Of a DNA stretch of 64,000 nt, positions 1 to 64,000 are shown piece by piece; the first letter of the stretch is position 1, and each line of letters opens with the position of its first letter. The notes beneath the pieces were generated by a model. It saw only the letters and a program-made list of their open reading frames with translations. It had not been told where the DNA came from and made no database searches. A program made the position numbers and the translations under genes. The stretch comes from Spinactinospora alkalitolerans (lineage in GTDB: Bacteria; Actinomycetota; Actinomycetes; Streptosporangiales; Streptosporangiaceae), in NCBI RefSeq assembly GCF_013408795.1, contig NZ_JACCCC010000001.1:4898001-4962000 (forward strand), in the 5' to 3' direction.

Positions 1-827
1 CAGTCGATCACGGTCAACTGCGCGAGGCGGCTGGCCGTGGCGCCGGATCGGAAGGTCGTCTCGCGCGCGGCGGTGGTCAGGACGAGGTCGGCGGTCTCGC
101 TGATCGGTGAACGGGGGAAGTTGGTGATCGCCACGGTGGCGGCCCCCTGCTGCCGGGCCTCGGCCAGGGCCTCGATCGTGTCGAGGGTGGCGCCGGTGTG
201 GGAGATGCCCACCGCGACATCGGTGTCGCCGAGCAGCGCGGCGCTGGTCAGCATCACGTGGGTGTCGGACCAGGCGTAGGAGATGAGCCCGATGCGGTGC
301 AGCTTCTGCTGGAAGTCGGCCGCCACGAACGCGCTGGCGCCGACGCCGTAGATGTCGATGCGCCGGGCCGCGGCGAGCGCCTCGACGACCTTGTGCAGCA
401 CGTCGACGTCGAGTTGGGCCGCGGTCTCCTCGACCGCGCGGGCGTCGGTGTAGGCGATCTTCTCGACGACCGTCACCAGCGTGTCGTCGGGGCTGATGTC
501 GCTGGTCACCTCCCGGGCGCCGACCCGGGCGCCGCGGGCCTGGCCGGCCTCGGTGGCCAGCGTGAGGCGGAGCTCGCGGTAGCCGCCGAAGTCGATCGTG
601 CGGCAGAACCGGATGACGGTCGCCTCCGAGGTGTCGCAGTCCTTGGCGAGCTGGGTGATGGAGGAGGCGGCGACGCCTTCGGGATCGTCGATGATGCGCT
701 GCGCGACCCGCTGCTCCGCCGGTGCCAGGGAGGGGAGCAGGGAGCGGATGCGCAGCACGGTGGTGGGCCGCTCATCGCGGGCGGACGACGGCGGGCTCTC
801 GCCCATTGCCTTCGCGGCCTTGTCCAT
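1..827 (-). CDS. MurR/RpiR-family sugar-phosphate-sensing transcriptional regulator (3' end cut by window)
   Basis: The reverse strand reads MDKAAKAMGESPPSS and then a typical RpiR helix-turn-helix (around residues 25-100, with the segments LPSLAPAEQRVAQRI and DTSEATVIRFCRTI), followed by a SIS sugar-isomerase fold (YGVGASAFVAADF, then AVGISHTGATLDTIEALAEA). The SIS domain of this family binds phosphosugars and the HTH controls sugar or amino-sugar genes. About 275 codons are visible and the C-terminus lies outside the window. The ATG at 827 has a GGAA ribosome site about ten bases upstream. The divergent neighbour is a BadF/GlcNAc-kinase-like gene, so amino-sugar metabolism is the natural guess (inference). 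A GAAAGTTTC palindrome sits directly upstream of the start and could be an autoregulatory operator. Confidence 0.88.
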   Translation of the reverse strand, partial: MDKAAKAMGESPPSSARDERPTTVLRIRSLLPSLAPAEQRVAQRIIDDPEGVAASSITQLAKDCDTSEATVIRFCRTIDFGGYRELRLTLATEAGQARGARVGAREVTSDISPDDTLVTVVEKIAYTDARAVEETAAQLDVDVLHKVVEALAAARRIDIYGVGASAFVAADFQQKLHRIGLISYAWSDTHVMLTSAALLGDTDVAVGISHTGATLDTIEALAEARQQGAATVAITNFPRSPISETADLVLTTAARETTFRSGATASRLAQLTVID

Positions 828-830
828 GTC

Positions 831-841
831 GGAAAGTTTCC
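831..841. promoter_or_regulatory. GGAAA-N-TTTCC palindrome upstream of the RpiR gene
   Basis: The 11-bp inverted repeat GGAAAGTTTCC lies 4 bp upstream of the regulator's ATG. Its 9-bp core GAAAGTTTC recurs at 6718-6726 in the leader region of the ABC-transporter operon, and a one-mismatch copy occurs at 6914-6924. RpiR proteins often bind GAAA/TTTC-type palindromes, so autoregulation is plausible. Assigning it to this particular regulator is inference. Confidence 0.4.
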
Positions 842-1336
842 TTCGTATCGGCGGTGCGAGTCAATGCATGAGGAGGAGAATCCGGTGATTCGGCTGGTTA
901 TCCCAGTATCGTTCTCCGACACTCCGATTGCGAGGCGGCGGCCGCCGGACGGCAGGGCCGGCCGGTCTCCGGTGGGAGGCGGGGAAACGGGAAGGCGGGG
1001 AGGCCGGGAAGCAGAGAGACGGGAGGGCGCGCCCGGCGGCTCAGGGCTCCCGACCAGCGGGGCGGCGCCGGGAAGGCTGTGCCCGGCGGGACCGATGCGG
1101 TCCTCGACCGTCCCGCCGGACACGCGGACCCGTGTGCAGGCCGTCCTCCTGCGCACGGGAGCCCGTCGGCCGCCGCGCCCCCACCGCCGGTGCCGTGCGG
1201 CGGCGGGGGTGAACGCATCGGCCGCAGTGCACCAGCCTGAAGCATCGCCCTTACACCGCACTGGCGTTTCACTTACAGAAAAACACCGGGGGCGCGACGA
1301 GGGCGTCCGCGGCTTCGGATCGGCGCGGGCAATGGC

Positions 1337-1348
1337 TAGGGTTCCCCC
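1337..1348 (+). promoter_or_regulatory. Leaderless-type -10 element TAGGGT before the BadF-like gene
   Basis: TAGGGT (1337-1342) matches the actinobacterial TANNNT -10 consensus and ends six bases before the ATG at 1349. Transcription would start at or next to the start codon. No Shine-Dalgarno sequence precedes the ATG, which supports a leaderless mRNA. Confidence 0.5.
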
Positions 1349-2299
1349 ATGAACGGCGACGTCGTCATCGGAGTGGACGCCGGCGGGACCGCGACGCGCT
1401 GCGTCGTGGCCGCACTCGACGGCCGGATGCTCGGTCGGGGGCGCGCGGGCGGGGCCAACCAGTACTCCAGCGCCGACCCCGCGGCCGCGCTGGCGCTGGC
1501 GCTGGGCGAGGCGCTCGCCGCCGCGCCGGGCGTCGCGGCGGCAGCGGTGGCAGGGGCGGTGTTCGGCATCGCCGGGGCCTCCGGTTCCGGTCACGCGCGG
1601 GCCGAGGCCGCGGTGCTGCGGGCCTGGCGGGACCTGGGCCTGCCGGGCGGACCGGAGGTCACCGACGACATCGCGGTGGCGTTCGCGTCCGGGAGCGCGG
1701 CGCCCGCCGGGACGGTGCTCATCGCGGGCACCGGCGCCGTGGCGGCCCACGTGCGCGACGGCGCGGTGGCGCGGCGCTGCGACGGCCACGGCTGGCTCCT
1801 CGGGGACGAGGGGTCGGCGGTGTGGATCGCGCTGGCGGGGCTGCGCGCGGTGCTGGCCTCGCTGGACGGCCGGGGCCGGGCGACGGTGCTGCGCGGGCGG
1901 CTGGCCGCGGCCCTGGAGACCGAGCCCGGCGACGCCCAGTCGATCATCCGCGCCGTACACGCCCTGCCGCCGGCCGAGCTGGGCCGGCTGGCCCCGGAGG
2001 TGACGCGGGCCGCGCTGGAGGGCGACGCCGCCGCGGAGTCGATCGTGGCCGGGGCGGCCGAGTCGCTGCTGACCGCCTTCCGCACCGTCGCGCCCGAGCC
2101 GCCCGCGGCCGACCCGGTCGTCCTGGCCGGTTCGGTGCTGCGCGAGGGCCCGGTGGCCGAAGCGGTCCGCCGCGGCCTCGGGGAGCGCTTCGGCGTTCAC
2201 CCCCTCGATGCCGCCGACGGCGCACTGGGCGCCGCCGGCCTGGCGCTGCGCCGGGCCGGCGCCCCCGCCACCGCGCACTCCCGCCTGCTGGAGCCCTAG
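1349..2299 (+). CDS. BadF/BadG/BcrA/BcrD ATPase family protein, N-acetylglucosamine-kinase-like
   Basis: This 316-residue protein has the ASKHA sugar-kinase fold. The N-terminal phosphate-1 loop GVDAGGTATRC lies at about residues 8-18, a second ATP-binding segment LIAGTGAVAAHV at about 126, GDEGSAVW just after it, and the C-terminal adenosine loop VVLAGSVLREG at about 255. Family members of this length in actinomycetes include GlcNAc/glucosamine kinases; others are benzoyl-CoA-reductase activators. The monomer size and the divergent RpiR regulator favour the sugar-kinase reading. Its substrate cannot be read from sequence. It appears leaderless (TAGGGT six bases before the ATG). Confidence 0.85.
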   Translation: MNGDVVIGVDAGGTATRCVVAALDGRMLGRGRAGGANQYSSADPAAALALALGEALAAAPGVAAAAVAGAVFGIAGASGSGHARAEAAVLRAWRDLGLPGGPEVTDDIAVAFASGSAAPAGTVLIAGTGAVAAHVRDGAVARRCDGHGWLLGDEGSAVWIALAGLRAVLASLDGRGRATVLRGRLAAALETEPGDAQSIIRAVHALPPAELGRLAPEVTRAALEGDAAAESIVAGAAESLLTAFRTVAPEPPAADPVVLAGSVLREGPVAEAVRRGLGERFGVHPLDAADGALGAAGLALRRAGAPATAHSRLLEP

Positions 2300-2358
2300 T
2301 GTGCCGGGGCGCCGGTTCGGTGCGTGCTCCGCGGAGGTGGGGCGCTCATCTCAGCGAT

Positions 2359-3570
2359 CTAATCCCGATAGACCCGGCCGCGCAGCAGGGCCTCGGCGGG
2401 GCCGCGCAGGTCGGCGCGTTCCATCAGTACCGAGGCGACCACCGTCAGCGCCCACACGCCGACGGCGAGCGCGGCCATGGCCGCGCTGTCCAGCCGCCCG
2501 CCCAGGCCGAGCCCCCAGGCCGCCAGCAGCGGAACGAAGACCAGCGACTGCGCGAGGTAGCACGTCAGCGAGCGCCTTCCGGTGGCGGCCAGCGCCGTGC
2601 CGACGAGACCGGGCCGGCCCCGCAGGCGGCCGCCGATGATGCCGAACAGCGCCGCGAACGCCAGGCCGCCGCCGAGCCCGGACAGCGTGTGCAGCGTCGT
2701 CAACCACATCTCCTGCGACAGTGACACCGGGAACGCCCCCGCGCCCGCCAGCGCGAGCGGCAGTCCGCCGAGCAGGGAGACCGGCGCCCCGATCACGACC
2801 GTGCGCCACAGCGTGCGGCCGTGCCGCTCCGGCTCCTCCAGCACCCGGTGGCGGGCGGCGAGGACGCCGAGCAGCATCGGGGTGAGCACACCCATGAGCA
2901 CGCTGCCGATCGTGCCGACCGGCCACTCCCACAGCCGGGCCAGCAGCGCGCCCAGGGGCTCCTCGATCCCGAGCGAGGGCAGCCCGGAGACCCCCGCCGT
3001 CTCCTCCGCGACGCCCGCCCCGTCCATGTACTCCAGCAGCGTCGCCGCCAGCGCGTTGAGCGCGTAGAAGGCCGCGGTGACGGCGAAGAAGACCCCGGCG
3101 AGCTGGACGAGGACGCGGTCGTGGCAGCGGATGAACAACCAGCCGATGAGCAGGCCGCACAGTCCGTAGGCGCCCAGGATGTCGCCGCTGAACAGCAGCA
3201 GGCCGTGGAAGGCCCCGAAGACCAGGATCCAGAGGTTGCGCCGGCGCAGCAGCCGGAACGCCTCCGCCGCGGCGGTGCCGGCGCGCTGCTGCCTGCCCAG
3301 CATCTGCACGATGCCGTAGCCGAACAGGAACGCGAACATCGGGTAGGCCCGGTGGTCGACGAGCAGGATCAGGACGAGGTTGACGGCCCGGTCGACGACG
3401 GTGCCGTCGAGCGGGTGACTGCGCACCGCCGCGTCGAAGCCGTGCATGTAGATCACGGAGTTGGCGAGGGCGATCAGCAGCAGCATGAAGCCGCGGGCGA
3501 GGTCGGGCGCGAGCACGCGCTCGGCGGCCGCGGCGGGTCCCCGATGCACCGTGGAGGAAGAGGTGGACAT
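2359..3570 (-). CDS. DUF418 domain-containing polytopic membrane protein
   Basis: The 403-residue frame begins MSTSSSTVHRG and carries about ten hydrophobic helices. The N-terminal segment (LARGFMLLLIALANS) matches the DUF418/YeiB heparan-acyltransferase-like superfamily, and the C-terminal half holds the DUF418 signature region (VTCYLAQ-type segment, here LTCYLAQSLVF near residue 325). YeiB-type proteins are predicted membrane acyltransferases with unproven substrates. The open frame extends another 114 codons upstream, but that stretch is non-hydrophobic and lies in the intergenic region, so I take the ATG at 3570. It is convergent with the BadF-like gene, with a 59 bp gap. Confidence 0.85.
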   Translation of the reverse strand: MSTSSSTVHRGPAAAAERVLAPDLARGFMLLLIALANSVIYMHGFDAAVRSHPLDGTVVDRAVNLVLILLVDHRAYPMFAFLFGYGIVQMLGRQQRAGTAAAEAFRLLRRRNLWILVFGAFHGLLLFSGDILGAYGLCGLLIGWLFIRCHDRVLVQLAGVFFAVTAAFYALNALAATLLEYMDGAGVAEETAGVSGLPSLGIEEPLGALLARLWEWPVGTIGSVLMGVLTPMLLGVLAARHRVLEEPERHGRTLWRTVVIGAPVSLLGGLPLALAGAGAFPVSLSQEMWLTTLHTLSGLGGGLAFAALFGIIGGRLRGRPGLVGTALAATGRRSLTCYLAQSLVFVPLLAAWGLGLGGRLDSAAMAALAVGVWALTVVASVLMERADLRGPAEALLRGRVYRD

Positions 3571-3802
3571 GCACCGATTGTCGCCCCGAGTGCGATTCGC
3601 GGGGCAGTCCGCACCGTCATCGAAGGGTCGGGAGAAATGTCCGCCGCGGCGATGACGGATGTCATGGGCGCGGGGCGGACCGGTATCGCCCGCATAGGTG
3701 CGGTTCCCGGCTCTCGCCGCCGGCCGGGGCGCCCGGGGCGTGGCGCGATCCGCACCTCTGAACCGCTCCGAGTGGTGGCCGCGAGTCGCTAGTGTCGGGC
3801 TC

Positions 3803-3988
3803 ATGTCACAACACGAGGAACAGCAGACCGACCCCGCCGGCTCCACCCAGATGTTCCGCCGCTTCGTCGCGGACAACAACGAGCCGGAGGCCGCCCCCAA
3901 GCGCCCCGTCACCCCCTACGTCCTCGCCGCCGTCGGCGCCGTCGTCGCGATCGCCATCATCCTCACAGTGGTCATGACGTGGTCGTGA
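3803..3988 (+). CDS. Small conserved single-span membrane protein
   Basis: This 61-residue protein begins MSQHEEQQTDPAGST. It has a charged N-terminal half and one C-terminal transmembrane helix (YVLAAVGAVVAIAIILTVV) ending in MTWS. Similar short tail-anchored proteins are common orphans in actinomycetes; no function is known. A TAGTGT -10 (3790-3795) ends seven bases before the ATG, so the gene looks leaderless. This also argues against the longer frame that starts 35 codons upstream. Confidence 0.7.
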   Translation: MSQHEEQQTDPAGSTQMFRRFVADNNEPEAAPKRPVTPYVLAAVGAVVAIAIILTVVMTWS

Positions 3989-4153
3989 TCCGGCTGCGAC
4001 CGATCCGAGGAGGCCGTTGAGCACCCGCCCCGCGACCGGGGTGGGTGCTCACCGCACCCCGCGGCAAACCGTTCGCGAGCGCTCATGGGGGCTGCTAAAG
4101 TTATCCCCGTCGGAAGGGGCCGAGGACCCGCACCGACACCGCCGCGAAGGCAC

Positions 4154-4226
<73 letters not shown>

Positions 4227-4231
4227 CACGC

Positions 4232-4280
4232 GACCCCGGTTCGAGCACGGTTGATCCGTGTCCGGACCGGGGTCTTTCCT
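4232..4280 (+). terminator. Rho-independent-type terminator after tRNA-Lys 1
   Basis: A perfect 9-bp stem GACCCCGGT (4232-4240) / ACCGGGGTC (4266-4274) encloses a second small hairpin (CACGG-TTGAT-CCGTG) and is followed by TTTCCTTTT. It ends the tRNA transcript. Confidence 0.8.
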
Positions 4281-4460
4281 TTTCCGGGGCCGGTCCCCGC
4301 ACCGTTCCGCACCGGGGCCCGCGCACACGGGAGGGAGACTGGCCGGATCAGGACTGCCCGTTTCCCGCCGCATCCCCGCGAACCGCAGATAAAATCGTCG
4401 CCCAGTCGCCGGGGCGGGGAGCGCCGTGGCGGACCGGCGGGAGGGCGACACGGGTGGTCG

Positions 4461-4756
4461 ATGAGTGACTTCACCTCCGCGGCGCTCGGATTCCCGACCG
4501 TCCTGTTCACCTTCTCCCTGGTGGTGGTCATCGCCCGCGAGCGCGAGACCGACCTGTCCCGCATCGCCAAGGACAAGGAGCTGGAGGCCGAGAAGCGGAC
4601 ATCGCCGAGGCGATCCGCGAGCGCGTCGCTGTGGACAGGACGGTCGCCGAGGTCGAGGCCGTCCGGCGCCTCGGCGTCGCCGAGTCGACCATCGGCTCCC
4701 TCGGGCCGGACGGCGCCGCGGCCCCCGCCGCCCCCGTCGACTCCCTGAAGCGGTGA
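4461..4756 (+). pseudogene. Fused remnant of a YqiJ/OB-fold membrane protein and a flotillin (SPFH) gene
   Basis: The ATG at 4461 opens a frame starting MSDFTSAALGFPTVLFTFSL, the usual N-terminal membrane segment of the small YqiJ/NfeD-like partner of bacterial flotillins. It then passes directly into RERETDLSRIAKDKELEAEKR, a coiled-coil segment from the middle of flotillins. Around 4596-4598 one base is missing. In the next frame the flotillin sequence resumes (DIAEAIRERVAVDRTVAEVEAV) and runs to a TGA at 4754-4756. So two genes have collapsed into ~300 bp by large internal deletions plus a frameshift. The adjacent ATPase fragment belongs to the same ancestral locus. The flotillin origin is judged from the coiled-coil pattern by eye. 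Confidence 0.65.
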
Positions 4757-4763
4757 CCAGCAC

Positions 4764-5480
4764 GTGACCGACGGCGCCACCGAAGACCCGAAGGACCCGA
4801 CCGAACTCGACGCCGGCACCTACGAGGTGCTGCGGGCCCGGCTGTCCGAACAGGCCGCGGAACTGGCCCGGCGGGCCGAAGGGCTCAACACCCGCAGGCT
4901 GGAGGTCTTCGGTGGCGCCGAGCTGCGCCTGAGCGGCACCGAGCGGGTCCGCACCGAGCACAACTGCGTGCCCCGCGACATCGTGTCGGTCGGCGGGCTC
5001 GTGCTGTTCGGCTACAACGTGTACTTCGGGCTCAAGCCCGAGACCGCCGTGGGCGACGTCTTCTCGCTGCACCGGTTCGACCGGGACGGCGACGCCTTCG
5101 CCGGCGCCGACCCCGGCGAGGCGCCCGGTCTGCTGGACCACCCGCAGTTCCTGCGCGACTTCGCCGAGCTGTACCGCTACTACCGCGAGACCCGCCTGCT
5201 GCAACTGCGGCGGCTCGACGACAAGCTGCCCGCGGTCTTCCAGACCGGCCCGCGCACCGAGGACATCCGCGTGCTGCGCTGGCGGATCGGCACCGGCGGC
5301 GAGGTCGGCTACATCGACAACCGCGGCGAGCGCGACCACGTCTTCCCGCCGCAGCAGGACTTCGCCTGGACCGAGGCCACCCGCGACGACCACGTCCCCG
5401 GGGCGAGGCCCGGACCCGAACCGCTGTGCCGGTGCGCGCCCACAGTGACGGGCCTTGAAACCCCCTGGTGTCGAGGTTAA
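4764..5480 (+). pseudogene. Truncated N-terminal fragment of an actinobacterial 'DNA repair ATPase'
   Basis: The frame of 238 codons has the conserved start of the very large (~1600-residue) actinobacterial DNA repair ATPase family: LDAGTYEVLRARLSEQAAELARR near residue 16, VPRDIVSVGGLVLFGYNVYFGLKPE near 73, FAELYRYYRETRLLQLRR near 135 and DNRGERDHVFPPQQDF near 190. After about residue 212 (position ~5400) the similarity stops and the tail is unrelated. No ATPase P-loop domain remains. It starts eight bases after the flotillin remnant, matching the flotillin-ATPase gene order of intact loci as I recall it. It may still be translated but cannot have ATPase function. Confidence 0.7.
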
Positions 5481-5542
5481 AGACCCCTGTGAGCCCGTGC
5501 CGGTCCCTGGCGGAGGCATCCGGCACCGGCGAGACTGGACTC

Positions 5543-6262
5543 GTGACCGATCCAGCCACCCGAGTCCCGGCCGGCCCCGGCGGAGTCCCGATGTCCCCGC
5601 GCGCCCGGCTGGTGCTGATCCTGGCCGCCCTCCTCGTACTCGGCACCGCCGTCCCGGTGGGCGCCGCGTTCGGCGTCCTGCGGGACCGAACGGCCGACCG
5701 GGACGAGAGCGTGGTCCGCGCGGCAGGGCGGGACCTGCAGGAGGAACTCGGATCGCGCCCCGCCGATCGGCGCCGGCTCGCCGCCACCGCCCCGCCCGAC
5801 GACGTGTCATCGGTGTGGCGGGGGATGGCCGAGCGCGGCGACGTGCCGTCGTTCTTCCAGGTCCGCGATCCCGACGGGCAGGTCCTGGACACGGTCTCCT
5901 ACGGCGAGGCGCCGGAGCTGCCCGCCGTGCTCACCCCGGAACTCGTACCGGGCGAGGCCGCGGAGGAGTCCCCCGACGGCGAGGCGTTCCACCGGCTGCC
6001 CACCGCGGGCGCCGGGGACGGCGGCGCCGACTGGCTGGTCCGGACGGCGTGGCTGCCGGAGCGGGGCGGCATGGTCATCGTGGGGATGCGGGTCGCCGAG
6101 ACCGAGCGGCTGGTCGGCGACGTCGGGTGGACCGGGCTGCTGTGCGCCCTGGCCGCTCTGGCCGCGGCGGCGGTGCTGGTGCCGCCCGCGGCGCGGCGGG
6201 CACTGCGCCCGCGGGAGGGAACGGCCGGGACCGCGGACCCGATCGACGTCGGCGGCCCGTGA
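5543..6262 (+). CDS. Two-span membrane protein resembling the sensor half of a histidine kinase
   Basis: From GTG 5543 the protein has 239 residues; an ATG at 5591 is a shorter option and a GTG at 5468 a longer one. One helix (LVLILAALLVLGTAVPVGAA) is followed by about 130 extracytoplasmic residues (ARDLQEELG.., FFQVRDPDGQVLDT..) and a second helix (LLCALAALAAAAVLVPPA). The protein then ends within 25 residues. That is the layout of a sensor kinase input module without HAMP, DHp or catalytic domains. It may be a truncated kinase, in keeping with the decayed genes before it, or a stand-alone sensor. No partner response regulator is nearby. Confidence 0.6.
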   Translation: MTDPATRVPAGPGGVPMSPRARLVLILAALLVLGTAVPVGAAFGVLRDRTADRDESVVRAAGRDLQEELGSRPADRRRLAATAPPDDVSSVWRGMAERGDVPSFFQVRDPDGQVLDTVSYGEAPELPAVLTPELVPGEAAEESPDGEAFHRLPTAGAGDGGADWLVRTAWLPERGGMVIVGMRVAETERLVGDVGWTGLLCALAALAAAAVLVPPAARRALRPREGTAGTADPIDVGGP

Positions 6263-6398
6263 ACCGCGCCCCGGTCACCGCCGCACCGCGCCGGCCGCTG
6301 CAGGGCGGATCACACGGCCCTGTGATCCGCGCTGCAGCCCGATGCGCGCCGATTCCTCGCCGCGATCGGGTAGGCTTCCCCCGTCGCCTTCGCGACGC

Positions 6399-6471
6399 GC
6401 GCCATTAGCTCAATTGGCAGAGCAGTTGACTCTTAATCAGCGGGTTTGGGGTTCGAGTCCCTGATGGCGCA
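6399..6471 (+). tRNA. tRNA-Lys (anticodon CTT), second copy
   Basis: The 73 nt are identical to the tRNA at 4154-4226 apart from a C-to-T change in the anticodon stem (GTTGA/TCAGC, giving one G-U pair). The anticodon loop CTCTTAA, T-loop TTCGAGT and acceptor stem GCGCCAT/ATGGCGC are unchanged. It is followed by its own hairpin terminator. Confidence 0.97.
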
Positions 6472-6491
6472 CCAGCATAGGAGTACGGAAG

Positions 6492-6536
6492 ACCCCAGGT
6501 CAGCACCGGTGTAACCGGTAGCGGACCTGGGGTTTC
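6492..6536 (+). terminator. Terminator after tRNA-Lys 2
   Basis: A perfect 10-bp stem ACCCCAGGTC (6492-6501) / GACCTGGGGT (6524-6533) encloses a smaller ACCGGT hairpin and is followed by TTCG. The terminator sequence differs from that of the first tRNA although the tRNA genes are nearly identical. Confidence 0.75.
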
Positions 6537-6856
6537 GTCGTATGCCGGGGATCCGGGTGCGCGAAGGGCGTCCGCGCAGGCGCCCCATGTCGCGGCGGGC
6601 CGCCTTCCCGGGAGCAGGCGCCACGCGGCACGGCACGCGTGGCGGTCCCGCTTCCGAGTCCGGAAGAGGCGTGTGGACGACCCCGTTGGCGCTACGAAAA
6701 GGAAAATTCCCCTATTCGAAAGTTTCGGGCACGCCGCCCATGACAGCCGCAATCGCTTCACGAGAGAAGAGCGATGAAGCTCCCAGGCAGATGCGCCGTC
6801 CTTGGCCGTTCCGCCACAAAGGGGCGGCCGTCTGTGATCCAAGTCTCCGCAAGGTA

Positions 6857-6885
6857 TTGACCTGGACGTTGCGCGAACGTAAATT
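6857..6885 (+). promoter_or_regulatory. Housekeeping-type promoter with an operator in the spacer
   Basis: The -35 TTGACC (6857-6862) and -10 TAAATT (6880-6885) are separated by exactly 17 bp. The spacer contains a perfect inverted repeat ACGTT-GCGCG-AACGT (6866-6880), a good candidate for a repressor site because binding would block the promoter. It is the best sigma-70-like promoter I see in the window and points at the 7124-16632 operon. Confidence 0.65.
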
Positions 6886-7123
6886 CAGGCGCCAGAGGTT
6901 GCGACATTCAATCCGATAGTTTCGGAGCGCGTGTGCCGCGCGCGGATGGCGCGACCGACCGCCGGGGCATCCCGGCCGCCGCCCCCTGCCCCCGATCCCC
7001 CGACCCGAACCGGAAAGGCCAGCAGCCGTCCTCCGACCGCGGTGACGCGTAGCGGGCAGCCGCCCGACCCGTCGACGCCGCGGCGGATCGTCTCACCTCG
7101 GTCCCCCACCCGGGAGGAGCCCC

Positions 7124-8236
7124 ATGCACACCCCCGACCCCTTGACGCCCGACGCGGCGGACCGCGTGCGCGTGGCCGTCGTCGGCACGGGCAACATCGC
7201 CCGCTTCCACGTCGAGGCGCTGCGTTCGATGCCCGAGGACGTCGAGATCGTCGCGGCCGCCGACGTGGACCCCGACAACCTGGAGCGATTCACCGACCGC
7301 TACGGAATCGCCGATCGCTACGGCGACATGGACCGGATGCTGCGCGAGGCGCGGCCGGACCTGGTGCACCTGTGCACACCGCCCGGTCTGCACCACGGGC
7401 AGGCCATGGCGTGCCTGAGCGCGGGCGCCACCGCGCTGGTGGAGAAACCGCCGGCGCTGAGCCTGGCCGAGTTGGAGGACATGGCCGCGGCCGAGGGAGC
7501 GCAAGGCCCCTGGGTCGCCACCCTCTTCCAGCACCGGTTCGGCTCCGGCGCGCGGCGGGTGCGGGCGCTGGTGGAGTCCGGCGAGTTGGGGCGGCCGCTG
7601 GTGGCGGTCTGCCACACCCACTGGTTCCGCGACCAGGCGTACTTCGACGCCCCCTGGCGCGGCCGTTGGGACACCGAGGGCGGCGGCCCCACCATGGGCC
7701 ACGGCATCCACCAGATGGACCTGCTGCTCGCCCTGCTCGGCGACTGGACCGAGGTCTCGGCCATCGCCCGCCGCCAGGCGCGGACCATGGAGACCGAGGA
7801 CCTCTCGCTGGGCCATGTGGCCTTCGCCAACGGTGCGGTGGCCTGCTTCGTCAACAGCGTGCTCTCGCCGCGCGAGGAGAGCTACATCCGGATCGACTTC
7901 GAGCGCGCCACCGTCGAGCTGCGGCACCTCTACGGCTACGGCGACAACGACTGGACGCTCACGCCGGCCCCCGGGTACGAGGAGCAGGCCCGATCCGCCT
8001 GGGCCGCCGGGGAGTCGGGGGTCAGCAGCGGGCACTCCGCCCAGATCGCCCACGTGGTGGCGGCCCTGCGCGCCAAGGAGCCCCCGCCCGTGACCTCCGC
8101 CGAGTCGCTGCGCACGATGCGGCTCCTGGCCGGTGTCTACGCCTCGGCCGCCCAGCACCGCACGGTCACCCCCGACGAGCTGCGGCGGGGAGCGCCCTTC
8201 CACAGCCGCATGCACGAGGGCGGGTCGCCGTGGTAA
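7124..8236 (+). CDS. Gfo/Idh/MocA-family NAD(P)-dependent oxidoreductase
   Basis: The 370-residue protein opens with a Rossmann fold: VAVVGTGNIARFHVEAL around residues 18-34 and the strand VEIVAAADVD. The family motif EKPPALSLAE (EKP, residues ~107-109) follows at the end of the nucleotide domain. The C-terminal alpha/beta domain carries TEGGGPTMGHGIHQMDLLLALLG, the usual region around the catalytic histidine. Members oxidise or epimerise sugars, inositols and sugar acids. It is the first gene of the operon, preceded by GGGAGGAG. Its substrate presumably enters through the ABC importer encoded just downstream (inference). Confidence 0.9.
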   Translation: MHTPDPLTPDAADRVRVAVVGTGNIARFHVEALRSMPEDVEIVAAADVDPDNLERFTDRYGIADRYGDMDRMLREARPDLVHLCTPPGLHHGQAMACLSAGATALVEKPPALSLAELEDMAAAEGAQGPWVATLFQHRFGSGARRVRALVESGELGRPLVAVCHTHWFRDQAYFDAPWRGRWDTEGGGPTMGHGIHQMDLLLALLGDWTEVSAIARRQARTMETEDLSLGHVAFANGAVACFVNSVLSPREESYIRIDFERATVELRHLYGYGDNDWTLTPAPGYEEQARSAWAAGESGVSSGHSAQIAHVVAALRAKEPPPVTSAESLRTMRLLAGVYASAAQHRTVTPDELRRGAPFHSRMHEGGSPW

Positions 8237-8324
8237 GCGCCGTCCATATCCGCGGCTCGCGCTCGCTCCGCCGACGCCCGTTTACGCAGGCCGTAATGGT
8301 AAGCGCTATCCACACTCAGTGTGG
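8231..8324 (+). promoter_or_regulatory. LacI-type operator pair and stacked palindromes before the ABC transporter genes
   Basis: TGGTAAGCGCTATCCA (8297-8312) is a near-palindrome centred on AGCGCT, the classic LacI-family operator shape. A second copy, TGGTAAGCGCCGTCCA, lies at 8231-8246 and overlaps the TGG-TAA end of the oxidoreductase gene. Between and beside them are two perfect inverted repeats: TTACG-N5-CGTAA (8282-8296) and CCACACT-C-AGTGTGG (8310-8324). The arrangement suggests an internal, repressed promoter for the transporter genes. No LacI gene is in the window. Confidence 0.55.
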
Positions 8325-8378
8325 CGGTCCCTTCACCCGGAGCGGCGAGCGCGCCGGCGGCCCCACCGAGGAGGCGGC

Positions 8379-9380
8379 ATGCGCGCCCTCGTGATCCGCC
8401 GACTGATCTACATGGTGCCCACGCTGTTCGCCATCTCCCTGGTGGCGTTCCTGGTCATCCAGCTCCCGCCGGGCAACTACCTCTCGACCTACATCGCCGA
8501 GCTCTCCGCCCGGGGAGCGACGGTCGACCGCGGCCAGATCCTGGCGCTGGAGGAGCGCTACGGCCTCAACGAACCCGTCCACGTGCAGTACCTGCGCTGG
8601 ATGTCGGGGATCCTGCTGCACGGCGACTTCGGGCAGTCCTTCGCCTACCAGCGCGACGTCTCCGCCCTCATCTGGGACCGGATCGCGCTGACCGTGGTCC
8701 TCGCCCTTGTCACGATGCTGGTGAGCTGGGTCATCGCGTTCCCCATCGGCGTCTACTCGGCGGTGCGCCAGCGCTCCCTCGGCGACTACGCCGCCACCTT
8801 CGTCGGCTTCATCGGCCTGGCCACCCCCAACTTCATGCTCGCGCTCGTCTTCGTGTGGATCGCCTACCGCTACTTCGGTGAGAGCGTCGGCGGCATCGTC
8901 TCGCCGGAGTTCGCCGACTCCGCGTGGAACCTCGGCAAGGTCGTCGACGTGGTGTCCAACCTGTGGGCGCCCGTGCTCATCATCGGCACCGCGGGCACGG
9001 CCGTGCTCATCCGGGTGCTGCGCGCCAACCTCCTGGACGAGCTGCGCAAGCCCTACGTCACCACGGCCCGCGCCAAGGGCCTGCCCGAGTGGCGGGTCGT
9101 CCTCAAGTACCCGGTGCGCATGTCCCTCAGCCCGTTCATCAGCACCATCGGCTGGATCCTGCCCACGCTCATCGGCGGCGAGGTCATGGTCTCCATCGTG
9201 CTGAGTCTGGAGACCACCGGGCCCCTGCTCCTCGAGGCCCTGCAGAGCCAGGACATGTACCTGGCCGGAGCCTTCATCCTCATCCTCGGCGCACTGACAC
9301 TCATCGGCACGCTGCTGTCCGACCTGCTCCTGGCGTGGTGGGACCCGCGCATCCGCCACGCCCAGGCAGAGGAGGCGTGA
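8379..9380 (+). CDS. ABC transporter permease (DppB/OppB type)
   Basis: The protein has 333 residues from ATG 8379, with ribosome site GAGGAGG eight bases upstream. Six or so transmembrane helices begin with LIYMVPTLFAISLVAFLVI. The cytoplasmic-loop permease motif appears as YVTTARAKGLPEWRVVLKYPVR (the EAA-type loop). A long extracytoplasmic stretch after helix 1 is typical of DppB. It forms the membrane channel with the next gene. The larger frame starting at 8133 lies inside the oxidoreductase gene and is not the true start. Confidence 0.92.
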   Translation: MRALVIRRLIYMVPTLFAISLVAFLVIQLPPGNYLSTYIAELSARGATVDRGQILALEERYGLNEPVHVQYLRWMSGILLHGDFGQSFAYQRDVSALIWDRIALTVVLALVTMLVSWVIAFPIGVYSAVRQRSLGDYAATFVGFIGLATPNFMLALVFVWIAYRYFGESVGGIVSPEFADSAWNLGKVVDVVSNLWAPVLIIGTAGTAVLIRVLRANLLDELRKPYVTTARAKGLPEWRVVLKYPVRMSLSPFISTIGWILPTLIGGEVMVSIVLSLETTGPLLLEALQSQDMYLAGAFILILGALTLIGTLLSDLLLAWWDPRIRHAQAEEA

Positions 9381-9385
9381 GACCC

Positions 9386-10534
9386 GTGGACCTGCTGCCC
9401 CTCATGCGCCGCCGACGCGGCGCGCCCCTTGACGGCGAGCACGCCAAGAGCGCGACCGCCGCCGCACCGCAGTGGAAGCTGATCTGGTGGCGCTACCGCA
9501 GGCACCGCCTGGCCATGTTCAGCACCGCCGTCATCGGCGCGCTGGTCTTCGTGGCCGTGTTCGCCGAGTTCGTGGCGCCCACCGCCCCCGGCGACTACAG
9601 CGCCGAACACACCCACGCCCCGCCGCAGACCCTGCACTTCGTGGACACCACCGACGGCTTCGACCTGGGTCTCTACGTCTACGGCTACGACTCCACCAGG
9701 AACGAGGAGACCCTCGCCCGCGAGTACACCGTCGACGAGTCCGACAAGATCCCGGTCGGCTTCTTCGTCGAGGGCCGCCCCTATGAGATGTGGGGCCTGT
9801 TCTCCGCCGACCGCCACCTCATCGGCACGCAGGACCCCGACGAGCGGATGTACCTGCTCGGCGCCGACCGCAACGGACGCGACATGCTCTCCCGCATCGT
9901 CTACGGCACCCGGGTGTCGCTGTCCATCGGCCTGGTCGGCGTGGCCCTGGCCTTCCTGCTGGGCGTGGTGCTCGGCGGGATCTCCGGCTACTTCGGCGGC
10001 CGCGTCGACACCGCCATCCAGCGCGTCATCGAGTTCACCATGTCCATCCCCACCATTCCGCTGTGGATGGGGCTCTCGGCGGCGGTGCCGCGCGAGTGGG
10101 GCCCGCTGCAGACCTACTTCGCGATCACCGTCATCCTCTCCCTGATCGGCTGGACCGACCTCGCCCGCGTGGTGCGCGGCCGCTTCCTGTCCTTACGCGA
10201 GGAGGACTTCGTCTTGGCCGCCCGGCTGGACGGCTGCGGGCGCACCCGCATCATCGGCCGGCACATGCTGCCGTCCTTCACCAGCCACATCGTCGCCTCG
10301 CTCACGCTGGCGATTCCGCTGATGATCCTCGCCGAGACCTCGCTGTCGTTCCTGGGCCTGGGCCTGCAGCCGCCCGTCGTCAGTTGGGGCGTGCTGATGC
10401 AGGAGGCGCAGAACATCCACTCCATCGCCAACGCGCCCTGGACCCTGCTGCCCGGCGTGGCCGTGACGGTGACGGTTCTGGTGCTGAACTTCGCCGGCGA
10501 CGGCATCCGCGACTCCGCCGACCCCTACCAGTAG
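9386..10534 (+). CDS. ABC transporter permease (DppC/OppC type)
   Basis: From GTG 9386 (GGAGGCG five to ten bases upstream) the protein has 382 residues. The N-terminal OppC segment (KLIWWRYRRHRLAMFSTAVIG) is followed by an unusually long extracytoplasmic region, residues ~60-165. The remaining helices then carry the EAA loop REEDFVLAARLDGCGRTRIIGRH. The C-terminus (NFAGDGIRDSADP) is diagnostic of the OppC/DppC subfamily, which usually reads FLGDGLRDALDP. Five bases separate it from the first permease, so the two are translationally linked. Confidence 0.92.
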   Translation: MDLLPLMRRRRGAPLDGEHAKSATAAAPQWKLIWWRYRRHRLAMFSTAVIGALVFVAVFAEFVAPTAPGDYSAEHTHAPPQTLHFVDTTDGFDLGLYVYGYDSTRNEETLAREYTVDESDKIPVGFFVEGRPYEMWGLFSADRHLIGTQDPDERMYLLGADRNGRDMLSRIVYGTRVSLSIGLVGVALAFLLGVVLGGISGYFGGRVDTAIQRVIEFTMSIPTIPLWMGLSAAVPREWGPLQTYFAITVILSLIGWTDLARVVRGRFLSLREEDFVLAARLDGCGRTRIIGRHMLPSFTSHIVASLTLAIPLMILAETSLSFLGLGLQPPVVSWGVLMQEAQNIHSIANAPWTLLPGVAVTVTVLVLNFAGDGIRDSADPYQ

Positions 10535-10545
10535 GGAGCCAACAG

Positions 10546-11662
<1,117 letters not shown>

Positions 11663-11673
<11 letters not shown>

Positions 11674-12739
11674 CTCCGCTCACTCCGCCGCCCGCGCCGA
11701 CCAGGCGCTGCTGGCGGCCCGCAACGTGAAGGTGCACTTCCCGGCCCGTCGGGAGGGGCGGCGTCTGCGCGGCGGGCGCGGCGCCGCCGAGAAGGTCAAG
11801 GCGGTCGACGGTGTGGACCTGAGCGTCGACCGCGGCGAGACCCTCGGCCTGGTCGGGGAGTCCGGGTGCGGCAAGACCACGCTGGGCTCGGCCATCATGG
11901 GTGTCCGCCCCGAAGCCACCGGGCAGGTCCGCTACCGCTCGGCCGATGGCCGCGTCATCGACGCCGCCGCGCTCACCGCCGGGGACACCGCCGCCTACCG
12001 CCGCGAGGTCCGGATGATCTTCCAGGACCCGCACGCGTCGCTCAACCCCCGGATGACCCTGCTGGAGATCATCGGTGAGCCGCTGCGGGTGCTGCTGGGG
12101 CTGTCCGGTTCGGAGCTGGAGGACCGCGTCACCGCGATCCTGCGCCGCGTGGGCCTGCGGCCCGAGTACCTGCGCCGCTACCCGCACGCGTTCTCCGGAG
12201 GCGAGCGCCAGCGGGTCGGCATCGCCCGCGCGCTGGTGCCCGGGCCGCGCCTGGTGGTGGCCGACGAGGCCGTCAGCGCGCTGGACGTCTCGGTGCGCTC
12301 GCAGATCCTCAACCTGCTCCGGGATCTCCAGGACGACATGGGACTGACCTACCTGTTCATCTCCCACGACCTGTCGGTGGTCGAGCACCTGTGCGACCGC
12401 GTGGCGGTGATGTACCTGGGCAGGGTGGTGGAGTTGAGCCCCACCGCGCCGCTCTACGCCCGTCCGCTGCACCCCTACACCGAGGCGCTGATCTCGGCGG
12501 TGCCGGTGCCCGACCCGCGGCTGCGCGGTCGCCCGGCAGAACGGTCCCGCGAGCGGATCCGGCTCAACGGGGACCTGCCCGACCCCGCCGACCCCCCGGC
12601 CGGGTGCCCGTTCCATCCCCGCTGCCGGTACGCGACCGAACGATGCGCGGTCGAGGCGCCCCCGCTGCGCGAGGTCGCCCCCGGCCGCATGGCCGCCTGC
12701 CACCACGCCGAGGAGTTGTCCCTGGCCGGCGCCGCCTGA
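11663..12739 (+). CDS. ABC transporter ATP-binding protein (DppF/OppF type)
   Basis: From ATG 11663 (AGGAGG upstream) the protein has 358 residues with Walker [10 protein letters not shown], signature [15 protein letters not shown] and Walker [13 protein letters not shown]. The last replaces the usual DEPVSALD proline with alanine. The H-loop is FISHDLS and the C-terminal cysteine segment is [16 protein letters not shown]. It pairs with the preceding ATPase in the transporter. An extra basic loop ([13 protein letters not shown]) sits between strands near residue 32. Confidence 0.93.
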
Positions 12740-12785
12740 GACGGCGCCACTCTGGCATCCCCCACAGAGAAACGGAGATCAGGAC

Positions 12786-14744
12786 ATGCACGCACCACCG
12801 ACCGGACCGCTGCGGCGGCGCGCGCTCATGGCGCCGTGCGCGGCGGCCCTCGCGCTCTCCCTCACCGGCTGCGGCTTCTTCTCCCTGGACCCCGACGAGG
12901 AGGACGGAGCGGGCGGCGAGGCCAACGGCCAGGCGCCGGCGCTCGCCGAGCGGGTGGAGGCCGGCGAGCTGCCCCCGCTGGAGGAACGGCTGCCGGAGAA
13001 CCCCGCCGTGGTCGAACCCGTCGATGAGGTCGGCACCTACGGCGGCACCTGGCGCAGCGCCATGCTGGGCATCGGCGACTGGCCGTGGCTGGGGCGCACC
13101 GTGGGGTATGAGAACCTCACCCGCTGGAACACCGAGTGGACCGAGGTCGTCCCGAACCTCGCCGAGGAGTTCGAGTACAACGACGACGCCACCGAGCTGA
13201 CCTTCCACCTGCGCGAAGGGCTGAAGTGGTCCGACGGCGAGCCGTTCACCGCCGACGACGTCGTCTTCGCCATGAACGACATCTACAACAACGAGGACCT
13301 CACCCCGGTGGCCGCCACCCACCCGGGCACCGCCGAGAAGATCGACGACACCACCGTCACCATCACCTTCGAGGAGGCCGACGCGCTGTGGGCAGGCTAC
13401 GACCTGCTGCAGTACCAGATCGTCAACAAGCCCAAGCACTACCTGGAGCAGTTCCACATCGACCACAACCCCGACGCCGACGAACTCGCCGAGGAGGAGG
13501 GCTTCGCGAACTGGACCGAGATGTTCGAGGTCAGGTCCGGGGCCACGGACTCCGCGCTGACCTGGCAGAACCCCGACATTCCGACCATGAACCCTTGGAT
13601 GGTCACCGAGCCGCTGTCCGACTCCGGGCGCGTCGTGCTGGAGCGCAACCCCTACTACTGGAAGGTCGACACCGAGGGCAACCAGCTCCCCTACATCGAC
13701 CGCGTCGTCTTCGAGATCATGCAGGACGAGGAGGTCATGCTCACCCGAGCGCTCAACGGCGACATCAACATGCACTCGCGGCACTTCAACACCCTGGAGA
13801 ACCGCCCGGTGCTCGCCGAGAACCGCGAGTCGGGAGGCTATGACTTCTTCGACCTGGAGCCCAGCGAGATGAACACCAGCGTCATCGCGTTCAACCTCAC
13901 CCACCAGGACGAGGAGCTGCGCGAGATCTTCCGCGACCGCGACTTCCGCGTGGCGATGTCGCTGGGCATCGACCGGCAGTCCATCATCGACGTCGTCTAC
14001 CAGGGCCAGGGCGAGCCCTGGCAGGCCGCGCCGCGCCGCGGCACCCCCTTCTTCAACGAGACCCTGGCCAAGCAGTACACCGACCACGACGTGGACCGCG
14101 CCAACGAGATGCTGGACGAGGCCGGCTACGACGAGCGCAACGGCGACGGCGTGCGGGTCAGCCCCGACGGGCGGGCGCTCAGCTTCACCCTCTCGGTGCC
14201 CGGCGGCTTCCGGCCCGACATCGTCGACTCCATGGAGATGGTGGTCGGCTTCTGGGAGGAGCTGGACGTCGACGTGGAGATGAGAACCGAGGAGCGCTCG
14301 CTGTGGCAGGACCGCCGGGAGAACAACGAGCACGACGCCAACGTCTGGTCCGGCGACAGCGGCCTGCTCGACGCCATGTACGACCCGCGCTGGTACGCGC
14401 CTGTCCACAGCGGTGAATCCAACTTCGGCATCCCGTGGGCGCAGTGGTACGCCTCCGACGGCCGGGACCCGCGCGCCCAGGAGCCGCCGGACGACGTCAA
14501 GGAGCACCTGGAGGGCTATGACCGGCTCATCGCCGAGCCCGACCCCCGGCGCCAGGAGGAGCTGATGACCGAGCTGCTGGAGGTCTCCCAGGAGCAGTTC
14601 TACGCGCTCGGCATCAACCTGTCCCCTCCCGGTTACGGCATCGTCGCCGACGACTTCCGCAACGTCCCCGAGTCGATGCCCGAGGCGTCCGTCTACAACA
14701 CGCCCGGCCCGACCAACCCCGAGCAGTACTTCATCGAGCAGTAG
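12786..14744 (+). CDS. Extracellular solute-binding lipoprotein, family 5 (SBP_bac_5)
   Basis: The 652-residue precursor has a basic start (RRRALMAP) and a hydrophobic stretch ending in the lipobox LTGC, with cysteine at about residue 32, so it is a membrane-anchored lipoprotein. The mature part has the family-5 landmarks FHLREGLKWSDGEPFTADDVVFAM, NPYYWKVDTEGNQLPYID and the long C-terminal domain. At ~650 residues it is longer than peptide-binding homologs (~530), as in members that bind plant-derived oligosaccharides. With the oxidoreductase, DUF6807 and cupin genes nearby, a carbohydrate ligand is more likely than a peptide (inference). Confidence 0.9.
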   Translation: MHAPPTGPLRRRALMAPCAAALALSLTGCGFFSLDPDEEDGAGGEANGQAPALAERVEAGELPPLEERLPENPAVVEPVDEVGTYGGTWRSAMLGIGDWPWLGRTVGYENLTRWNTEWTEVVPNLAEEFEYNDDATELTFHLREGLKWSDGEPFTADDVVFAMNDIYNNEDLTPVAATHPGTAEKIDDTTVTITFEEADALWAGYDLLQYQIVNKPKHYLEQFHIDHNPDADELAEEEGFANWTEMFEVRSGATDSALTWQNPDIPTMNPWMVTEPLSDSGRVVLERNPYYWKVDTEGNQLPYIDRVVFEIMQDEEVMLTRALNGDINMHSRHFNTLENRPVLAENRESGGYDFFDLEPSEMNTSVIAFNLTHQDEELREIFRDRDFRVAMSLGIDRQSIIDVVYQGQGEPWQAAPRRGTPFFNETLAKQYTDHDVDRANEMLDEAGYDERNGDGVRVSPDGRALSFTLSVPGGFRPDIVDSMEMVVGFWEELDVDVEMRTEERSLWQDRRENNEHDANVWSGDSGLLDAMYDPRWYAPVHSGESNFGIPWAQWYASDGRDPRAQEPPDDVKEHLEGYDRLIAEPDPRRQEELMTELLEVSQEQFYALGINLSPPGYGIVADDFRNVPESMPEASVYNTPGPTNPEQYFIEQ

Positions 14745-14759
14745 TGGCACCGCCGCGTT

Positions 14760-14786
14760 CCGCCGCGCCGCCGCCCGGCGCGGCGG
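14760..14786 (+). terminator. Intra-operon hairpin after the binding-protein gene
   Basis: A perfect 11-bp stem CCGCCGCGCCG / CGGCGCGGCGG with a 5-nt loop lies 16 bases after the stop codon and has no U-run. Such hairpins after binding-protein genes usually stabilise the upstream mRNA or attenuate read-through. Confidence 0.45.
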
Positions 14787-14842
14787 GACCGGCCGACCCC
14801 ATGCCGCGGCTGCGACGCGGTACAGCAGACAGGAGGCCGTGA

Positions 14843-15826
14843 ATGACCATCGACCAGCAGGCCGGGCACGGGACCGAACCCGCGGCGAAGGGCCTGGGAC
14901 TGGTGCACGAGCACGACCGCTCGCTGCGCCTGACCTACGACGGCGCGGAGTTGACGCGCTACGTCTACCGGCCCTGGGACGTTCAGTCGGAGTCACCGCG
15001 CCCCTACTTCCATCCCGTCCGCACCCTGGGCGGCGACACCGTCAGCCTGTACCGGCCGCACGACCACGTCTGGCACAAGGGCATCGCCTGGTCGCTGCCC
15101 AACGTGGGGGCGGCCAACTTCTGGGGCGGGCCGACCTACGTCCGCGACCGCGGATACCGGCAGTTGGCCAACGACGGGGCGATGCTGCACCGCGGCTTCG
15201 ACCGCCTGGCGGCCGCCCCGGACTCCGTGGCGGTCGACGAGCGCCTGGACTGGGTCACCGAGCAGGGCGAGACGTGGTTCACCGAGACCCGCGGGTTCCG
15301 GGTCGCCGTGGACCCCGCCCGCCAGGCGTGGACCCTCGTTTTCGAGACGGCGTTCACCAACCTGACCGACGCCGAGATCGCCATGGGCAGTCCCACCACG
15401 GAAGGCAGAGACAACGCCGGATACGGCGGGCTCTTCTGGCGCGGCCCCCGCTCCTTCAGCGGCGGCCGCGTCTACGGCCCGCATGGCGAGGGCGGCGACG
15501 ACATGATGGGCGTGCGCGCCCCGTGGATGGCCTTCGCCGGCCGCCACGACGAGCACGACCGGGCCTCCACCCTGGTGTTCGTGGACGCGCCGGAGAACCC
15601 GGGCCACCCGGTGCAGTGGTTCGTGCGCTCGGGGATTTTCGCCTGCGTGTGCCCGGCACCGTTCTTCAGCGAGGAGGTACCGGCCCCGCCCGGCGCGGCG
15701 TTGGGCTACCGCTACGCGGTCGTCGTCTCCGACGGCGACCGGGGGAGCTCGGGCAGCGCGGAGCTGGCCGAGCTGGGCCTGGCCGAGCTGGAGCGGGCCG
15801 CGCGGGGGAAGGCGGGCGCACCGTGA
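14843..15826 (+). CDS. DUF6807 (PmoA-like) family protein
   Basis: The 327-residue protein contains the features of the PmoA/DUF6807 family: YRPWD near residue 40, RPYFHPVRTLGG near 53, RPHDHVWHKGIAWSLPNVG near 72 with its HDHxWHKG histidine cluster, and the later segments GLFWRGPRSF and MGVRAPWMAF. The fold is galactose-mutarotase-like and members sit in sugar-catabolism operons with Gfo/Idh/MocA enzymes. The name 'methane oxygenase PmoA' in databases is misleading here. AGGAGG precedes the ATG. The TGA overlaps the GTG of the next gene. Confidence 0.82.
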   Translation: MTIDQQAGHGTEPAAKGLGLVHEHDRSLRLTYDGAELTRYVYRPWDVQSESPRPYFHPVRTLGGDTVSLYRPHDHVWHKGIAWSLPNVGAANFWGGPTYVRDRGYRQLANDGAMLHRGFDRLAAAPDSVAVDERLDWVTEQGETWFTETRGFRVAVDPARQAWTLVFETAFTNLTDAEIAMGSPTTEGRDNAGYGGLFWRGPRSFSGGRVYGPHGEGGDDMMGVRAPWMAFAGRHDEHDRASTLVFVDAPENPGHPVQWFVRSGIFACVCPAPFFSEEVPAPPGAALGYRYAVVVSDGDRGSSGSAELAELGLAELERAARGKAGAP

Positions 15827-16632
15827 ACTCCTCCGTTCCGGGCCCCGGCGAGGCGGCCCCGACCGCGGTTCCAGGGGTTCCCGGATTCCCCGGGGGCACC
15901 GCGGTCTCCCACCTGCACGTCTACGACTGGCCCGCCGCAGACGGCCTGGCCGGCGGATCCCCCCACCTGCACACCGCGTCCGCGGAGGGCTACGTGGTCG
16001 TGCGCGGCCGGGGAACGCTGGAGACGCTGAGCAGCGCGGGCTTCACCGAGACCCCGCTCGGTCTGGGCACGCTGCTGTGGTTCACCCCCGGCACCGTCCA
16101 CCGGCTGGTCAACGGCAGCGGGGACCTGGAGCTGCTCGTCGTCATGCAGAACGCGGGACTGCCGGAGAACGGCGACGCGGTGCTGACCTACCCGCCGGAC
16201 GTGCTCGCCGACCCCGAGGCGTACGCGCGGGCGACGGCCATCCCCGCGTGGGCGGACTTCCCCGATGCCGCATCGGCGCACGCGGCGATGTCCAAGGCCG
16301 CGCGCGAGCGCCGCGACCTGGCCATCGACGGATATCTGCGGCTGCGCGAGCGCGTCGCGGCCGAAGGGGGCGGCGCGCTGGCCGACCTCTACGAGGCGGC
16401 GATCGGGCTGGTGCGGGACAAGGCGGCGGGCTGGCACCACCACTGGGAGCGCGGCCCGCACGGCCAGGCCGAGGCCACCGGCCGCCACATCGCCGAACTC
16501 GCCTCCGGGCGCGGACGGCACCTGCACGAGTCGGCCCTCTACACGGCCGACTCCCCGTCGAGGCCGTGGCGCACCGGTATGTGCGGGATGCTGCAGGTCT
16601 GGGACCTCGACGGCGCCCACCCCATCGGCTGA
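15823..16632 (+). CDS. Cupin-domain protein
   Basis: The GTG start overlaps the previous stop codon (GTGA), indicating translational coupling. Of 269 residues the first ~110 form a cupin barrel, with the metal-ligand pattern SPHLHTASAEGYVVVRGRG and a second histidine in FTPGTVHRLVN. The C-terminal part is helical with WHHHWERGP and a closing segment ESALYTADSPSRPWR. It may be a sugar isomerase or a sensing protein of the operon; the reaction cannot be assigned. It is the last gene of the operon. Confidence 0.75.
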   Translation: MNSSVPGPGEAAPTAVPGVPGFPGGTAVSHLHVYDWPAADGLAGGSPHLHTASAEGYVVVRGRGTLETLSSAGFTETPLGLGTLLWFTPGTVHRLVNGSGDLELLVVMQNAGLPENGDAVLTYPPDVLADPEAYARATAIPAWADFPDAASAHAAMSKAARERRDLAIDGYLRLRERVAAEGGGALADLYEAAIGLVRDKAAGWHHHWERGPHGQAEATGRHIAELASGRGRHLHESALYTADSPSRPWRTGMCGMLQVWDLDGAHPIG

Positions 16633-16943
16633 CCGACCGCGCCGGACCGGCCCGGCGCCGCGAACCGCGGGCCCCTTCCCCGTCCCGCCCCTCCCCGGGA
16701 CGGAAGGCAAGGGGCCCGCCCCGTGCGGGCGATGCGCTCTCAAGGCGGCCCGTTTCGCCTTTCGCCGAACCCGGCCCGGCGACGTCGGACGCCGGCTCGC
16801 GTCGGTGCCGGAGCACGCGTCGTTCGACCTGCCCGAAATCCTTCCGTTCCTTTCCGATCGCTTGACCCGCCGCTCGGATCGGAGCAGGGCGTTCACCGCC
16901 TCCGGTCGACCGGGCGGTGCGGAGCGAGCGGAAGGGGTGTCCG
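16633..16943. other. Intergenic region with operon terminator, no gene seen
   Basis: This 311 bp stretch holds the terminator at 16667-16719. A looser palindromic patch (GCTCGGATCGGAGC, 16873-16886) lies ahead of the next gene, with an isolated TTGACC at 16862-16867 that lacks a matching -10. No coding signal is seen. Confidence 0.55.
16667..16719 (+). terminator. Strong hairpin terminator of the ABC-transporter operon
   Basis: A perfect 11-bp stem GCGGGCCCCTT (16667-16677) / AAGGGGCCCGC (16709-16719) encloses a second stem CCGTCCCG/CGGGACGG. There is no U-tract, as is usual in actinomycetes. The position 35 bases after the last gene supports a terminator role. Confidence 0.7.
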
Positions 16944-17372
16944 ATGTACGGGTCGGAGCAGGAGCGCAGGACCTCCCGGGCACTGCGCTGCCACCGGATC
17001 GTGGCGGGACGGCGCAGCCAGGTGGGGGCGGCACGGGGGTGGGCGGCGCAGCGGCTCCGCGGGGTCGACCGCGCCGACGACGTGCTGCTGGCGGTCAGCG
17101 AACTGGTGACCAACGCCATCGTCCATTCGCGCTCGGGTGCCCCCGGCGGATGGGCCCGACTACACCTGAGGCGCTGGCCGACCGGGGTCGAGGTGCGCGT
17201 GGCCGACCTCGGAGCCGCGGACCGCCCGCAGCGGGCCGCGGCCTCGGAGTGCGCCGAAAGCGGCCGGGGGATGGCGCTCGTCACCGCCGTGGCCGATGAG
17301 TGGGGCACGCAGGAGACCCCCTACGGGCTGACCGTCTGGGCGCGCTTCAGCACCGCCGGGGACGCGCGGTGA
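16944..17372 (+). CDS. HATPase_c (RsbW/SpoIIAB-like) ATP-binding protein
   Basis: This 142-residue GHKL-fold protein has the N-box ELVTNAIVHS near residue 52, a G1-like DLGAADRP and a G2-like SGRGMALV. Actinomycetes have many short proteins of this kind, acting as anti-sigma or regulatory serine kinases. The G1 box lacks the usual DxGxG pattern (here DLGAAD), so catalysis is uncertain. It starts at ATG 16944 behind GGAAGGGG. No sigma factor or anti-anti-sigma gene is adjacent. Confidence 0.82.
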   Translation: MYGSEQERRTSRALRCHRIVAGRRSQVGAARGWAAQRLRGVDRADDVLLAVSELVTNAIVHSRSGAPGGWARLHLRRWPTGVEVRVADLGAADRPQRAAASECAESGRGMALVTAVADEWGTQETPYGLTVWARFSTAGDAR

Positions 17373-17425
17373 GGACGCGGCCCGGGTCGGCCGCCGAACG
17401 GTGACCTCCCCGCGCCGGCCGGGAA

Positions 17426-17455
17426 CGGCGGCACCCGCCGAACCGGGTGCCGCCG
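17426..17455 (+). terminator. Hairpin terminator between the HATPase gene and the DUF6221 gene
   Basis: A perfect 12-bp stem CGGCGGCACCCG / CGGGTGCCGCCG with a 6-nt loop (CCGAAC) lies 54 bases after the HATPase stop codon. Confidence 0.6.
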
Positions 17456-17549
17456 GCACGTGTGCGGAGGGGACCCGTGGGTAGCGGGACCGCACCTGCC
17501 GCCGTCGGCTGCGCGCACGCCCGCCGCGCCGCCGTACCCGAAGGGAAAC

Positions 17550-17879
17550 ATGACCGAACTCCTGGATTTCCTGCAGGCCCGCCTGGCCGAGGACGAACGG
17601 GCGGCCCAGCAGCAGATGGTCCCCATCCCCGGCTCCAGGGAGTCCGACGAGCCGCCCTCGGAGTGGCCGCGCTCCCCCGGGCGCGCCCCCGACCGGCGCA
17701 TGCTGCTGGACGTGGATGCCAAGCGGCGGATCATCGAGCTCTACGCCGAGGCCGCCGCTGAGGAGCACGGCCTGCACCCGGAGGCCGACCCCTGCCGCGA
17801 GGTGCTCGACATCGTGATGCACCTGCTCGCGCTGCCCTACGCCGACCACCCCGACTACGACCGGTCCTGGAACCCGTGA
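17550..17879 (+). CDS. DUF6221 family protein
   Basis: The 109-residue protein begins TELLDFLQARLAEDE, contains LDVDAKRRIIELYAE and ends with LALPYADHPDYDRSWNP, the hallmark pattern of the actinomycete DUF6221 family (small soluble proteins of unknown function). The ATG at 17550 follows AAGGGAAAC. No partner gene is evident. Confidence 0.85.
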   Translation: MTELLDFLQARLAEDERAAQQQMVPIPGSRESDEPPSEWPRSPGRAPDRRMLLDVDAKRRIIELYAEAAAEEHGLHPEADPCREVLDIVMHLLALPYADHPDYDRSWNP

Positions 17880-17895
17880 CCGGTCCCCGCGCCGG

Positions 17896-18384
17896 TCAGG
17901 ACACCGTTCCCCTCCGCTGCTCGCCCGCCGCCTCGGGGGCGGCCTCGTGGCCGGGCCGGCCCTTGGTGCGGCGGCGCTCCTTCAGCACCGATTCGTGGAC
18001 GTGGCGGAGCCCGCCCATGAGGCTCTCCCTCGCCAGCCGTTCGAGGGCGCGGAAGTCGGCGTAGTAGCCGTCGTCGTACTCCTCGAGGAGCTGGTAGGTC
18101 CATCGGCCGGTCAGCACGTTGCGCCCGATGAGCTCGGTCTCGATCCGGTCGGCCAGGTCGCCGTGGCCGGCGCGGCGCAGCAGGGACACCGCCTCGTCCA
18201 GCTTGAAGTCGGCCTCACCGGTCAACTGGTGCATGGCGTACAGGTGGCCCCGCGCGCGCTCCACGGTCTCCAGCGCCTCGGTGATCCTGCCGACGCCGGC
18301 CACCACGTCGGGCGCCACCCCCTCCGGACGCCGATCCGCGCTGAGTTCGGCGCTCTCACCTGCTGCTTCACCGGTTCCGTGCAT
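17896..18384 (-). CDS. Conserved actinobacterial protein of unknown function
   Basis: The 162-residue protein is mostly helical. A central region (ITEALETVERARGHLYAMHQLTGEADFKLDEA) is followed by DRIETELIGRNVLTGRWTYQLLEEYDDGYYADF and a very basic tail (KERRRTKGRPGHEA). The pattern recalls an uncharacterised family widespread in Streptomyces. I take ATG 18384 (MHGTGEAAG); an ATG 11 codons upstream is possible. Its 3' end converges on the DUF6221 gene with a 16-bp gap. Confidence 0.65.
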   Translation of the reverse strand: MHGTGEAAGESAELSADRRPEGVAPDVVAGVGRITEALETVERARGHLYAMHQLTGEADFKLDEAVSLLRRAGHGDLADRIETELIGRNVLTGRWTYQLLEEYDDGYYADFRALERLARESLMGGLRHVHESVLKERRRTKGRPGHEAAPEAAGEQRRGTVS

Positions 18385-18584
18385 GGCGGTCAGCTTCCCG
18401 GGCAGCGGTGATCCATGCATGCGGGGAGGGCCCGGGGCCGGGCCCCTCACAGCAGCAGCAGGCGCAGCACGAGCGGCGCTGAGGGCGGCCTGGACAGGGG
18501 GCGCACCGTTGCCCCAGGCGTTCCGCTGTCCGCCCGGACCGGGCGCCGCCCCGGGTACGGGTGAAGCGCGCGGGTCCGCGGCGC

Positions 18585-19715
18585 TCAGGCGATCTCGACC
18601 AGGTCGGCGCAGGTCGTCGCGGCGATGTGGTTCACGACGTCGGTGAGGCTCTCCCGCCTGCGGAAGGCCATGCGCTGGCGCCGGGCGCCGTCGCCCATCC
18701 GGTACAGGGCCGCCAGCGCGGACTCGGCGAAATCGAGGTCGCCGCACTCGGCCAGGTCCGGCCGGACGCGTTCGAGGAGCCGCTTCAGCAGGACGCGCGC
18801 CGGTGTGAGCTCCCCGGTCTCGGGGTCGGCGCAGCGCCCCTCCAGCCCGCCGCGGGCGGCGCGCCACAGCTGTCCCACCAGGGCCTCGACGGGGAGGTCC
18901 GGCGGTCGGCGCCCGGCGGCGACGTCGCCCAGCCCCGCGCTCACCAGCCCGCGGACCAGCACGGCGATCAGCGCGGCCTCCTCGGCGGTGGCGGCGACGT
19001 CGCAGACCCGCACCTCCAGCGTCGGGTTGTGCTCGGACAGCCGGATGTCCCAGTAGATCATTCCGCGGTCCAGCGCCGCTCCGGAGTCGAGCAGCCCGCG
19101 CACCCTGGCCTCGTAGTCGGCCAGCGAGGCGAACAGCGGCGTCGGCAGCGCCGAGGGCCAGCGCGACCACGTCACCTGCCGCCAGCTCGCGTACCCGGTG
19201 TCGGCTCCCCCCGAGAATGGGGAGTTGGCCGTCAGCGCCAGCAGAACGGGCAGCCAGGGGCGCAGGTGGTTGCTGACCCGGACCCCGGTCTCGCGGTCCG
19301 GTATGGCCACGTGGACGTGGCAGCCGCAGATGCCGCCCGAGTCGACGATGGCGCCGAAGTGCTCGGCCATGCGCCGGTAGCGGCGCTCGGGGGTCACCGG
19401 AGGCGGTCTCGACTCGGCCAGGACCGGCGCGCCCACGGCGAGCACGCGCAGTCCCCGGTGCCGCGCCGAGGCGGCCAGGCGCGCCCGCAGGCTCCGCAGG
19501 TCCGCCAGCAGTTCCCCGGCGTTGCCGCACACCGAGGTGGCCGACTCCACCTGGCAGCGGGCGAGCTCGCACTGCACCTCGCCGCTGCCCCGCTGGGTGT
19601 CGCCGAGCACCTCCGGTCCCCGCGCTGACAGGTGACCGTCGGCGTCGACCAGCAGGAACTCCTCTTCGACCCCGACCGTCGGATAACCGTGGCCTAGGCG
19701 TTCAGCCGTCGTCAT
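18585..19715 (-). CDS. Carboxylate-amine ligase / GCS2-type glutamate-cysteine-ligase-like protein
   Basis: The 376-residue protein starts MTTAERLGHGYPTVGVEEEFLLVD, whose GVEEEF motif is the N-terminal signature of the YbdK/EgtA (GCS2) family. It continues with EVQCELARCQVES, GICGCHVHVAIPD, the substrate region RLRPWLPVLLALTANSPF and RLSEHNPTLEVRVCD. The family ligates a carboxylate to an amine using ATP. YbdK itself has weak glutamate-cysteine ligase activity and actinomycete paralogs are mostly uncharacterised. The frame runs 38 codons further upstream, but MTTAERL is the conserved start. Confidence 0.85.
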   Translation of the reverse strand: MTTAERLGHGYPTVGVEEEFLLVDADGHLSARGPEVLGDTQRGSGEVQCELARCQVESATSVCGNAGELLADLRSLRARLAASARHRGLRVLAVGAPVLAESRPPPVTPERRYRRMAEHFGAIVDSGGICGCHVHVAIPDRETGVRVSNHLRPWLPVLLALTANSPFSGGADTGYASWRQVTWSRWPSALPTPLFASLADYEARVRGLLDSGAALDRGMIYWDIRLSEHNPTLEVRVCDVAATAEEAALIAVLVRGLVSAGLGDVAAGRRPPDLPVEALVGQLWRAARGGLEGRCADPETGELTPARVLLKRLLERVRPDLAECGDLDFAESALAALYRMGDGARRQRMAFRRRESLTDVVNHIAATTCADLVEIA

Positions 19716-20037
19716 ATGCCGCCGTTTCCCGTGCGTGCCGATCGTCGCGTCCGGTGCTGTCCGCCGCGACCGAAGGAACACGGGTGCGCCGGGCCGCCGA
19801 TGGCCGTTCCCTGCCGTGGCCCCGGGCACGGCGCGCCTCGTGTGACCGGTGAGCTACCCCCGGCCACGGACGGGAAACGGTGTTCCCGGCTTCGAAGGAC
19901 GCGGCGGAGGACACGGGTCGGCGCCTGCGGCCGGCGCGGGCGCGACCGGATCGCCGCCGCGGGAACAGACGGGCTCTTCCCGGTGTTTCCACCGCGGGTC
20001 AAAAACCGGTTGCCCGTTTGCCTATTCTTGCGACTGT
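19716..20037. other. Divergent intergenic region before the HrpA gene, no gene seen
   Basis: This 322-bp gap separates the leftward GCS2-type gene from the rightward hrpA. A TATTCT -10-like element (20023-20028) ends nine bases before the hrpA ATG, suggesting a very short leader. No -35 is clear and there is no ribosome site, consistent with a leaderless or near-leaderless hrpA mRNA. Confidence 0.5.
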
Positions 20038-23000
20038 ATGAAAACGCCGCCTGTGAGATCCCCCCTCGCCGACCTCCGCGATCGCCTGCCCGAGCTGACG
20101 CTGCGCGACCAGCACCGGCTGCGCCGCCGCATCGAGGGTGCGCGCAAGGTCCGCGATCCCCGGAAGCAGAAGACGGTCGCCGACGCGATCGCCGCAGACA
20201 TCGACTCCGCCGAGCTGAGCGTCGCCCGGCGGCGCTCCGCGCTGCCCGAGATCGGCTATCCGGAGCAGCTCCCGGTCAGTCAGCGCAAGGACGACATCCT
20301 CGCCGCGATCCGCGACCACCAGGTGGTGATCGTCGCCGGTGAGACGGGGTCGGGCAAGACCACCCAGCTGCCCAAGATCTGCATGGAGCTCGGGCGGGGC
20401 GTGCACGGGACGATCGGGCACACCCAGCCGCGGCGGCTGGCGGCGCGGACCGTCGCCGAGCGCATCGCCGAGGAGCTGGACACGCCACTGGGCGAGGCGG
20501 TCGGCTACAAGGTGCGCTTCACCGACCAGGCCGGTGAGAACACGCTGGTCAAGCTCATGACCGACGGCATCCTGCTGGCGGAGATCCAGCAGGACCGGAT
20601 GCTGCGGGCCTACGACACGCTGATCATCGACGAGGCGCACGAGCGCAGCCTCAACATCGACTTCCTCCTCGGCTACCTCAAGGAGCTGCTGCCGCGCCGA
20701 CCCGACCTGAAGGTGGTCATCACCTCCGCGACGATCGACCCGGAGCGCTTCTCCCGGCACTTCGGCGACGCCCCCATCGTCGAGGTCTCCGGGCGGACCT
20801 ACCCGGTGGAGGTGCGCTACCGCCCGCTGACCGGCGACGCCGAAGAGGACGAGGACGACCTCGACCAGACCCAGGGCATCTGCGCGGCCGTGGACGAGCT
20901 GTCGGCCGAGGGCCCCGGCGACATCCTGGTCTTCCTCAGCGGGGAGCGGGAGATCCGCGACACCGCCGACGCGCTGGCCAAACACGTCGGGAACCGGCCC
21001 TCGGCGCCGGAGATCCTCCCGCTGTACGCGCGGCTGTCGGCGGCCGAGCAGCATCGGGTCTTCACCGGGCACCGCGGCCGCCGCGTCGTGCTGGCCACCA
21101 ACGTCGCCGAGACCTCGCTGACGGTGCCGGGCATCAGGTACGTGATCGACCCCGGTACCGCGCGCATCTCGCGCTACAGCCACCGGACCAAGGTGCAGCG
21201 GCTGCCGATCGAACCGGTCTCCCAGGCCTCGGCCAACCAGCGCAAAGGGCGCTGCGGCCGCGTGGCCGAGGGCGTCTGCATCCGGCTGTACTCGGAGGAG
21301 GACTTCCTCTCCCGGCCGGAGTTCACCGACCCCGAGATCCTGCGCACCAACCTGGCCTCGGTCATCCTGCAGATGGCGGCGCTGGGACTGGGCGACATCG
21401 CGGCCTTCCCCTTCGTCGAGGGCCCGGACCACCGCCAGATCAAGGACGGCGTGCACCTGCTGCACGAGCTGGGTGCGCTGGACCGCGACGAGAAGGACCC
21501 GCGCAGGCGGCTGACCCCGCTCGGCCGCAAACTGGCGCAACTGCCGGTCGACCCGCGGCTGGGCCGCATGGTGCTGGAGGCCGACGGCAACGGCTGCGTG
21601 CGGGAGGTCATGATCATCGCCGCCGCGTTGTCGATCCAGGACCCGCGCGAGCGCCCAGTGGACAAGCAGCAGGCCGCGGCCGAGAAGCACGCGCGCTTCG
21701 CCGACAAGGAGTCGGACTTCCTCGCCTACCTCAACCTCTGGAACCACGTGCGCGAGAAGCAGCGCGAGCTCTCGGGCAGCCAGTTCCGCAGGCTGTGCCG
21801 GACCGAGTTCCTCAACTACCTGCGCATCCGCGAGTGGCAGGACATCTACTCCCAGCTCAAGCAGGTCGCCAAGACCATGGGGGTCACGCTCAACACCGCG
21901 GTCCCCGACCCCAGGCACGTGCACCTGTCGCTGCTGTCGGGGCTGCTCTCCCACATCGGACTCAAGGACCCCGAGAAGCACGAGTACCTCGGCGCTCGGG
22001 GGGCGCGCTTCGGGATCTTCCCCGGTTCGTCGCTGTTCAAGAAGCAGCCGCGCTGGGTGATGTCGGCCGAGCTGGTGGAGACCTCGCGGCTGTGGGGCCG
22101 CGTCAACGCCCGCATCGAGCCCGAGTGGGCCGAGTCGCTGGCCCAGCACCTGGTCAAGCGCACCTACAGCGAGCCGCACTGGGAGAAGAACCAGGGCGCG
22201 GTGATGGCCTACGAGAGGGTCACGCTCTACGGCGTGCCGATCGTGGCTCAGCGCAAGGTCAACTACGGGCGCATCGACCCCGAGGTCTCCAGGGAGCTGT
22301 TCATCCGGCACGCGCTGGTGGAGGGCGACTGGCAGACCCACCACCGGTTCTTCCACGCCAACCGGCGGCTGCTGGAGGAGGTGGAGGACCTGGAGCACCG
22401 CGCCCGGCGGCGCGACATCCTGGTCGACGACGAGACGCTCTTCGACTTCTACGACCAGCGGGTCGGCTCCGAGGCCGTCTCCGCCCGGCACTTCGACTCC
22501 TGGTGGAAGCGGACCCGGCGGGACCGGCCCGAGCTGCTCGACTTCGAGAAGTCGATGCTGATCAACGAGACCGCCGAGGACGTCAGCGAGACCGACTACC
22601 CCGACTTCTGGCGGCAGGGCGAGCTGCGGTTCCCGCTGACCTACCAGTTCGAGCCGGGCACCGAGGCCGACGGCGTCACCGTGCACATCCCGCTGGAGGT
22701 GCTCAACCAGGTGGGCCCCGAAGGGTTCGACTGGCAGATCCCGGGCCTGCGCCAGGAGCTGGTGACCGCGCTGATCCGGTCGCTGCCCAAGCCGGTGCGC
22801 CGCGGCTTCGTCCCCGTGCCCGACCACGCCCGGACGGTGCTGGGACGGATCACCCCCTACGAGGAGCCGCTGCTGGACGCGTTGACGCGCGAGCTCGGCC
22901 GCATGGGCGGCTCGCCGGTGCGGCGCGCCGACTGGCAGCCGGAGCGGATCCCCGACCACCTGAGGATGACGTTCCGGGCGGTGGACGACAAGCAGCGGAA

Positions 23001-23952
23001 GCTGGCCGAGGACAAGGACCTCGACGCGCTCAGGCTGCGCCTCAAGCCCAGGCTGCAGGCCGCGATCTCGGCCGAGGCCGAGGGCGTCGAACGGAGCGGG
23101 CTGACCTCCTGGGACTTCGACGAGCTCCCTCAGACGTTCGAGCGCAGAGCGGTCGGCCACGCGGTCAAGGGCTACCCCGCGCTGGTGGACGAGGGCGGCG
23201 ACGTCGCCGTGCGCATCTTCGACACCGAGGCCGAGCAGCGCACGGCCATGTGGGCCGGCACCCGCCGGCTGCTGCTGATCAACCTCGCGTCGCCGGCCAA
23301 GTACGTCCAGGGCCGGCTGGGCAACCAGGCGAAACTGGCGCTGAGCCACAACCCGCACGGCAGCGTGGCGAAACTGTTCGACGACTGCACGGCCTGCGCC
23401 GTGGACGCGCTGATGGCCGAATCCGGCGGACCGGGCTGGGATGCCGCCTCCTTCGCCAGACTGCACGACCACGTCCGGGCCGGGCTCACCGACACCGTGG
23501 TGGACGTCGTCGGCACCGTCGAGCGCGTCCTGGCGGCCGCGCACGCGGTGGAGAAGCGGCTGAAGGGCACGACCAGCCTGGCGGTGCTGCCGTCACTGGC
23601 CGACATCCAGGCGCAGTTGGGCGGGCTGATCCACCGGGGCTTCGTCACCGCCACCGGCCGCAGGCGACTGCCCGACCTGGTGCGCTACCTGCGTGCGATC
23701 GACCACCGGCTGACCAAGCTCCCGGAGAACCCGCGCCGCGACCAGATGCACATGGCCAAGGTCGAGCAGATGCGCCAGGCCCACCGGCGGCTGCTGGACT
23801 CCCTGCCGCCCGGCCGGCCGCCGGAGGCCGAGCACGAGGAGATCCGCTGGATGATCGAGGAGCTCCGGGTCAGCTACTTCGCCCAGGAGGTCGGGACCGC
23901 CTACCCGATCTCCGACAAGCGGATCCTGAAGGCCATCGACCGGCTGTCCTAG
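20038..23952 (+). CDS. hrpA: ATP-dependent RNA helicase HrpA (DEAH/RHA family)
   Basis: The 1304-residue protein has the standard HrpA length and order. Motif I is GETGSGKTT near residue 102; motif II is DEAH near 198. SAT (TSATID), the motif V region NVAETSLTVPGIRYVIDPG and the motif VI region QRKGRCGRVAEG follow. The HA2/OB-fold block comes next, and the long C-terminal domain of HrpA (DUF3418) begins around residue 700. It unwinds RNA, and in E. coli HrpA acts on stalled ribosomes. I choose ATG 20038 because the -10-like TATTCT lies just upstream. The longer frame from 19849 is non-conserved. Its TAG stop is the first base triplet of a dispersed repeat. Confidence 0.95.
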   Translation: MKTPPVRSPLADLRDRLPELTLRDQHRLRRRIEGARKVRDPRKQKTVADAIAADIDSAELSVARRRSALPEIGYPEQLPVSQRKDDILAAIRDHQVVIVAGETGSGKTTQLPKICMELGRGVHGTIGHTQPRRLAARTVAERIAEELDTPLGEAVGYKVRFTDQAGENTLVKLMTDGILLAEIQQDRMLRAYDTLIIDEAHERSLNIDFLLGYLKELLPRRPDLKVVITSATIDPERFSRHFGDAPIVEVSGRTYPVEVRYRPLTGDAEEDEDDLDQTQGICAAVDELSAEGPGDILVFLSGEREIRDTADALAKHVGNRPSAPEILPLYARLSAAEQHRVFTGHRGRRVVLATNVAETSLTVPGIRYVIDPGTARISRYSHRTKVQRLPIEPVSQASANQRKGRCGRVAEGVCIRLYSEEDFLSRPEFTDPEILRTNLASVILQMAALGLGDIAAFPFVEGPDHRQIKDGVHLLHELGALDRDEKDPRRRLTPLGRKLAQLPVDPRLGRMVLEADGNGCVREVMIIAAALSIQDPRERPVDKQQAAAEKHARFADKESDFLAYLNLWNHVREKQRELSGSQFRRLCRTEFLNYLRIREWQDIYSQLKQVAKTMGVTLNTAVPDPRHVHLSLLSGLLSHIGLKDPEKHEYLGARGARFGIFPGSSLFKKQPRWVMSAELVETSRLWGRVNARIEPEWAESLAQHLVKRTYSEPHWEKNQGAVMAYERVTLYGVPIVAQRKVNYGRIDPEVSRELFIRHALVEGDWQTHHRFFHANRRLLEEVEDLEHRARRRDILVDDETLFDFYDQRVGSEAVSARHFDSWWKRTRRDRPELLDFEKSMLINETAEDVSETDYPDFWRQGELRFPLTYQFEPGTEADGVTVHIPLEVLNQVGPEGFDWQIPGLRQELVTALIRSLPKPVRRGFVPVPDHARTVLGRITPYEEPLLDALTRELGRMGGSPVRRADWQPERIPDHLRMTFRAVDDKQRKLAEDKDLDALRLRLKPRLQAAISAEAEGVERSGLTSWDFDELPQTFERRAVGHAVKGYPALVDEGGDVAVRIFDTEAEQRTAMWAGTRRLLLINLASPAKYVQGRLGNQAKLALSHNPHGSVAKLFDDCTACAVDALMAESGGPGWDAASFARLHDHVRAGLTDTVVDVVGTVERVLAAAHAVEKRLKGTTSLAVLPSLADIQAQLGGLIHRGFVTATGRRRLPDLVRYLRAIDHRLTKLPENPRRDQMHMAKVEQMRQAHRRLLDSLPPGRPPEAEHEEIRWMIEELRVSYFAQEVGTAYPISDKRILKAIDRLS

Positions 23953-24114
23953 ATCGCTGACGGGAGAGGCGGGGACTGTCTCCAGGCCCTGCCGTGGTCC
24001 TGCGGGCCTGGCGGGGCTGTTGTCAGCGCGCCGGCGCTGGCGGCAGCCTTCCCACGTCATGCGGTGGCCGACGAAACCCTGTGGCCACACCTCCGATTCC
24101 CACCGACGATCTGG
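23949..24114 (+). repeat. Dispersed ~167 bp palindromic element, copy 1 (degraded)
   Basis: The segment beginning CTAGATCGCTGACGGG and ending CACCGACGATCTGG is about 75-80% identical by eye to the reverse complement of 51119-51287. The shared internal blocks include GGCGGGGACTGT, GGGGCTGTTGTCAGCGCG and TCATGCGGTGG. The first bases are the TAG stop of hrpA. Its ends form an imperfect terminal inverted repeat (CTAGATCG / CGATCTGG), and the central hairpin present in copy 2 has decayed here. Confidence 0.75.
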
Positions 24115-24232
24115 TGTGCCGAGTCGTCGATTCGATGCGTGTTCCACATCAACGACTCAGAACACCAGGCGCGGCCGTTCCCGGACGTTCGGGAACCACC
24201 GGAGGGGCCCGCGGCGTCGATCCATCGTGAGA

Positions 24233-24907
24233 ATGCCGAAGACGAGACCGAAGGCCCGTTGGATCGCGCTGGGCGCGCTGGCGCTCGCCGCACTGGCGTT
24301 CACCCCGGTCACCTGGCTGCACGTGTCCACAGCCGACCACCGCGACGCCCTCGCCGACGCGCCGGCGCGTCCGGTGGCGATCGTGCTGGGCGCCGGCCTC
24401 ACCCCGGACGGGCGGCCCACACCGTCCCTGGCGCGCCGCCTCGACATCGCCGCTGAGCTGTACCGGTCGGGCAGGGTGGAGGCGATCCTGGCCACCGGCG
24501 ACAACAGCCTGGACTCCTACAACGAGACCGACGCCATGCGCGGCCACCTCATCGAGGCGGGTGTGCCCGAGGCGAAGGCGGCCGGCGACTACGCCGGGTT
24601 CAGCACCTGGGACTCCTGCGTGCGGGCCCGCGAGGTCTTCGGTGTGGAGAAGGCCACCGTGGTCACCCAGTCCTTCCACCTGCCCCGGGCGGTGGCGCTG
24701 TGCCGGGCCGCCGGCATCGAGGCCGGCGGCGTGGGCGACCCCGGCTGGGGCGAAGAGCGCCTGGTCGCCAACGTCTACGGCTACACCCGTGAGGTCCCCG
24801 CCGCCTTCAAGGCGGTGACCGAAGCGGTCCTCCAGCCCGAACCGCGGTTCCTCGGCGACCACGAGACCACCGTGCAAAGAGCCCTGGAGACCCCGCGCCG
24901 CGAGTAG
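24233..24907 (+). CDS. SanA/YdcF-family (DUF218) membrane-anchored envelope protein
   Basis: From ATG 24233 the protein has 224 residues: one N-terminal transmembrane helix (WIALGALALAALAFTPVTWL) and a DUF218 domain with RPVAIVLGAGLTPDGRP, ATGDNS near residue 85 and VVTQSFHLPRAVALCRAAG. SanA-type proteins affect envelope barrier function; their biochemical activity is unknown. A GTG six bases upstream is an alternative start. A close paralog lies immediately downstream in convergent orientation. Confidence 0.85.
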   Translation: MPKTRPKARWIALGALALAALAFTPVTWLHVSTADHRDALADAPARPVAIVLGAGLTPDGRPTPSLARRLDIAAELYRSGRVEAILATGDNSLDSYNETDAMRGHLIEAGVPEAKAAGDYAGFSTWDSCVRAREVFGVEKATVVTQSFHLPRAVALCRAAGIEAGGVGDPGWGEERLVANVYGYTREVPAAFKAVTEAVLQPEPRFLGDHETTVQRALETPRRE

Positions 24908-25004
24908 CGCCGCCGGCGGCCCAGGCCCGCTGCGCCGTCTCGGCGGTTTCAGGCGGTGGTTGCAACGGCCCCTTGGAACCGCGGCCTGAACAGGTCCGAT
25001 AACG

Positions 25005-25619
25005 TCAAGATCGGCGGGACAGCCACCGGACCACGTCGCACACCGCCCTGGCGTTGGCGCCGAGCTCGCGGAGGTAGCCGTAGCCGGTGGAGCGCGACCG
25101 GCGGGCCAGGCTGGGATCGCCCACGCCGACGGCGTCCACCCCCACGGCCCGGCACAGCGTCACCGCCCGGGGCAGGTGGAAGGACTGGGTGACCACGGTC
25201 GCCGCGGTCACGCCGTAGGCTCCGCGCGCCCGCACGCAGCTCTCCCACGTGCGGTACCCGGCGGGGTCGGCCGTGATCGCCTCCTCCGGGACGCCCTGCC
25301 GGACCAGGTGGTCGGTCATGACATCGGTCTCGAACCCCGATTCCCGCCGGTTGTCGCCGGACACCAGGAGCGCGCGCACCTTTCCGGAGCGCAGCAGCTC
25401 GGCTGCGAGGTCGAGGCGGCGGGCCAGCAGCGGGGACGGCCCGTCGGGCCACGCGGCGGCGCCGAGCACGATCGCCACCGGGCGCTCCGGGACCTCAGCG
25501 GCGCCGAACCTGCGCCGCGCGCTCGCCGCGTACATCCACGCCGTCGGCGCCAGCGCCAGCGCGACCCCCGCGACCGCCGCCCGCGTCCACGTTCCCGTCC
25601 TCACCCGACCGCTCCCCAC
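25005..25619 (-). CDS. SanA/YdcF-family (DUF218) protein, second copy
   Basis: The 204-residue paralog of the preceding gene has an N-terminal helix (AAVAGVALALAPTAWMYAA), RPVAIVLGAAAWPDG, LVSGDN near residue 86 and the near-identical block TVVTQSFHLPRAVTLCRAVG. The start is a GTG at 25619. It faces the other SanA copy with a 97-bp gap. The two share the whole domain yet differ widely in the linker, so the duplication is old, or the copies were acquired separately. Confidence 0.85.
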   Translation of the reverse strand: MGSGRVRTGTWTRAAVAGVALALAPTAWMYAASARRRFGAAEVPERPVAIVLGAAAWPDGPSPLLARRLDLAAELLRSGKVRALLVSGDNRRESGFETDVMTDHLVRQGVPEEAITADPAGYRTWESCVRARGAYGVTAATVVTQSFHLPRAVTLCRAVGVDAVGVGDPSLARRSRSTGYGYLRELGANARAVCDVVRWLSRRS

Positions 25620-25937
25620 ACGTCTTTCCGCGCCGCCCGTCCTGCCTCGCGCCTAGAGGATCTCACGCGGCGCCGGTGTCCGGTCCGCGGCCTCCGGCGG
25701 CCGGGCTCCCGGCCTCGGCCCCGGGACCCGCCCGCTGTCCTGCTCCCTGGGGTGCGCCAGGTCCTCCCCGAGGAGGGTGGCCGCCACCTGGGCCGCCTCG
25801 GCGTGCAGGTCCGACGGGATCAGCCCGTCGGCCGGCGCCCCTCTGCGCGGCGCCGCGCGCGTCCCGCAGCATGAACAGGCCGCGCCCGCCTCACCCCGCG
25901 ATTGACCGCGGGCGGTTCGGGCAGCAGAGGACACCGG
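25620..25937. other. Intergenic region with a possible coding remnant
   Basis: A stretch of 318 bp. On the reverse strand two frames hold protein-like pieces, GLFMLRDARGA (around 25865-25895) and APADGLIPSDLHAEAAQVAATLLGEDLAHP (around 25760-25845). They join only through a frameshift. This looks like the end of a decayed gene, but I do not recognise the family and there is no start codon or ribosome site. Confidence 0.3.
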
Positions 25938-27221
25938 GTGCCGCGGGATCCGCCGTCTCCGGCGCCGAAGCGGCACGGACGCGGGGAGGCGAGCCGAATT
26001 TCAACGTTCAATCTGGCGCTGCTGGCCGTCGGCGCGACGGTCCTGCTCGTCGGGCTCTTCAGCGACCTCGTCAAGCGGGCGATGCTCTCGGGGCCGCTCA
26101 TCGCCCTGGTCCTGGGCGTGCTGCTGGGCCCCCAGGTCACCGGACTGCTGGACCCCGCGCGGTGGGGCGAGGAGTCCCTGCTCCTGGAACAGGCCGCCCG
26201 GCTCACCGTCGCGATGTCCCTGATGGGGATCGCGATGCGGCTCTCCGGCCCATACTTCCGCAGGAACACGCGGTCGCTGGCCGTGGTGCTGGTCCCCCTC
26301 ATGGTGGCGATGTGGCTGGTCACGGGATTGCTGGCGTTCTGGATCCTGGGCGTGCCGATCTGGGTGGCAATGCTGGTGGGCGCGGTGCTCACGCCGACCG
26401 ACCCGGTCGTGGCCAGCAGCATCGTGCAGGGCTCGGTCGCGCAGCGCTGCATTCCGGCGCGCGTGCGCAACTTCCTGTCCGCCGAATCCGGGGCCAACGA
26501 CGGACTGGCCTATCCCCTGGTGTTCCTGGCCGTGCTGATGCTCGAACGTCCGGCGGCCGAAGCGCTGCCGCACTGGCTGCTGCACACCCTGCTCTGGGAG
26601 GTGGGCGCCGCCGTCATCCTGGGCGCCGCTCTCGGATACGTCGCCGGGCTGCTGCTGAGATGGGGCCGCGCGCACCACACCGACACCGGGACGTCCCTGC
26701 TGGTCTACAGCCTCGCGCTGACACTGACCGTGCTCGGCGCCACCAAGCTGGCCGGGACCGACGGCCTGCTGGCCGTGTTCGTCGCGGGCCTGCTGTTCAG
26801 CCGCACGATCTCGGCCGAGGACGAGAAGCGGGAGGAGAACATCCAGGAGGCGATCAACAACTTCTTCCTGCTGCCCGTCTTCGTGCTCCTCGGGCTCGCG
26901 CTGCCGTGGCGGGAGTGGGCCGAACTGGGCTGGCGCGGCCCGGCACTGGCGGTCGCGGTCCTGCTGCTGCGCCGGCTGCCCGCCTACATGGCGCTGAGCC
27001 CGCTCATGCACCCTGTGCGCGACCTGCGGGAGACGGTGTTCCTGGGCTGGTTCGGGCCGATCGGGGTGGCGGCGCTGTTCTACGCGAACCTGAGCCTGCA
27101 CGAGACGCCGACCAATCTGGCCTGGACTGCCGGCAGCCTGGTCATCTGCGCGTCCGTGCTGGCCCACGGGGTGACGGCCAAGCCCATGACCCAATGGCTC
27201 GGGCGAGGCTCCCGTCCGTGA
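25938..27221 (+). CDS. Na+/H+ (cation:proton) antiporter, CPA1 type
   Basis: The core protein of about 400 residues has 11-12 transmembrane helices. It carries the CPA hallmarks VGAVLTPTDPVVASSIVQG (TDPV in helix 5) and RVRNFLSAESGANDGLAYPLV (ESxxNDG). A charged loop DEKREENIQEAINNFFLLP and a final set of helices complete it. It exchanges Na+ or K+ for protons at the cell membrane. The start is uncertain: GTG 25938 is in frame, but the strongest ribosome site (GGGGAGG) lies eight bases before an ATT codon beginning ISTFNLALLAVG at about 26001. Confidence 0.85.
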   Translation: MPRDPPSPAPKRHGRGEASRISTFNLALLAVGATVLLVGLFSDLVKRAMLSGPLIALVLGVLLGPQVTGLLDPARWGEESLLLEQAARLTVAMSLMGIAMRLSGPYFRRNTRSLAVVLVPLMVAMWLVTGLLAFWILGVPIWVAMLVGAVLTPTDPVVASSIVQGSVAQRCIPARVRNFLSAESGANDGLAYPLVFLAVLMLERPAAEALPHWLLHTLLWEVGAAVILGAALGYVAGLLLRWGRAHHTDTGTSLLVYSLALTLTVLGATKLAGTDGLLAVFVAGLLFSRTISAEDEKREENIQEAINNFFLLPVFVLLGLALPWREWAELGWRGPALAVAVLLLRRLPAYMALSPLMHPVRDLRETVFLGWFGPIGVAALFYANLSLHETPTNLAWTAGSLVICASVLAHGVTAKPMTQWLGRGSRP

Positions 27222-27297
27222 CCGGCGCGGAGCCGGTCGGCCGGTGCACGGATGCGCCCCGGCCGCCGGTGGGCGGTCCGGGAGGCGGACGGCGCCG

Positions 27298-27432
27298 GAG
27301 GAGCCGAGCCCCCGGCAGTCGCAGACCGCCCGGTTCGTCGCCGCGGGGGCGAACGACCGCGAGGTGGCGGCCCGGCTCTTCCTGAACCCGCGCACCGCAG
27401 GCCACCACCTGCGCGGCGTCTTGTGTGGCGGC
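27298..27432 (+). pseudogene. Remnant of a LuxR-family helix-turn-helix domain
   Basis: The translation EEPSPRQSQTARFVAAG followed by NDREVAARLFLNPRTAGHHLRGVL is a recognisable LuxR/GerE HTH. Canonical versions read LTPRE..IARLVA.G.SNREIAARLFLSPRTVGHHL. Only this C-terminal DNA-binding domain is left, with no receiver or AAA domain upstream and no start site. It lies wedged between the antiporter and the MDR gene. Confidence 0.55.
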
Positions 27433-27434
27433 CC

Positions 27435-28364
27435 CTACCGGCTCACCTCGATGGCGATCTTGCCCCGGGTGTGGCCCTCGGCGTTGCGGCGCTGAGCCTC
27501 GGCGGCCTCCTCCAGCGGGAGGACCTCGGCGATCTCGACGGTGACCTTCCCCGCCTCGACCAACTCGACCAGCGCGGTCAGGTCGGCGCTGTCGGGCCGG
27601 ACGAAGAGGTAGGAGCCGCCCAGTTCGGTCACCGAGCCGTCGGCGACCGAGGCGACGCGGGCGCCCTCGGCGGCCAGCTTCGGCGTGGCGGCCAGCGCGT
27701 CGCCGCCGACGGCGTCGAAGACCGCGGTGACTCCGCCGGGCACGATCTCGCTCACCCGGTCCTCCAGGCCCTCGCCGTAGGAGACGGGCTCGGCGCCCAG
27801 CGAGCGCAGGAAGCCGTGGTTGCGCTCGGATGCGGTGCCGATCACGCGGGCGCCGCGGGCCCTGGCGATCTGCACGGCCAGCGATCCGACGCCGCCGGAG
27901 GCGGCGTGCACCAGCACCGTGTCGCCGTCGGCGACCCGGAGCCGGTGGACGAGGGACTGGTAGGCGGTGAGCCCCGCCAGCGGCAGGCTCGCCGCCTGCG
28001 CCCAGGTCAGGTTGCGCGGCTTGCGGGCGAGGGAGCGCACCGGGGCCGCGACCTTCTGCGCGTAGGTCCCGCGGCGCAGGACGTCCTCGCGCACGTAGCC
28101 GATGACCTCGTCACCGGGCGCGAACTCCGGCACCGACGGACCGGGGCGCTCGACCACGCCCGCGACGTCCCACCCGGGGATCACCGGGAAGAACGTCTCG
28201 ATCGCGGCGTCCAGATACCCCTCGCGGAGTTTCCAATCGACCGGGTTGACCGAAGCCGCCCGCACCTCCACCAGCACCGAGTCGGGCCCGACCTTCGGCT
28301 CCGGGACCTCTGCGAGGCGCAGCATCTCGGGACCGCCGTATTCGCCGTACACGATCGCCTTCAC
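27435..28364 (-). CDS. Zinc-independent MDR-family NADP-dependent oxidoreductase (quinone-reductase-like)
   Basis: The 309-residue protein starts MKAIVYGEYGGPEMLRLAEVP and has the GroES-like domain (VEVRAASVNPVDWKLREG). The nucleotide-binding domain follows with VLVHAASGGVGSLAVQIARARGARV. The usual structural zinc cysteines are absent, as in the quinone oxidoreductase (QOR) branch. It begins at GTG 28364 behind GGGGAGA. The likely role is NADPH-dependent reduction of quinones or enones. Confidence 0.88.
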   Translation of the reverse strand: MKAIVYGEYGGPEMLRLAEVPEPKVGPDSVLVEVRAASVNPVDWKLREGYLDAAIETFFPVIPGWDVAGVVERPGPSVPEFAPGDEVIGYVREDVLRRGTYAQKVAAPVRSLARKPRNLTWAQAASLPLAGLTAYQSLVHRLRVADGDTVLVHAASGGVGSLAVQIARARGARVIGTASERNHGFLRSLGAEPVSYGEGLEDRVSEIVPGGVTAVFDAVGGDALAATPKLAAEGARVASVADGSVTELGGSYLFVRPDSADLTALVELVEAGKVTVEIAEVLPLEEAAEAQRRNAEGHTRGKIAIEVSR

Positions 28365-28708
28365 GGCCGTTCTCCCCTTCGACGCGGATCACATCTGGTC
28401 TCCTCGGCCAACGCGACACGCCATCGACCGCATTCCCGCCCCGGGACCGCGCGGAGGGAATCCGTGACGCAAGGTGGCGGCCCGGCGGAATCCGCTACCC
28501 GCGGCACGCGTCTTCGGACCCGTGCCGCGCGGCGGCCGCACGGCGCCGGGGCCGGAACCGGCCCCGCCTCGTCCGCAGGTGCCGCCGAATGGCCGGTTCC
28601 GGACTTTTTGTCAGCACCTTCGATTAAAAGATCAAGGGAAGGCATTCCCGGGAAACATGAATGTACGGGCTCCCCCGCCGAATCGTGGGTCCGTAGCTAA
28701 GGAGGCCC
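28365..28708. other. Divergent intergenic region before the RelE-helicase gene
   Basis: This 344-bp region contains an AT-rich island (28600-28640, TTTTTGTCAGCACC then GATTAAAAGATCAAG) unusual for this DNA, followed by an AAGGAGG ribosome site before ATG 28709. No clean -35/-10 pair with 16-18 bp spacing could be fixed. I see no gene. Confidence 0.45.
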
Positions 28709-30853
28709 ATGCCCCAGCTGGCCATCGACGCGACGTGTCTTCCCCAGTACGACAAGCTCGACCGGCCGACTCGGGAGCGCCTGCTCGCTGTCACGCGCAA
28801 GTTCAGGGAGCTTTCGTTCGACGCCCTGATGTCCCATCCCGACCTGCGGATCCAGCGGCTGCCGGCCGGGCAGGACCCGCGAATTCGGACGTTTCGGATC
28901 AGCGACGCCTGGACGGGGGTCATGCTGGCGCCGGAGTCGGGCGAGACGTTCCTGCTGGTGCACCTGCTGCCGCGCGAGCGCGCCGACGAATGGGCCGGCG
29001 ACCAGCGCCACGACGTCAACACCGTCATGGGCACGCTGGAGCGGCGCGACGCCGCGGCCCTGGAGCGGGCCGGCGACGACAAGCCCGACGAGCGGGTGGA
29101 GCGGCCGCAGGAGGGCGATGCCGCCGCGGGCCTGTTCGACGACATCGGCGACCACGATCTGCGGCGGCTCGGCATCGACTCCGAGATCCTCGACTTCTGC
29201 CGATCGCTGAGCAGCGTCAGCGAGCTGGAGCACTGGGGTCCGACGCTGCCGCAGGACCAGTACGAGGTGCTCGTCGAACTCGCCCAGGGCCACTCCGTCG
29301 AACGCGTGATGCGCGAGGTCGTCGAGCCGCGCCGGCCCTCCGTCGGTGCGGTCGCCGCCGACGACTACGACACCGCGATCCGCAACACCCGCGAGCGCGT
29401 CATCGTCGTCAACGACGACCAGGAGATCGAGGACGTGCTGGCCGGCGAGTTCAACGCCTGGCGGATCTACCTGCACCCCAAGCAGCGCGAGCTCGCCTAC
29501 CGGCCGCGGTTCAACGGGCCGGCGAAGGTGTCGGGCGGGCCGGGCACCGGCAAGACCGTCGTCGCGCTGCACCGGGTGAAGCACCTCGCCGAGCACCTCC
29601 CGCTGGACGGGCGGGTCCTGCTCACCAGCTTCACCAACGCGCTGGTGGAGTCGTTGAAGCGCAACCTGGCGCTGCTGCTGCCCGCGGAGCTGATCGCCGA
29701 CGTCGACGTGGTCACCGCCGACAAGCTGGCGCTGGACGTGGTCAAGGAGGAGCGCCCGGAGGTCCGGCTGCGCTCCGACACCCGCGGCCTGTTCGCCAAC
29801 ATCGCGCGCAGGCACCGGCTGCCCTGGCCCGCCGACTTCGTGTACCAGGAGTACCGGCACGTGGTCATGGCCCAGGAGATCGGCACGCTGGAGGGCTACC
29901 TCGACCCCGACGCCCGGCGCGGCCGCAGCACGCCCCTCACGGTGGACCAGCGCCGCGACGTCTGGCACGCGATCTCCGACGCGCGCGCCATGATGCGCCA
30001 GACCAGGCAGTTGCCCGCTCTGGAACTGCACGCCGAGGCCACCAGGATCCTCGCCGACCGGACGGACAAGCCCTACACCAACGTCGTCGTGGACGAGGCG
30101 CAGGACCTGCACCCGGTTCAGTGGCGAACCCTGCGCGCCGCGGTCCCTCCGGGCCCCAACGACATGTTCATCGCGGGCGACAACCGCCAGCGGATCTACG
30201 ACAGCACGGTCTCCTTCAAGCGGCTCGGCATTCGGATCGTCGGCCGCTCCTACCCGCTGCGGGTCAACTACCGGACCACGACCGAGATCCTGACCTGGGC
30301 CAACGAGATCATGCGGGGGCAGGAGGTCAACGAGCTGGGCGAGTCGGTGCCCGAGCCGGCCGGCAGCACGCGCTCCGTGCTGCGCGGCGACCCGCCCGAG
30401 CTGTACGGCGCCCCCGACGAGGCGGCCGAGCTGGAGGCCCTGGCCGAGCGCGTGCGCAGGTGGCTCGCCGACGGCATCGCGCCGGGCGACGTCTGCGTCA
30501 CGACCCGCACCAACCGGATCCGCGACCTCGTGGTCCGGCACCTGCGCGACCGCGAACTGCCCGTGGCGGTGTTCAATCCGCGCGAGCACGCCGTCACCGA
30601 GGCATCCGACACCATCCGCGTCACGACGATGCACGGCGTGAAGGGCCTGGAGTTCCGCGCGATCGCCGTCTTCGGCGCCACCGCCGATGCCCTGCCCAAG
30701 ATGGACCACGTCACCAGCGCCGACCTCGACGAGCAGCAGCACGCCGCCGACCTCGCGGCCCAGCGCTCACTCCTCTACGTCGCCTGCACCAGGGCCAGGG
30801 AGTCCCTCTACGTCTCCTGGCACGGCCCTCCGAGCCCGTTCCTGCCGATGTGA
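28709..30853 (+). CDS. UvrD-like superfamily-I helicase with N-terminal RelE/ParE-like domain
   Basis: The 714-residue protein has two parts. Residues ~10-105 resemble a RelE/ParE toxin fold (DRPTRERLLAVTRKF, then IRTFRISDAWTGVMLAPE and TFLLVHLLPRERADEWA). From about residue 245 comes a UvrD/Rep-type helicase: Walker A GGPGTGKTVVALHR, motif II VVVDEAQDLHP, motif III GDNRQRIYD, motif IV/V TTMHGVKGLEF and motif VI LLYVACTRARESLYV. There is no nuclease domain. A ~130-residue helical linker joins the parts. A shorter paralog sits at 43010-44806, and both begin (M/V)PQLAI. Role unknown; DNA repair, conflict or defence are all possible. Confidence 0.82.
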   Translation: MPQLAIDATCLPQYDKLDRPTRERLLAVTRKFRELSFDALMSHPDLRIQRLPAGQDPRIRTFRISDAWTGVMLAPESGETFLLVHLLPRERADEWAGDQRHDVNTVMGTLERRDAAALERAGDDKPDERVERPQEGDAAAGLFDDIGDHDLRRLGIDSEILDFCRSLSSVSELEHWGPTLPQDQYEVLVELAQGHSVERVMREVVEPRRPSVGAVAADDYDTAIRNTRERVIVVNDDQEIEDVLAGEFNAWRIYLHPKQRELAYRPRFNGPAKVSGGPGTGKTVVALHRVKHLAEHLPLDGRVLLTSFTNALVESLKRNLALLLPAELIADVDVVTADKLALDVVKEERPEVRLRSDTRGLFANIARRHRLPWPADFVYQEYRHVVMAQEIGTLEGYLDPDARRGRSTPLTVDQRRDVWHAISDARAMMRQTRQLPALELHAEATRILADRTDKPYTNVVVDEAQDLHPVQWRTLRAAVPPGPNDMFIAGDNRQRIYDSTVSFKRLGIRIVGRSYPLRVNYRTTTEILTWANEIMRGQEVNELGESVPEPAGSTRSVLRGDPPELYGAPDEAAELEALAERVRRWLADGIAPGDVCVTTRTNRIRDLVVRHLRDRELPVAVFNPREHAVTEASDTIRVTTMHGVKGLEFRAIAVFGATADALPKMDHVTSADLDEQQHAADLAAQRSLLYVACTRARESLYVSWHGPPSPFLPM

Positions 30854-30868
30854 CGGGCCCTCCGGTCC

Positions 30869-30909
30869 GGGCGGTCCGGCCGCGGTGCCGCACCGCGGCC
30901 GGACCGCCC
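30869..30909. terminator. Perfect 19-bp bidirectional hairpin terminator
   Basis: Bases 30869-30887 and 30891-30909 are exact reverse complements around a 3-nt CCG loop. The element lies between the stop codons of convergent genes (RelE-helicase and DUF4153-type protein), so it can serve both strands. Confidence 0.75.
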
Positions 30910-30942
30910 CTCGTCCGCCGGAAACCGCACGCGCGACCCCGG

Positions 30943-32964
30943 TCAGTAGCGGAAGGACGAGCCGTAGGTGCATTCGCTGCGGGCCTCGTCGAGGTTCACG
31001 GGGTTCTCCTCGAGGATCGCGCGGGCGCGGTGGCGGGAGGAGTTCCAGGCGGTCCAGGGGTCGGCCTCATCGAGGCGGTCGGCGAGGTCGATCAGGGCGC
31101 AGCTGCGCGCCGGTTCGGGCAGCGCGTCGATGGCGGGGACCGCGTCGGCGGACAGTCCTCTCAGGTAGTCGGTGTCCGTCGTCCCCATGAGCCGGTAGGT
31201 CTGCGCCGCCTCGCTGCGGGCCTCCTGCTCCGCCGCGACCCGGCCCGCCATGCTCTCGGCGATCCGGGCGTCGGGGTTGTAGAAGGTGAACAGCGCCAGG
31301 GCCAGGCCGGTCGCCAGGACCACCGTCCGGGGCAGCCAGCGGACGGGCCGGCCCAGCAGGTCGAGCACGCCCGCGACCAGCACCAGCACGAAGACCGTCC
31401 CGATCCACCCTGCGGTCGCCGTGACCGCGGTGCGCAGCCGGGTGAGCCCGAATTCCTCGGTGTAGAGCCCGAGCCGGTCCAGCGCGGAGGCCAGGATGAC
31501 GAGGGTGAGGCAGCACAGCAGGCCGAGCAGGACGCTGAGCAGCCTGTCCTTCCCCGTTCCGCCGCCGGACAGCAGCCAGCGGGAGACCGCGATGATCCCC
31601 AGCACGAACGCGCTCACCACGACGAGCTGGAAGAAGCCCTGCCGCGCGTACTCGGCGTAGGTCAGGTCGGCCGTGTTCAGGATGTGCTCGTTGCCGCCGA
31701 ACAGCGTGGCCGCCTGGACCGCGACGAAGGAGAGGAAGAGCAGGTTCACCGCTGCCAGCGGCACCGCCCAGACCGTCGGGCCCACCCGCAGCCCCGGTTG
31801 CGGCGCCTCGGGGTCGACCACGGGCCGCCGCGCGACCAGGACCGCCGTGCCGACGAGCGCCGCGGTCGCCGCGAACAGCACCGCCCTGAACGGCAGGGAG
31901 GCCAGCCAGGCGTCGTCGAAGAGCTGCCCGGCGAAGTGGGCGAAGACGGGGTCCGCGGAGGCGAAGAGTGCACCGAAGACGATCAGGAGCACCGCGGTGA
32001 CCGCGGCGCTGATCAGCGCCGGCAGCCACTTGCGCCGCGCTGCGGGATCGCGCAGCGGGGCGGTGAGGAAGCGCGGCGCCAGGGACGCGTTGGCCGGCAG
32101 GCAGAGCCCGCCCAACAGGGCGCCGAACCAGTGCCGTCCGGCGCCCGATACGGCGAGGGCCGCGAGGCCGAAGGCCGCGGCCAGGTCCAGTGACACCAGC
32201 CAGCCGGCGTCGCGGATCACGGCGGCACCGGCCAGGACCCCGGCGAGCGCGGTGTAGGCCACCGTCCAGAACGAGAGGCGGCCGCGGGCCGCGGGGAACA
32301 CCGCCGACGCGGCGACGGCCGCGGCCACGAGCAGGCCCAGGCCGGGACGGTGGAAGGGGATCAGCAGGGCCGCCAGGGCGCCGGCGCCCAAGGCCGCGGG
32401 CAGCAGCCAGCGGGGCGTTTCGGGAAGCGGCGGACGCGGTGGGCGAGGGCGGGGCGGCGCCCCGTAGCGTGGCGGCCCCCACCCCGGATACGGGGCGGCG
32501 TAGGGATTCGGCCCCCACGGCGCGGGGAACGCCTGTGGGCCCGGGCGGCTCCGGCCCGGCCCGGCGGCCGTCGGTTCCGCTCCCGCGGAAGGACCGGCTC
32601 CGCCGGGGGTCCAGGCCCCGCCGGGGCGCTGAGGCGCACCGGAGGGCTCCGCCTCTGCAGAGGGTGTCTGCGCTTCCTCGGCCGCCTCGGAGCCGCCGGG
32701 GGTCCGGGACGCACCTGAGGTCTCGGCCGCCTCCACCGCGTCCGCCGTCTCGGCGGGGGAAACAGCGCCGTCGGGTGCCTCGTCCGCCTCCGTCTCCGCG
32801 GAGCTCCCGGTCTTCTCGGCCTCCTCGGAGCCGTCGGCGGCCCGGGACGCGTCGGAGGCCCCGGCGCCCTCCGCGGAGGGCGCCGGGGCCTCCTCCCGTT
32901 CCTTCCGCGGCTCCTCCGGCCGCCCGCTCTCCTCGGGTCCGACCGCTCCGGGTTCTTCGCTCAT
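30943..32964 (-). CDS. DUF4153/DUF4173-type membrane protein with long acidic N-terminal domain
   Basis: The 673-residue protein starts behind GGAGG. Residues 1-~185 are disordered, rich in Glu, Ala, Ser and Pro, ending in a PxxPG-type proline region. About twelve transmembrane helices follow. The signature area LPALISAAVTAVLLIVFGALFASADPVFA and NLLFLSFVAVQAATLFGG-(NEHIL) fit the DUF4173/DUF4153 family. The C-terminal ~110 residues are soluble (YLRGLSADAVPAIDALPEPARS). Function unknown. It is divergent from the next gene. Confidence 0.78.
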   Translation of the reverse strand: MSEEPGAVGPEESGRPEEPRKEREEAPAPSAEGAGASDASRAADGSEEAEKTGSSAETEADEAPDGAVSPAETADAVEAAETSGASRTPGGSEAAEEAQTPSAEAEPSGAPQRPGGAWTPGGAGPSAGAEPTAAGPGRSRPGPQAFPAPWGPNPYAAPYPGWGPPRYGAPPRPRPPRPPLPETPRWLLPAALGAGALAALLIPFHRPGLGLLVAAAVAASAVFPAARGRLSFWTVAYTALAGVLAGAAVIRDAGWLVSLDLAAAFGLAALAVSGAGRHWFGALLGGLCLPANASLAPRFLTAPLRDPAARRKWLPALISAAVTAVLLIVFGALFASADPVFAHFAGQLFDDAWLASLPFRAVLFAATAALVGTAVLVARRPVVDPEAPQPGLRVGPTVWAVPLAAVNLLFLSFVAVQAATLFGGNEHILNTADLTYAEYARQGFFQLVVVSAFVLGIIAVSRWLLSGGGTGKDRLLSVLLGLLCCLTLVILASALDRLGLYTEEFGLTRLRTAVTATAGWIGTVFVLVLVAGVLDLLGRPVRWLPRTVVLATGLALALFTFYNPDARIAESMAGRVAAEQEARSEAAQTYRLMGTTDTDYLRGLSADAVPAIDALPEPARSCALIDLADRLDEADPWTAWNSSRHRARAILEENPVNLDEARSECTYGSSFRY

Positions 32965-33245
32965 ATCTGCCTCCAGGGGGTACCGGCCGCTGTGCGGCGA
33001 TCGGCGGGCTCATTGTTGTCGATGCCGAGCGAGCCCGTGCGGTTCGGCGATTTCCGCGGGCGATGCCGGGGCGCCCGCTTCGACGCGGGACCGGACGTCC
33101 CCGTTCCACCGCCGGGCGGCCGAAGGGCGCGTTTCCATGTCGCAACCGCGCGGGCCCGGCGGGGGTTGGCACAATGATTCTTCCTGAACGCGGCGGCGCG
33201 GCCACCGGTGCCGGGTCCGCCGCGCGACACCGTTTGGAGCCTGAC

Positions 33246-34367
33246 GTGGAGTACCGCCTCACCGCCGACCTGACGCCGCCCGCGGGTCAGGGACCGCTCG
33301 ACGAGTTGCAGCAGCTCGGCGCGGCGGCGCTGCTCCTGGAGTGGCTGGAGCGCATCGCGACGGTCGAGGGGCCCGACGGCGCCGAGATCACGCCGTACGA
33401 CCACGAGGTCGACGTGGCTCCCGGCGGCGCGGTGATCCGGCTCCTCGTCGACGCCCCGGCCCTCGACTTCGCGGAGAACGGCGCCGAGGCGCTGCTCCAG
33501 GAGATCCTGCAGCGGACCGAACTGCTGGCGGACTGGCGCGTCGCCAGGTGCGAGGTGACGGTCACCGACGCGGAGCTGGTCGAGGCGGTCGCGCTGAACG
33601 AGGACACCGGCGCCGCGTCCCGGGCCCCGACCGCGGGCGTTCCCGAGGAGGTGATCGCGGAGCAGCGGCGGCGCCTGCTCCGCGACAGCGCCCGGTTCCG
33701 CGCCTTCGCCCTTTCCGTCTTCGGCCCCGCCCCGGGCGGCCGGGACGCCGGGTCCACCGGATCCGCGCCGAGCGAGGCGGACGGTGCCGCTCTGGCCGCG
33801 GGGGCGCTCGTCCACTGCGCCTCCGTCATGACCGAGGAGCTCTTCATGGACGTCCTCGCGCTGGACGAGGACGCCGACTCGGTCGTCCGCGGCGGGACCG
33901 ACCTGACGGCCGACGACTGCGATGCGATGTTCGTGCTGCACGACCTGCCGCCGCGCTACCGCCACCACTACGACGCGATGTTCGCCAAGAGGTTCCTCGT
34001 GGCCTCCGCCGGCGTCTTCTCCCGCCTGACGAGGCCGGAGTGGCGGCCTCCGGTGTGCACCGCCGAGGCGCTGGCCCTGCACCTCCTGGTCCGCAACGCC
34101 AAGGTCCTGCTGACCTTCCAGGCCGGCCTGGACGAGGAGACCGTGATCGACATGATGGCGGCCTTCAACGAGGCCGCCTACGACGCGCTCGACCACGAGT
34201 GGCTCTACCTGAAGGAGCTCGACGCGGTGGAGAACGGCGAGGACGGGGACGCGCCGGAGGACTTCGGCTCCGACGAGCTCACCGTCCGCTCCTGGTTCCG
34301 CCCCGCCGACCCCTCGCTGCCGCTCCCGCACCCCTACCTGGCGGACGAGGAGCCGGGGTGGACGTGA
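33246..34367 (+). CDS. Uncharacterised protein, paralog of the 54697-55728 gene
   Basis: From GTG 33246 (GGAG six bases upstream) the protein has 373 residues. The N-terminal ~110 residues (VEYRLTADLTPP, LDELQQLGAAALLLEWLERI, VEGPDGAEITPYDHEVDV, WRVARCEVTV) align with the N-terminus of the gene at 54697-55728. A helical region with AEQRRRLLRDSARFRAFALSVFG follows, then YDAMFAKRFLVASAGVFSRL, and an end WFRPADPSLPLPHPYL that also matches the paralog (WFTPADDLEPVHPY). I do not recognise the family. An in-frame ATG at 33174 would give a longer product, but the paralog supports the GTG. Confidence 0.7.
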   Translation: MEYRLTADLTPPAGQGPLDELQQLGAAALLLEWLERIATVEGPDGAEITPYDHEVDVAPGGAVIRLLVDAPALDFAENGAEALLQEILQRTELLADWRVARCEVTVTDAELVEAVALNEDTGAASRAPTAGVPEEVIAEQRRRLLRDSARFRAFALSVFGPAPGGRDAGSTGSAPSEADGAALAAGALVHCASVMTEELFMDVLALDEDADSVVRGGTDLTADDCDAMFVLHDLPPRYRHHYDAMFAKRFLVASAGVFSRLTRPEWRPPVCTAEALALHLLVRNAKVLLTFQAGLDEETVIDMMAAFNEAAYDALDHEWLYLKELDAVENGEDGDAPEDFGSDELTVRSWFRPADPSLPLPHPYLADEEPGWT

Positions 34368-34610
34368 GCGGGAGGGCGGGCGCCGCGCCGGAAGGAGGGG
34401 CGGCGGTTCCCCGCTTGTCCACAGCGAAGAAACCGTCCGTGGCGCTCCGCCGGGGCGGCGCTTAGGCTGGCTTCGCCGCGTCACCTCCAGCGATGACGAG
34501 AACGACCAGCCGAGGACATCAGCACGATTCCACGTGGCGCATGCTCCGGTCTCCGCACGGAGACCCGGCCCGTCGAAGCCGTCGAAGCCCGTCGAAAACG
34601 AGGAGTCGCC

Positions 34611-35447
34611 GTGTCCCAGCGCTGGAGTGGCCGCAGCACCGGATGTCCGGAGGGGCCGCCGGGCTCCCTTCCCCCTTTCTCCCCGCCCGATCGCGATGAG
34701 CTGGTGGCCGCCGCCGACGCCGCGCCCCTGGTGGACAGGTTGTGGCGGTTCCTGGAGTGGATCGGAGCCGGGCGGCCGGTGTCGCGGGACGCGCACCGCG
34801 GCCCGCACGGCCGGGAGGACCTCGTGCTACTGGGCATCGGGCGGTGGGTGGGCGACGACGAGGTGCCGGACGGCCCCGCCGACACCGACTTCGAGGACGC
34901 CGCCGAACTGCTGGCCATCCTGCTGGAGGGCGGCGTCGTGCGGGTCGAGGCGGAGACGCGGCGGCGGCGCTCGGCGGAGGTGCAGCGCCGACACGGCCGG
35001 GTGGTCCCGGCGTCCGAGGAGCGCCTGAGGCGGCCGCACGCGTCGCTCGTGCTGTGGCGGACCGTCTTCGGCCAGGTTCCGCTGCTGTGGAGGCGCCGCG
35101 ATCCGCACGCCTTCGGCGCTCTGACCGAGAGACTGCTGCCCCGGCTGCTGCTGGGACTGTGCCGCGCGGAGGGGCGGCCGGTTCCGGCCGAGGAGCTGGT
35201 CGAGGCCGCGAATCCGGAAGGGCTGGGGCGCTCCGGCTTCGAGATCGCGTTCACGCTGCTGGAGGCGCTGGGGGTGCTGCGGCGCGACGGTGATCCCGAT
35301 ATCGGCGACGCCCTCGCCCTCACGCCCCTGGGGCACTACGCCGCCGCGTCCGTGCTCGCCGCGGGAGGGCACCGGCTGCGCGCCGCCGGCGGTCCCGCAG
35401 GCGGGGAGGCGGCGCAACGCGCCTCAGGACCCGCCGCGGAAACCTAG
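34611..35447 (+). CDS. Uncharacterised protein, possible winged-helix type
   Basis: The 278-residue protein starts at GTG 34611 with AGGAG upstream. It has PLVDRLWRFLEWIGAGRPVSRD near residue 38, followed by LVLLGIGRWVGDDEVPDG, a layout seen in actinobacterial proteins carrying pRiA4b-ORF-3-like or IS1096-passenger-like regions. The C-terminal section (LLLGLCRAEGRPVPAEELVEAA, then FTLLEALGVLRRDGD and LTPLGHYAAASVL) has a winged-helix look. No function can be assigned. The gene after it has a partly similar architecture, so the two may be an old tandem duplication. Confidence 0.6.
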   Translation: MSQRWSGRSTGCPEGPPGSLPPFSPPDRDELVAAADAAPLVDRLWRFLEWIGAGRPVSRDAHRGPHGREDLVLLGIGRWVGDDEVPDGPADTDFEDAAELLAILLEGGVVRVEAETRRRRSAEVQRRHGRVVPASEERLRRPHASLVLWRTVFGQVPLLWRRRDPHAFGALTERLLPRLLLGLCRAEGRPVPAEELVEAANPEGLGRSGFEIAFTLLEALGVLRRDGDPDIGDALALTPLGHYAAASVLAAGGHRLRAAGGPAGGEAAQRASGPAAET

Positions 35448-35572
35448 GATGGGGACCACACGCCTCGGTACCGGCGCCGTCCGCCGAGCGGCGGGGCCGG
35501 ACGGGCGGGAACGCCTCCGGCACGTCCGCGAAGGCCCCGCCCCCTGTTCGATCCGATGAGGAGCCCATCGTC

Positions 35573-37276
35573 ATGCGCCTGGTGTTCACCAACGCGGCCG
35601 AGGAGGCCTTCGACGCGTACCGGGAGCGGTTCGTCGCGCGGGCGGTCGACCACGCCCGGCGTGAGCGGACCGAGGTCTCCCGGCTCGCGCTGGAGGAGGT
35701 CCTCGACTACAAGTACGGGGAGCCCGACGCCGGGGGCGACGGGCTCGTCGCGCGCTGGCACGCCGCGGACGTCGCCTCCCTGCTGCTGGACTGGATCCCG
35801 CGCGCCGGCGGCAAGCCCCCGGCGTTCGAGGAGGTCTCCACGGCGCTCAGGACGTGGTGGGCGCTGCTGTCCGAGGAGGGGTGGCTCGATCCCCGCTCCG
35901 ACGCCCCCGACGCGTTGGCGGCCGCGATCGAGGAGTTCGCCGACGGGCACAGGTACGCGATGGAGCACCCGGCCGAGCACCGCATCGCGGCGTTCATGCA
36001 GCGGACGATGGCCGAGTTCGGGGTGGACGTCAGCGACCCTGAGCAGGTGGCGGAGTTCGAGGCCAGGGTCGATTCCGGCGAGATCCCGATGGACCTCGAC
36101 CTGCTCGCCGACATCGCCGCCGGCGACGTCGCCCCTCCCCCGTCGCTGCTGGCCGGCCCCGGCCGGTACGGCTACACCTGGCGGGCCCCCCGGCTGCCGG
36201 AGGGCGAGGAGCTGGCCGCGGCGATCGAGAGGGCTCCGGCCATCGCCGACGAGCGGGCGGCCGCCCCGGAAGAGCGGAAGGATCCCGAGGAGCTGTGGCT
36301 GGAGGCCTACGACGGCGTGCCGGAGAGGCTCGCCGCGCGGCTGGGACTCGAGGACGAGGCGTGCTACGAGGCGTTCGGGGCCGAACCCGACACCCTCCTC
36401 GAGTTCGTCGTCACGGCGCTGTTCATGGAGAGGCTGGCGCTGCCCGCCTCGCTCATCACCGAGATCACGGCCGCGATGGGCGACCTGTTCGAGGAGGACC
36501 GCCCGCTGACGGAGTCGGAGTCGCGGCGGTTCGGGGAGGCCGTCGCCTTCCTGCTCGACGAGCTGGAACGGCTCGGCGCCGTCGAGCGCGAGACGTCGGG
36601 CGAGGACGCACGGCGCGCCGGCGAACCGGTGATCCGCCTCACGGCGCTGGGCGAATGGGCCGGGTTCGAGGAGCTCTCCGTCGCCGGCTACGCCATTCGC
36701 ACCTTCGACGAGCTGATGGGCGAGAACGCCGAGGTGCTCGTGGAGCGGGCCGCCACCGGTGAGCCGTTCACCGATGCCGACCTCGACTCCTGGATCGCCG
36801 AGCGCGACACCGCGCAGGCGATGCGCGAGCTGATCGAGGTGGCGCGGCGCACCGACGACTGCACGCACAGGGCCGCGGTCCGCGCCGCGACCGCTGAGCA
36901 CGCGCTGGTGGCCCGGCCGTTCTACGAGGGCCTGCGCGACCACCCCGATTTCGGCGGGCAGGCCAGGAGCTGGCTGCACAACGCCGGATTCGCCAAGGAC
37001 GACGAGGTCACCCACGAAGACCTCGCCTGGACCATGATCGACGGAATCGCGGCCATGGCGCGGCTGGATCTCATGACCGACGAGCAGATCGCGGACCTGC
37101 CCATGCGCAAGAGCGCCGACGGCATGCCCTTCCTGGACATCGCGGTCGCGCTCGACCATCCCGAGACCGGCTACCTCCTCGGCTGGATCGGCGAGAACCA
37201 CCCCGACGCGAAGATCCGCAAGCAGGCCCGCACCACGCTGTTCCGCCACAGCAGCCGAACACGCGAGAACGGTTGA
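35573..37276 (+). CDS. Large uncharacterised protein with helical-repeat-like C-terminus
   Basis: The 567-residue acidic protein starts MRLVFTNAAEEAFDAYRERFV. It contains ADVASLLLDWIPRAGGKPPAFEEVSTALRTWWALL near residue 63, a central WL-type segment resembling the preceding gene (LLDELERLGAVERE, IRLTALGEWAGFEEL), and a C-terminal stretch of short helices (IAVALDHPETGYLLGWIGENHPDAKIRKQARTTLFRH) that looks HEAT-like. I do not recognise the family. It lies 125 bp downstream of the 34611 gene on the same strand. Confidence 0.65.
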   Translation: MRLVFTNAAEEAFDAYRERFVARAVDHARRERTEVSRLALEEVLDYKYGEPDAGGDGLVARWHAADVASLLLDWIPRAGGKPPAFEEVSTALRTWWALLSEEGWLDPRSDAPDALAAAIEEFADGHRYAMEHPAEHRIAAFMQRTMAEFGVDVSDPEQVAEFEARVDSGEIPMDLDLLADIAAGDVAPPPSLLAGPGRYGYTWRAPRLPEGEELAAAIERAPAIADERAAAPEERKDPEELWLEAYDGVPERLAARLGLEDEACYEAFGAEPDTLLEFVVTALFMERLALPASLITEITAAMGDLFEEDRPLTESESRRFGEAVAFLLDELERLGAVERETSGEDARRAGEPVIRLTALGEWAGFEELSVAGYAIRTFDELMGENAEVLVERAATGEPFTDADLDSWIAERDTAQAMRELIEVARRTDDCTHRAAVRAATAEHALVARPFYEGLRDHPDFGGQARSWLHNAGFAKDDEVTHEDLAWTMIDGIAAMARLDLMTDEQIADLPMRKSADGMPFLDIAVALDHPETGYLLGWIGENHPDAKIRKQARTTLFRHSSRTRENG

Positions 37277-37540
37277 CCCCCCCGCACGGGACGACCGGCG
37301 CCGACGGCGCGTGCGCGGTGACGGATGCTGAGGAACGGGACCGGCCCGAGCCAGGGTGTGTGGTGACCCTTCTGAGTGGTTTTACCGCTTGCCCGAAACA
37401 CGTGACAGATGACGGTCGTACGACGTACCCGGTACAACGAACACACCTGCTGAGTGAGTGGTAGGCGGATAGACCATTGACCCGTTACGGGCTACTCGGT
37501 ACGAACCGACACTTCGGTGGGCCGGCCCCGCTCCGGCTCG
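37277..37540. other. Gene-free, palindrome-dense, lower-GC intergenic region
   Basis: Between the converging genes lie GTCGTACGAC (37415-37424), GTACC-C-GGTAC (37425-37435) and CCCGT-T-ACGGG (37481-37491). A promoter-like pair TTGACC (37477-37482) and TACGAA (37500-37505) has 17-bp spacing and points rightward, which would give a transcript antisense to the 3' end of the next gene. The G+C content falls well below the surroundings. The short open frame crossing it has non-actinomycete third positions and is rejected as a gene. Confidence 0.4.
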
Positions 37541-38203
37541 TCAGTCTAGTTCGGCCAGATCGGTCTTGTTGGCCTGGTTGATCGCCTGCTTGACCCGCTG
37601 GGCGAACTCGCCGATCCGGTCGATCTCGTCCCACTGCGCGCGCCGGGCGGCGCCGTAGTCGGTCACCTCGACGACGTCGTAGCCGAGCAGCTCCATCTCC
37701 TCGACCTTCAGGCCCTTCTCGCTGAAGCTCTCCCGCTTGCGCTCGATCTTCTTGACCGTCCGGTAGCGCACCCAGTCATCGCCGCTCTCGTAGACGCCGA
37801 CGTCGTCCGCGCGCAGCGGGACGGCCCGGGCCGCCTGCTCCAGCTTGGGGATGGTGTCGTCCTTGAGGACCAGCAGCTCCGGGATCGACAGGAGCCGCAT
37901 GCGCCCGTCGAGGTCCTCGATCTCGGCCCGCGCGAGCTGGTTGGTCCGCGAGATCCGCAGGGCGAGCTCGCGGTCCTCCTCCAGGATCGCCGCGATGCGC
38001 TCGCGGCACTCCTGCACCGTGTACTCGCGTCGGGTCGCCTTCTCCGTGCCGGGCTGGGGCCGGTAGGCGCCCTCCCCCTCCAGCCGCGACGTCCGGTAGG
38101 CGCGCCGCTCGTTGCCCGAAAGGCTCAGGCGGTTGATCCAGCTCTGCAGGTCGGCCGCGAGCTTCTTGCGCCGGTTGAAGGCGTCTCCCAGAGTCATCGT
38201 CAC
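37541..38203 (-). CDS. Conserved coiled-coil protein, possibly septicolysin/DIP1984-like
   Basis: From GTG 38203 the protein has 220 residues, mostly charged helix: TLGDAFNRRKKLAADLQSWINRL, RERIAAILEEDRELALRISRTNQLARAEIEDLDGRM and IGEFAQRVKQAINQANKTDLAELD. The N-terminal helix-INRL and ISRTNQ patterns recall the DIP1984/septicolysin family, but similarity by eye is modest. A TAGAGT -10 (38217-38212 on the reverse strand) ends eight bases before the GTG, suggesting a leaderless mRNA and deciding this start over the ATG two codons downstream. Confidence 0.55.
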   Translation of the reverse strand: MTMTLGDAFNRRKKLAADLQSWINRLSLSGNERRAYRTSRLEGEGAYRPQPGTEKATRREYTVQECRERIAAILEEDRELALRISRTNQLARAEIEDLDGRMRLLSIPELLVLKDDTIPKLEQAARAVPLRADDVGVYESGDDWVRYRTVKKIERKRESFSEKGLKVEEMELLGYDVVEVTDYGAARRAQWDEIDRIGEFAQRVKQAINQANKTDLAELD

Positions 38204-38284
38204 GACGCGGGACTCTACCAACGCCTTTCGGTCGTTTCACCTGAAATTCCGGGTCCGCGGGGGCTCCCCTCCCCGGAACGCGGG

Positions 38285-38318
38285 GCGGGGCGGCGCCCTC
38301 CGGAGGGCGCCGCCCCGC
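38285..38318 (-). terminator. Perfect 34-bp palindromic terminator downstream of the catalase gene
   Basis: Positions 38285-38318 are a perfect self-complementary sequence centred on TCCGGA (17-bp arms, GCGGGGCGGCGCCC..). It lies 22 bases beyond the catalase stop codon on the reverse strand and upstream of the DIP1984-like gene. Confidence 0.7.
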
Positions 38319-38339
38319 TTCTCTCGCCGTGGCCGCCGG

Positions 38340-39998
38340 TCAGCGCGTCACGGTGTGGCGGGCGTTGGGGACGCAGTGGGTCATGGTGAGGCCCTCGACG
38401 TCGCGGCGGCCGTTCTTGCCGAGGTTGGCCAGGCGGTCGCGGTCCTCCTCGGTCAGGGTCTGGCTCTGCAGCGGCTCCAGTTGCGCGACGTCGCCGGGCG
38501 AGATGCCCAGGCCCTCGCCGACCCGCAGGCCGAGATCGTCGTCGACCAGCAGGAAGTGCCAGACCATGCGCTCCTGGATCGGCCGGTCGCACTGGGAGAG
38601 CTGGTTGATGAAGTTGTTCACCAGGTCGTCCTGCTCCCACCGCTCCATCAGGCAGTAGCGCTGCCCGGCCTGCTTGTAGTCGTTGGTGCGCTGGATGCGC
38701 TTGCGGGTCAGCCGGCCGGTGATCTCCGGGCCCTGCTCGTCATAGGTGGGGAACTGCGCCTCCCTGAGCCCGCCGTTGATGGACGGCTCGTAGTTGACGT
38801 GCGGGTTCTCGCCCCCCTTGTCCTGGTGGTAGGTCATCAGGCCGTCGCGCTGGTTGGTGTTGACCCCGGAGCCCTTGGCCTGGTTGACCGGGAGCTGCAG
38901 GTAGTTCGGGCCCACGCGGTAGCGCTGGGTGTCGCTGTAGGAGAACGTGCGGCCCACGAGCATCTTGTCGTCGGAGAAGTCCAGTCCGTCCACCAGCACG
39001 CCGGTGCCGAAGGAGATCTGCTCGTTCTCCGCGAACTGGTTGCCGACGTTGCGGTCGAGCACGAGGCGGCCGACCGGCCGGGGCGGGAAGTCCTGCTCGG
39101 GCCAGGTCTTGGTGTCGTCGAGCGGGTCGAAGTCGAGTTCGGGGTGCTCGTCGTCGCTCATCATCTGCACCAGCAGCTCCCACTCGGGGTACTCGCCGCG
39201 CTCGATGGCGTCGTGCAGGTCCTTGGTGGCGTGGCCGAGGTCGCCGGCCTGGACGTTGGCCGCGTCCTCCTCGGTCATGCTGCGCACGCCCTGCTTGGGC
39301 ATCCAGGTGTACTTGACCAGAACGGTCTCGCCCTCGGCGTTGACCCACTTGTAGGTGTTGACGCCGAAACCCTGCATGTGGCGGTAGTCGGCCGGGATCC
39401 CGCGCGGGCTGAACAGGTTGACGATCATGTGCATCGACTCGGGCGACTGCGACATGAAGTCGAAGATGCGGTTGGGGTCCTGGCGGAACGTCACCGGGTC
39501 CGGCTTGAGCGCGTGGATGACATCGGGGAACTTGATGGCGTCGCGAATGAAGAAGACGGCGAGGTCGTTGCCGACGAGGTCCCAGTTGCCGTCCTCGGTG
39601 TAGAACTTGATCGCGAATCCGCGCGGGTCGCGCGCCGCCTCCGAGGAGTCGCGCCCGCCGATCACCGTGGAGAACCGCAGGGCGATGTCGGTGCGTTTGC
39701 CCGCCTCCTGGAAGAGCTTGGCCCGGGTGTAGCGGTTGACGGGCTCGTCGCCCCACTTCCCGTAGGCCTCGAAGTAACCGTAGGAGGTCGCTCCGCGCGC
39801 GTGCACCACGCGTTCGGGGATGCGCTCGCGGTCGAAGTGGCTGATCTTCTCCAGGAACTGGTAGTTCTCCAGCGTCGCGGGGCCGCGGGAGCCCACCGTG
39901 CGCTGGTTCTGGTTGTCGTAGACCGGGTGGCCCTGTCGGTTGGTGAGTTGGGCGCGCTGGTCGTCAGGCCGGGGCCCCTGGCTCGACACGTCCGTCAT
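38340..39998 (-). CDS. Monofunctional heme catalase (clade with C-terminal extension, ~550 residues)
   Basis: The 552-residue protein has the catalase N-terminal thread. The catalytic histidine lies in [14 protein letters not shown] near residue 60, the catalytic asparagine in [19 protein letters not shown] near 133, and the proximal heme-ligand tyrosine region in [22 protein letters not shown] near 335-360. It degrades H2O2 in the cytoplasm. I take the ATG at 39998 (GAGGG nine bases upstream); an ATG five codons further upstream is possible. Divergently next to it is an OsmC-like gene, so the pair forms a peroxide-defence locus. Confidence 0.95.
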
Positions 39999-40190
39999 GA
40001 CGGATTCCCTCATTCTGCCTGGTCGTCGCACGTAGTGGTCGGACCAGTGCCGCTACCCGGGCCGCCATGCCTTAATCACGCTCCCACCTGGCCGTATGGG
40101 CTCAGGAGGATGATTGGCTGAGGCGGCGCCGGGGTAGCGGGCGGCACCACAGTCCCACGAGACGGCACCCCGATCGGGCGGAGCGAAGAC

Positions 40191-40655
40191 ATGACCGACA
40201 ACCCGGGGAACCCGGAGAACCGCGAAGAAGCGGAGAGCGGCACCGTCCACCGGGCCGTCGCCACCGCCGAGGGCGGGCACGTGCGCACGGAGGACGGGGC
40301 GGTGTCCAGCGCGCTGGGCTCACCGCTGAATCCGTCGCAGGGCGCGCCCACCCCGGAGAACCTGCTGGCCGCAGGATTCGCCGCGTGCCTGCACCACGCC
40401 GCGGCCGAGGCCGCCGCGGGCGGCGACGACGAGGGCGACCGGCCGGTGCGGGTGCGGACGACGGTCGGCCTGGACAGGGACGACGACGGCCGCTACGCAC
40501 TCGACGTCCGGGCCACGGTCTTCGCCGAGGGCATGAGCGAGGACCAGCAGGAGGCGATCGCGCGGGAGGCCAACGGGATCTGGCCGTTCGGCGGCGAGCA
40601 CGATCCCCGCTTCACCGTGAGCGTGAGCCCGGGGGAGAACAAGCCACCCGGGTGA
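40191..40655 (+). CDS. OsmC/Ohr-family protein lacking the second active-site cysteine
   Basis: The 154-residue protein has the OsmC fold landmarks LGSPLNPSQGAPTPENLLAAGFAACLHHA, with the peroxidatic cysteine in AACLHH near residue 67, and a C-terminal REANGIWPFGGEHDPRFTVSV. In Ohr/OsmC enzymes this last region holds a second cysteine (as in CPYSN). Here the position is tryptophan (GIWPF), so the standard disulphide cycle is impossible. It may act with one cysteine or be non-catalytic. It is divergent from the catalase gene. Confidence 0.83.
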   Translation: MTDNPGNPENREEAESGTVHRAVATAEGGHVRTEDGAVSSALGSPLNPSQGAPTPENLLAAGFAACLHHAAAEAAAGGDDEGDRPVRVRTTVGLDRDDDGRYALDVRATVFAEGMSEDQQEAIAREANGIWPFGGEHDPRFTVSVSPGENKPPG

Positions 40656-40771
40656 GCGGCCGCCGACCGGCCGTCCACAGGCGGGAAATCGGTGTGGCGG
40701 GCGGACGGGGCGGGTGCGCAGCATGGATCCCGGGTCCCCGTCCGGGGGGCCGGTCCTGACTGGAGGTCGTC

Positions 40772-41272
40772 ATGCTGGGTCGATCATTGCTGGTGCTGCT
40801 GCTCGTCGCGGGAGTGGTCATGGCATCGTCGGGGGCGCGCGCCGAACCGGGCGCCGACGGACGCTCAGGCGGGGAGCTGGACGGCTTCGCCATCGGCCAC
40901 GTGCCGTCCGGGGCCGGCGACGCGGTCTCGGACTTCGACTACGAGTGGGGGCGCGTCGCCTTCTCCTCGCGGGTGTGGGAGCGCCGGGTCGACGGCGGGT
41001 ACCGGGTGGACCTGACCGTGGCCGTGCTGCGGGGCGAGCGGCTGCGCGACCTCGACGCGCTGCGGGAGTTCCTGGCCGAATACCACGAGCGTGATCCCGA
41101 CGCCTGGGCGCTGGAGCCGTTCCGGCACGGCGAGCACCGCGGCCACATCACCGATGGGCAGGCGTTCTGGCTGGTCGAGCCCGGGTTGGCGGTGTCGGTC
41201 CGGCTCGACGCCGGGCGGTTCGGCCGCGGGGAGCTGACCAGGACCGCCCTGGGGGTCCGCCGGGTGGAGTGA
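40772..41272 (+). CDS. Secreted protein of unknown function
   Basis: The 166-residue precursor has a clear Sec signal peptide (MLGRSLLVLLLVAGVVMASS, likely cleavage after GARA). The mature domain of about 140 residues has alternating strands (GYRVDLTVAVLRGERLRDLDALREFLAEYHERD, then QAFWLVEPGLAVSVRLD). No cysteines and no known domain. It resembles short exported orphans in actinomycetes. GGAGG lies upstream of ATG 40772. Confidence 0.65.
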   Translation: MLGRSLLVLLLVAGVVMASSGARAEPGADGRSGGELDGFAIGHVPSGAGDAVSDFDYEWGRVAFSSRVWERRVDGGYRVDLTVAVLRGERLRDLDALREFLAEYHERDPDAWALEPFRHGEHRGHITDGQAFWLVEPGLAVSVRLDAGRFGRGELTRTALGVRRVE

Positions 41273-41333
41273 CGGCGCGGTGCGGCCGTGCCCGTGGCGG
41301 CGGCCGAGGACGCGCCGAGGCGCTGCCCGGTCA

Positions 41334-41359
41334 GAGTCCGCGGACGCGCGACCGGACTC
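41334..41359. terminator. Weak hairpin between convergent genes
   Basis: A 7-bp stem GAGTCCG (41334-41340) / CGGACTC (41353-41359) with a 12-nt loop lies between the secreted-protein gene and the DUF1707 gene, which converge here. It may end both transcripts. Confidence 0.35.
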
Positions 41360-41362
41360 CGG

Positions 41363-41959
41363 TCAGTCCCAGTCGTCCCAGCTCAGCCAGTCGTCGAACT
41401 TCATCTTGTAGCGGACTTTCAGGGATCCGCCCTTGACACCGCCGGTGATCTTGAAGTGCGGCGCGGGTGGGGAGGCGGCCTCGCGGACGCGGCTGTCGAC
41501 GCTGCCGAACCAGGAGGTGTCGACGTTGATGTCGGCGCTGGCGCCGTCGGGCAGGATGATCTTGGCGTCGCCCCAGGAGGCGGTGATATCGAGTTCGACG
41601 ATGGTGCTCAGCAGCGTGGCATCGCGGAAGTTCAGCCGGGTGTCGCCGTAGGGGTTCTTCACGACGACCCGGCCGGGCACCTGCCAGTTGCCCTTACGGG
41701 TGATGGTGCCGGCCTTCGCCTTCAACTCCAGCGTCTGCTCCGACCCCGCCCGGAGCACGGCGCCCTCGGGGCGGGGGGTGGAGGGAGCATCGGGCTGGGT
41801 GGGCAGGTCGGCGGTCAGCGGCGCGAGGTCGTCGTAGGTGCGCGCCCGGTAGGTGCGGTCGAGTCGCTCGTCGAGTTCGTCCAGCGTGATGCGCCCCTCC
41901 CCCGCCGCCTCCCGCAGGATCTCGGCTACCCGGTCTCGATCGGCGTCCGACGCTCGCAT
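41363..41959 (-). CDS. DUF1707 and LiaF-like (DUF2154) domain protein
   Basis: From ATG 41959 the protein has 198 residues. The first ~55 (MRASDADRDRVAEILREAAGEGRITLDELDERLDRTYRARTYDDL) are the textbook DUF1707/SHOCT-like domain. The rest (VVKNPYGDTRLNFRDATLLSTIVELDITASWGDAKIILPDG) is the beta-helical cell-wall-active-antibiotic-response domain found in LiaF. It is likely cytoplasmic or membrane-peripheral in envelope stress responses. A GTG 11 codons upstream is in frame, but MRASDADR is the conserved start. Confidence 0.88.
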   Translation of the reverse strand: MRASDADRDRVAEILREAAGEGRITLDELDERLDRTYRARTYDDLAPLTADLPTQPDAPSTPRPEGAVLRAGSEQTLELKAKAGTITRKGNWQVPGRVVVKNPYGDTRLNFRDATLLSTIVELDITASWGDAKIILPDGASADINVDTSWFGSVDSRVREAASPPAPHFKITGGVKGGSLKVRYKMKFDDWLSWDDWD

Positions 41960-42081
41960 GGCTCCCTGACCGCCTGGCTCCTCTGGGGTCACGTCTCTCC
42001 CGTCGCTCCGCTCCGCACTCGGATTTCATGGTAGTTGCGGCGGGTTGCAAGACCCAGTTCCGATGGGAGGCGAAAACGGGA

Positions 42082-42417
42082 TCAGACCGGTTGCGGCTCC
42101 TCCTCCGGCACCGATGCGCGGTCGATCCGCCCGGTACCGGAGGCCCACCGCTCGAAGACCACGGTGCCCAGCGGCGGAACGCTCGCGGCCAGCGCGAGCG
42201 CACCGGTCCACGGGGTCCAGCGCAACCTGATCCACGCGAGCAGCGCGATGGCGACGTAGCCGATGAAGGCGGCGCCGTGCAGGGGGCCGAACAGCTCCAC
42301 GCCGATCTCGTCGTGGACGACGACGTACTTGAAGAACATCCCGATCAGGAGCCCGATCCAGGTGACCGCCTCGACGGCGGCGGTCACACGGAACGCGGTC
42401 AGCACGGGCTTGGACAC
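42082..42417 (-). CDS. DUF3817 integral membrane protein
   Basis: The 111-residue protein has the DUF3817 pattern: FRVTAAVEAVTWIGLLIGMFFKYV, the conserved GPLHGAAFIGYVAIALLAW, and a third helix with ALALAASVPPLGTVVFERW. It has three transmembrane helices and unknown function; related sequences occur at the N-terminus of some glucosyltransferase-linked membrane proteins. The 590-bp region upstream is gene-free. Confidence 0.88.
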   Translation of the reverse strand: MSKPVLTAFRVTAAVEAVTWIGLLIGMFFKYVVVHDEIGVELFGPLHGAAFIGYVAIALLAWIRLRWTPWTGALALAASVPPLGTVVFERWASGTGRIDRASVPEEEPQPV

Positions 42418-43009
42418 CTGGACTCCTCTTGGGTTCGCGCGTTGGTTCCCACGGCCGCGGCAGCGGCACTCTCATCGTCCAGTGTGGTGCAGGAACGGCC
42501 GTGGGTGCGCCGTGAGTTCGGCTACTCGCCGGCCGCCCCCGGTCCGTCCGTCGACGATCCCGGTAGCCGAAATACGGGCGCACCGCCGTACCGGGATTCG
42601 GTCCCGGCGGAGGACCAGCCGCGCCCCGGAAGGACCGACCCGGGCCGGTCCGACATGGTTCCCGATCCGCGGCCCCGAGCCGGGACGCGCGTCGCCGGAT
42701 GCGATCGTCCCGGATTTCGGTCTGACTTCAATGCCGTTTTCGGACTTCGGACCGGGGAAGCCATGGGCCGCTCGGGACCGGTGTTCCGCCGCCGTTCGCC
42801 CACAACATCGAAAACAGTTTCGAAATAAGGCTCTGACCAGCCGATATACACCTCTCCCCACCCCTTTTCGGGAGCCGCGGAATCGCCTTAGCCGGGGGGT
42901 TTGCCGGAATTCGCGGAAGCGCATCCTTACCTGTAGACGCGGTGGTTGCCCCAACCTTCTTCCCCACGCGACTCCCCACGCCAGGTCGACGACCGGAGGA
43001 ATGCACGAC
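42418..43009. other. Gene-free region upstream of the second RelE-helicase gene
   Basis: A stretch of 592 bp with lower G+C near 42720-42900. I see no convincing coding frame. A GGAGGA ribosome site (42995-43000) precedes the helicase gene. An isolated TTGCCG (42902-42907) and a TAGACG (42934-42939) are too far apart to form a standard promoter. No RNA gene or repeat was recognised. Confidence 0.45.
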
Positions 43010-44806
43010 GTGCCCCAACTCGCGATTGCCCCGACCTTCCTCAACGACTTCTCCCGGCTCGACGCCGGGGTCCAGTCCGCCACGCTGACGGTCATGCAGG
43101 CGTACATGGCCGGTGACCGGGAACACCTGGAACCCATCTCGTCCGCCTCCGACCCCAGGGTCCGCGTCCTGCAGATCGGTCCGGAATGGTCCGGTGTGGT
43201 GGCGCTCACCTCTGAAGACGTCTACTGCCTCGTCACGATCCGCCGGCACGACGACGCGGTGGCCTTCGCCCGCGGCTACCGCCCCGAATCGGGACCGGCG
43301 CTCGACATCGTGGAGATGCGCGAGCGCCCCGTCCACCCGGCCGCGCCACCGCAGGTGAGCGGCCCCGTGGAACTGGCACAGGAGCTCACCAGGTCCTTCG
43401 CCGAGTGGCAGGTCACGCTCCACCCCGACCAGCACCGGATCGCCGACGCGAGCTTCGCCGGATCCGCGCAGGTCACCGGCGGCCCCGGCACCGGCAAGAC
43501 GGTGATCGCGCTGCACCGCGCCGCGCACCTGGCCGCCCTGGAAGCCGACCGCGCCCCCGACGGCGGCAGGTCCGTCCTGCTCACCACGTTCAACCGGCTG
43601 CTGGCGCAGACCCTGAGCGGCCACCTCGACCGGATCGTGCCGGATCCGGCCGTGCGGGACCGGATCGAGGTCGTCACGATCGACGGCCTCGCCCGCGGCA
43701 TCGTGCACGGCCACACCGGCACCCCGCCGCAGACCCTGGGCAGGGAGACCCTGAGCGAGTGGTGGCGGGAGACCGCGCGGGCCGAGGGCATCCCCTACTC
43801 CGGGCGGTTCCTGGCCGACGAGTGGGAGCAGGTGATCCTGGCGCGCGAGCTCACCGACCTGCCCTCCTACATCCGGTGCGAGCGCAACGGCCGCGTGCTG
43901 CACCTCGCTCCGGAGCACCGCACGCACGTGTGGGAGACCATCCAGCGCTACACGGCCGCGCTGCGCGCCGCCGGCCGGTGGTCCTACCCGCAGGTCGCCC
44001 AGGAGGCCGCCCGGATCCTGCGCCGGTCGGGACCGCGCTACCGGCACGTCATCGTCGACGAGGCACAGGATCTGCACCCGGCCCAGTGGCGGCTGCTGCG
44101 CGCCGCCGTGGCCGAGGGACCGGACGACCTGTTCATCGTCGGCGACCCGCACCAGCGCATCTATGACAACCGGGTGTCACTCGCCTCGCTCGGGATCAAC
44201 GTGCGCGGGCGCAGCCACCGGCTGCGAGTCAGCTACCGCGTGACGCAGGAGATCCTCACGTGGGCGATGCCGATCCTGGGGCGGCCCTCGGCCGTCGGCC
44301 TCGACGACAACGCCGACACGCTGGCGGGCTACCGCTCGCTGCTGCGCGGCCCCGAGCCGGTGCTGCGGGGCTGCGCGAGCCGGGCCGAGGAGATGGCTGC
44401 GCTGGGCGAGTGGGTCAGGGTGTGGCTGGAGGCGGGCGTGGTCGCCTCCTCCATCGCCGTGGCCGGCCGCAACCAGTGGGTGGTGCGGCACATCACGAAG
44501 GAGCTGCAGGCCTGCGGGATCCCGACCGCCCCGCTGGACGCCACCGACGGGGTCGGCGCGGTGCGCGTGGGCACGATGCACAAGCTGAAGGGACAGGAGT
44601 TCCGCTGCGTGGCGGTGGTGGGCGTCAGCGAACCGCTGCTGCCGCCCAAGGCCGCGATCGACTCCGCCGAGGCCGATCCGGTGGCGCTGGAGCAGATCCA
44701 CCAGCAGGAGCGCAACCTGTTGTTCGTCGCCTGCACCCGCGCCCGCGACGCGCTCTACGTCTCCCACGTGGGCGGTCCCAGCCGCCTCCTCCCGAACGCG
44801 CGGTAG
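43010..44806 (+). CDS. UvrD-like helicase with degenerate RelE/ParE-like N-terminus (paralog of 28709-30853)
   Basis: From GTG 43010 the protein has 598 residues. The GTG lies ten bases behind GGAGG and aligns (V)PQLAIAPTF with the MPQLAIDAT start of the paralog; the ATG nine bases upstream touches the ribosome site. Residues ~10-95 look RelE-like (VRVLQIGPEWSGVVALTSEDVYCLVTI). The helicase follows with GGPGTGKTVIALHR, VIVDEAQDLHP, VGDPHQRIYDN, TMHKLKGQEF and LLFVACTRARDALYV. It lacks most of the linker seen in the paralog. The function is unproven. Confidence 0.82.
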   Translation: MPQLAIAPTFLNDFSRLDAGVQSATLTVMQAYMAGDREHLEPISSASDPRVRVLQIGPEWSGVVALTSEDVYCLVTIRRHDDAVAFARGYRPESGPALDIVEMRERPVHPAAPPQVSGPVELAQELTRSFAEWQVTLHPDQHRIADASFAGSAQVTGGPGTGKTVIALHRAAHLAALEADRAPDGGRSVLLTTFNRLLAQTLSGHLDRIVPDPAVRDRIEVVTIDGLARGIVHGHTGTPPQTLGRETLSEWWRETARAEGIPYSGRFLADEWEQVILARELTDLPSYIRCERNGRVLHLAPEHRTHVWETIQRYTAALRAAGRWSYPQVAQEAARILRRSGPRYRHVIVDEAQDLHPAQWRLLRAAVAEGPDDLFIVGDPHQRIYDNRVSLASLGINVRGRSHRLRVSYRVTQEILTWAMPILGRPSAVGLDDNADTLAGYRSLLRGPEPVLRGCASRAEEMAALGEWVRVWLEAGVVASSIAVAGRNQWVVRHITKELQACGIPTAPLDATDGVGAVRVGTMHKLKGQEFRCVAVVGVSEPLLPPKAAIDSAEADPVALEQIHQQERNLLFVACTRARDALYVSHVGGPSRLLPNAR

Positions 44807-44821
44807 CGCCCTGATGCGCGG

Positions 44822-44856
44822 CGGGCCCGGCCTCCCTCGTCTCCAGGCCGGGCCCG
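44822..44856. terminator. Bidirectional hairpin terminator
   Basis: A perfect 12-bp stem CGGGCCCGGCCT / AGGCCGGGCCCG with an 11-nt loop sits between the stop codons of the convergent helicase and AbiEi-type genes. Confidence 0.7.
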
Positions 44857-44886
44857 TCGCTCCGCGCCGCGGCGGGGGCGCCGCGC

Positions 44887-45828
44887 TCATCGCGCCGCCC
44901 CCGCCATGGCCGCCCGCTGGTCGCGGGCCTCGAGGATCATCGCGACGATGTCGTCGGGGCGCTGGAGGTCGCGCCAGGTGAAGCGGAGCAGGACGAGCCG
45001 TTCGGGGGCGCTGAGGATACGGTTCTGCCTGCGGCGGTCGGTGAACAGGGCGTCGGGCAGGGCGTGCGGCGCGGAGCCGTCGGCCTCGGCGACGACGCCC
45101 CAGCCGGGCCAGGCGAGATCGGCGTGGCCGACGAGGCCGCCTTCGCCGTCGTGGACGGGATACTGCAGGGTCTCGGGCGGGATTCCGGCGTCGTGGCAGA
45201 CGAGCCGCAACCGGGTCTCGAACGTGCTCTGCGCCCGGCCGTCGGCCAGCGACCACCAGCTCCGGGTCCGGCGGGCCCCCTGGCGCCCGGCGTTGGCCGC
45301 CTCCGGGACCGGCAGGTCCTCCGCGTTGACCAGGCCCTGCTGCAGCGCGGAGTCGATGACGCTGATCCCGCTGTAGCGGTCGGTCATGAGAACGGTGTCG
45401 CGCACGGTGCGCCCCGGCGTGGTCAGCCGGATCCCGCCGCACAGCGTGACCTCGTCGGGGCCGACCCGCCAGCCGTGCAGCCGCAGCCCCTCGTGCTTGG
45501 CACCGGCCACGCCGGGGGCGCAGAGGTGGATGAACTCGTGCCCCGGTCCGGGCAGCGGGCCCTGCATCCGCCACAGGCGCGCGGCCGTGCCGCCCACCGC
45601 CACCGCACGCGGCCCGTACACCAGTTGCGCCGCCATGACCCTCGCGGCCAGTGCCGGGGCGGGATCGCCCCGCACGAGGTACACGCCCACGCGCACCCGC
45701 CGCCACCGCCCCGTGCGGACGAGCCGCTGGATCTGGTGCACGCTCAGGCCGCATCCCGCGGCCTGCTCACGCGAGATGACCCCGTGCTGTGCTGCGGCGA
45801 GCGCGTGCGCGCTGGACAGTTCCGGCAT
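44887..45828 (-). CDS. AbiEi-type winged-helix antitoxin-like protein with C-terminal DUF559 (PD-(D/E)XK) domain
   Basis: The 313-residue protein starts ATG 45828. The N-terminal ~55 residues (AAAQHGVISREQAAGCGLSVHQIQRLVRTGRWRRVRVGVY) match the AbiEi_4 antitoxin winged helix. The middle (GIRLTTPGRTVRDTVLMTD) is the usual AbiEi linker. The C-terminus (FETRLRLVCHDAG, HADLAWPGWGVVAEADG, FTDRRRQNRILSAPERLVLLRFTWRDL) is a DUF559/Vsr-like nuclease fold with the D..E.D pattern intact. Single genes like this are common in actinomycetes and no AbiEii toxin is adjacent. A defence or mobile-element role is possible but unproven. Confidence 0.82.
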   Translation of the reverse strand: MPELSSAHALAAAQHGVISREQAAGCGLSVHQIQRLVRTGRWRRVRVGVYLVRGDPAPALAARVMAAQLVYGPRAVAVGGTAARLWRMQGPLPGPGHEFIHLCAPGVAGAKHEGLRLHGWRVGPDEVTLCGGIRLTTPGRTVRDTVLMTDRYSGISVIDSALQQGLVNAEDLPVPEAANAGRQGARRTRSWWSLADGRAQSTFETRLRLVCHDAGIPPETLQYPVHDGEGGLVGHADLAWPGWGVVAEADGSAPHALPDALFTDRRRQNRILSAPERLVLLRFTWRDLQRPDDIVAMILEARDQRAAMAGAAR

Positions 45829-46004
45829 GACCCAAGCCTCGGAGCCGACCGGCCGGGTCGGCAACACCGATCTCACGGCTGTGGACAACCCCGCGCCGTC
45901 CGATCGGGAGGGACCGGAGGAAGACGGTCCTCGCCGCCGATCGGGGACGGCGGCGAGGACCGCGGCGAACCGGTGGGGGCCTTCCGCTCCCTCGGCTTCT
46001 CAGG

Positions 46005-47338
46005 TCAGGGCTCGACATTCTCCTCGAGGCCGTCGATGTCGACCGTGCCGGCCTGGGCCAGGGGCTGGTCGACCTCCAGGTCGGTGACGGTCATGGAGGG
46101 CAGCAGCAGCGGGGGCGGGAAATCGGGGGTGAAGGTGAGCTTGATCCCGAGAATGCGCGCCTCCATCCGGGTGACGTGCATGACGACGTCGCCCGACATC
46201 GTCATGGCGGGCAGGTCCAGCGTGGTGATCGTTCCGTCGTGGCGGAACCACTGCTCGGCGCCGCTGAATCGGGCCTCGTCCATGGACAGCTTCAGGTAGC
46301 GCCGGGGCCCGTCGGCGGTGGGGTACTCCACGACGCCGTCGAAGGAGGCACCGCTCATCGCCAGCCTGTCGGCGCTCAGTCCGCTCTCCGCGGTGCCGGC
46401 GACGAAGCGGCCGTCATCGCCGCCCTCCCGGACGGTGAACTCGGGGACCTCATCCCGCTCCTGAGCCTCTTGGCACGCCCGGAGCAGTTCCTTGAGCTCC
46501 TCCTCCGAGAGCTCGGACGAGCCCTCCTGGACGCGGCACTCCTGCGAGACCTCCCGGTCCTCCTCATCCTCCTCGGAGTCATCGGCCGCTCCGTCCTCGC
46601 CGGCCCCGGCCTCCTCCTCCCCGTCCCCGGGAGAGGGCGAGGGGAGCTCCGGCAGCGAGGTGCCGGGGCTCGGCGTCCCGGACGGCGAGGGCTCCGGCGC
46701 GGGCTCGCCCTCCTCCTGCTCGCCCCCGCCCCGCCGAACCAGTCGTCCCACGGCCAGTCCAGCGCCGCGGGCGAGGACAGGGCGAGGACCAGCGCCATCG
46801 GCAGGGCGACGAAGGCGCGCGCCGGTCCGTCCGGACCGGTCTGCGAAGGCAGAGGGGGCGGGAGCTTGTCCTCCTGCGCCGGAGCGTCCTCCGACCCGTC
46901 ATCGGGTTCCTCCTCCGCTCCGCCGTCGGCGTCGGGCGCCTTCCCGCGTCCGGCCCCGCCGGGCCGCCGGGGCAGCCAGGCGAAGGCGAGCGCGCCGCCG
47001 AAGAGGCCGGACAGCATGCCGATGCCGAAGCCGCCGAAGTTGGAGGTGAGGAACGAGGCCAGGGACAGCAGGATCGCCACGATGCCGTAGAAGGTGCGCT
47101 GCGCCGGCTGCAGCCAGGTCAGCACACCGATGGCCACGAGCAGGATCCCGACGAAGTAGCCCGAGATCCCGGCGATGCCCTGGTGGACGATCAGTGGGAG
47201 CGGGGCGAGCGGGGCGACCAGGATCGTGGTCCCGGCGATCGTGATGAGCAGTCCGCCCCAGAAGGGGCGGGACCGTTTCCACTGCCGGAACGCCTGGCGC
47301 CCACCGCGCCGCCGCGCGGCGGAACCGTGCCTGCTCAT
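46005..47338 (-). pseudogene. DUF6114 membrane protein with long acidic C-terminal extension, split by a frameshift
   Basis: ATG 47338 starts a DUF6114 protein (SRPFWGGLLITIAGTTILVAPLAPL, GISGYFVGILLVAIGVLTWLQP) with four helices and an acidic linker up to LDWPWDDWFGG. At a run of five Gs (46723-46727 on the plus strand as CCCCC) the frame breaks. One more G would join it to the frame ending at 46005, which carries a Pro/Ser linker, an acidic region and a C-terminal domain (LSADRLAMSGASFDGVVEYPTADG, VMHVTRMEARILGIKLTF). The original frame after the run is shadow sequence ending at 46376. This may be a mutation, a sequencing error or a slippage site. It follows DUF6230 with a 5-base gap. Confidence 0.65.
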
Positions 47339-47343
47339 CGGTC

Positions 47344-47961
47344 TCAGAAGCACTCGTGGTTGCCGGGCTCAAGGCCGAGGTGCAGGCCGCTGAGCCGGAA
47401 GGTGCCCGCGTTGACGCCCCACGCCACCTGCTGGAGGTCGTTGATGGCGACCGTGTCCGCCTGCTGGCCGAAGGCGCCGGCCGCACCGCTCTGGCCGGAG
47501 GCGTTCTCCAGGGTGCCGGCGTCGCGGCCGATCTCCATGTTGGTGAACGTGGCGTCGCCGGAGAGCTGTTCGGTGTCGACGACCAGGTTCTCCGCCGACA
47601 CCGGCGTGTCGTCCTGGCCGGCGTTGACCAGGAGGGTCATCTCGCCGACCGGGGTCTCCATCAGCACCGACTGGCACAGGTTGACCAGCTCGGCCTCGTC
47701 GATGACGGAGACGGCGACCGGGTGCCGGGTGTCGTCGGCCGAGGTGCTGACGTCGCCGTACTGGGCGAACCCGGTCCCGGTGATGGAGTCGGCCGAGATC
47801 TTGAAGCTGTCGCCGGAGACGGCGAAGGACGCGGCGATGCTGCCCTGCGCCGTCAGCGCCACGAGCACGCCCGCGGCCCCCAGGGCCGGGATGAGCGCAA
47901 GACCGAAGCGGCGCCATCCGATGCCGCTGTGCTCGGTTTCCGCCTGCGTGTCTTCTGCCAT
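47344..47961 (-). CDS. DUF6230 family secreted/membrane-anchored protein
   Basis: From ATG 47961 (AAGGAGG upstream) the protein has 205 residues. It has one N-terminal helix (RRFGLALIPALGAAGVLVALTAQG) and a beta-rich outer domain (ASFAVSGDSFKISADSITGTGFAQYG, ..VDTEQLSGDATFTNMEIGRDAG). This is the actinomycete DUF6230 family, always beside DUF6114 in my recollection. Some databases label it 'cholesterol esterase', which the sequence does not support (no GxSxG). A promoter-operator shared with the SDR operon lies upstream. Confidence 0.85.
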   Translation of the reverse strand: MAEDTQAETEHSGIGWRRFGLALIPALGAAGVLVALTAQGSIAASFAVSGDSFKISADSITGTGFAQYGDVSTSADDTRHPVAVSVIDEAELVNLCQSVLMETPVGEMTLLVNAGQDDTPVSAENLVVDTEQLSGDATFTNMEIGRDAGTLENASGQSGAAGAFGQQADTVAINDLQQVAWGVNAGTFRLSGLHLGLEPGNHECF

Positions 47962-48086
47962 GGAAGCTGCCTCCTTCGAAGCACCGTGCCGGGGGGCGGC
48001 ACCGGTGCCCGGGGGTCGTCGCGGGGACCTTGCGCGAGTTCCCGCCCTGCGTGTTACATAGGGCACCTTACTCACCGGTAGGTGGT

Positions 48087-48116
48087 GAACATTACAATAA
48101 CCAATGTCACACTTCC
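48087..48116 (-). promoter_or_regulatory. Promoter-operator of the DUF6230 operon (matches 52155-52185)
   Basis: On the reverse strand the 25 bases from 48111 to 48087 (TGTGACATTGG..TATTGTAATGTTC) match 52161-52185 at 20 of 25 positions in the same order and orientation. A -35-like TTGGAA and a -10 TAATGT lie 18 bp apart around it. The region is also the divergent leader of the GMC oxidoreductase gene, and a TACAAT (48093-48098) could serve that direction. Confidence 0.6.
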
Positions 48117-48225
48117 AAGTGGCTGATTCCTCGCCCGATCACCGGCCCCGAGCCGGCGCCCGCTCGATCTTCTTCACACTCCCCCGCATTCTCCGCATTC
48201 CCCGCACTCACGGAAGAGGAGCGCC

Positions 48226-50091
48226 ATGCCCCCCGAGCACGACAACGCCGTGAATCCTGGAGCGAAGGAGGGAAAACCCTCGATGTCACGTTTCAGTTCC
48301 GATTCGGAGGCGTTCGATTACGACGTCATCGTCGTGGGCTCCGGATTCGGTGGCTCGGTGAGCGCACTGCGCCTCACCGAGAAGGGCTACCGGGTCGGCG
48401 TGCTGGAGGCCGGGCGGCGCTACACCCCCGAAACCCTGCCGAAGACCTCCTGGGACCTGCGCAACTTCCTGTGGGCTCCCTCCCTGGGCATGTTCGGCAT
48501 CCAGCGCATCCATCTGCTGCGGGACGTGCTGATCCTGGCCGGCGCCGGCGTCGGCGGCGGCTCGCTCAACTACGCCAACACGCTCTACGAGCCGCTGGAC
48601 GACTTCTTCACCGACGAGCAGTGGCGCGACATCACCGACTGGCGCAGCGAACTGGCCCCCTTCTACGACCAGGCCCGCCGCATGCTGGGCGTCCGGACCA
48701 ACCCCACGATGACCCCCTCCGACGTGCACCTGAAGGAGGTGGCCGAGGAAATGGGGGTCGGGGACAGCTTCCACCTCGCCCCCGTCGGCGTGTACTTCGG
48801 CGACGGCGGGGACGGCGACACCGCGCGGGCCGAACGCGTCGATCCGGGGACCGAGACCGATGACCCCTACTTCGGGGGCGCCGGTCCGCGGCGGCGCGCC
48901 TGCATCGAGTGCGGCGGGTGCATGACCGGCTGCCGGCACGGCGCGAAGAACACGCTGACCGAGAACTACCTGTACTTCGCCGAGCGCGCCGGCGCCGAGA
49001 TCCACCCGATGACGACGGTGGCGCGGCTGCGCGAGCGGCCCGAGTCCCTGGGCGGCGGCTACGCCGTCGACACCCTGGTCACCGGCGCCAGACGCAGGCG
49101 CGGCAACGCCCGCACCTTCACCGCACGCGAGGTGGTCCTGGCCGCGGGGACCTACGGCACCCAGCGGCTGCTGCACGCGATGCGCGACCGGGGCCTGCTG
49201 CCGCGGATCTCCGCGCGCCTGGGCTCGCTGACCCGGACCAACTCCGAGGCCCTGGCCGGGGCGATGACGCGCTCGGCGAACCCGCCGGAGGACTTCAGCC
49301 GGGGCGTGGCGATCACGTCGTCGATGCACCCCGACGAGCACACCCACGTCGAGCCGGTGCGCTACGCCAAGGGCTCCAACGCCATGGGGCTGCTCGCCAC
49401 CATCCAGGTGCCCGGCGGCGGGCGCGTCCCGCGCTGGCTGCGCTTCCTGGGGCTGGCGGCGGCGCACCCCTACGTCTTCGCCCGCAGCCTCTCGGTGCGC
49501 AGGTTCTCCGAGCGCACGATCATCGGGCTGGTGATGCAGTCCCTGGACAACTCGCTGACCACCTACACCAGGAAGGGGCTGCTGGGCGGGCGCAGGCTCA
49601 CCTCGCGCCAGGGGCACGGCGCGCCCAACCCGACCTGGATCCCGGCCGGCCAGGAGGTCATGACCCGGCTGGCCGAGAAGATCGACGGCTTCCCCGGCGG
49701 CAACGTCGGCGACCTGGTGAACGCTCCCATGACGGCGCACTTCCTGGGCGGCTGCCCCATCGGCGCGACCGCGCAGGAGGGCGTGGTGGACCCCTACCAC
49801 CGGCTGCACGGCCACCCCGGCGTGCACGTGGTCGACGGCTCGGCGGTCTCGGCGAACCTCGGTGTCAACCCGTCGCTGACGATCACCGCGCAGGCCGAGC
49901 GCGCGATGTCGCTGTGGCCCAACCGGGGCGGGGCCGACCCGCGCCCGGCCCCCGGATCGCCCTACGAGCGCGTGGAGCCGGTGTTCCCCCAGCGGCCCGC
50001 GGTCCCCGCCGGGGCGTTCGCCGAGCTGCGCTTCACCAAGCGGCTCTCCCTCGACATCGACGTCGTCCGCACCGAGCCCGCCTCGGGCTGA
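48226..50091 (+). CDS. GMC-type FAD oxidoreductase (cholesterol-oxidase-like)
   Basis: The 621-residue protein has the FAD dinucleotide fold VIVVGSGFGGSVSALRLTEKGYRVGVLEAGR near residue 32 and the GMC segment GAGVGGGSLNYANTLYEP. A cysteine cluster CIECGGCMTGCRHGAKN near 225 is a hallmark of the cholesterol-oxidase-like branch, and the C-terminal catalytic region is VVDGSAVSANLGVNPSLTITAQAERAM. It oxidises an alcohol, plausibly a sterol or long-chain alcohol (inference). AGAGGAG precedes ATG 48226. A second ribosome site precedes an in-frame ATG at 48283. An alpha/beta hydrolase follows after 77 bases. Confidence 0.9.
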   Translation: MPPEHDNAVNPGAKEGKPSMSRFSSDSEAFDYDVIVVGSGFGGSVSALRLTEKGYRVGVLEAGRRYTPETLPKTSWDLRNFLWAPSLGMFGIQRIHLLRDVLILAGAGVGGGSLNYANTLYEPLDDFFTDEQWRDITDWRSELAPFYDQARRMLGVRTNPTMTPSDVHLKEVAEEMGVGDSFHLAPVGVYFGDGGDGDTARAERVDPGTETDDPYFGGAGPRRRACIECGGCMTGCRHGAKNTLTENYLYFAERAGAEIHPMTTVARLRERPESLGGGYAVDTLVTGARRRRGNARTFTAREVVLAAGTYGTQRLLHAMRDRGLLPRISARLGSLTRTNSEALAGAMTRSANPPEDFSRGVAITSSMHPDEHTHVEPVRYAKGSNAMGLLATIQVPGGGRVPRWLRFLGLAAAHPYVFARSLSVRRFSERTIIGLVMQSLDNSLTTYTRKGLLGGRRLTSRQGHGAPNPTWIPAGQEVMTRLAEKIDGFPGGNVGDLVNAPMTAHFLGGCPIGATAQEGVVDPYHRLHGHPGVHVVDGSAVSANLGVNPSLTITAQAERAMSLWPNRGGADPRPAPGSPYERVEPVFPQRPAVPAGAFAELRFTKRLSLDIDVVRTEPASG

Positions 50092-50168
50092 CGGCGCCGC
50101 CGGGGCCGCTCGCCCCCGAGCGGCCCCGGCACCCCGTCCCCCATCGGCCATCCCAGGACGGAGACCCC

Positions 50169-51122
50169 ATGCCCCCCTTGCGCAATGTCGTCGAGACCAC
50201 CCGGACCGTCACCACCCCCGACGGCGCCGCGCTGCGGGTGCACGCGCGCGGCCCCGAGGACGCGCCGCTGACGGTCGTGCTCGCGCACGGCTGGACCCTG
50301 ACCGCCGACACCTGGCGGTCCCAGGCCACGGCGCTCGTCTCCGGCCGGCTCGGCCTCCCCTGCGGCGCGGTCCGGGTCATCAGTTGGGAGCAGCGGGGCC
50401 ACGGCGGCTCCACCCTGGGCGGGCATCCGCTCAGCGTCGACCTGCTGGGCGAGGACCTCGCGCACGTCATCGACGCGTCGGCCCCCTCGGGGCCGGTGGT
50501 GCTCGGCGGGCACTCGATGGGCGGCATGACGATCATGGCCCTGGCCGCCGCGCGGCCCGGGTTCGTCGCCGAGCGGGTGGCCGGAGTCGCCCTGGTGTCG
50601 ACGTCGGCCGGCCACCTGGACACCGGGCTGCCGGGCCATCCCCTGCGGGCCAGGGTCGCGGCCGCCTGCCGACGAGGGCTCATGGACACCCTGGTCCGCT
50701 TCCCTGAGCGCGCCGAGCGCCTGCGGGCGGTCGTCCCGCCGCGACTGGCCCTGCACCGGGCCGCGGTCGGACGGCTGCTGTTCGGCCCCGGCGCCGACCC
50801 GCTGTGGGTGCGCGACTGCGCGGAACTGGTCCACGCCACGCCCGCCGATGTCATCGGCGCCTTCTACCCCGCGCTGATGGCGCACGACAAGATCTGGCGG
50901 CTGCGCGCGCTGCGCGAGGTCCCGGTGTCGATCCTGAGCGGCACGGCCGACCGGCTGACCCCGGTGCGGCACGCTCGCGCGCTGGCCAGGGCGCTGCCAG
51001 GCGCTCGACTGGAGGTCCTGCCCGGCCGCGGCCACATGCTCCCGCTGGAGGCGGCCGACGTGGTCGGCGACCACCTGGCCCGGCTGTGCCGCGAGGCCGC
51101 CGACGGCTCGGAGCACCGCTAG
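50169..51122 (+). CDS. Alpha/beta-fold hydrolase
   Basis: The 317-residue protein has the fold landmarks: oxyanion loop LAHGWTLTADTW, nucleophile elbow GGHSMGGM (serine near residue 117), an acid in ILSGTADRLTP near 260 and the catalytic histidine in GRGHMLPLE near 290. The start ATG 50169 gives MPPLRNVVETT; the larger frame runs through the GMC gene. Its TAG stop is the first TAG of the dispersed repeat at 51119-51287. The substrate is probably an ester related to the GMC enzyme's substrate (inference). Confidence 0.88.
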   Translation: MPPLRNVVETTRTVTTPDGAALRVHARGPEDAPLTVVLAHGWTLTADTWRSQATALVSGRLGLPCGAVRVISWEQRGHGGSTLGGHPLSVDLLGEDLAHVIDASAPSGPVVLGGHSMGGMTIMALAAARPGFVAERVAGVALVSTSAGHLDTGLPGHPLRARVAAACRRGLMDTLVRFPERAERLRAVVPPRLALHRAAVGRLLFGPGADPLWVRDCAELVHATPADVIGAFYPALMAHDKIWRLRALREVPVSILSGTADRLTPVRHARALARALPGARLEVLPGRGHMLPLEAADVVGDHLARLCREAADGSEHR

Positions 51123-51287
51123 ATCGTTGACGGGAACAGGAGGCTGTGGCCGCAGTCCTTTCGTTCACCACCGCATGACCTGGTGGGGCTGCCGCCGGCG
51201 CTGGCGCGCTGACAACAGCCCCACCAGGTCCGCAAAGGCCGAACAGGGCCTGAAAACAGTCCCCGCCTTCCCCCACCGATGATCTAG
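51119..51287 (-). repeat. Dispersed ~167 bp palindromic element, copy 2 (intact hairpin)
   Basis: The element runs from CTAG (51119-51122) to CTAG (51284-51287) with imperfect terminal inverted repeats (CTAGATCG.. / ..GATGATCTAG). It has a perfect 15-bp internal hairpin, GACCTGGTGGGGCTG (51177-51191) with CAGCCCCACCAGGTC (51216-51230). Read in reverse it aligns with 23949-24114. One CTAG supplies the stop codon of the alpha/beta hydrolase and the other supplies the stop codon of the converging MerR gene. Confidence 0.78.
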
Positions 51288-52045
51288 GCGGTTCGGCGCT
51301 CCTGCTCCTCCTTGAGGTGGTCGAGGACCTCGGCGAAGTGCTCGCCCATGACCTCCTGGAGATGGTGCGCCATGGCCTGGGCGAGCATCGCGTCGACGGC
51401 GGTCTGGGCGAGCGGGCGCAGGCGGCGGATCAGGTCGGCGACCTCGGCGAGTTCGCCGCTCCTGACGATCCCGTCGGGGGCGTGGCTGGCGATTATGTGG
51501 TCGGCCACCGTAGTGACCAGGTCGCCGGCCGCGGCGTCCACCCGGCCGTGCAACTGCTCGGCGATGTCCAGGACCGTGCGCAGCGACATCCCCACCGACA
51601 CCAGCTCCGCACCGGCGTGCAGCAGCCGGGGGCTGGGAACCCGGAACCGGGTCCCGTCGCGCTCCAGCAGGCCGAGCTTGATGGAGCGGGCGAGGTTGGC
51701 CGGCGTGACCTGCGCGCCGAAGAGCCCGTGCAGCTCGCTCAGCGTGATGTAGTCCGGGATCTCGTCCGACCACGGGCCGCCCACCGCCGACTCGAAGCCG
51801 AGGATGTCGGCGAGGTCGCCCCCGCGCTCCCAGACCGTGACGAGCTCGCTGATGTTGGCGAAGGTGTAGCCGCGCTTGAGCAGCTGGCCGATGAGTCTGA
51901 GGCGCGCCAGGTGCGCCTCGGTGTAGATGCCCACGCGCCCCTCTCTGCGCGGGGGCGGCAGGAGCCCGCGGTCCTGGTAGACGCGGACGTTACGCACGGT
52001 GGTCTCCGCGAGGCGGGCCAACTCGTCGATGCGGTACTCGGCCAT
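51284..52045 (-). CDS. MerR-family transcriptional regulator with long C-terminal domain
   Basis: The 253-residue protein starts MAEYRIDELARLAETTVRNVRVYQDRGLLPPPRREGRVGIY, a standard MerR winged helix, and continues with ARLRLIGQLLKRGYTFANISELV. The C-terminal ~170 residues form an uncharacterised helical effector domain lacking metal-binding cysteines, so an organic ligand is likely. A TAAGGT -10 ends six bases before the ATG (leaderless type). It is divergent from the SDR operon, whose promoter spacer holds a palindrome it may bind (inference). Confidence 0.9.
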   Translation of the reverse strand: MAEYRIDELARLAETTVRNVRVYQDRGLLPPPRREGRVGIYTEAHLARLRLIGQLLKRGYTFANISELVTVWERGGDLADILGFESAVGGPWSDEIPDYITLSELHGLFGAQVTPANLARSIKLGLLERDGTRFRVPSPRLLHAGAELVSVGMSLRTVLDIAEQLHGRVDAAAGDLVTTVADHIIASHAPDGIVRSGELAEVADLIRRLRPLAQTAVDAMLAQAMAHHLQEVMGEHFAEVLDHLKEEQERRTA

Positions 52046-52154
52046 GTGTCCACCTTATGGACACGCCGGGCCGCGGTGGTGCTCGTCCATGGCCGATTCC
52101 TGCCTCTCGGCGGGGATGAAGAGAACGTCCTCATCCAGGTCAAAAAATCTCCTA

Positions 52155-52185
52155 TTGAATTGTGACAATGAGCATTGTAACGTTC
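52155..52185 (+). promoter_or_regulatory. SDR-operon promoter with palindromic operator in the spacer
   Basis: The -35 TTGAAT (52155-52160) and -10 TAACGT (52178-52183) are 17 bp apart. The spacer carries the inverted repeat ACAATG-AG-CATTGT (52165-52178). The 25 bases 52161-52185 recur with five differences upstream of DUF6230 (48111-48087, reverse strand). A spacer palindrome next to a divergent MerR gene fits MerR control, although MerR promoters more often have a 19-bp spacer. Confidence 0.6.
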
Positions 52186-52212
52186 CCAGCGAAACCTGTG
52201 AAGGAGATCACC

Positions 52213-53058
52213 GTGACGGCAAGCACTCTGCGTGACCTTTCCGGGCGCACCGCGATCGTCACCGGTGCATCCGGCGCGTTCGGCGGCGCCACCCTGCGCG
52301 TGCTGCGGCATCTCGGTGCCGAAGCCGTCGGCATCGACCGCAAGCCCGACGACGGCGTGCTCGCGTGCGACGTCACCGACGACGCCCAGGTGTGCGAAGT
52401 GCTCCCCGAGGCCGTCGAGCGGCTCGGAGGCCGCCTCGACCGCCTCATCCACTTCGCCGGCGTCGGCCCGGCCGTGGACATCGGGACCGCCCCCGGCGCC
52501 GAGGTGCACGAGGCCCTGGAGGTCAACCTGCTCGGGGCGTGGCGGGTCACCGCCGCCGCGATGCCCGCGCTGCTGCGCGAGCGCGGCCGGGTCGTCCTCA
52601 CCGCCTCCCTGCTCGCCGGCGTCAGCATGCCGTTCACCGGCGCCTACACGGTGTCCAAGCGCGCTCTGACCGCCTACGCCGACACACTGCGCGCCGAGTA
52701 CGGCACGCACATCGGCGTCACCACGATCCACCCCGGATACGTCGACACCCCGATCCACGACCGCTCGCGCGCCGTCGGCGTGTCACTGGACGGGCTCGTC
52801 CCCGCCGAGCTCGTGCGCGACACCGCCATGACCGCCGTGCGGGCCGCCGCGGCCCGCACGGCCCATCGCGACCTCGCCTCGACCCCCTTGGGCACCGGCG
52901 CGCTGCGCCTGGCCCGGCACGCGCCCGCCCTGGTCGACCGCATCGTCTCCGGTCGGATCGGGCGGCTGGTGGCCACCGGCCACTTCGCCGGCGCCGACCT
53001 CGCCCGCGGCCTGCACCGGCGCCACGGCGCCGGCACGGACTCCCCCGCGACCATCTGA
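52213..53058 (+). CDS. Short-chain dehydrogenase/reductase (SDR)
   Basis: From GTG 52213 (AAGGAGA five bases upstream) the protein has 281 residues. The NAD(P) loop is IVTGASGAFGGA near residue 13, LIHFAGVG stands for the NAG motif, NLLGAW for the NxxG region, then LTASLLAGVSMPFTGAYTVSKRAL with the catalytic YxxxK, and HPGYVDTPI. It oxidises or reduces an alcohol/ketone using NAD(P). The frame runs 17 codons further upstream through the promoter, which decides against the ATG at 52162. A diiron oxygenase follows after 36 bases. Confidence 0.9.
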   Translation: MTASTLRDLSGRTAIVTGASGAFGGATLRVLRHLGAEAVGIDRKPDDGVLACDVTDDAQVCEVLPEAVERLGGRLDRLIHFAGVGPAVDIGTAPGAEVHEALEVNLLGAWRVTAAAMPALLRERGRVVLTASLLAGVSMPFTGAYTVSKRALTAYADTLRAEYGTHIGVTTIHPGYVDTPIHDRSRAVGVSLDGLVPAELVRDTAMTAVRAAAARTAHRDLASTPLGTGALRLARHAPALVDRIVSGRIGRLVATGHFAGADLARGLHRRHGAGTDSPATI

Positions 53059-53094
53059 TCCGGCCCATCGACCGCCCACTCCCAGGAGAAACCG

Positions 53095-54021
53095 ATGACC
53101 GTTCAGGCGCAGCCCCCGACCGACCGCGAGAACATCGCCAAACGCCTGCTGCGCTCCTCGGCGAAGGCGTCCTTCGACCCCCTCGTGGAGATCGACTGGG
53201 ACGCCCCGATCGACGAGGACCGCTACGCCATCCGTCCCGAGCGCGTCTCGATCTACGGGACCGAACTGTGGGACCGGCTCACCGAGGAGCAGCGCAAGGA
53301 GCTGAGCCGGCACGAGATCGCCAGCGTGGCCAGCATCGGCATCTGGTTCGAGACGATCCTGATGCAGATGCTGGTCAGGCACGCCTACGACCGCGACCCC
53401 ACGAGCAACCACGTCCAGTACGCCTACACCGAGATCGCCGACGAGTGCCGGCACTCGGTGATGTTCGCCAGGATGATCGACAAGCTCGGGGCTCCCCACT
53501 ACCGGCTCGACCCGGTCACGCACCTCCTCGGCAAGGTCTTCAAGACGATCTCCAACGGGCCGCTGACCTTCAGCGGGGCGCTGTTCGTCGAGGAGATCCT
53601 GGACCAGTTCCAGCGCGAGATCATGGCCGACGACGCGCTGGAGCCGCTCACCCGGGCGGTCTCCCGGATCCACGTGGTCGAGGAGGCGCGGCACATGCGC
53701 TACGCCCGCGAGGAGTTCGTGCGGGAGTGGCGGCGCAAGAGCCTGCTGTCGCGCGTCTACACCCGGTTCGTGCTGGGCCTCGTCGTGTACTACTCCACGA
53801 CCCGGCTGATCAACCCCCGCTGCTACGCCCAGGTGGGACTGGACCCGCGTGAGGCCCGCAGGGCCGCGCGCCGCAACCCCCACTGGCAGGACACCACGAC
53901 CTGGGCGGCGCGCAAGGTCGTCAAGACGCTGAGCGAGGCCGGCGCCATCTCCGGGCCCGGCAGGTACTTCTGGCGCAGGGCCGGCCTGCTCGGCCGCCGC
54001 GGCGCGCCGTCGACGGCGTGA
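53095..54021 (+). CDS. AurF-like diiron oxygenase
   Basis: The 308-residue helical protein has the diiron ligands of the AurF (p-aminobenzoate N-oxygenase, PF11583) family: E in VASIGIWFETIL near 84, EIADECRHSVMF near 110, EEILDQFQRE near 165 and VVEEARHMRYAREE near 200. AurF itself oxygenates arylamines, while the many actinobacterial paralogs beside SDR and GMC genes have unknown, probably lipid-like, substrates. AGGAGAA precedes the ATG. It is followed 34 bases later by DUF4873. Confidence 0.87.
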   Translation: MTVQAQPPTDRENIAKRLLRSSAKASFDPLVEIDWDAPIDEDRYAIRPERVSIYGTELWDRLTEEQRKELSRHEIASVASIGIWFETILMQMLVRHAYDRDPTSNHVQYAYTEIADECRHSVMFARMIDKLGAPHYRLDPVTHLLGKVFKTISNGPLTFSGALFVEEILDQFQREIMADDALEPLTRAVSRIHVVEEARHMRYAREEFVREWRRKSLLSRVYTRFVLGLVVYYSTTRLINPRCYAQVGLDPREARRAARRNPHWQDTTTWAARKVVKTLSEAGAISGPGRYFWRRAGLLGRRGAPSTA

Positions 54022-54055
54022 GGAGCGCGATGGCACCGGGGGCGGGGGCGCGGAC

Positions 54056-54382
54056 GTGAGCGGCATGGGAGACGAGGAGGAGGAGTACCGGGGACCGGCG
54101 ACCGCGGTGATCGACGGCCGCGAGGCCGCGGTGCGGGTGCACCTCGCCGGCCACTTCGACCCGCTCACCGGCGGCTACCGCTGGGTGGGCCGGATCGCGG
54201 CGAATCCGGAGGTCACCGCCTGCTTCGAGACGGGCCGGAGATCGGTGCTGATCCGCACGCCCGACGGCGCGGCCGAGGGCGTCCTGGCCGAACCCGACGT
54301 CTGGGGCGGCCACCCGGTCTCGGGCGCCGGCCGGCCGCCGTTCCCGGTCCCCGAGGTGCTCGCCGAGGATCTGGAGGACTGA
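54056..54382 (+). CDS. DUF4873 domain protein
   Basis: The 108-residue protein carries the DUF4873 core YRGPATAVIDGREAAVRVHLAGHFDPLTGGYRWVGRIAAN followed by a second half RSVLIRTPDGAAEGVLAEPDVWGGHPVSG. The domain is often fused to FAD monooxygenases or stands beside SDR/diiron genes; a role in binding the same substrate is assumed. It starts at GTG 54056, six residues before the conserved core. Confidence 0.85.
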   Translation: MSGMGDEEEEYRGPATAVIDGREAAVRVHLAGHFDPLTGGYRWVGRIAANPEVTACFETGRRSVLIRTPDGAAEGVLAEPDVWGGHPVSGAGRPPFPVPEVLAEDLED

Positions 54383-54409
54383 TCGAACCTCGACCGCTGC
54401 GTTCGCGTG

Positions 54410-54500
54410 GCGAGGCGGGAGTTTCACGGCCCGGACCCGCTGTGCCGTCGGCGCTGCGCGCACTGCGACAGCCGACCCCCTGTACGAGCGCGATCATCGA
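54410..54500 (+). repeat. Dispersed ~90 bp repeat, copy A
   Basis: Starting GCGAGGCGGGAG and continuing through CACGGCCCGGACCCGCTG and GCGACAGCCGACCCCCTGT, this stretch matches 59954-60050 at most positions with one or two small indels. It lies just downstream of the DUF4873 stop codon and overlaps no gene. Confidence 0.6.
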
Positions 54501-54520
54501 GCATCGGTGAGGGACCGCCG

Positions 54521-54653
54521 GTGGGCGTGCGGCCCTATGAGGTCGTGGGGGGTGCCGGCGCACTTCGACAGGTTCACCGGGCGCCACATGCCGCACTGCC
54601 ACAACCTCGAACACGAGGACATGGCGATGGCGGCCGACTTCGACGCGGTGTGA
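54521..54653 (+). pseudogene. C-terminal remnant of a multicopper oxidase
   Basis: The frame from 54552 reads PAHFDRFTGRHMPHCHNLEHED then MAMAADFDAV-stop. This is the type-1/type-3 copper-site end of multicopper oxidases (HCHNLEHEDxxM). Just upstream in another frame is VGVRPYEVV, the preceding conserved strand. All other copper domains are missing. It is a clear fossil of a deleted gene. Confidence 0.65.
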
Positions 54654-54696
54654 GCAGGGCCGGTCGGACGGGAGGGCGTCGCCGCCGGAGGCATCG

Positions 54697-55728
54697 CTAA
54701 ACCGAGGCGGGGCCGTAGGCGTAGGGGTGGACCGGTTCCAGGTCGTCGGCCGGGGTGAACCAGGTGGACATCGCGTACGGGTCGTGCGGGCCGCCGAGCG
54801 GATCGGCCCGCTCGTCGAGCAGCCGCAGCGACTCCAGGTGTGCCGGGGCGAAGGCGTTCTCCGCCAGCGCCTCGAAGTAGCCGGCGGCATCGGCCAGCAG
54901 CGCGTGGCCGCTCAGGTGGTCATGGGCCGCCCGGAACATGGTCCGGACCGCCAGCGCCTCGCCGAGGCAGGCGGGGGGCCGCCAGCAGGACTCGACCAGC
55001 CGGTGCGCGCCGGTGCCGGCCACCAGCAGGAAGCGGCGCACGAACCCGATGTCGCAGCGGTGCGCGACCGGCTCGGGCAGGACGCCCAGGATCTGCGGCT
55101 CCGCCAGGTCCGCGGCCGTCCCGCCGCCGATCCGGTGCAGCGCGTCGAGGTCGCGGTAGAGGCCGTCGAAGAACGCGTAGACGCCCATGAGCAGCGATCC
55201 GGCCAGCAGGTCGGCGCAGCGGGGCGCGGGCGCGGCCCCGTCGTGCAGGCCGAACATCTCCGGACCGAACGCGCGCAGCCGCGGCGCGTGGACGAGCAGG
55301 CACCGCCGCACCCGCGCCCGGTCGATCTCGGAACCGGCGGAGCCCGCGCGCGGCGCGGCCGGCGGGACGGTTCCGGGGTCGGCGGCGCGCCGGGGGAGGT
55401 CGCCGTCGGGCCCCTGGACCCGGCAGCCGGTGACCTGCCAGTCGTCGAGCGCCTCGTGCTCCAGCAGGAGCCGCGCCACCGTGAGCCGCAGCCCGGTCTC
55501 GGCGTCCTCTGGCGAGGGCGCCTCGGCGACCGCGCTGACGACGGCGCCGCGGCCGTGCGCGAGGCAGCGGACCGCGTGCAGCCGGACCACGGCGCCGTCG
55601 GGCCCCTGGATCCGGACGACGGCGTCGAGCTGCTCCAGGAGGATCTGCGCCCCGCCGCGGGAGCGCAGCTCGTCCAGCTCCCCGGCGTCACCGGGGATCT
55701 CCACCTCGATCTGAACGGCGTAGTGCAC
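54697..55728 (-). CDS. Uncharacterised protein, paralog of 33246-34367
   Basis: The 343-residue protein starts at GTG 55728 (GGGAGG four bases upstream) with HYAVQIEVEIPGDAGELDELRSRGGAQILLEQLDAVVRIQGPDGA, aligning to the N-terminus of the gene at 33246. It also shares DDWQVTGCRV, IDRARVRRCLLVHAPRLRAFGPEMFG, HRCDIGFVRRFLLVAGTGAHRLVES and the end MSTWFTPADDLEPVHPYAYG. No known domain is recognised. Two distant copies suggest a small actinomycete-specific family. Confidence 0.7.
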   Translation of the reverse strand: MHYAVQIEVEIPGDAGELDELRSRGGAQILLEQLDAVVRIQGPDGAVVRLHAVRCLAHGRGAVVSAVAEAPSPEDAETGLRLTVARLLLEHEALDDWQVTGCRVQGPDGDLPRRAADPGTVPPAAPRAGSAGSEIDRARVRRCLLVHAPRLRAFGPEMFGLHDGAAPAPRCADLLAGSLLMGVYAFFDGLYRDLDALHRIGGGTAADLAEPQILGVLPEPVAHRCDIGFVRRFLLVAGTGAHRLVESCWRPPACLGEALAVRTMFRAAHDHLSGHALLADAAGYFEALAENAFAPAHLESLRLLDERADPLGGPHDPYAMSTWFTPADDLEPVHPYAYGPASV

Positions 55729-55826
55729 GGCGCCTCCCGGCGGTCGGGTCGGTTGGGGATCTCCGACCGTAGGCGAAGGCCGTCAAAGCGCGTCGCGGTT
55801 GTCCACAGGTGCGCTCCGACCTGCGG

Positions 55827-56948
55827 TTACCAGATGTCCTCCTGTCGGAAGAAGGCGGCGCCGGTGTGGTCGGCGCGTTCGGCGGCGTAGCCCGGCTTGA
55901 CGACCCTGTTGATCAGGTCCAGGCGCTCGTCGTGGCCGATGAACGCCGACTTCATGGCGTTGACGGTGAACCAGCGCAGGTCGTCGAGGGTGTAACCGAA
56001 CTCCTCGGCCAGCGCGGCGAACTCCCCCGTCATCGAGGTCCGGCTGATCAGGCGGTTGTCGGTGTTGACCGTGACGCGGAACCGCAGTCGGCGCAGGACG
56101 TCGATCGGGTGCTCGGCGAGGCTGCGGACCGCGCCCGTGTGCAGGTTGGAGCTCGGGCACAGCTCCAGCGGGATCCGCTTGTCGCGCACGTAGGCCGCGA
56201 GCTGGCCGAGCTTGGCGCCGCCGCCGTCCTCCACGGCGATGTCGTCGATGATCCGCACGCCCTGGCCGAGCCGGTCGGCGCCGCACCACTGGATGGCCTC
56301 CCAGATGGAGGACAGCCCGAACCCCTCGCCGGCGTGCAGGGTGAGGTTGAAGTTCTCGCGCTTGACGTACTCGCAGGCGGAGATGTGCCGGGTGGGCGGG
56401 TAGCCGGCCTCGGGGCCGGCGATGTCGAAGCCGACCACGCCGCGGTGCCGGAAGCGCACGGCGAGGTCGGCGATCTCCAGCGAATCGGCGGCCTGGCGCA
56501 TGGCCGTGAGCAGCAGCCTGACGTCGATGACGCGGCCGAACAGGCGGGCGCGGGCGGTGCCGACGCGCAGTCCCTCCAGCACCGCATCGACCACCTGCTC
56601 GCGGGTGAGCCCGGCGCGGGTGTGCAGTTCGGGGGCGACCTTGACCTCGGCGTAGACGACGCCGTCGGCGGCCAGGTCCTGGGCGCACTCGGTGGCCACC
56701 CGGGTCAGCGCCGCAGCGTTCTGCAGCAGGTCGGCGATCGGGGCGAAGCGCCCCAGATAGCTCTCCGGCGAACCGGCCCCTGCGGCGAACCAGTCGCCGA
56801 GCCGGCCGGGGTCCAGGGTGGGCAGGCCGTCGTAGCCGGCCTCCCCGGCGAGCTCGGCGAGCGTCGCGGCTCGGACCCCGCCGTCGAGGTGGTCGTGCAG
56901 GACGACCTTGGGCACCCGCCGGATGGTGTCGTGACTGAGTCGGTTCAT
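55827..56948 (-). CDS. add: Adenosine deaminase
   Basis: The 373-residue enzyme has the metal-binding HxH in VVLHDHLDGG near residue 18. It also has DIAGPEAGYPP, the catalytic HAGE in LTLHAGEGFG near 205, CPSSNLHTGAV near 270 and the aspartate of VTVNTDNRLIS near 300. It converts adenosine to inosine in purine salvage. ATG 56948 follows GGGAGGAGG. The gene lies 250 bp downstream of the Ro60 gene on the same strand; linked function (RNA-derived nucleoside salvage) is only a suggestion. Confidence 0.93.
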   Translation of the reverse strand: MNRLSHDTIRRVPKVVLHDHLDGGVRAATLAELAGEAGYDGLPTLDPGRLGDWFAAGAGSPESYLGRFAPIADLLQNAAALTRVATECAQDLAADGVVYAEVKVAPELHTRAGLTREQVVDAVLEGLRVGTARARLFGRVIDVRLLLTAMRQAADSLEIADLAVRFRHRGVVGFDIAGPEAGYPPTRHISACEYVKRENFNLTLHAGEGFGLSSIWEAIQWCGADRLGQGVRIIDDIAVEDGGGAKLGQLAAYVRDKRIPLELCPSSNLHTGAVRSLAEHPIDVLRRLRFRVTVNTDNRLISRTSMTGEFAALAEEFGYTLDDLRWFTVNAMKSAFIGHDERLDLINRVVKPGYAAERADHTGAAFFRQEDIW

Positions 56949-57111
56949 CGTCCTCCTCCCGCCGCCGGATCGCACGGTCGGCGCCGATTCGTTCGGCCGG
57001 TGCGTCACCCGGCCGTGTGGGTAAATTGCCCGGAGTCTAGCCGAGGCGAACCCCCGCCGCGCCGCATCCCCCATCGAGAGAGGCGCGGCGGGACAGGGCG
57101 AGTTCTCTCGT

Positions 57112-57168
57112 CGATCTTGACCCTGTTGGGTTGTCGCAGCGTTCTCAGGCCCCACAAGGCCAAGATCG
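57112..57168 (-). terminator. Possible terminator downstream of the Ro60 gene
   Basis: An 8-bp perfect stem CGATCTTG (57112-57119) / CAAGATCG (57161-57168) encloses ~40 nt. It is the only notable structure between the Ro60 and adenosine deaminase genes. Confidence 0.35.
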
Positions 57169-57198
57169 GCGGGCGGGCCCACTCGACTTCCGCGGACC

Positions 57199-58782
57199 TC
57201 AGCAAGCCTCGGCGGTCTCCCACGGCCAGTGGGCGGCGCGGCCGGCCTCGATCAGCGGGATCATGCCGAACGCGGCGTCGGTCAGGCCGGCGAACGCGTG
57301 CCGGTTGCCCTCGCCCGAAGGGCCGTGGCCGCGCCGGTAACCCACCAGGTTCCAGGTGTACACCGGGACCTGCGGCGGGACGGCCGCGGTGGGGTCGGCG
57401 CCCCGCCGACCCGCCCACGCCTGCTCGTCGGTGACGATGACGACCCGGTCGTGCCCGCGGTAGTTGTCGCGGACCGCCTGGGCGGTGTTGGTGCCGCCCA
57501 GGCTGCCGAACCGCTCGACCACGCGCAGCACGGCCTCGCCTCCGCGCACGGCGACCGGCCGGTGGCCGGTGCCGAACTCCACGAGGTCGGCCTCCCGCGC
57601 GCGCAGCGCCAGCGCCGCGCCGAACACCGCGGCCGCGTCGGCCGAGGTCAGTTGGGACCGCGCCGACATCCGGCCGAACATCGACCCGGACCGGTCCACC
57701 AGGACCAGCGTGCGCCCCGGCAGCGCGGGCACGTTGGCCAGCGACGCCTGCAGCGCCCTCTCCAGCGCCGCGCCCCAGCGCAGCGACGGGGCGGCGCGGT
57801 GGGCGGCGAGGAACCGCATGGGCATCTGCCGCGACCGCGCGACCTCGGCCGGGTCGGCCAGCCGCGCGGCCACCGCCTCGGCGACCTCGTCGCCGACACC
57901 GGCCTCGTCGAAGTTGCGCAGGTTGCGCAGCCGGGCCGTGTAGCCCATGGACGGCAGCACCGTCTGCCACGCGGCCGCGTCCATCGGCCCCTGCAGCCAG
58001 CCGGCCAGCGCCTCCCACGTCATCGCGGCCCGACGCAGTACGTCGGCGGCGTCGGGGCGGTCCAGCACGGCGCGGCGCTCCGCAACGGGCAGCGCCATGA
58101 GGTCGGCGCGCGCCCGCAGCGTCGCCAGTCCGGCCGGGACCGGGTTGTCCCGGCCGTGCCGGCGGTCCAGGGCGTGCCGGAACAGCTCGCCCTGCCCACT
58201 GGTACCGGCCACCGGGTGGGTGAGGTCGATGACGTCGCCGAACCGGAAGGCGCGGGCGTCGGTGTCGTACTTCAGCAGCGCCCGCTCGGTGTAGAGCCGG
58301 GTCACCGCGTCGGCGATGCCGCGCTTGACCGGCTTGGGCACGGACCTGCCGTAGCGCCCGGTCCAGTAGGCCAGCGCCTCGCCGGGCTCGTCGGGCCGCA
58401 GCAGCACCGAGTCGACGAGCCGGCGGCTGCGGCCGTGCGCTCCGGCCGCCAGTCGCGCCCTGGCCGCCTCCAACGCTCCCACCAGGGACGCCGAGCGCAG
58501 CCCCGCCTCCCGCCGCAGCCAGCCCAGCAGGCCGGACAGCCAGTCGGGGTCGTCGACGGCGAGCCGGGCGACCAGGGCGCGGAACCGCTCGTCGCGCTCG
58601 TCGGCCGCCTCGTAGAAGGTCTGCTCGCCGACCATCTGGGCGACCGCCAGGACGAAGAGCTCGGAGCGGGGGTCGCGCAGATGGCCGGGCGCGCCCTCGT
58701 GGGTGCGTCCGGTGGCGACGCGCTCGGCGGTGACGGGTCCGGCGCCGACCGGGGTCGTGCCGGCCCGGTTGAACTTGGCCAT
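57199..58782 (-). CDS. rsr: TROVE-domain Ro60/Rsr RNA-binding protein
   Basis: The 527-residue protein is a bacterial Ro60 ortholog. It starts MAKFNRAGTTPVG. Residues ~20-350 form the HEAT-repeat TROVE ring (LRDPRSELFVLAVAQMVGEQTFYE, WLRREAGLRSASLVGALEAA, KRGIADAVTRLYTERALLKYD, TWEALAGWLQGPMDAAAWQTVLPSMGYTARLRNLRNF). Residues ~360-520 are a vWA domain with an intact MIDAS (LVDRSGSMFG and VIVTDEQAW). Ro60/Rsr binds Y RNAs and misfolded RNAs and can tether the exoribonuclease PNPase. AAGGAGG precedes ATG 58782. Four Y-RNA-like genes lie immediately upstream on the same strand. Confidence 0.93.
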   Translation of the reverse strand: MAKFNRAGTTPVGAGPVTAERVATGRTHEGAPGHLRDPRSELFVLAVAQMVGEQTFYEAADERDERFRALVARLAVDDPDWLSGLLGWLRREAGLRSASLVGALEAARARLAAGAHGRSRRLVDSVLLRPDEPGEALAYWTGRYGRSVPKPVKRGIADAVTRLYTERALLKYDTDARAFRFGDVIDLTHPVAGTSGQGELFRHALDRRHGRDNPVPAGLATLRARADLMALPVAERRAVLDRPDAADVLRRAAMTWEALAGWLQGPMDAAAWQTVLPSMGYTARLRNLRNFDEAGVGDEVAEAVAARLADPAEVARSRQMPMRFLAAHRAAPSLRWGAALERALQASLANVPALPGRTLVLVDRSGSMFGRMSARSQLTSADAAAVFGAALALRAREADLVEFGTGHRPVAVRGGEAVLRVVERFGSLGGTNTAQAVRDNYRGHDRVVIVTDEQAWAGRRGADPTAAVPPQVPVYTWNLVGYRRGHGPSGEGNRHAFAGLTDAAFGMIPLIEAGRAAHWPWETAEAC

Positions 58783-58842
58783 CGCGCACCTCCTTCATGG
58801 TGCCGGGAACGGGGCGGACACCGGGAGGGACCGCGAGCACGA

Positions 58843-59016
58843 GAAGAAGGGGCGCCCGAGGACGGGGGTCGGCGACGGAAATAACGCCCAGCGCTCTACA
58901 CGACCCGTGCTGTCCGCACCTGAGCCACACCGGATGCGAAATCCGGTGGCGGGACTCGAACCCGCGACCTCTGGGTCCCCAAGTATCCGTCACCTGCGCA
59001 CCGGGCGCCCTTCTTC
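58843..59016 (-). ncRNA. Y-RNA-like (YrlA type) RNA, A-type unit 2 with tRNA mimic
   Basis: Read leftward, bases 59016-59002 pair with 58858-58843 (15 bp with one bulged base, GAAGAAGGGCGCCCG). After an internal loop (GTGCGCA on the 5' side) a 9-bp stem 58994-58986 / 58879-58871 closes the RNA. Inside is a tRNA-like module in permuted order: T-arm GCGGG-TTCGAGT-CCCGC (58965-58949), acceptor-like 8-bp stem CACCGGAT/ATCCGGTG capped by TTCGC (58948-58928), and a D-arm GCTC..GAGC with an enlarged loop (58925-58893). Architecture and location beside the Ro60 gene match bacterial Y RNAs. About 174 nt; it ends 60 bp before the rsr start codon. Confidence 0.85.
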
Positions 59017-59026
59017 GGTTTTCGCG

Positions 59027-59133
59027 ATGCCGCTCCCGAGTTCGGATCGGCGACGGCCGTGCGGCCTCGAAGCCGTTTCCAAAGACCTCGGGGTCTGGGG
59101 AAGTAACCGTCGCCCGCGCACCGGGAGGTGCAC
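59027..59133 (-). ncRNA. Y-RNA-like RNA, B-type unit 2 (no D-arm)
   Basis: The outer stem pairs GTGC..CTCCCG (59133-59122) with CGGGAG..GCAT (59038-59027). The inner stem GGCGACGG / CCGTCGCC is perfect over 8 bp. The internal loop again has GTGCGCG on the 5' side and GATCCGAACT on the 3' side, like the other three units. The enclosed ~50 nt hold two hairpins (GACC-CCGA-GGTC, and CGGC-TTCGAG-GCCG resembling a T-arm) but no D-arm. A TACGGT -10 lies seven bases upstream of the predicted 5' end. Ten bases separate it from the A-type unit that follows. Confidence 0.72.
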
Positions 59134-59140
59134 GGCCCCC

Positions 59141-59178
59141 ACCGTAGAAGGGGGCCGCGGGGCGGCGCCACCGGTTTT
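59141..59178 (-). promoter_or_regulatory. Promoter of the second B-A Y-RNA pair
   Basis: On the reverse strand AAAACCGGTGG (59178-59168) is followed after exactly 21 bases by a -10 TACGGT (59146-59141), seven bases before the predicted RNA 5' end at 59133. The same two blocks at the same 21-base distance precede the first pair (59548-59511), so this is a duplicated promoter. Sequence between the blocks is not conserved. Confidence 0.6.
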
Positions 59179-59225
59179 TCCGGCGTACCGGTCCCGCTCG
59201 GAGAAAGGGCCCGGAAAAGGGCATG

Positions 59226-59373
59226 AAAAAGGACGCCCGAGGTCGAGATCGGCGGCGGAGACGTAGCGCTCTACCGAATTGAGCTACGCCCCCGAAGGGG
59301 CGACGGGACTCGAACCCGCAACATCTCATTTTTCAGGTGAAGTATCCGCTGCCTGCGCACCGGGCGCCCTTTT
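59226..59373 (-). ncRNA. Y-RNA-like (YrlA type) RNA, A-type unit 1 with near-complete permuted tRNA mimic
   Basis: The 5' end AAAAGGGCGCCCG (59373-59361) pairs over 13 bp (one G-U) with CGGGCGTCCTTTT (59239-59227). The RNA ends in a T-run, so the outer stem doubles as a terminator. After the conserved GTGCGCA / CTCGACCT internal loop, a stem GGCAGCGGA / TCCGCCGCC closes the RNA. Inside are a T-arm GCGGG-TTCGAGT-CCCGT (59319-59303), an acceptor stem CGCCCC-TTCG-GGGGCG joined by a UUCG tetraloop (59302-59287) and a D-arm GCTC-AATTCGGTA-GAGC (59284-59268). This is tRNA order rotated, as known for YrlA. About 148 nt. Confidence 0.87.
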
Positions 59374-59385
59374 CCGATTTCCGCG

Positions 59386-59504
59386 GTGCCGCTTCCGAGG
59401 TCGAGGCGACGACGGACATCCGCGACCGGTTCGCACCGGCCGCGTCATGGATTCGAACCACGTGAGTGCCAGAAGTAACCGTCGTCTGCGCACCGGAAGT
59501 GCAC
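59386..59504 (-). ncRNA. Y-RNA-like RNA, B-type unit 1 (T-arm plus capped stem, no D-arm)
   Basis: Outer stem GTGC..CTTCCG (59504-59494) / CGGAAG..GCAC (59397-59386); inner stem GACGACGG / CCGTCGTC perfect over 8 bp. The 5' internal loop GTGCGCA and 3' CTCGACCT are the same as in A-type unit 1. The enclosed segment has a T-arm CGTGG-TTCGAAT-CCATG followed by a 10-bp hairpin CGCGGCCGGT-GCGA-ACCGGTCGCG with a GNRA loop, and no D-arm. Predicted start at 59504, six bases after a TAGTGT -10. Twelve bases separate it from the A-type unit, so the two are probably co-transcribed. Confidence 0.75.
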
Positions 59505-59510
59505 GGCTCC

Positions 59511-59548
59511 ACACTAGAACGGAGCCCTATCGCTCCTCCACCGGTTTT
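59511..59548 (-). promoter_or_regulatory. Promoter of the first B-A Y-RNA pair
   Basis: AAAACCGGTGG (59548-59538) and the -10 TAGTGT (59516-59511) on the reverse strand are 21 bases apart, exactly as in the second pair. The predicted start is the first base of the RNA's outer stem (59504). Confidence 0.6.
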
Positions 59549-59602
59549 CGCGCCGGCGCAGGAGGTCGACGGGGACGCCGGGCCCGCGCGCCGCGTCGCG
59601 GC

Positions 59603-59797
59603 TCAGCGCGTCCGGCGCCCCCTGATCCCCCATACCAGCAGGCCTATGCCCGCCAGCAGGACGACCGGCCCGAGGACTCCCCACAGCCGCACCCCGGTCA
59701 TGGGGCTGCCCTGCAGGTGGCCCCATCCTTGGAGTCCCCATACTCCGCCGATCAGCACGAGCAGCGCGCCCAGCACGATCAGGGTCCAGCTCTTCAT
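59603..59797 (-). CDS. Small two-span membrane protein
   Basis: The 64-residue protein has two hydrophobic helices (LIVLGALLVLIGGVWGL and LWGVLGPVVLLAGIGLLVWGI) separated by a short loop and ends RGRRTR. Such proteins are common, uncharacterised and probably structural. The ATG at 59797 is preceded by GGAAGAG. It is upstream of the Y-RNA array on the same strand but not obviously part of it. Confidence 0.65.
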   Translation of the reverse strand: MKSWTLIVLGALLVLIGGVWGLQGWGHLQGSPMTGVRLWGVLGPVVLLAGIGLLVWGIRGRRTR

Positions 59798-59953
59798 CTC
59801 TTCCGCCTCTCACCGGCTCGTCCATGGGGAATTCGGAGCCGGCGGCCGGGCGGATGGGTCCGGCGCACGCGGTGCCCGGCCGCCTCGCGGAGCGGCCGGG
59901 CACCGGCGGGCCACGATCGGGGCGCTCATCGGGCTCTGCCGCCGAGATCGCGG

Positions 59954-60050
59954 GGCGAGGCGGACTTCCACGGCGCGGACCCGCTGCACCGCCGGCGGCT
60001 TGCGCGCACCGCGACAGCCGGCCCCCTGTGCACACCCGGTCGTCAGATAT
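59954..60050 (+). repeat. Dispersed ~90 bp repeat, copy B
   Basis: Beginning GCGAGGCGGACTTCCACGG, with CGGACCCGCTG and CGCGACAGCCGGCCCCCTGT, it is similar over most of its length to 54410-54500. It ends four bases before the stop codon of the converging pdxA-type gene, so each copy abuts the 3' end of a gene. Confidence 0.6.
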
Positions 60051-60053
60051 CGA

Positions 60054-61076
60054 TCAGCTCCCGTACTCGGCCCGGATGCGGTCGGCGAAGTGGGAGAACT
60101 CCGCGCCGTGCAGGAACGCCGAGCGCATGGTGCCCGGGTCGGCCACGCCCTGGCCCGCGATGTCGAAGGCCGTGCCGTGGTCGACGGAGGTCCGCAGGAT
60201 CGGCAGCCCCACCGTCACCGAGATCGTGCCGTCGAAGTCGTAGGTCTTGGCTGCGATGTGGCCCTGGTCGTGGTACTGCGAGAGCACGCCGTCGTAGCGG
60301 CCCTGCAGCAGCTGGTGGAAGACCGAGTCCGCCGGGACCGGGCCCGTGACGTCGGCGCCGGTGGCGCGCATCCGCTCCACGGCCGGGGTCAGGTGCACGA
60401 TCTCCTCGTCGCCGAACGCGCCGTTCTCCCCGCCGTGCGGGTTGATCGCGGCGACGGCCAGGCGCGGTTCGTCGTGGCCGAAGACCCGCAGCGCGGTCAG
60501 CGCCTCCTCGATCTGGGCGATCTGCTGCTCCTCGCTGACCTGGTCGAGGGCCGTGCGCAGCGACAGGTGCCGGGTGGCGAAGAAGATCTTCTTGCCGCGC
60601 ACCACGAACATGGTGTTCTGCCGGGTCACACCGGTCAGCTCGCCCAGCATCTCGGTGTGTCCGAGGTGCTTGCTGCCGGCCGCCCAGATGGCCTCCTTGT
60701 TGATGGGGCCGGTGACGATGCCGGAGACGTCGCCGGCCATCGCGGCCCCGGTCGCCACCTCGATGGCGCGCACGGCTGCGGCGCCGGCCCGCTCGTCGAC
60801 CCTGCCCCACTCCAGTTCGGTCTCGCCGAGGACGCCGATGTCGAAGCAGTCGATCACGCCCTCCTCCCTGGCGGGCAGCTCCCATGAGCCCACCGCCCGG
60901 ATCCGCACGTCGAGGCCGCACACCTCGACCGCGCGGCGGAGCACGGCGGGGTCGGCGACGACCACACCGCGCGCGGAGGCCTGCGCGCCCACTTCGGCCA
61001 GGGTCCGCACGGTGATTTCAGGACCGATGCCGACCGGGTCGCCAACGGTGACGGCGAGGGTCGGGCGTTGCGTCAT
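60054..61076 (-). CDS. PdxA-family 4-phosphoerythronate/4-phosphothreonate dehydrogenase (PdxA2-like)
   Basis: The 340-residue protein has the PdxA start LAVTVGDPVGIGPEI, the metal-binding histidines in LGHTEML, SQYHDQGHI and SVDHGTAFDIAGQG, and substrate segments IVTGPINKEA and AINPHGGENGAFG. Vitamin-B6 PdxA and the catabolic PdxA2 look alike. Here it sits 60 bases downstream of a four-carbon acid sugar kinase and a GntP permease, which is the PdxA2/DtnK arrangement for D-threonate or D-erythronate catabolism. It would oxidise and decarboxylate the 4-phosphate to dihydroxyacetone phosphate. Confidence 0.88.
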   Translation of the reverse strand: MTQRPTLAVTVGDPVGIGPEITVRTLAEVGAQASARGVVVADPAVLRRAVEVCGLDVRIRAVGSWELPAREEGVIDCFDIGVLGETELEWGRVDERAGAAAVRAIEVATGAAMAGDVSGIVTGPINKEAIWAAGSKHLGHTEMLGELTGVTRQNTMFVVRGKKIFFATRHLSLRTALDQVSEEQQIAQIEEALTALRVFGHDEPRLAVAAINPHGGENGAFGDEEIVHLTPAVERMRATGADVTGPVPADSVFHQLLQGRYDGVLSQYHDQGHIAAKTYDFDGTISVTVGLPILRTSVDHGTAFDIAGQGVADPGTMRSAFLHGAEFSHFADRIRAEYGS

Positions 61077-61135
61077 GACTGGTTCCTCCAGTTGTAGCGG
61101 TGCCGCGGCGCTTCCGGCGCCGCGGGATCGGGATG

Positions 61136-62506
61136 TCAGTGCCGGACGTGGTCGGCCGGGCCGCCGGGGACGAGGACGTGTTCGGACACCTCGGCGCGCA
61201 CGTTGCGCAGCCGGGTCTGGACGGCGCGGCGCAGCTTGCCGAAGCACTCCAGGATCGTTCCGTCGTCACCGACCAGGCCGCCCTTGGTGACGACGGGGGT
61301 GCCGTCCAGCGGGCCGCCGCTCAGGGTTCCGTACACCGCGAGCGGCACGACCTCGCCGCCGACCTCGAAGGCGTGCACGTCGAGCTCGTCCAGGACGGCC
61401 GAGGTGACCTCGCCGCCGCTGGTGTAGAGGCCGCTGGGCACCCCGGTGGATCCGGCGTCGCGGGCCACCTCGTGTACGACCTCCGAGACCAGCCCGGCCA
61501 GCAGGCGGGGCAGGGACCGGCGGGCCGCGGCGGGCAGCTCGACGACGTCGCCGGCCGAGGTCGCGGTGCGCAGGATCACCACTTCGGGGAAGACCGCGGT
61601 GGTGAGGTGGTCGACGAGCTCGCGGGCCAGGTCGGCGCGGTGGCCGGCGTCGTCGGCGGTGAACCGGGCGGCGTCGATGTCGACGAACCGGGCCGGGCCG
61701 GTGCGGGCGACGGCGTCGAGCTGGCGGCGGGTGAGCTCGGTGGCGCTGCCGACGACGGCCAGCAGCGGGCCGACCGAACCGCCCCGGCCGCGCAGCCGCA
61801 GCGCCTCGGCGAGCAGCGCCCCGGTCGGCCCCGGGTCCACGGCCACCCACACCGTGCCGTCGATGCGGTGCGCCTCGGCGGCCGCCTCGGCGATGTCGGC
61901 CAGGTGCTGCTCGGTGAGCGCGTCGCACAGCACGATCGGCTCGTCCCCGGCCATGAGGTCGGCGGTGAGCAGGGTCTGGGTGACCTGCCGGATCGGCACG
62001 TGCCGCACCGGCAGGCGGGTCTGCTCGGCCACGATGTCGGCGATCACGCTGGTGCGCATGGGGGTGAGCGGGTCGAACGCGAGCTCGGTGCGCTCCAGCG
62101 GCACGCCGTCGAGCAACTGGATGCCGTCGACGGTGACCCGCCCCGATGCCGGGAAGGCCGGGGCGAACAGCGCCCGCACCCGCGTCGCGGCCGGGGTCCG
62201 CTCCCGGACCGCCAGCAGGGCCGCCTCCAGCTCCGCGCCGATGTTGCCGCGCAGGGTGGTGTCGGTCCGCTTGACCACGAGGCTCACCGGCCAGACCGCC
62301 TCGACCACGTCGGTGACGAGGTCGGCGGCCTGTTCGGCGGGCAGGTGGCGGCTGTCCAGGTTGGCGATGACGACGTCGTAGTCCTCCGCCGCCCGGGTGA
62401 CGTGCTCGGGCGCGACGGTGGCCACCCGCTGCCCGGCGCGGGCGAACCGGGCGCCGGTGGCGTTGGCGCCGGTGAGGTCGTCGGCGATGACGAGAATCTG
62501 GGCCAT
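61136..62506 (-). CDS. Four-carbon acid sugar kinase (DUF1537, DtnK/OtnK-like)
   Basis: The 456-residue protein starts MAQILVIADDLTGANATGARFARAG, the family's N-terminal signature (DDLTGA). It carries VVKRTDTTLRGNIGAELEA, FAPAFPASGRVTVDGIQLLDGVPLERTELAFDP in the substrate domain, and a C-terminal nucleotide-binding domain with LYTSGGEVTSAVLDEL. DtnK/OtnK enzymes phosphorylate D-threonate or D-erythronate at C4. Nine bases separate it from the permease gene. Its neighbours supply uptake and the next oxidation step. Confidence 0.9.
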   Translation of the reverse strand: MAQILVIADDLTGANATGARFARAGQRVATVAPEHVTRAAEDYDVVIANLDSRHLPAEQAADLVTDVVEAVWPVSLVVKRTDTTLRGNIGAELEAALLAVRERTPAATRVRALFAPAFPASGRVTVDGIQLLDGVPLERTELAFDPLTPMRTSVIADIVAEQTRLPVRHVPIRQVTQTLLTADLMAGDEPIVLCDALTEQHLADIAEAAAEAHRIDGTVWVAVDPGPTGALLAEALRLRGRGGSVGPLLAVVGSATELTRRQLDAVARTGPARFVDIDAARFTADDAGHRADLARELVDHLTTAVFPEVVILRTATSAGDVVELPAAARRSLPRLLAGLVSEVVHEVARDAGSTGVPSGLYTSGGEVTSAVLDELDVHAFEVGGEVVPLAVYGTLSGGPLDGTPVVTKGGLVGDDGTILECFGKLRRAVQTRLRNVRAEVSEHVLVPGGPADHVRH

Positions 62507-62515
62507 GGTCGTCCC

Positions 62516-63907
62516 CTACCTCAGAATGAGCGCTGCGATGCCGAGGAGGGGCAGCGTGGCCAGCCACAGCACGGTGGTCATGCCGCTCCACATCTTCAGC
62601 GCCGACACGCCGGACAGGCCGGTGAAGCGCGTGACGACCCAGAAGTAGGAGTCGTTGAAGTAGGAGAAGACGATCGAGCCGGCGCAGGCCGAGAGCACGG
62701 CGAGCGTCGGGTCGACGCCGGCGGACTCGACGAGGGGCGCGCTCAGCGTGGCCGCGGTGATGATCGCGACGGTGCCCGACCCCTGCGCCACGCGCACGAA
62801 GCTGGCGATCACGAACGGGATGAGGAACATCGGCACCGGCCAGCCCGACACGGCGTCGGCCAGCGCGTCGCCCACGCCCGACTGGCGCAGGACCTCGCCG
62901 AACGCGCCGCCGGCGCCGGTGATGAAGACGATCATGCCCGCCGATGCGGCGGCCGCGGTGAGCCAGCCGACCACGGTCTTGCGGTCGGTACCGCGCGGCG
63001 GCAGCAGGTAGACGGCGATGACCAGGCCGATCAGCAGCGCGACGGCGGGGTTGCCGATGACGGCGAAGGTGTCGCCGACCACCGGGGGCACGGACATGGC
63101 GCCGGTGACGGTGTTGCCGACGATCAGCAGCAGCGGCAGCAGCAGCGGGACGCAGGCCCGCAGGGCGCTGACGGGCGGGTCGGCGGGCTCCTCGGCGATG
63201 TCGCGGCCGTCACCGGTGAGGACTCCCGTGGAGCCGGATCCGCCGCGCCCGTCCTCGGCGGCGAGCGCCGCGACGAGGTCGGGGTCGAGCTGGGACTCAA
63301 GCTTCGGGCCGACGATGCGCGCGTAGGCGACGACGACCGGGATCAGCAGGACCGCGAACAGCGTGCCGGCCACGATCACCGCGCCGAGGTCGGCGTTGAG
63401 CAGGCCGGCCGCCGCCAGCGGCCCGGGCGTGGGCGGCACCATGTGGTGGGTGACGGACAGGCCGCCGGCGAGCGCGAGGCAGACCACCACGAGCGGCTTG
63501 CCGTACCTGCGGGCCAGGGAGCGGGCCAGCGGGTGCAGGATGACGAAGCCGGAGTCGCAGAACACCGGGATCGAGACGACGGCGCCGGTGGCGGTCATGG
63601 CGACGTCCTCGCGCCCCTTGCCCGCGAGCCGGACGAACATCTTGGCCAGGGCGTCGGCGCCGCCGCTCTCCTCCAGGACCTTGCCGATCATCACGCCGAG
63701 CGCGATGACGATCCCGATGCCGGCGAGGGTGTTGCCGAAACCGGTGGTGATGTGCTCGATCAGCTCGGTGGCGGGGACGCCGGCGACCACGCCGGTCACC
63801 AGCGCGCCGGCCAGCAGCCCGACGAACGCGTCGAGCCTCGACCACAGGATGAGCGCGACGACCGCGGCGACGCCGAGGACCAGCGCCGCGAGCAGCTGCA
63901 ATTCCAT
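62516..63907 (-). CDS. GntP-family gluconate/sugar-acid:H+ symporter
   Basis: The 463-residue protein has about 12 helices. It shows the GntP features FGNTLAGIGIVIALGVMIGKVLEESGGADALA, ALAGGLSVTHHMVPPTPGPLAAAGLLNADLG, VRVAQGSGTVAIITAATL and a C-terminal YFNDSYFWVVTRFTGLS. A ~35-residue cytoplasmic loop (around residues 215-250) is acidic and glycine-rich. It imports a sugar acid, here most likely a C4 aldonate given the kinase and dehydrogenase downstream. Confidence 0.93.
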   Translation of the reverse strand: MELQLLAALVLGVAAVVALILWSRLDAFVGLLAGALVTGVVAGVPATELIEHITTGFGNTLAGIGIVIALGVMIGKVLEESGGADALAKMFVRLAGKGREDVAMTATGAVVSIPVFCDSGFVILHPLARSLARRYGKPLVVVCLALAGGLSVTHHMVPPTPGPLAAAGLLNADLGAVIVAGTLFAVLLIPVVVAYARIVGPKLESQLDPDLVAALAAEDGRGGSGSTGVLTGDGRDIAEEPADPPVSALRACVPLLLPLLLIVGNTVTGAMSVPPVVGDTFAVIGNPAVALLIGLVIAVYLLPPRGTDRKTVVGWLTAAAASAGMIVFITGAGGAFGEVLRQSGVGDALADAVSGWPVPMFLIPFVIASFVRVAQGSGTVAIITAATLSAPLVESAGVDPTLAVLSACAGSIVFSYFNDSYFWVVTRFTGLSGVSALKMWSGMTTVLWLATLPLLGIAALILR

Positions 63908-63925
63908 AGTCGTGATTCTTCTTTC

Positions 63926-64000
63926 CTACGATTCCTCCGGCGCCGCGGCCGGAGGGCCGGAGCCGAGCGACACGATGACGGGGGTGCATCGCGGGTCCTC
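63926..64000 (-). CDS. C-terminal end of an upstream gene cut by the window edge
   Basis: On the reverse strand an open frame enters the window and ends at a TAG (63928-63926) after EDPRCTPVIVSLGSGPPAAAP-EES. It ends 18 bases before the permease ATG, so it is probably the first gene of the operon, perhaps a regulator. Too little is visible to name it, and it could be chance. Confidence 0.3.
   Translation of the reverse strand, partial: EDPRCTPVIVSLGSGPPAAAPEES

Follow-up and report, generated by a model that had tools for sequence, protein, structure and literature searches.

The 64,000-nucleotide stretch of Spinactinospora alkalitolerans DNA analysed here (the window) carries rsr, a gene for an orthologue of Ro60, and, upstream of it on the same strand, four units resembling bacterial Y RNAs. 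By sequence comparison, the locus was confirmed as a Ro60 gene with four predicted Y RNA genes. Its features are listed below in the direction of the array; R1, R2 and R3 are models scored on the window, R1 and R2 having been built from relatives only. Units with a tRNA-like domain are called closed when the anticodon arm is a hairpin of its own with a tRNA-like 7-nt loop, and open when they have the YrlA layout.

59511..59548, minus strand: promoter-like site 1, AAAACCGGTGG-21-TAGTGT (sequence)
59388..59503, minus strand: Y RNA unit B1, with outer stem and loop, inner stem, T-arm and 10-bp hairpin, no D-arm (R2, R1)
59446..59462, minus strand: T-arm of B1, CGTGG TTCGAAT CCATG, 5 bp (sequence, ARAGORN)
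59230..59370, minus strand: Y RNA unit A1, with a closed-type permuted tRNA-like domain (R1, Rfam YrlA)
59325..59341, minus strand: anticodon-arm-like hairpin of A1, TTCAC-CTGAAAA-ATGAG, C.A mismatch beside the loop, 4/5 pairs
59303..59319, minus strand: T-arm of A1, GCGGG TTCGAGT CCCGT (R1 alignment)
59287..59302, minus strand: acceptor-like stem of A1, closed by TTCG (R1 alignment)
59268..59284, minus strand: D-arm of A1, GCTC..GAGC, GG in the loop (R1 alignment, layout parse)
59141..59178, minus strand: promoter-like site 2, AAAACCGGTGG-21-TACGGT (sequence)
59029..59131, minus strand: Y RNA unit B2, outer stem and loop and inner stem kept (R2, R1, R3, class rule)
58849..59011, minus strand: Y RNA unit A2, with an open (YrlA-type) tRNA-like domain and an enlarged D-loop (R1, Rfam YrlA)
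58971..58975, minus strand: 3' strand of the A2 anticodon stem, CCCAG, pairing with CTGGG at 58887-58891, after the D-arm (by eye)
57199..58782, minus strand: rsr, Ro60 orthologue of 527 aa, with a helical TROVE part and a vWA-like part containing DRSGS

The rsr product matched Pfam TROVE (48.2 bits, E 1.2e-12), its profile matches in the PDB were 9kop, 2nvo and 1yvp, and its AlphaFold (AF2) model, with a pLDDT of 86, retrieved Ro60/TROVE structures throughout Foldseek ranks 1-13. Both the TROVE ring and the vWA fold that define Ro60/TROVE proteins are present, and the assignment made by an earlier, sequence-only reading of this DNA was borne out. That reading had also placed four Y RNA units upstream of rsr on its strand in the order B-A-B-A; models built from relatives only recovered the same four, in that order, from 59503 to 58849 on the minus strand. 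Each comprises an outer stem, a GGTGCG internal loop and an inner stem. As is usual for bacterial Y RNAs, the units adjoin the Ro60 gene, and their 5' and 3' ends come together in a long stem interrupted by an internal loop that is conserved, as judged from covariation and conservation, Ro binding being predicted.

R1 scored 132.9 bits for A1 (E 4.9e-31), 96.5 for A2, 55.2 for B1 and 45.7 for B2; R2 gave 74.1 for B1, 69.8 for A1, 62.8 for B2 and 45.4 for A2; R3 gave 48.2 for B2. When the whole 6.68-Mb genome was searched at E<=1, R2 returned only these four units among the best 150 of 16417 first-look candidates, while R1 returned the four and 8 weaker places among the best 150 of 9625, the strongest of the latter (40.6 bits) spanning the junction of two tandem tRNA-Gly genes. 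A class-wide R1 search at E<=1e-12, with 12 candidates scored per genome, matched at least 27 of 246 genomes. The proposed check against the Rfam Y_RNA and YrlA models succeeded only in part: at the gathering threshold no Y RNA was reported in the window, yet YrlA (RF02553) scored A1 at 47.7 and A2 at 33 bits, below its cut-off of 69; B1 and B2 were absent from its output at E<=10. In the 8 relatives checked, YrlA scores likewise stayed below 69 bits. An initial descriptor (threshold 20) found 185 units in the 81 regions, where three dinucleotide shuffles gave 1-2 each and the opposite strand gave 4; it merged or dropped units, and the counts used here are anchored and model-based. Since the unit finder demanded GGTGCG plus TAC(T/C)T or TGC(T/C)T, the invariance of these motifs in the alignments is partly an artefact of selection.

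The units differ in the tRNA-like parts that they carry. A2 matched YrlA over model positions 1-114 and, by eye, its Y stem continues the anticodon stem, which is the known YrlA layout; the automatic parse of this unit (open 3/5) was wrong because of the insertion in its D-loop. A1 matched over positions 24-84 only. Together with its T-arm, acceptor and D-arm, the anticodon hairpin of A1 seems to make up a nearly complete, circularly permuted tRNA, whose break would lie between the D-arm and the anticodon arm, so that the anticodon loop is kept. This loop is identical to that of the tRNA-Phe(GAA) of the same genome, and the pair probability of the hairpin in the folded unit was at most 0.09. 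A tRNA-Phe origin of A1 found no support, the best scores among the 27 own tRNA kinds being those of Gly(GCC) and Thr(TGT). The sequence-only reading had overlooked this difference in kind between the A units, of which A1 has a separate anticodon-arm-like hairpin and A2 none.

A full tRNA-like domain is missing from both B units, and B2 contained no intact T-arm or D-arm according to the models and the motif class rule. B1, however, has a 5-bp T-arm with the loop TTCGAAT, over which ARAGORN called a tRNA-Gly; the description of the B units as non-mimics fails here, and the A/B split is therefore not one of mimics and non-mimics.

Both proposed copies of AAAACCGGTGG-21-TANNNT were found, one before each B-A pair (59548-59511 and 59178-59141). 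A looser pattern, written only after the window sites had been seen, matched 19 distinct sites, spread over the final 800 nt of 17 of the 81 upstream regions; dinucleotide shuffles gave 0.25 sites on average and never more than 2. A strict sigma-70 scan of 58700-59700 gave no promoter, and a strict terminator scan of the window region gave no terminator-like site.

Of 80 related actinobacterial loci, 78 have units ahead of rsr and 73 have at least two. By the motif rule, 67 of the 73 multi-unit loci mix classes with and without a T-arm-plus-D-arm domain. The spacers between units are short (median 11 nt; below 30 nt in 128 of 144), and the final unit ends a median of 51 nt ahead of rsr (78 loci). 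The sequence-only reading had regarded a mixed array of mimic and non-mimic Y RNAs as undescribed; arrays are general in these relatives, and a Salmonella rsr-yrlBA operon is already known (PMC7790460), so this claim found no support. The synteny search that it had suggested showed multi-unit arrays to be common and the two-promoter 2+2 layout to be present in only a few near relatives. Judged from these loci, the array as such is nothing special.

Selection on the shared stems was apparent from covariation across relatives. With anchors chosen without regard to pairing, outer stem positions 3-6 were paired in 142, 141, 141 and 133 of 143 units, by up to six pair types, as against means of 122, 66, 95 and 64 after shuffling of the partners. 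The inner stem formed 6.22 of 7 pairs, compared with at most 5.48 when mates were swapped, its covariation being modest because its sequence is conserved. RNAalifold found compensatory changes in each of the three classes (21/33, 10/17 and 6/15 pairs). Stems without compensatory changes, which would have spoken against the proposal, were thus not what was seen; the suggested folding of the four segments, in contrast, gave weak support in energy (z -1.3 to -2.4, A2 without its outermost stem). On the alignments, the outer and inner stems are under selection, and the outer stem, the GGUGCG internal loop, the inner stem and UACUU are presumed to form a common Ro60-binding module.

For the anticodon arm of the closed class, 115 units assigned to T+D were compared, the anchor being readable in 111. 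In 38 of them a 7-nt loop sat on a perfect stem of 5 bp; perfect stems at other loop lengths numbered one at 9 nt, two at 10 nt and six at 11 nt, with none at 4-6 or 8 nt, and swapping of mates yielded a mean of 10.4 and a maximum of 19 perfect 7-nt hairpins. In these 38 units, U33, R37 and A38 were each present in 35. Loci fetched later behaved similarly, with 14 of 29 units perfect at 7 nt (two at 4 nt, one at 5 nt, none elsewhere; swap mean 4.6, maximum 10) and U33 with R37 in 14/14. A stricter unit finder applied to the first loci gave fewer hairpins than the first count, 28 of 82 (swap mean 8.5, maximum 17; U33 in 25/28), with the trend unchanged. The 36/37 rule (36G with 37G) was evident over 40 distinct arms (10, 2, 4 and 24; p 6e-5), and 17 of the 40 closed loops were identical to one of 27 tRNA loops of the window genome, against control means of 5.1 and 6.9 and a maximum of 14. 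On a MAFFT alignment the covariation score of the hairpin was 0.215, a value reached in 0/500 shuffles and by none of the slid versions (<=0.117), with both-side changes in only 2 of the 5 pairs. In 8 chosen loci, Rfam YrlA covered the open unit over 1-114 in 8/8, and the closed unit over 24-84 only in 5/8 and over its full length in 3/8.

At least three hairpin pairs appeared in the minimum-energy folds of 12 of 47 lenient closed units, and a pair probability above 0.5 in 15 of 47; as isolated 17-mers, 0/47 folded as exactly 5+7, at a mean of -2.0 against -0.9 kcal/mol for shuffled ones. ARAGORN called a tRNA in 14 of 46 closed units in native order; its calls on un-permuted units (46/46) were unusable for the arm, as 39-44 of 46 were still called with a shuffled arm. 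Parsing of layouts left 17 of 97 T+D units fitting neither form and 7-9 fitting both, several of the 97 being misparsed. The predicted anticodon arm is supported by covariation, by the length of its loop, by U33 and R37 and by the 36/37 rule, whereas folding energy gives no support. Comparison across loci demonstrated that the closed class, with its predicted tRNA-like anticodon loops, is widespread in relatives.

These results could also be explained as an ordinary YrlA-type set duplicated for dosage, in which the anticodon-like hairpin is a roleless, decaying remnant of an ancestral tRNA. Arrays are indeed general in relatives, the hairpin is thermodynamically weak, and the triplet differs among species, even within Actinomadura (CGG in locus L015, CAT in L043). 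However, while the triplets change, the loop stays at 7 nt, changes in the stem are compensatory, and U33, R37, A38 and the 36/37 rule persist. Moreover, of the 23 arrays in which two T+D units could be parsed, 13 pair a closed with an open form (the parse of two of them, L048 and L078, being doubtful); we consider this explanation possible, though somewhat unlikely. A role in cis, as elements of the rsr mRNA leader for autocontrol by Rsr, would suit units that lie on the rsr strand and end close to the gene in the 78 of 80 loci that have them, and would suit the negative result of the terminator scan of the window region. Several distinct classes and an inner promoter-like site nevertheless exceed what a leader needs, and Y RNAs of other bacteria are described as small RNAs to which Rsr binds (PMC4726728); such a role is distinctly improbable. 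Chance debris of tRNA genes, to which the ARAGORN call over B1 and the R1 match at the tRNA-Gly junction might point, is refuted in the main by conservation and can hardly be credited, given an outer stem that covaries strongly and a module that recurs beside rsr in 78 of the 80 loci, whether or not the unit has tRNA parts.

We favour, with good confidence, the reading that four Y RNAs are arrayed at this Ro60 locus, one module carrying differing tRNA parts. Two transcripts, each with B followed by A after a 17-nt spacer, would start from the two like promoters and be processed into single RNAs in the manner of a tRNA operon; the second transcript probably continues into rsr, 66 nt further on. 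Rsr would bind the module common to all four units, on which A2 would mount a YrlA-type mimic, A1 a permuted, near-complete tRNA and B1 a T-arm with its neighbouring hairpin, B2 having lost its tRNA features. The tRNA-like parts most likely recruit or occupy proteins acting on tRNA, such as modification enzymes or, as a tether like that of RYPER, PNPase; for the closed class, the proposed partners most likely include anticodon-directed enzymes. It is plausible that the choice of Y RNA would direct Ro60 to different partners. More tentatively, and rather against the odds, one class of actinobacterial Y RNAs may hold up on Ro60 a complete, circularly permuted tRNA, its anticodon arm under selection and its triplet varying among species, to act as decoy or sensor towards enzymes that recognise or cleave anticodon loops; arrays adding a YrlA-type mimic, a mimic of the T-arm/acceptor top half and mimic-free Y RNAs would then equip Ro60 with a range of tRNA parts. 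Such a function of the anticodon loop as decoy or sensor, taken by itself, is unlikely.

Vertebrates have several Y RNAs per genome (Y1, Y3, Y4 and Y5) with one Ro60-binding stem in common, whose motif, GGUCCGA/UUGACC, resembles GGUGCG/UGAUCUC here, a resemblance of motif and not a claim of homology; they are not known to have a tRNA-like domain. Chen 2014 reportedly found such a domain in one or more Y RNAs of each species. YrlA (RF02553; the Yrl RNAs of Salmonella and of Mycobacterium smegmatis) shares with the present units the place beside rsr and, in permuted order, the inner stem, T-arm, acceptor hairpin and D-arm, and A2 matches the whole model, but in A1-type units the anticodon arm is a separate hairpin and not an anticodon stem feeding the Y stem. 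Y RNA genes stand together with rsr in Salmonella too, in the operon rsr-yrlBA-rtcBA (PMC7790460), whereas here the RtcB gene lies elsewhere in the genome, away from the rsr locus. In that work, tRNA mimicry was considered as a possible means of inhibiting an anticodon nuclease, of which YrlA proved no substrate; the closed units, by contrast, carry a predicted anticodon loop. With the RYPER complex of Deinococcus radiodurans (Rsr-Y RNA-PNPase; PMC4726728) the likeness lies in the genes for Rsr and PNPase, both present in this genome, and in the Rsr-binding kind of stem, and the difference in four units of several classes, with a putative tether role. No description of a closed Y RNA class with an anticodon arm appeared among the literature matches listed and the passages covered, to which the main Y RNA papers do not belong.

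The cut-off of Rfam YrlA overlooks these units in the window and in the 8 relatives checked. The locus bears on the roles of bacterial Y RNAs beyond tethering Rsr to PNPase, and in the arrays Y RNAs that have a given tRNA part occur naturally beside others that lack it, which suits them to direct comparison. If the anticodon loop is selected while its triplet drifts, Ro60 particles may guard or shield tRNAs from anticodon-cutting enzymes.

The gene at 57199-58782 is a Ro60 orthologue. In a profile search against solved structures its product matched the Ro60/TROVE chains 9kop (2e-47), 2nvo (1e-11) and 1yvp (4e-10), all of the best 13 Foldseek hits of its AlphaFold model (pLDDT 86, pTM 0.84) were Ro60/TROVE structures, and the closest named relative is the rsr of Actinorugispora endophytica (82% identity). 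Previous work has described Y RNA genes next to rsr, mimicry of tRNA by Y RNAs, and the yrlBA pair. Upstream of rsr and on the same strand, the sequence-only reading had placed four units in the order B-A-B-A, and these were found by the covariance models R1 and R2, which, like R3, were trained on relatives with the window left out:

59503-59388, minus strand: Y RNA unit B1, first of four, 5' to 3'
59370-59230, minus strand: Y RNA unit A1, second of four
59131-59029, minus strand: Y RNA unit B2, third of four
59011-58849, minus strand: Y RNA unit A2, fourth of four
57199-58782, minus strand: rsr, Ro60 orthologue (TROVE domain, PDB profile matches, AlphaFold/Foldseek)

R1 (48 long units having both a T-arm and a D-arm) and R2 (29 middle-sized units) each recovered all four at E<=1e-6, while R3 (17 small units) recovered three at E<=1e-7 and A2 in part at 0.018; an R3 match at 59935-60002 (0.011) was taken as chance. 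Across the organism's whole genome R2 gave only these four at E<=1 (150 of 16417 candidates scored), and R1 gave them together with 8 weaker places. The best of the latter (40.6 bits; L112:406-592, genome positions 1814905-1815091) is a tandem tRNA-Gly junction, where the T-arm and acceptor of the first gene precede the D-arm of the second; the permuted tRNA domain of Y RNAs may have arisen from such a junction. The window also holds two genes for tRNA-Lys(CTT), at 4154-4227 and 6399-6474, about 2.2 kb from each other.

The comparison covered 80 actinobacterial rsr loci, the best 80 of 146 relatives, and with the window 81 upstream regions. A descriptor at threshold 20 found 185 units in these regions; it found 4 on the opposite strand and 1-2 after dinucleotide shuffling. 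The outer stem showed strong compensatory change in 143 units from 73 regions, the anchors having been chosen without pairing. Alignments of all classes share GGTGCG, an inner stem, TACTTC and a 3' strand with a CTC end, a conservation that is partly selection, as the unit finder demanded GGTGCG-like and TACTT-like anchors. In RNAalifold the GG and CG of the 5' loop pair with the 3' strand and bulges remain. Every aligned unit of the three classes, the tRNA-free ones included, carries TACTTC unchanged behind the inner stem, again in part through this selection by the finder. The module resembles the stem by which vertebrate Y RNAs bind Ro.

When model hits were merged at E<=0.001, the relatives' loci contained 222 units, a count in which model-building sequences match their own models by construction. 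It leaves out L068:2142-2218 (minus), a small Y RNA-like unit that lies on the other strand some 1.3 kb upstream of rsr. Two loci had no unit (one of them, L077, with only 259 nt of upstream sequence), five had one, 25 two, 28 three, 17 four and three five. A simple motif rule sorted the units into 113 with T-arm and D-arm (T+D; some short calls are doubtful), 47 with T-arm only, 7 with TTCGA only and 55 with none. Arrays, mixed ones included, are common: at least two units occur in 73 of the 80 loci, 70 of which have at least one T+D unit and 67 a T+D unit plus another kind. Inter-unit spacers are short (median 11 nt; 128 of 144 below 30 nt), which suggests for most arrays a single transcript that is later cut into pieces; 11 spacers of at least 60 nt are long enough for an inner promoter. 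The layout of two promoter-like sites with two units each is present in the window, where the B1-A1 and B2-A2 gaps are both 17 nt and the 98 nt between A1 and B2 contain the second promoter-like site, and it is also visible in L086 and L087 (partly by eye) and probably in L085; in L001 a second promoter-like site is followed by a degenerate unit (partly by eye). Identities of 63% for B1/B2 and 63% for A1/A2, against 47-55% between classes, are compatible with a duplicated B-A pair as well as with old paralogy.

Several loci showed further features. Genome G056 carries a tandem pair of rsr genes about 1.2 kb apart (L104, C1:2939460-2943746), and several other genomes have extra Ro60 matches farther away. 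Genome G288 has its main long-unit match at 7920546 and two more at a great distance from it, C1:6498586 (113 bits) and 7011382 (83 bits), possibly Y RNA loci elsewhere on the same chromosome. The Streptomyces sRNA family Scr4115 is matched about 2.3 kb upstream of rsr at L037:509-620, L041:1044-1155 and L049:751-862, all minus.

The A units belong to two layouts. In the Rfam YrlA model the anticodon stem is formed by strands flanking the T-arm/acceptor/D-arm block and continues into the Y stem (open layout). A2 follows it, CTGGG after the D-arm pairing with CCCAG before the variable region (by eye), and A1 departs from it. Among the 97 T+D units of 115 that could be parsed, 40 have a perfect open stem (strand-swap mean 9.3, maximum 17), and 49, A1 included, have a closed layout by a lenient rule (U33 and at least 4 of 5 pairs), with the anticodon arm as a hairpin of its own; neither layout fits 17. 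Closed units read TAC, 5-bp stem with 7-nt loop, variable region (mostly 5 nt), T-arm, acceptor hairpin (mostly 7 pairs, the count being capped at 7), two bases and D-arm, which by its order of parts is a predicted whole tRNA broken between D-arm and anticodon arm and joined at the acceptor end. Perfect 5-bp stems enclose a 7-nt loop in 38 cases, and loops of 9, 10 and 11 nt in 1, 2 and 6. The loops obey tRNA rules (U33, R37, A38, G37 with G36), and those of 17 of 40 distinct arms occur in the window genome's own tRNAs, among them CTGTTAA (Asn), CTCATAA (Met) and CTCTTAA (Lys); the A1 loop, CTGAAAA, is that of tRNA-Phe. Later-fetched loci agree, with 14 perfect hairpins of 29, although they may contain near relatives of the first set, only identical cores having been removed, and part of them (L083-L111) was on hand, unused, when the idea arose. 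Of the 23 arrays in which two T+D units were parsed, 13 combine a closed with an open unit, and two of the 13 (L048 and L078) depend on a doubtful parse.

Minimum-energy folding speaks against the closed arm: at least 3 anticodon-hairpin pairs formed in 12 of 47 lenient closed units, the exact 5+7 fold appeared in none of the 47 isolated arms, and A1 showed almost no such pairing. ARAGORN does not distinguish the arm from a shuffled one. Rfam YrlA covered 3 of 8 closed units at full length, in loci chosen for having a closed and an open unit. The claim therefore rests on loop statistics and covariation, from which we consider the closed class with an anticodon arm to be quite probably real, and lean, with less assurance, towards A1 itself being of this type. 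No description of the layout was found in the literature searched, the main Y RNA papers lying outside that search.

B1, earlier regarded as a non-mimic, carries a complete T-arm and, one base further on, a 10-bp hairpin (by eye); an ARAGORN tRNA-Gly(TCC) at 59438-59524 was taken as a false call over it. In 26 of 48 T-only units, window included, the T-arm is directly followed by a hairpin of 6 bp or more (shuffles 1.4, maximum 6); in 24 such a hairpin starts one base later, and in 9 two bases later. The extra base in B1 keeps it out of the 26. T-arm and hairpin together resemble a tRNA's top half. No intact T-arm was found in B2. With B1 and B2 differing in this way, and A1 and A2 being of two layouts, all four units differ from one another in kind.

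In the portions of PMC7790460, PMC8394870 and PMC4726728 consulted, the Y RNA stem is the Rsr binding site, PNPase is tethered by Y RNA, tRNA enzymes modify YrlA, and YrlA is proposed as a competitor of an anticodon nuclease, yet was itself uncut. The organism has PNPase and RtcB genes, both away from the rsr locus. The closed class, with its anticodon arm, would supply a physical basis for competition of this kind.
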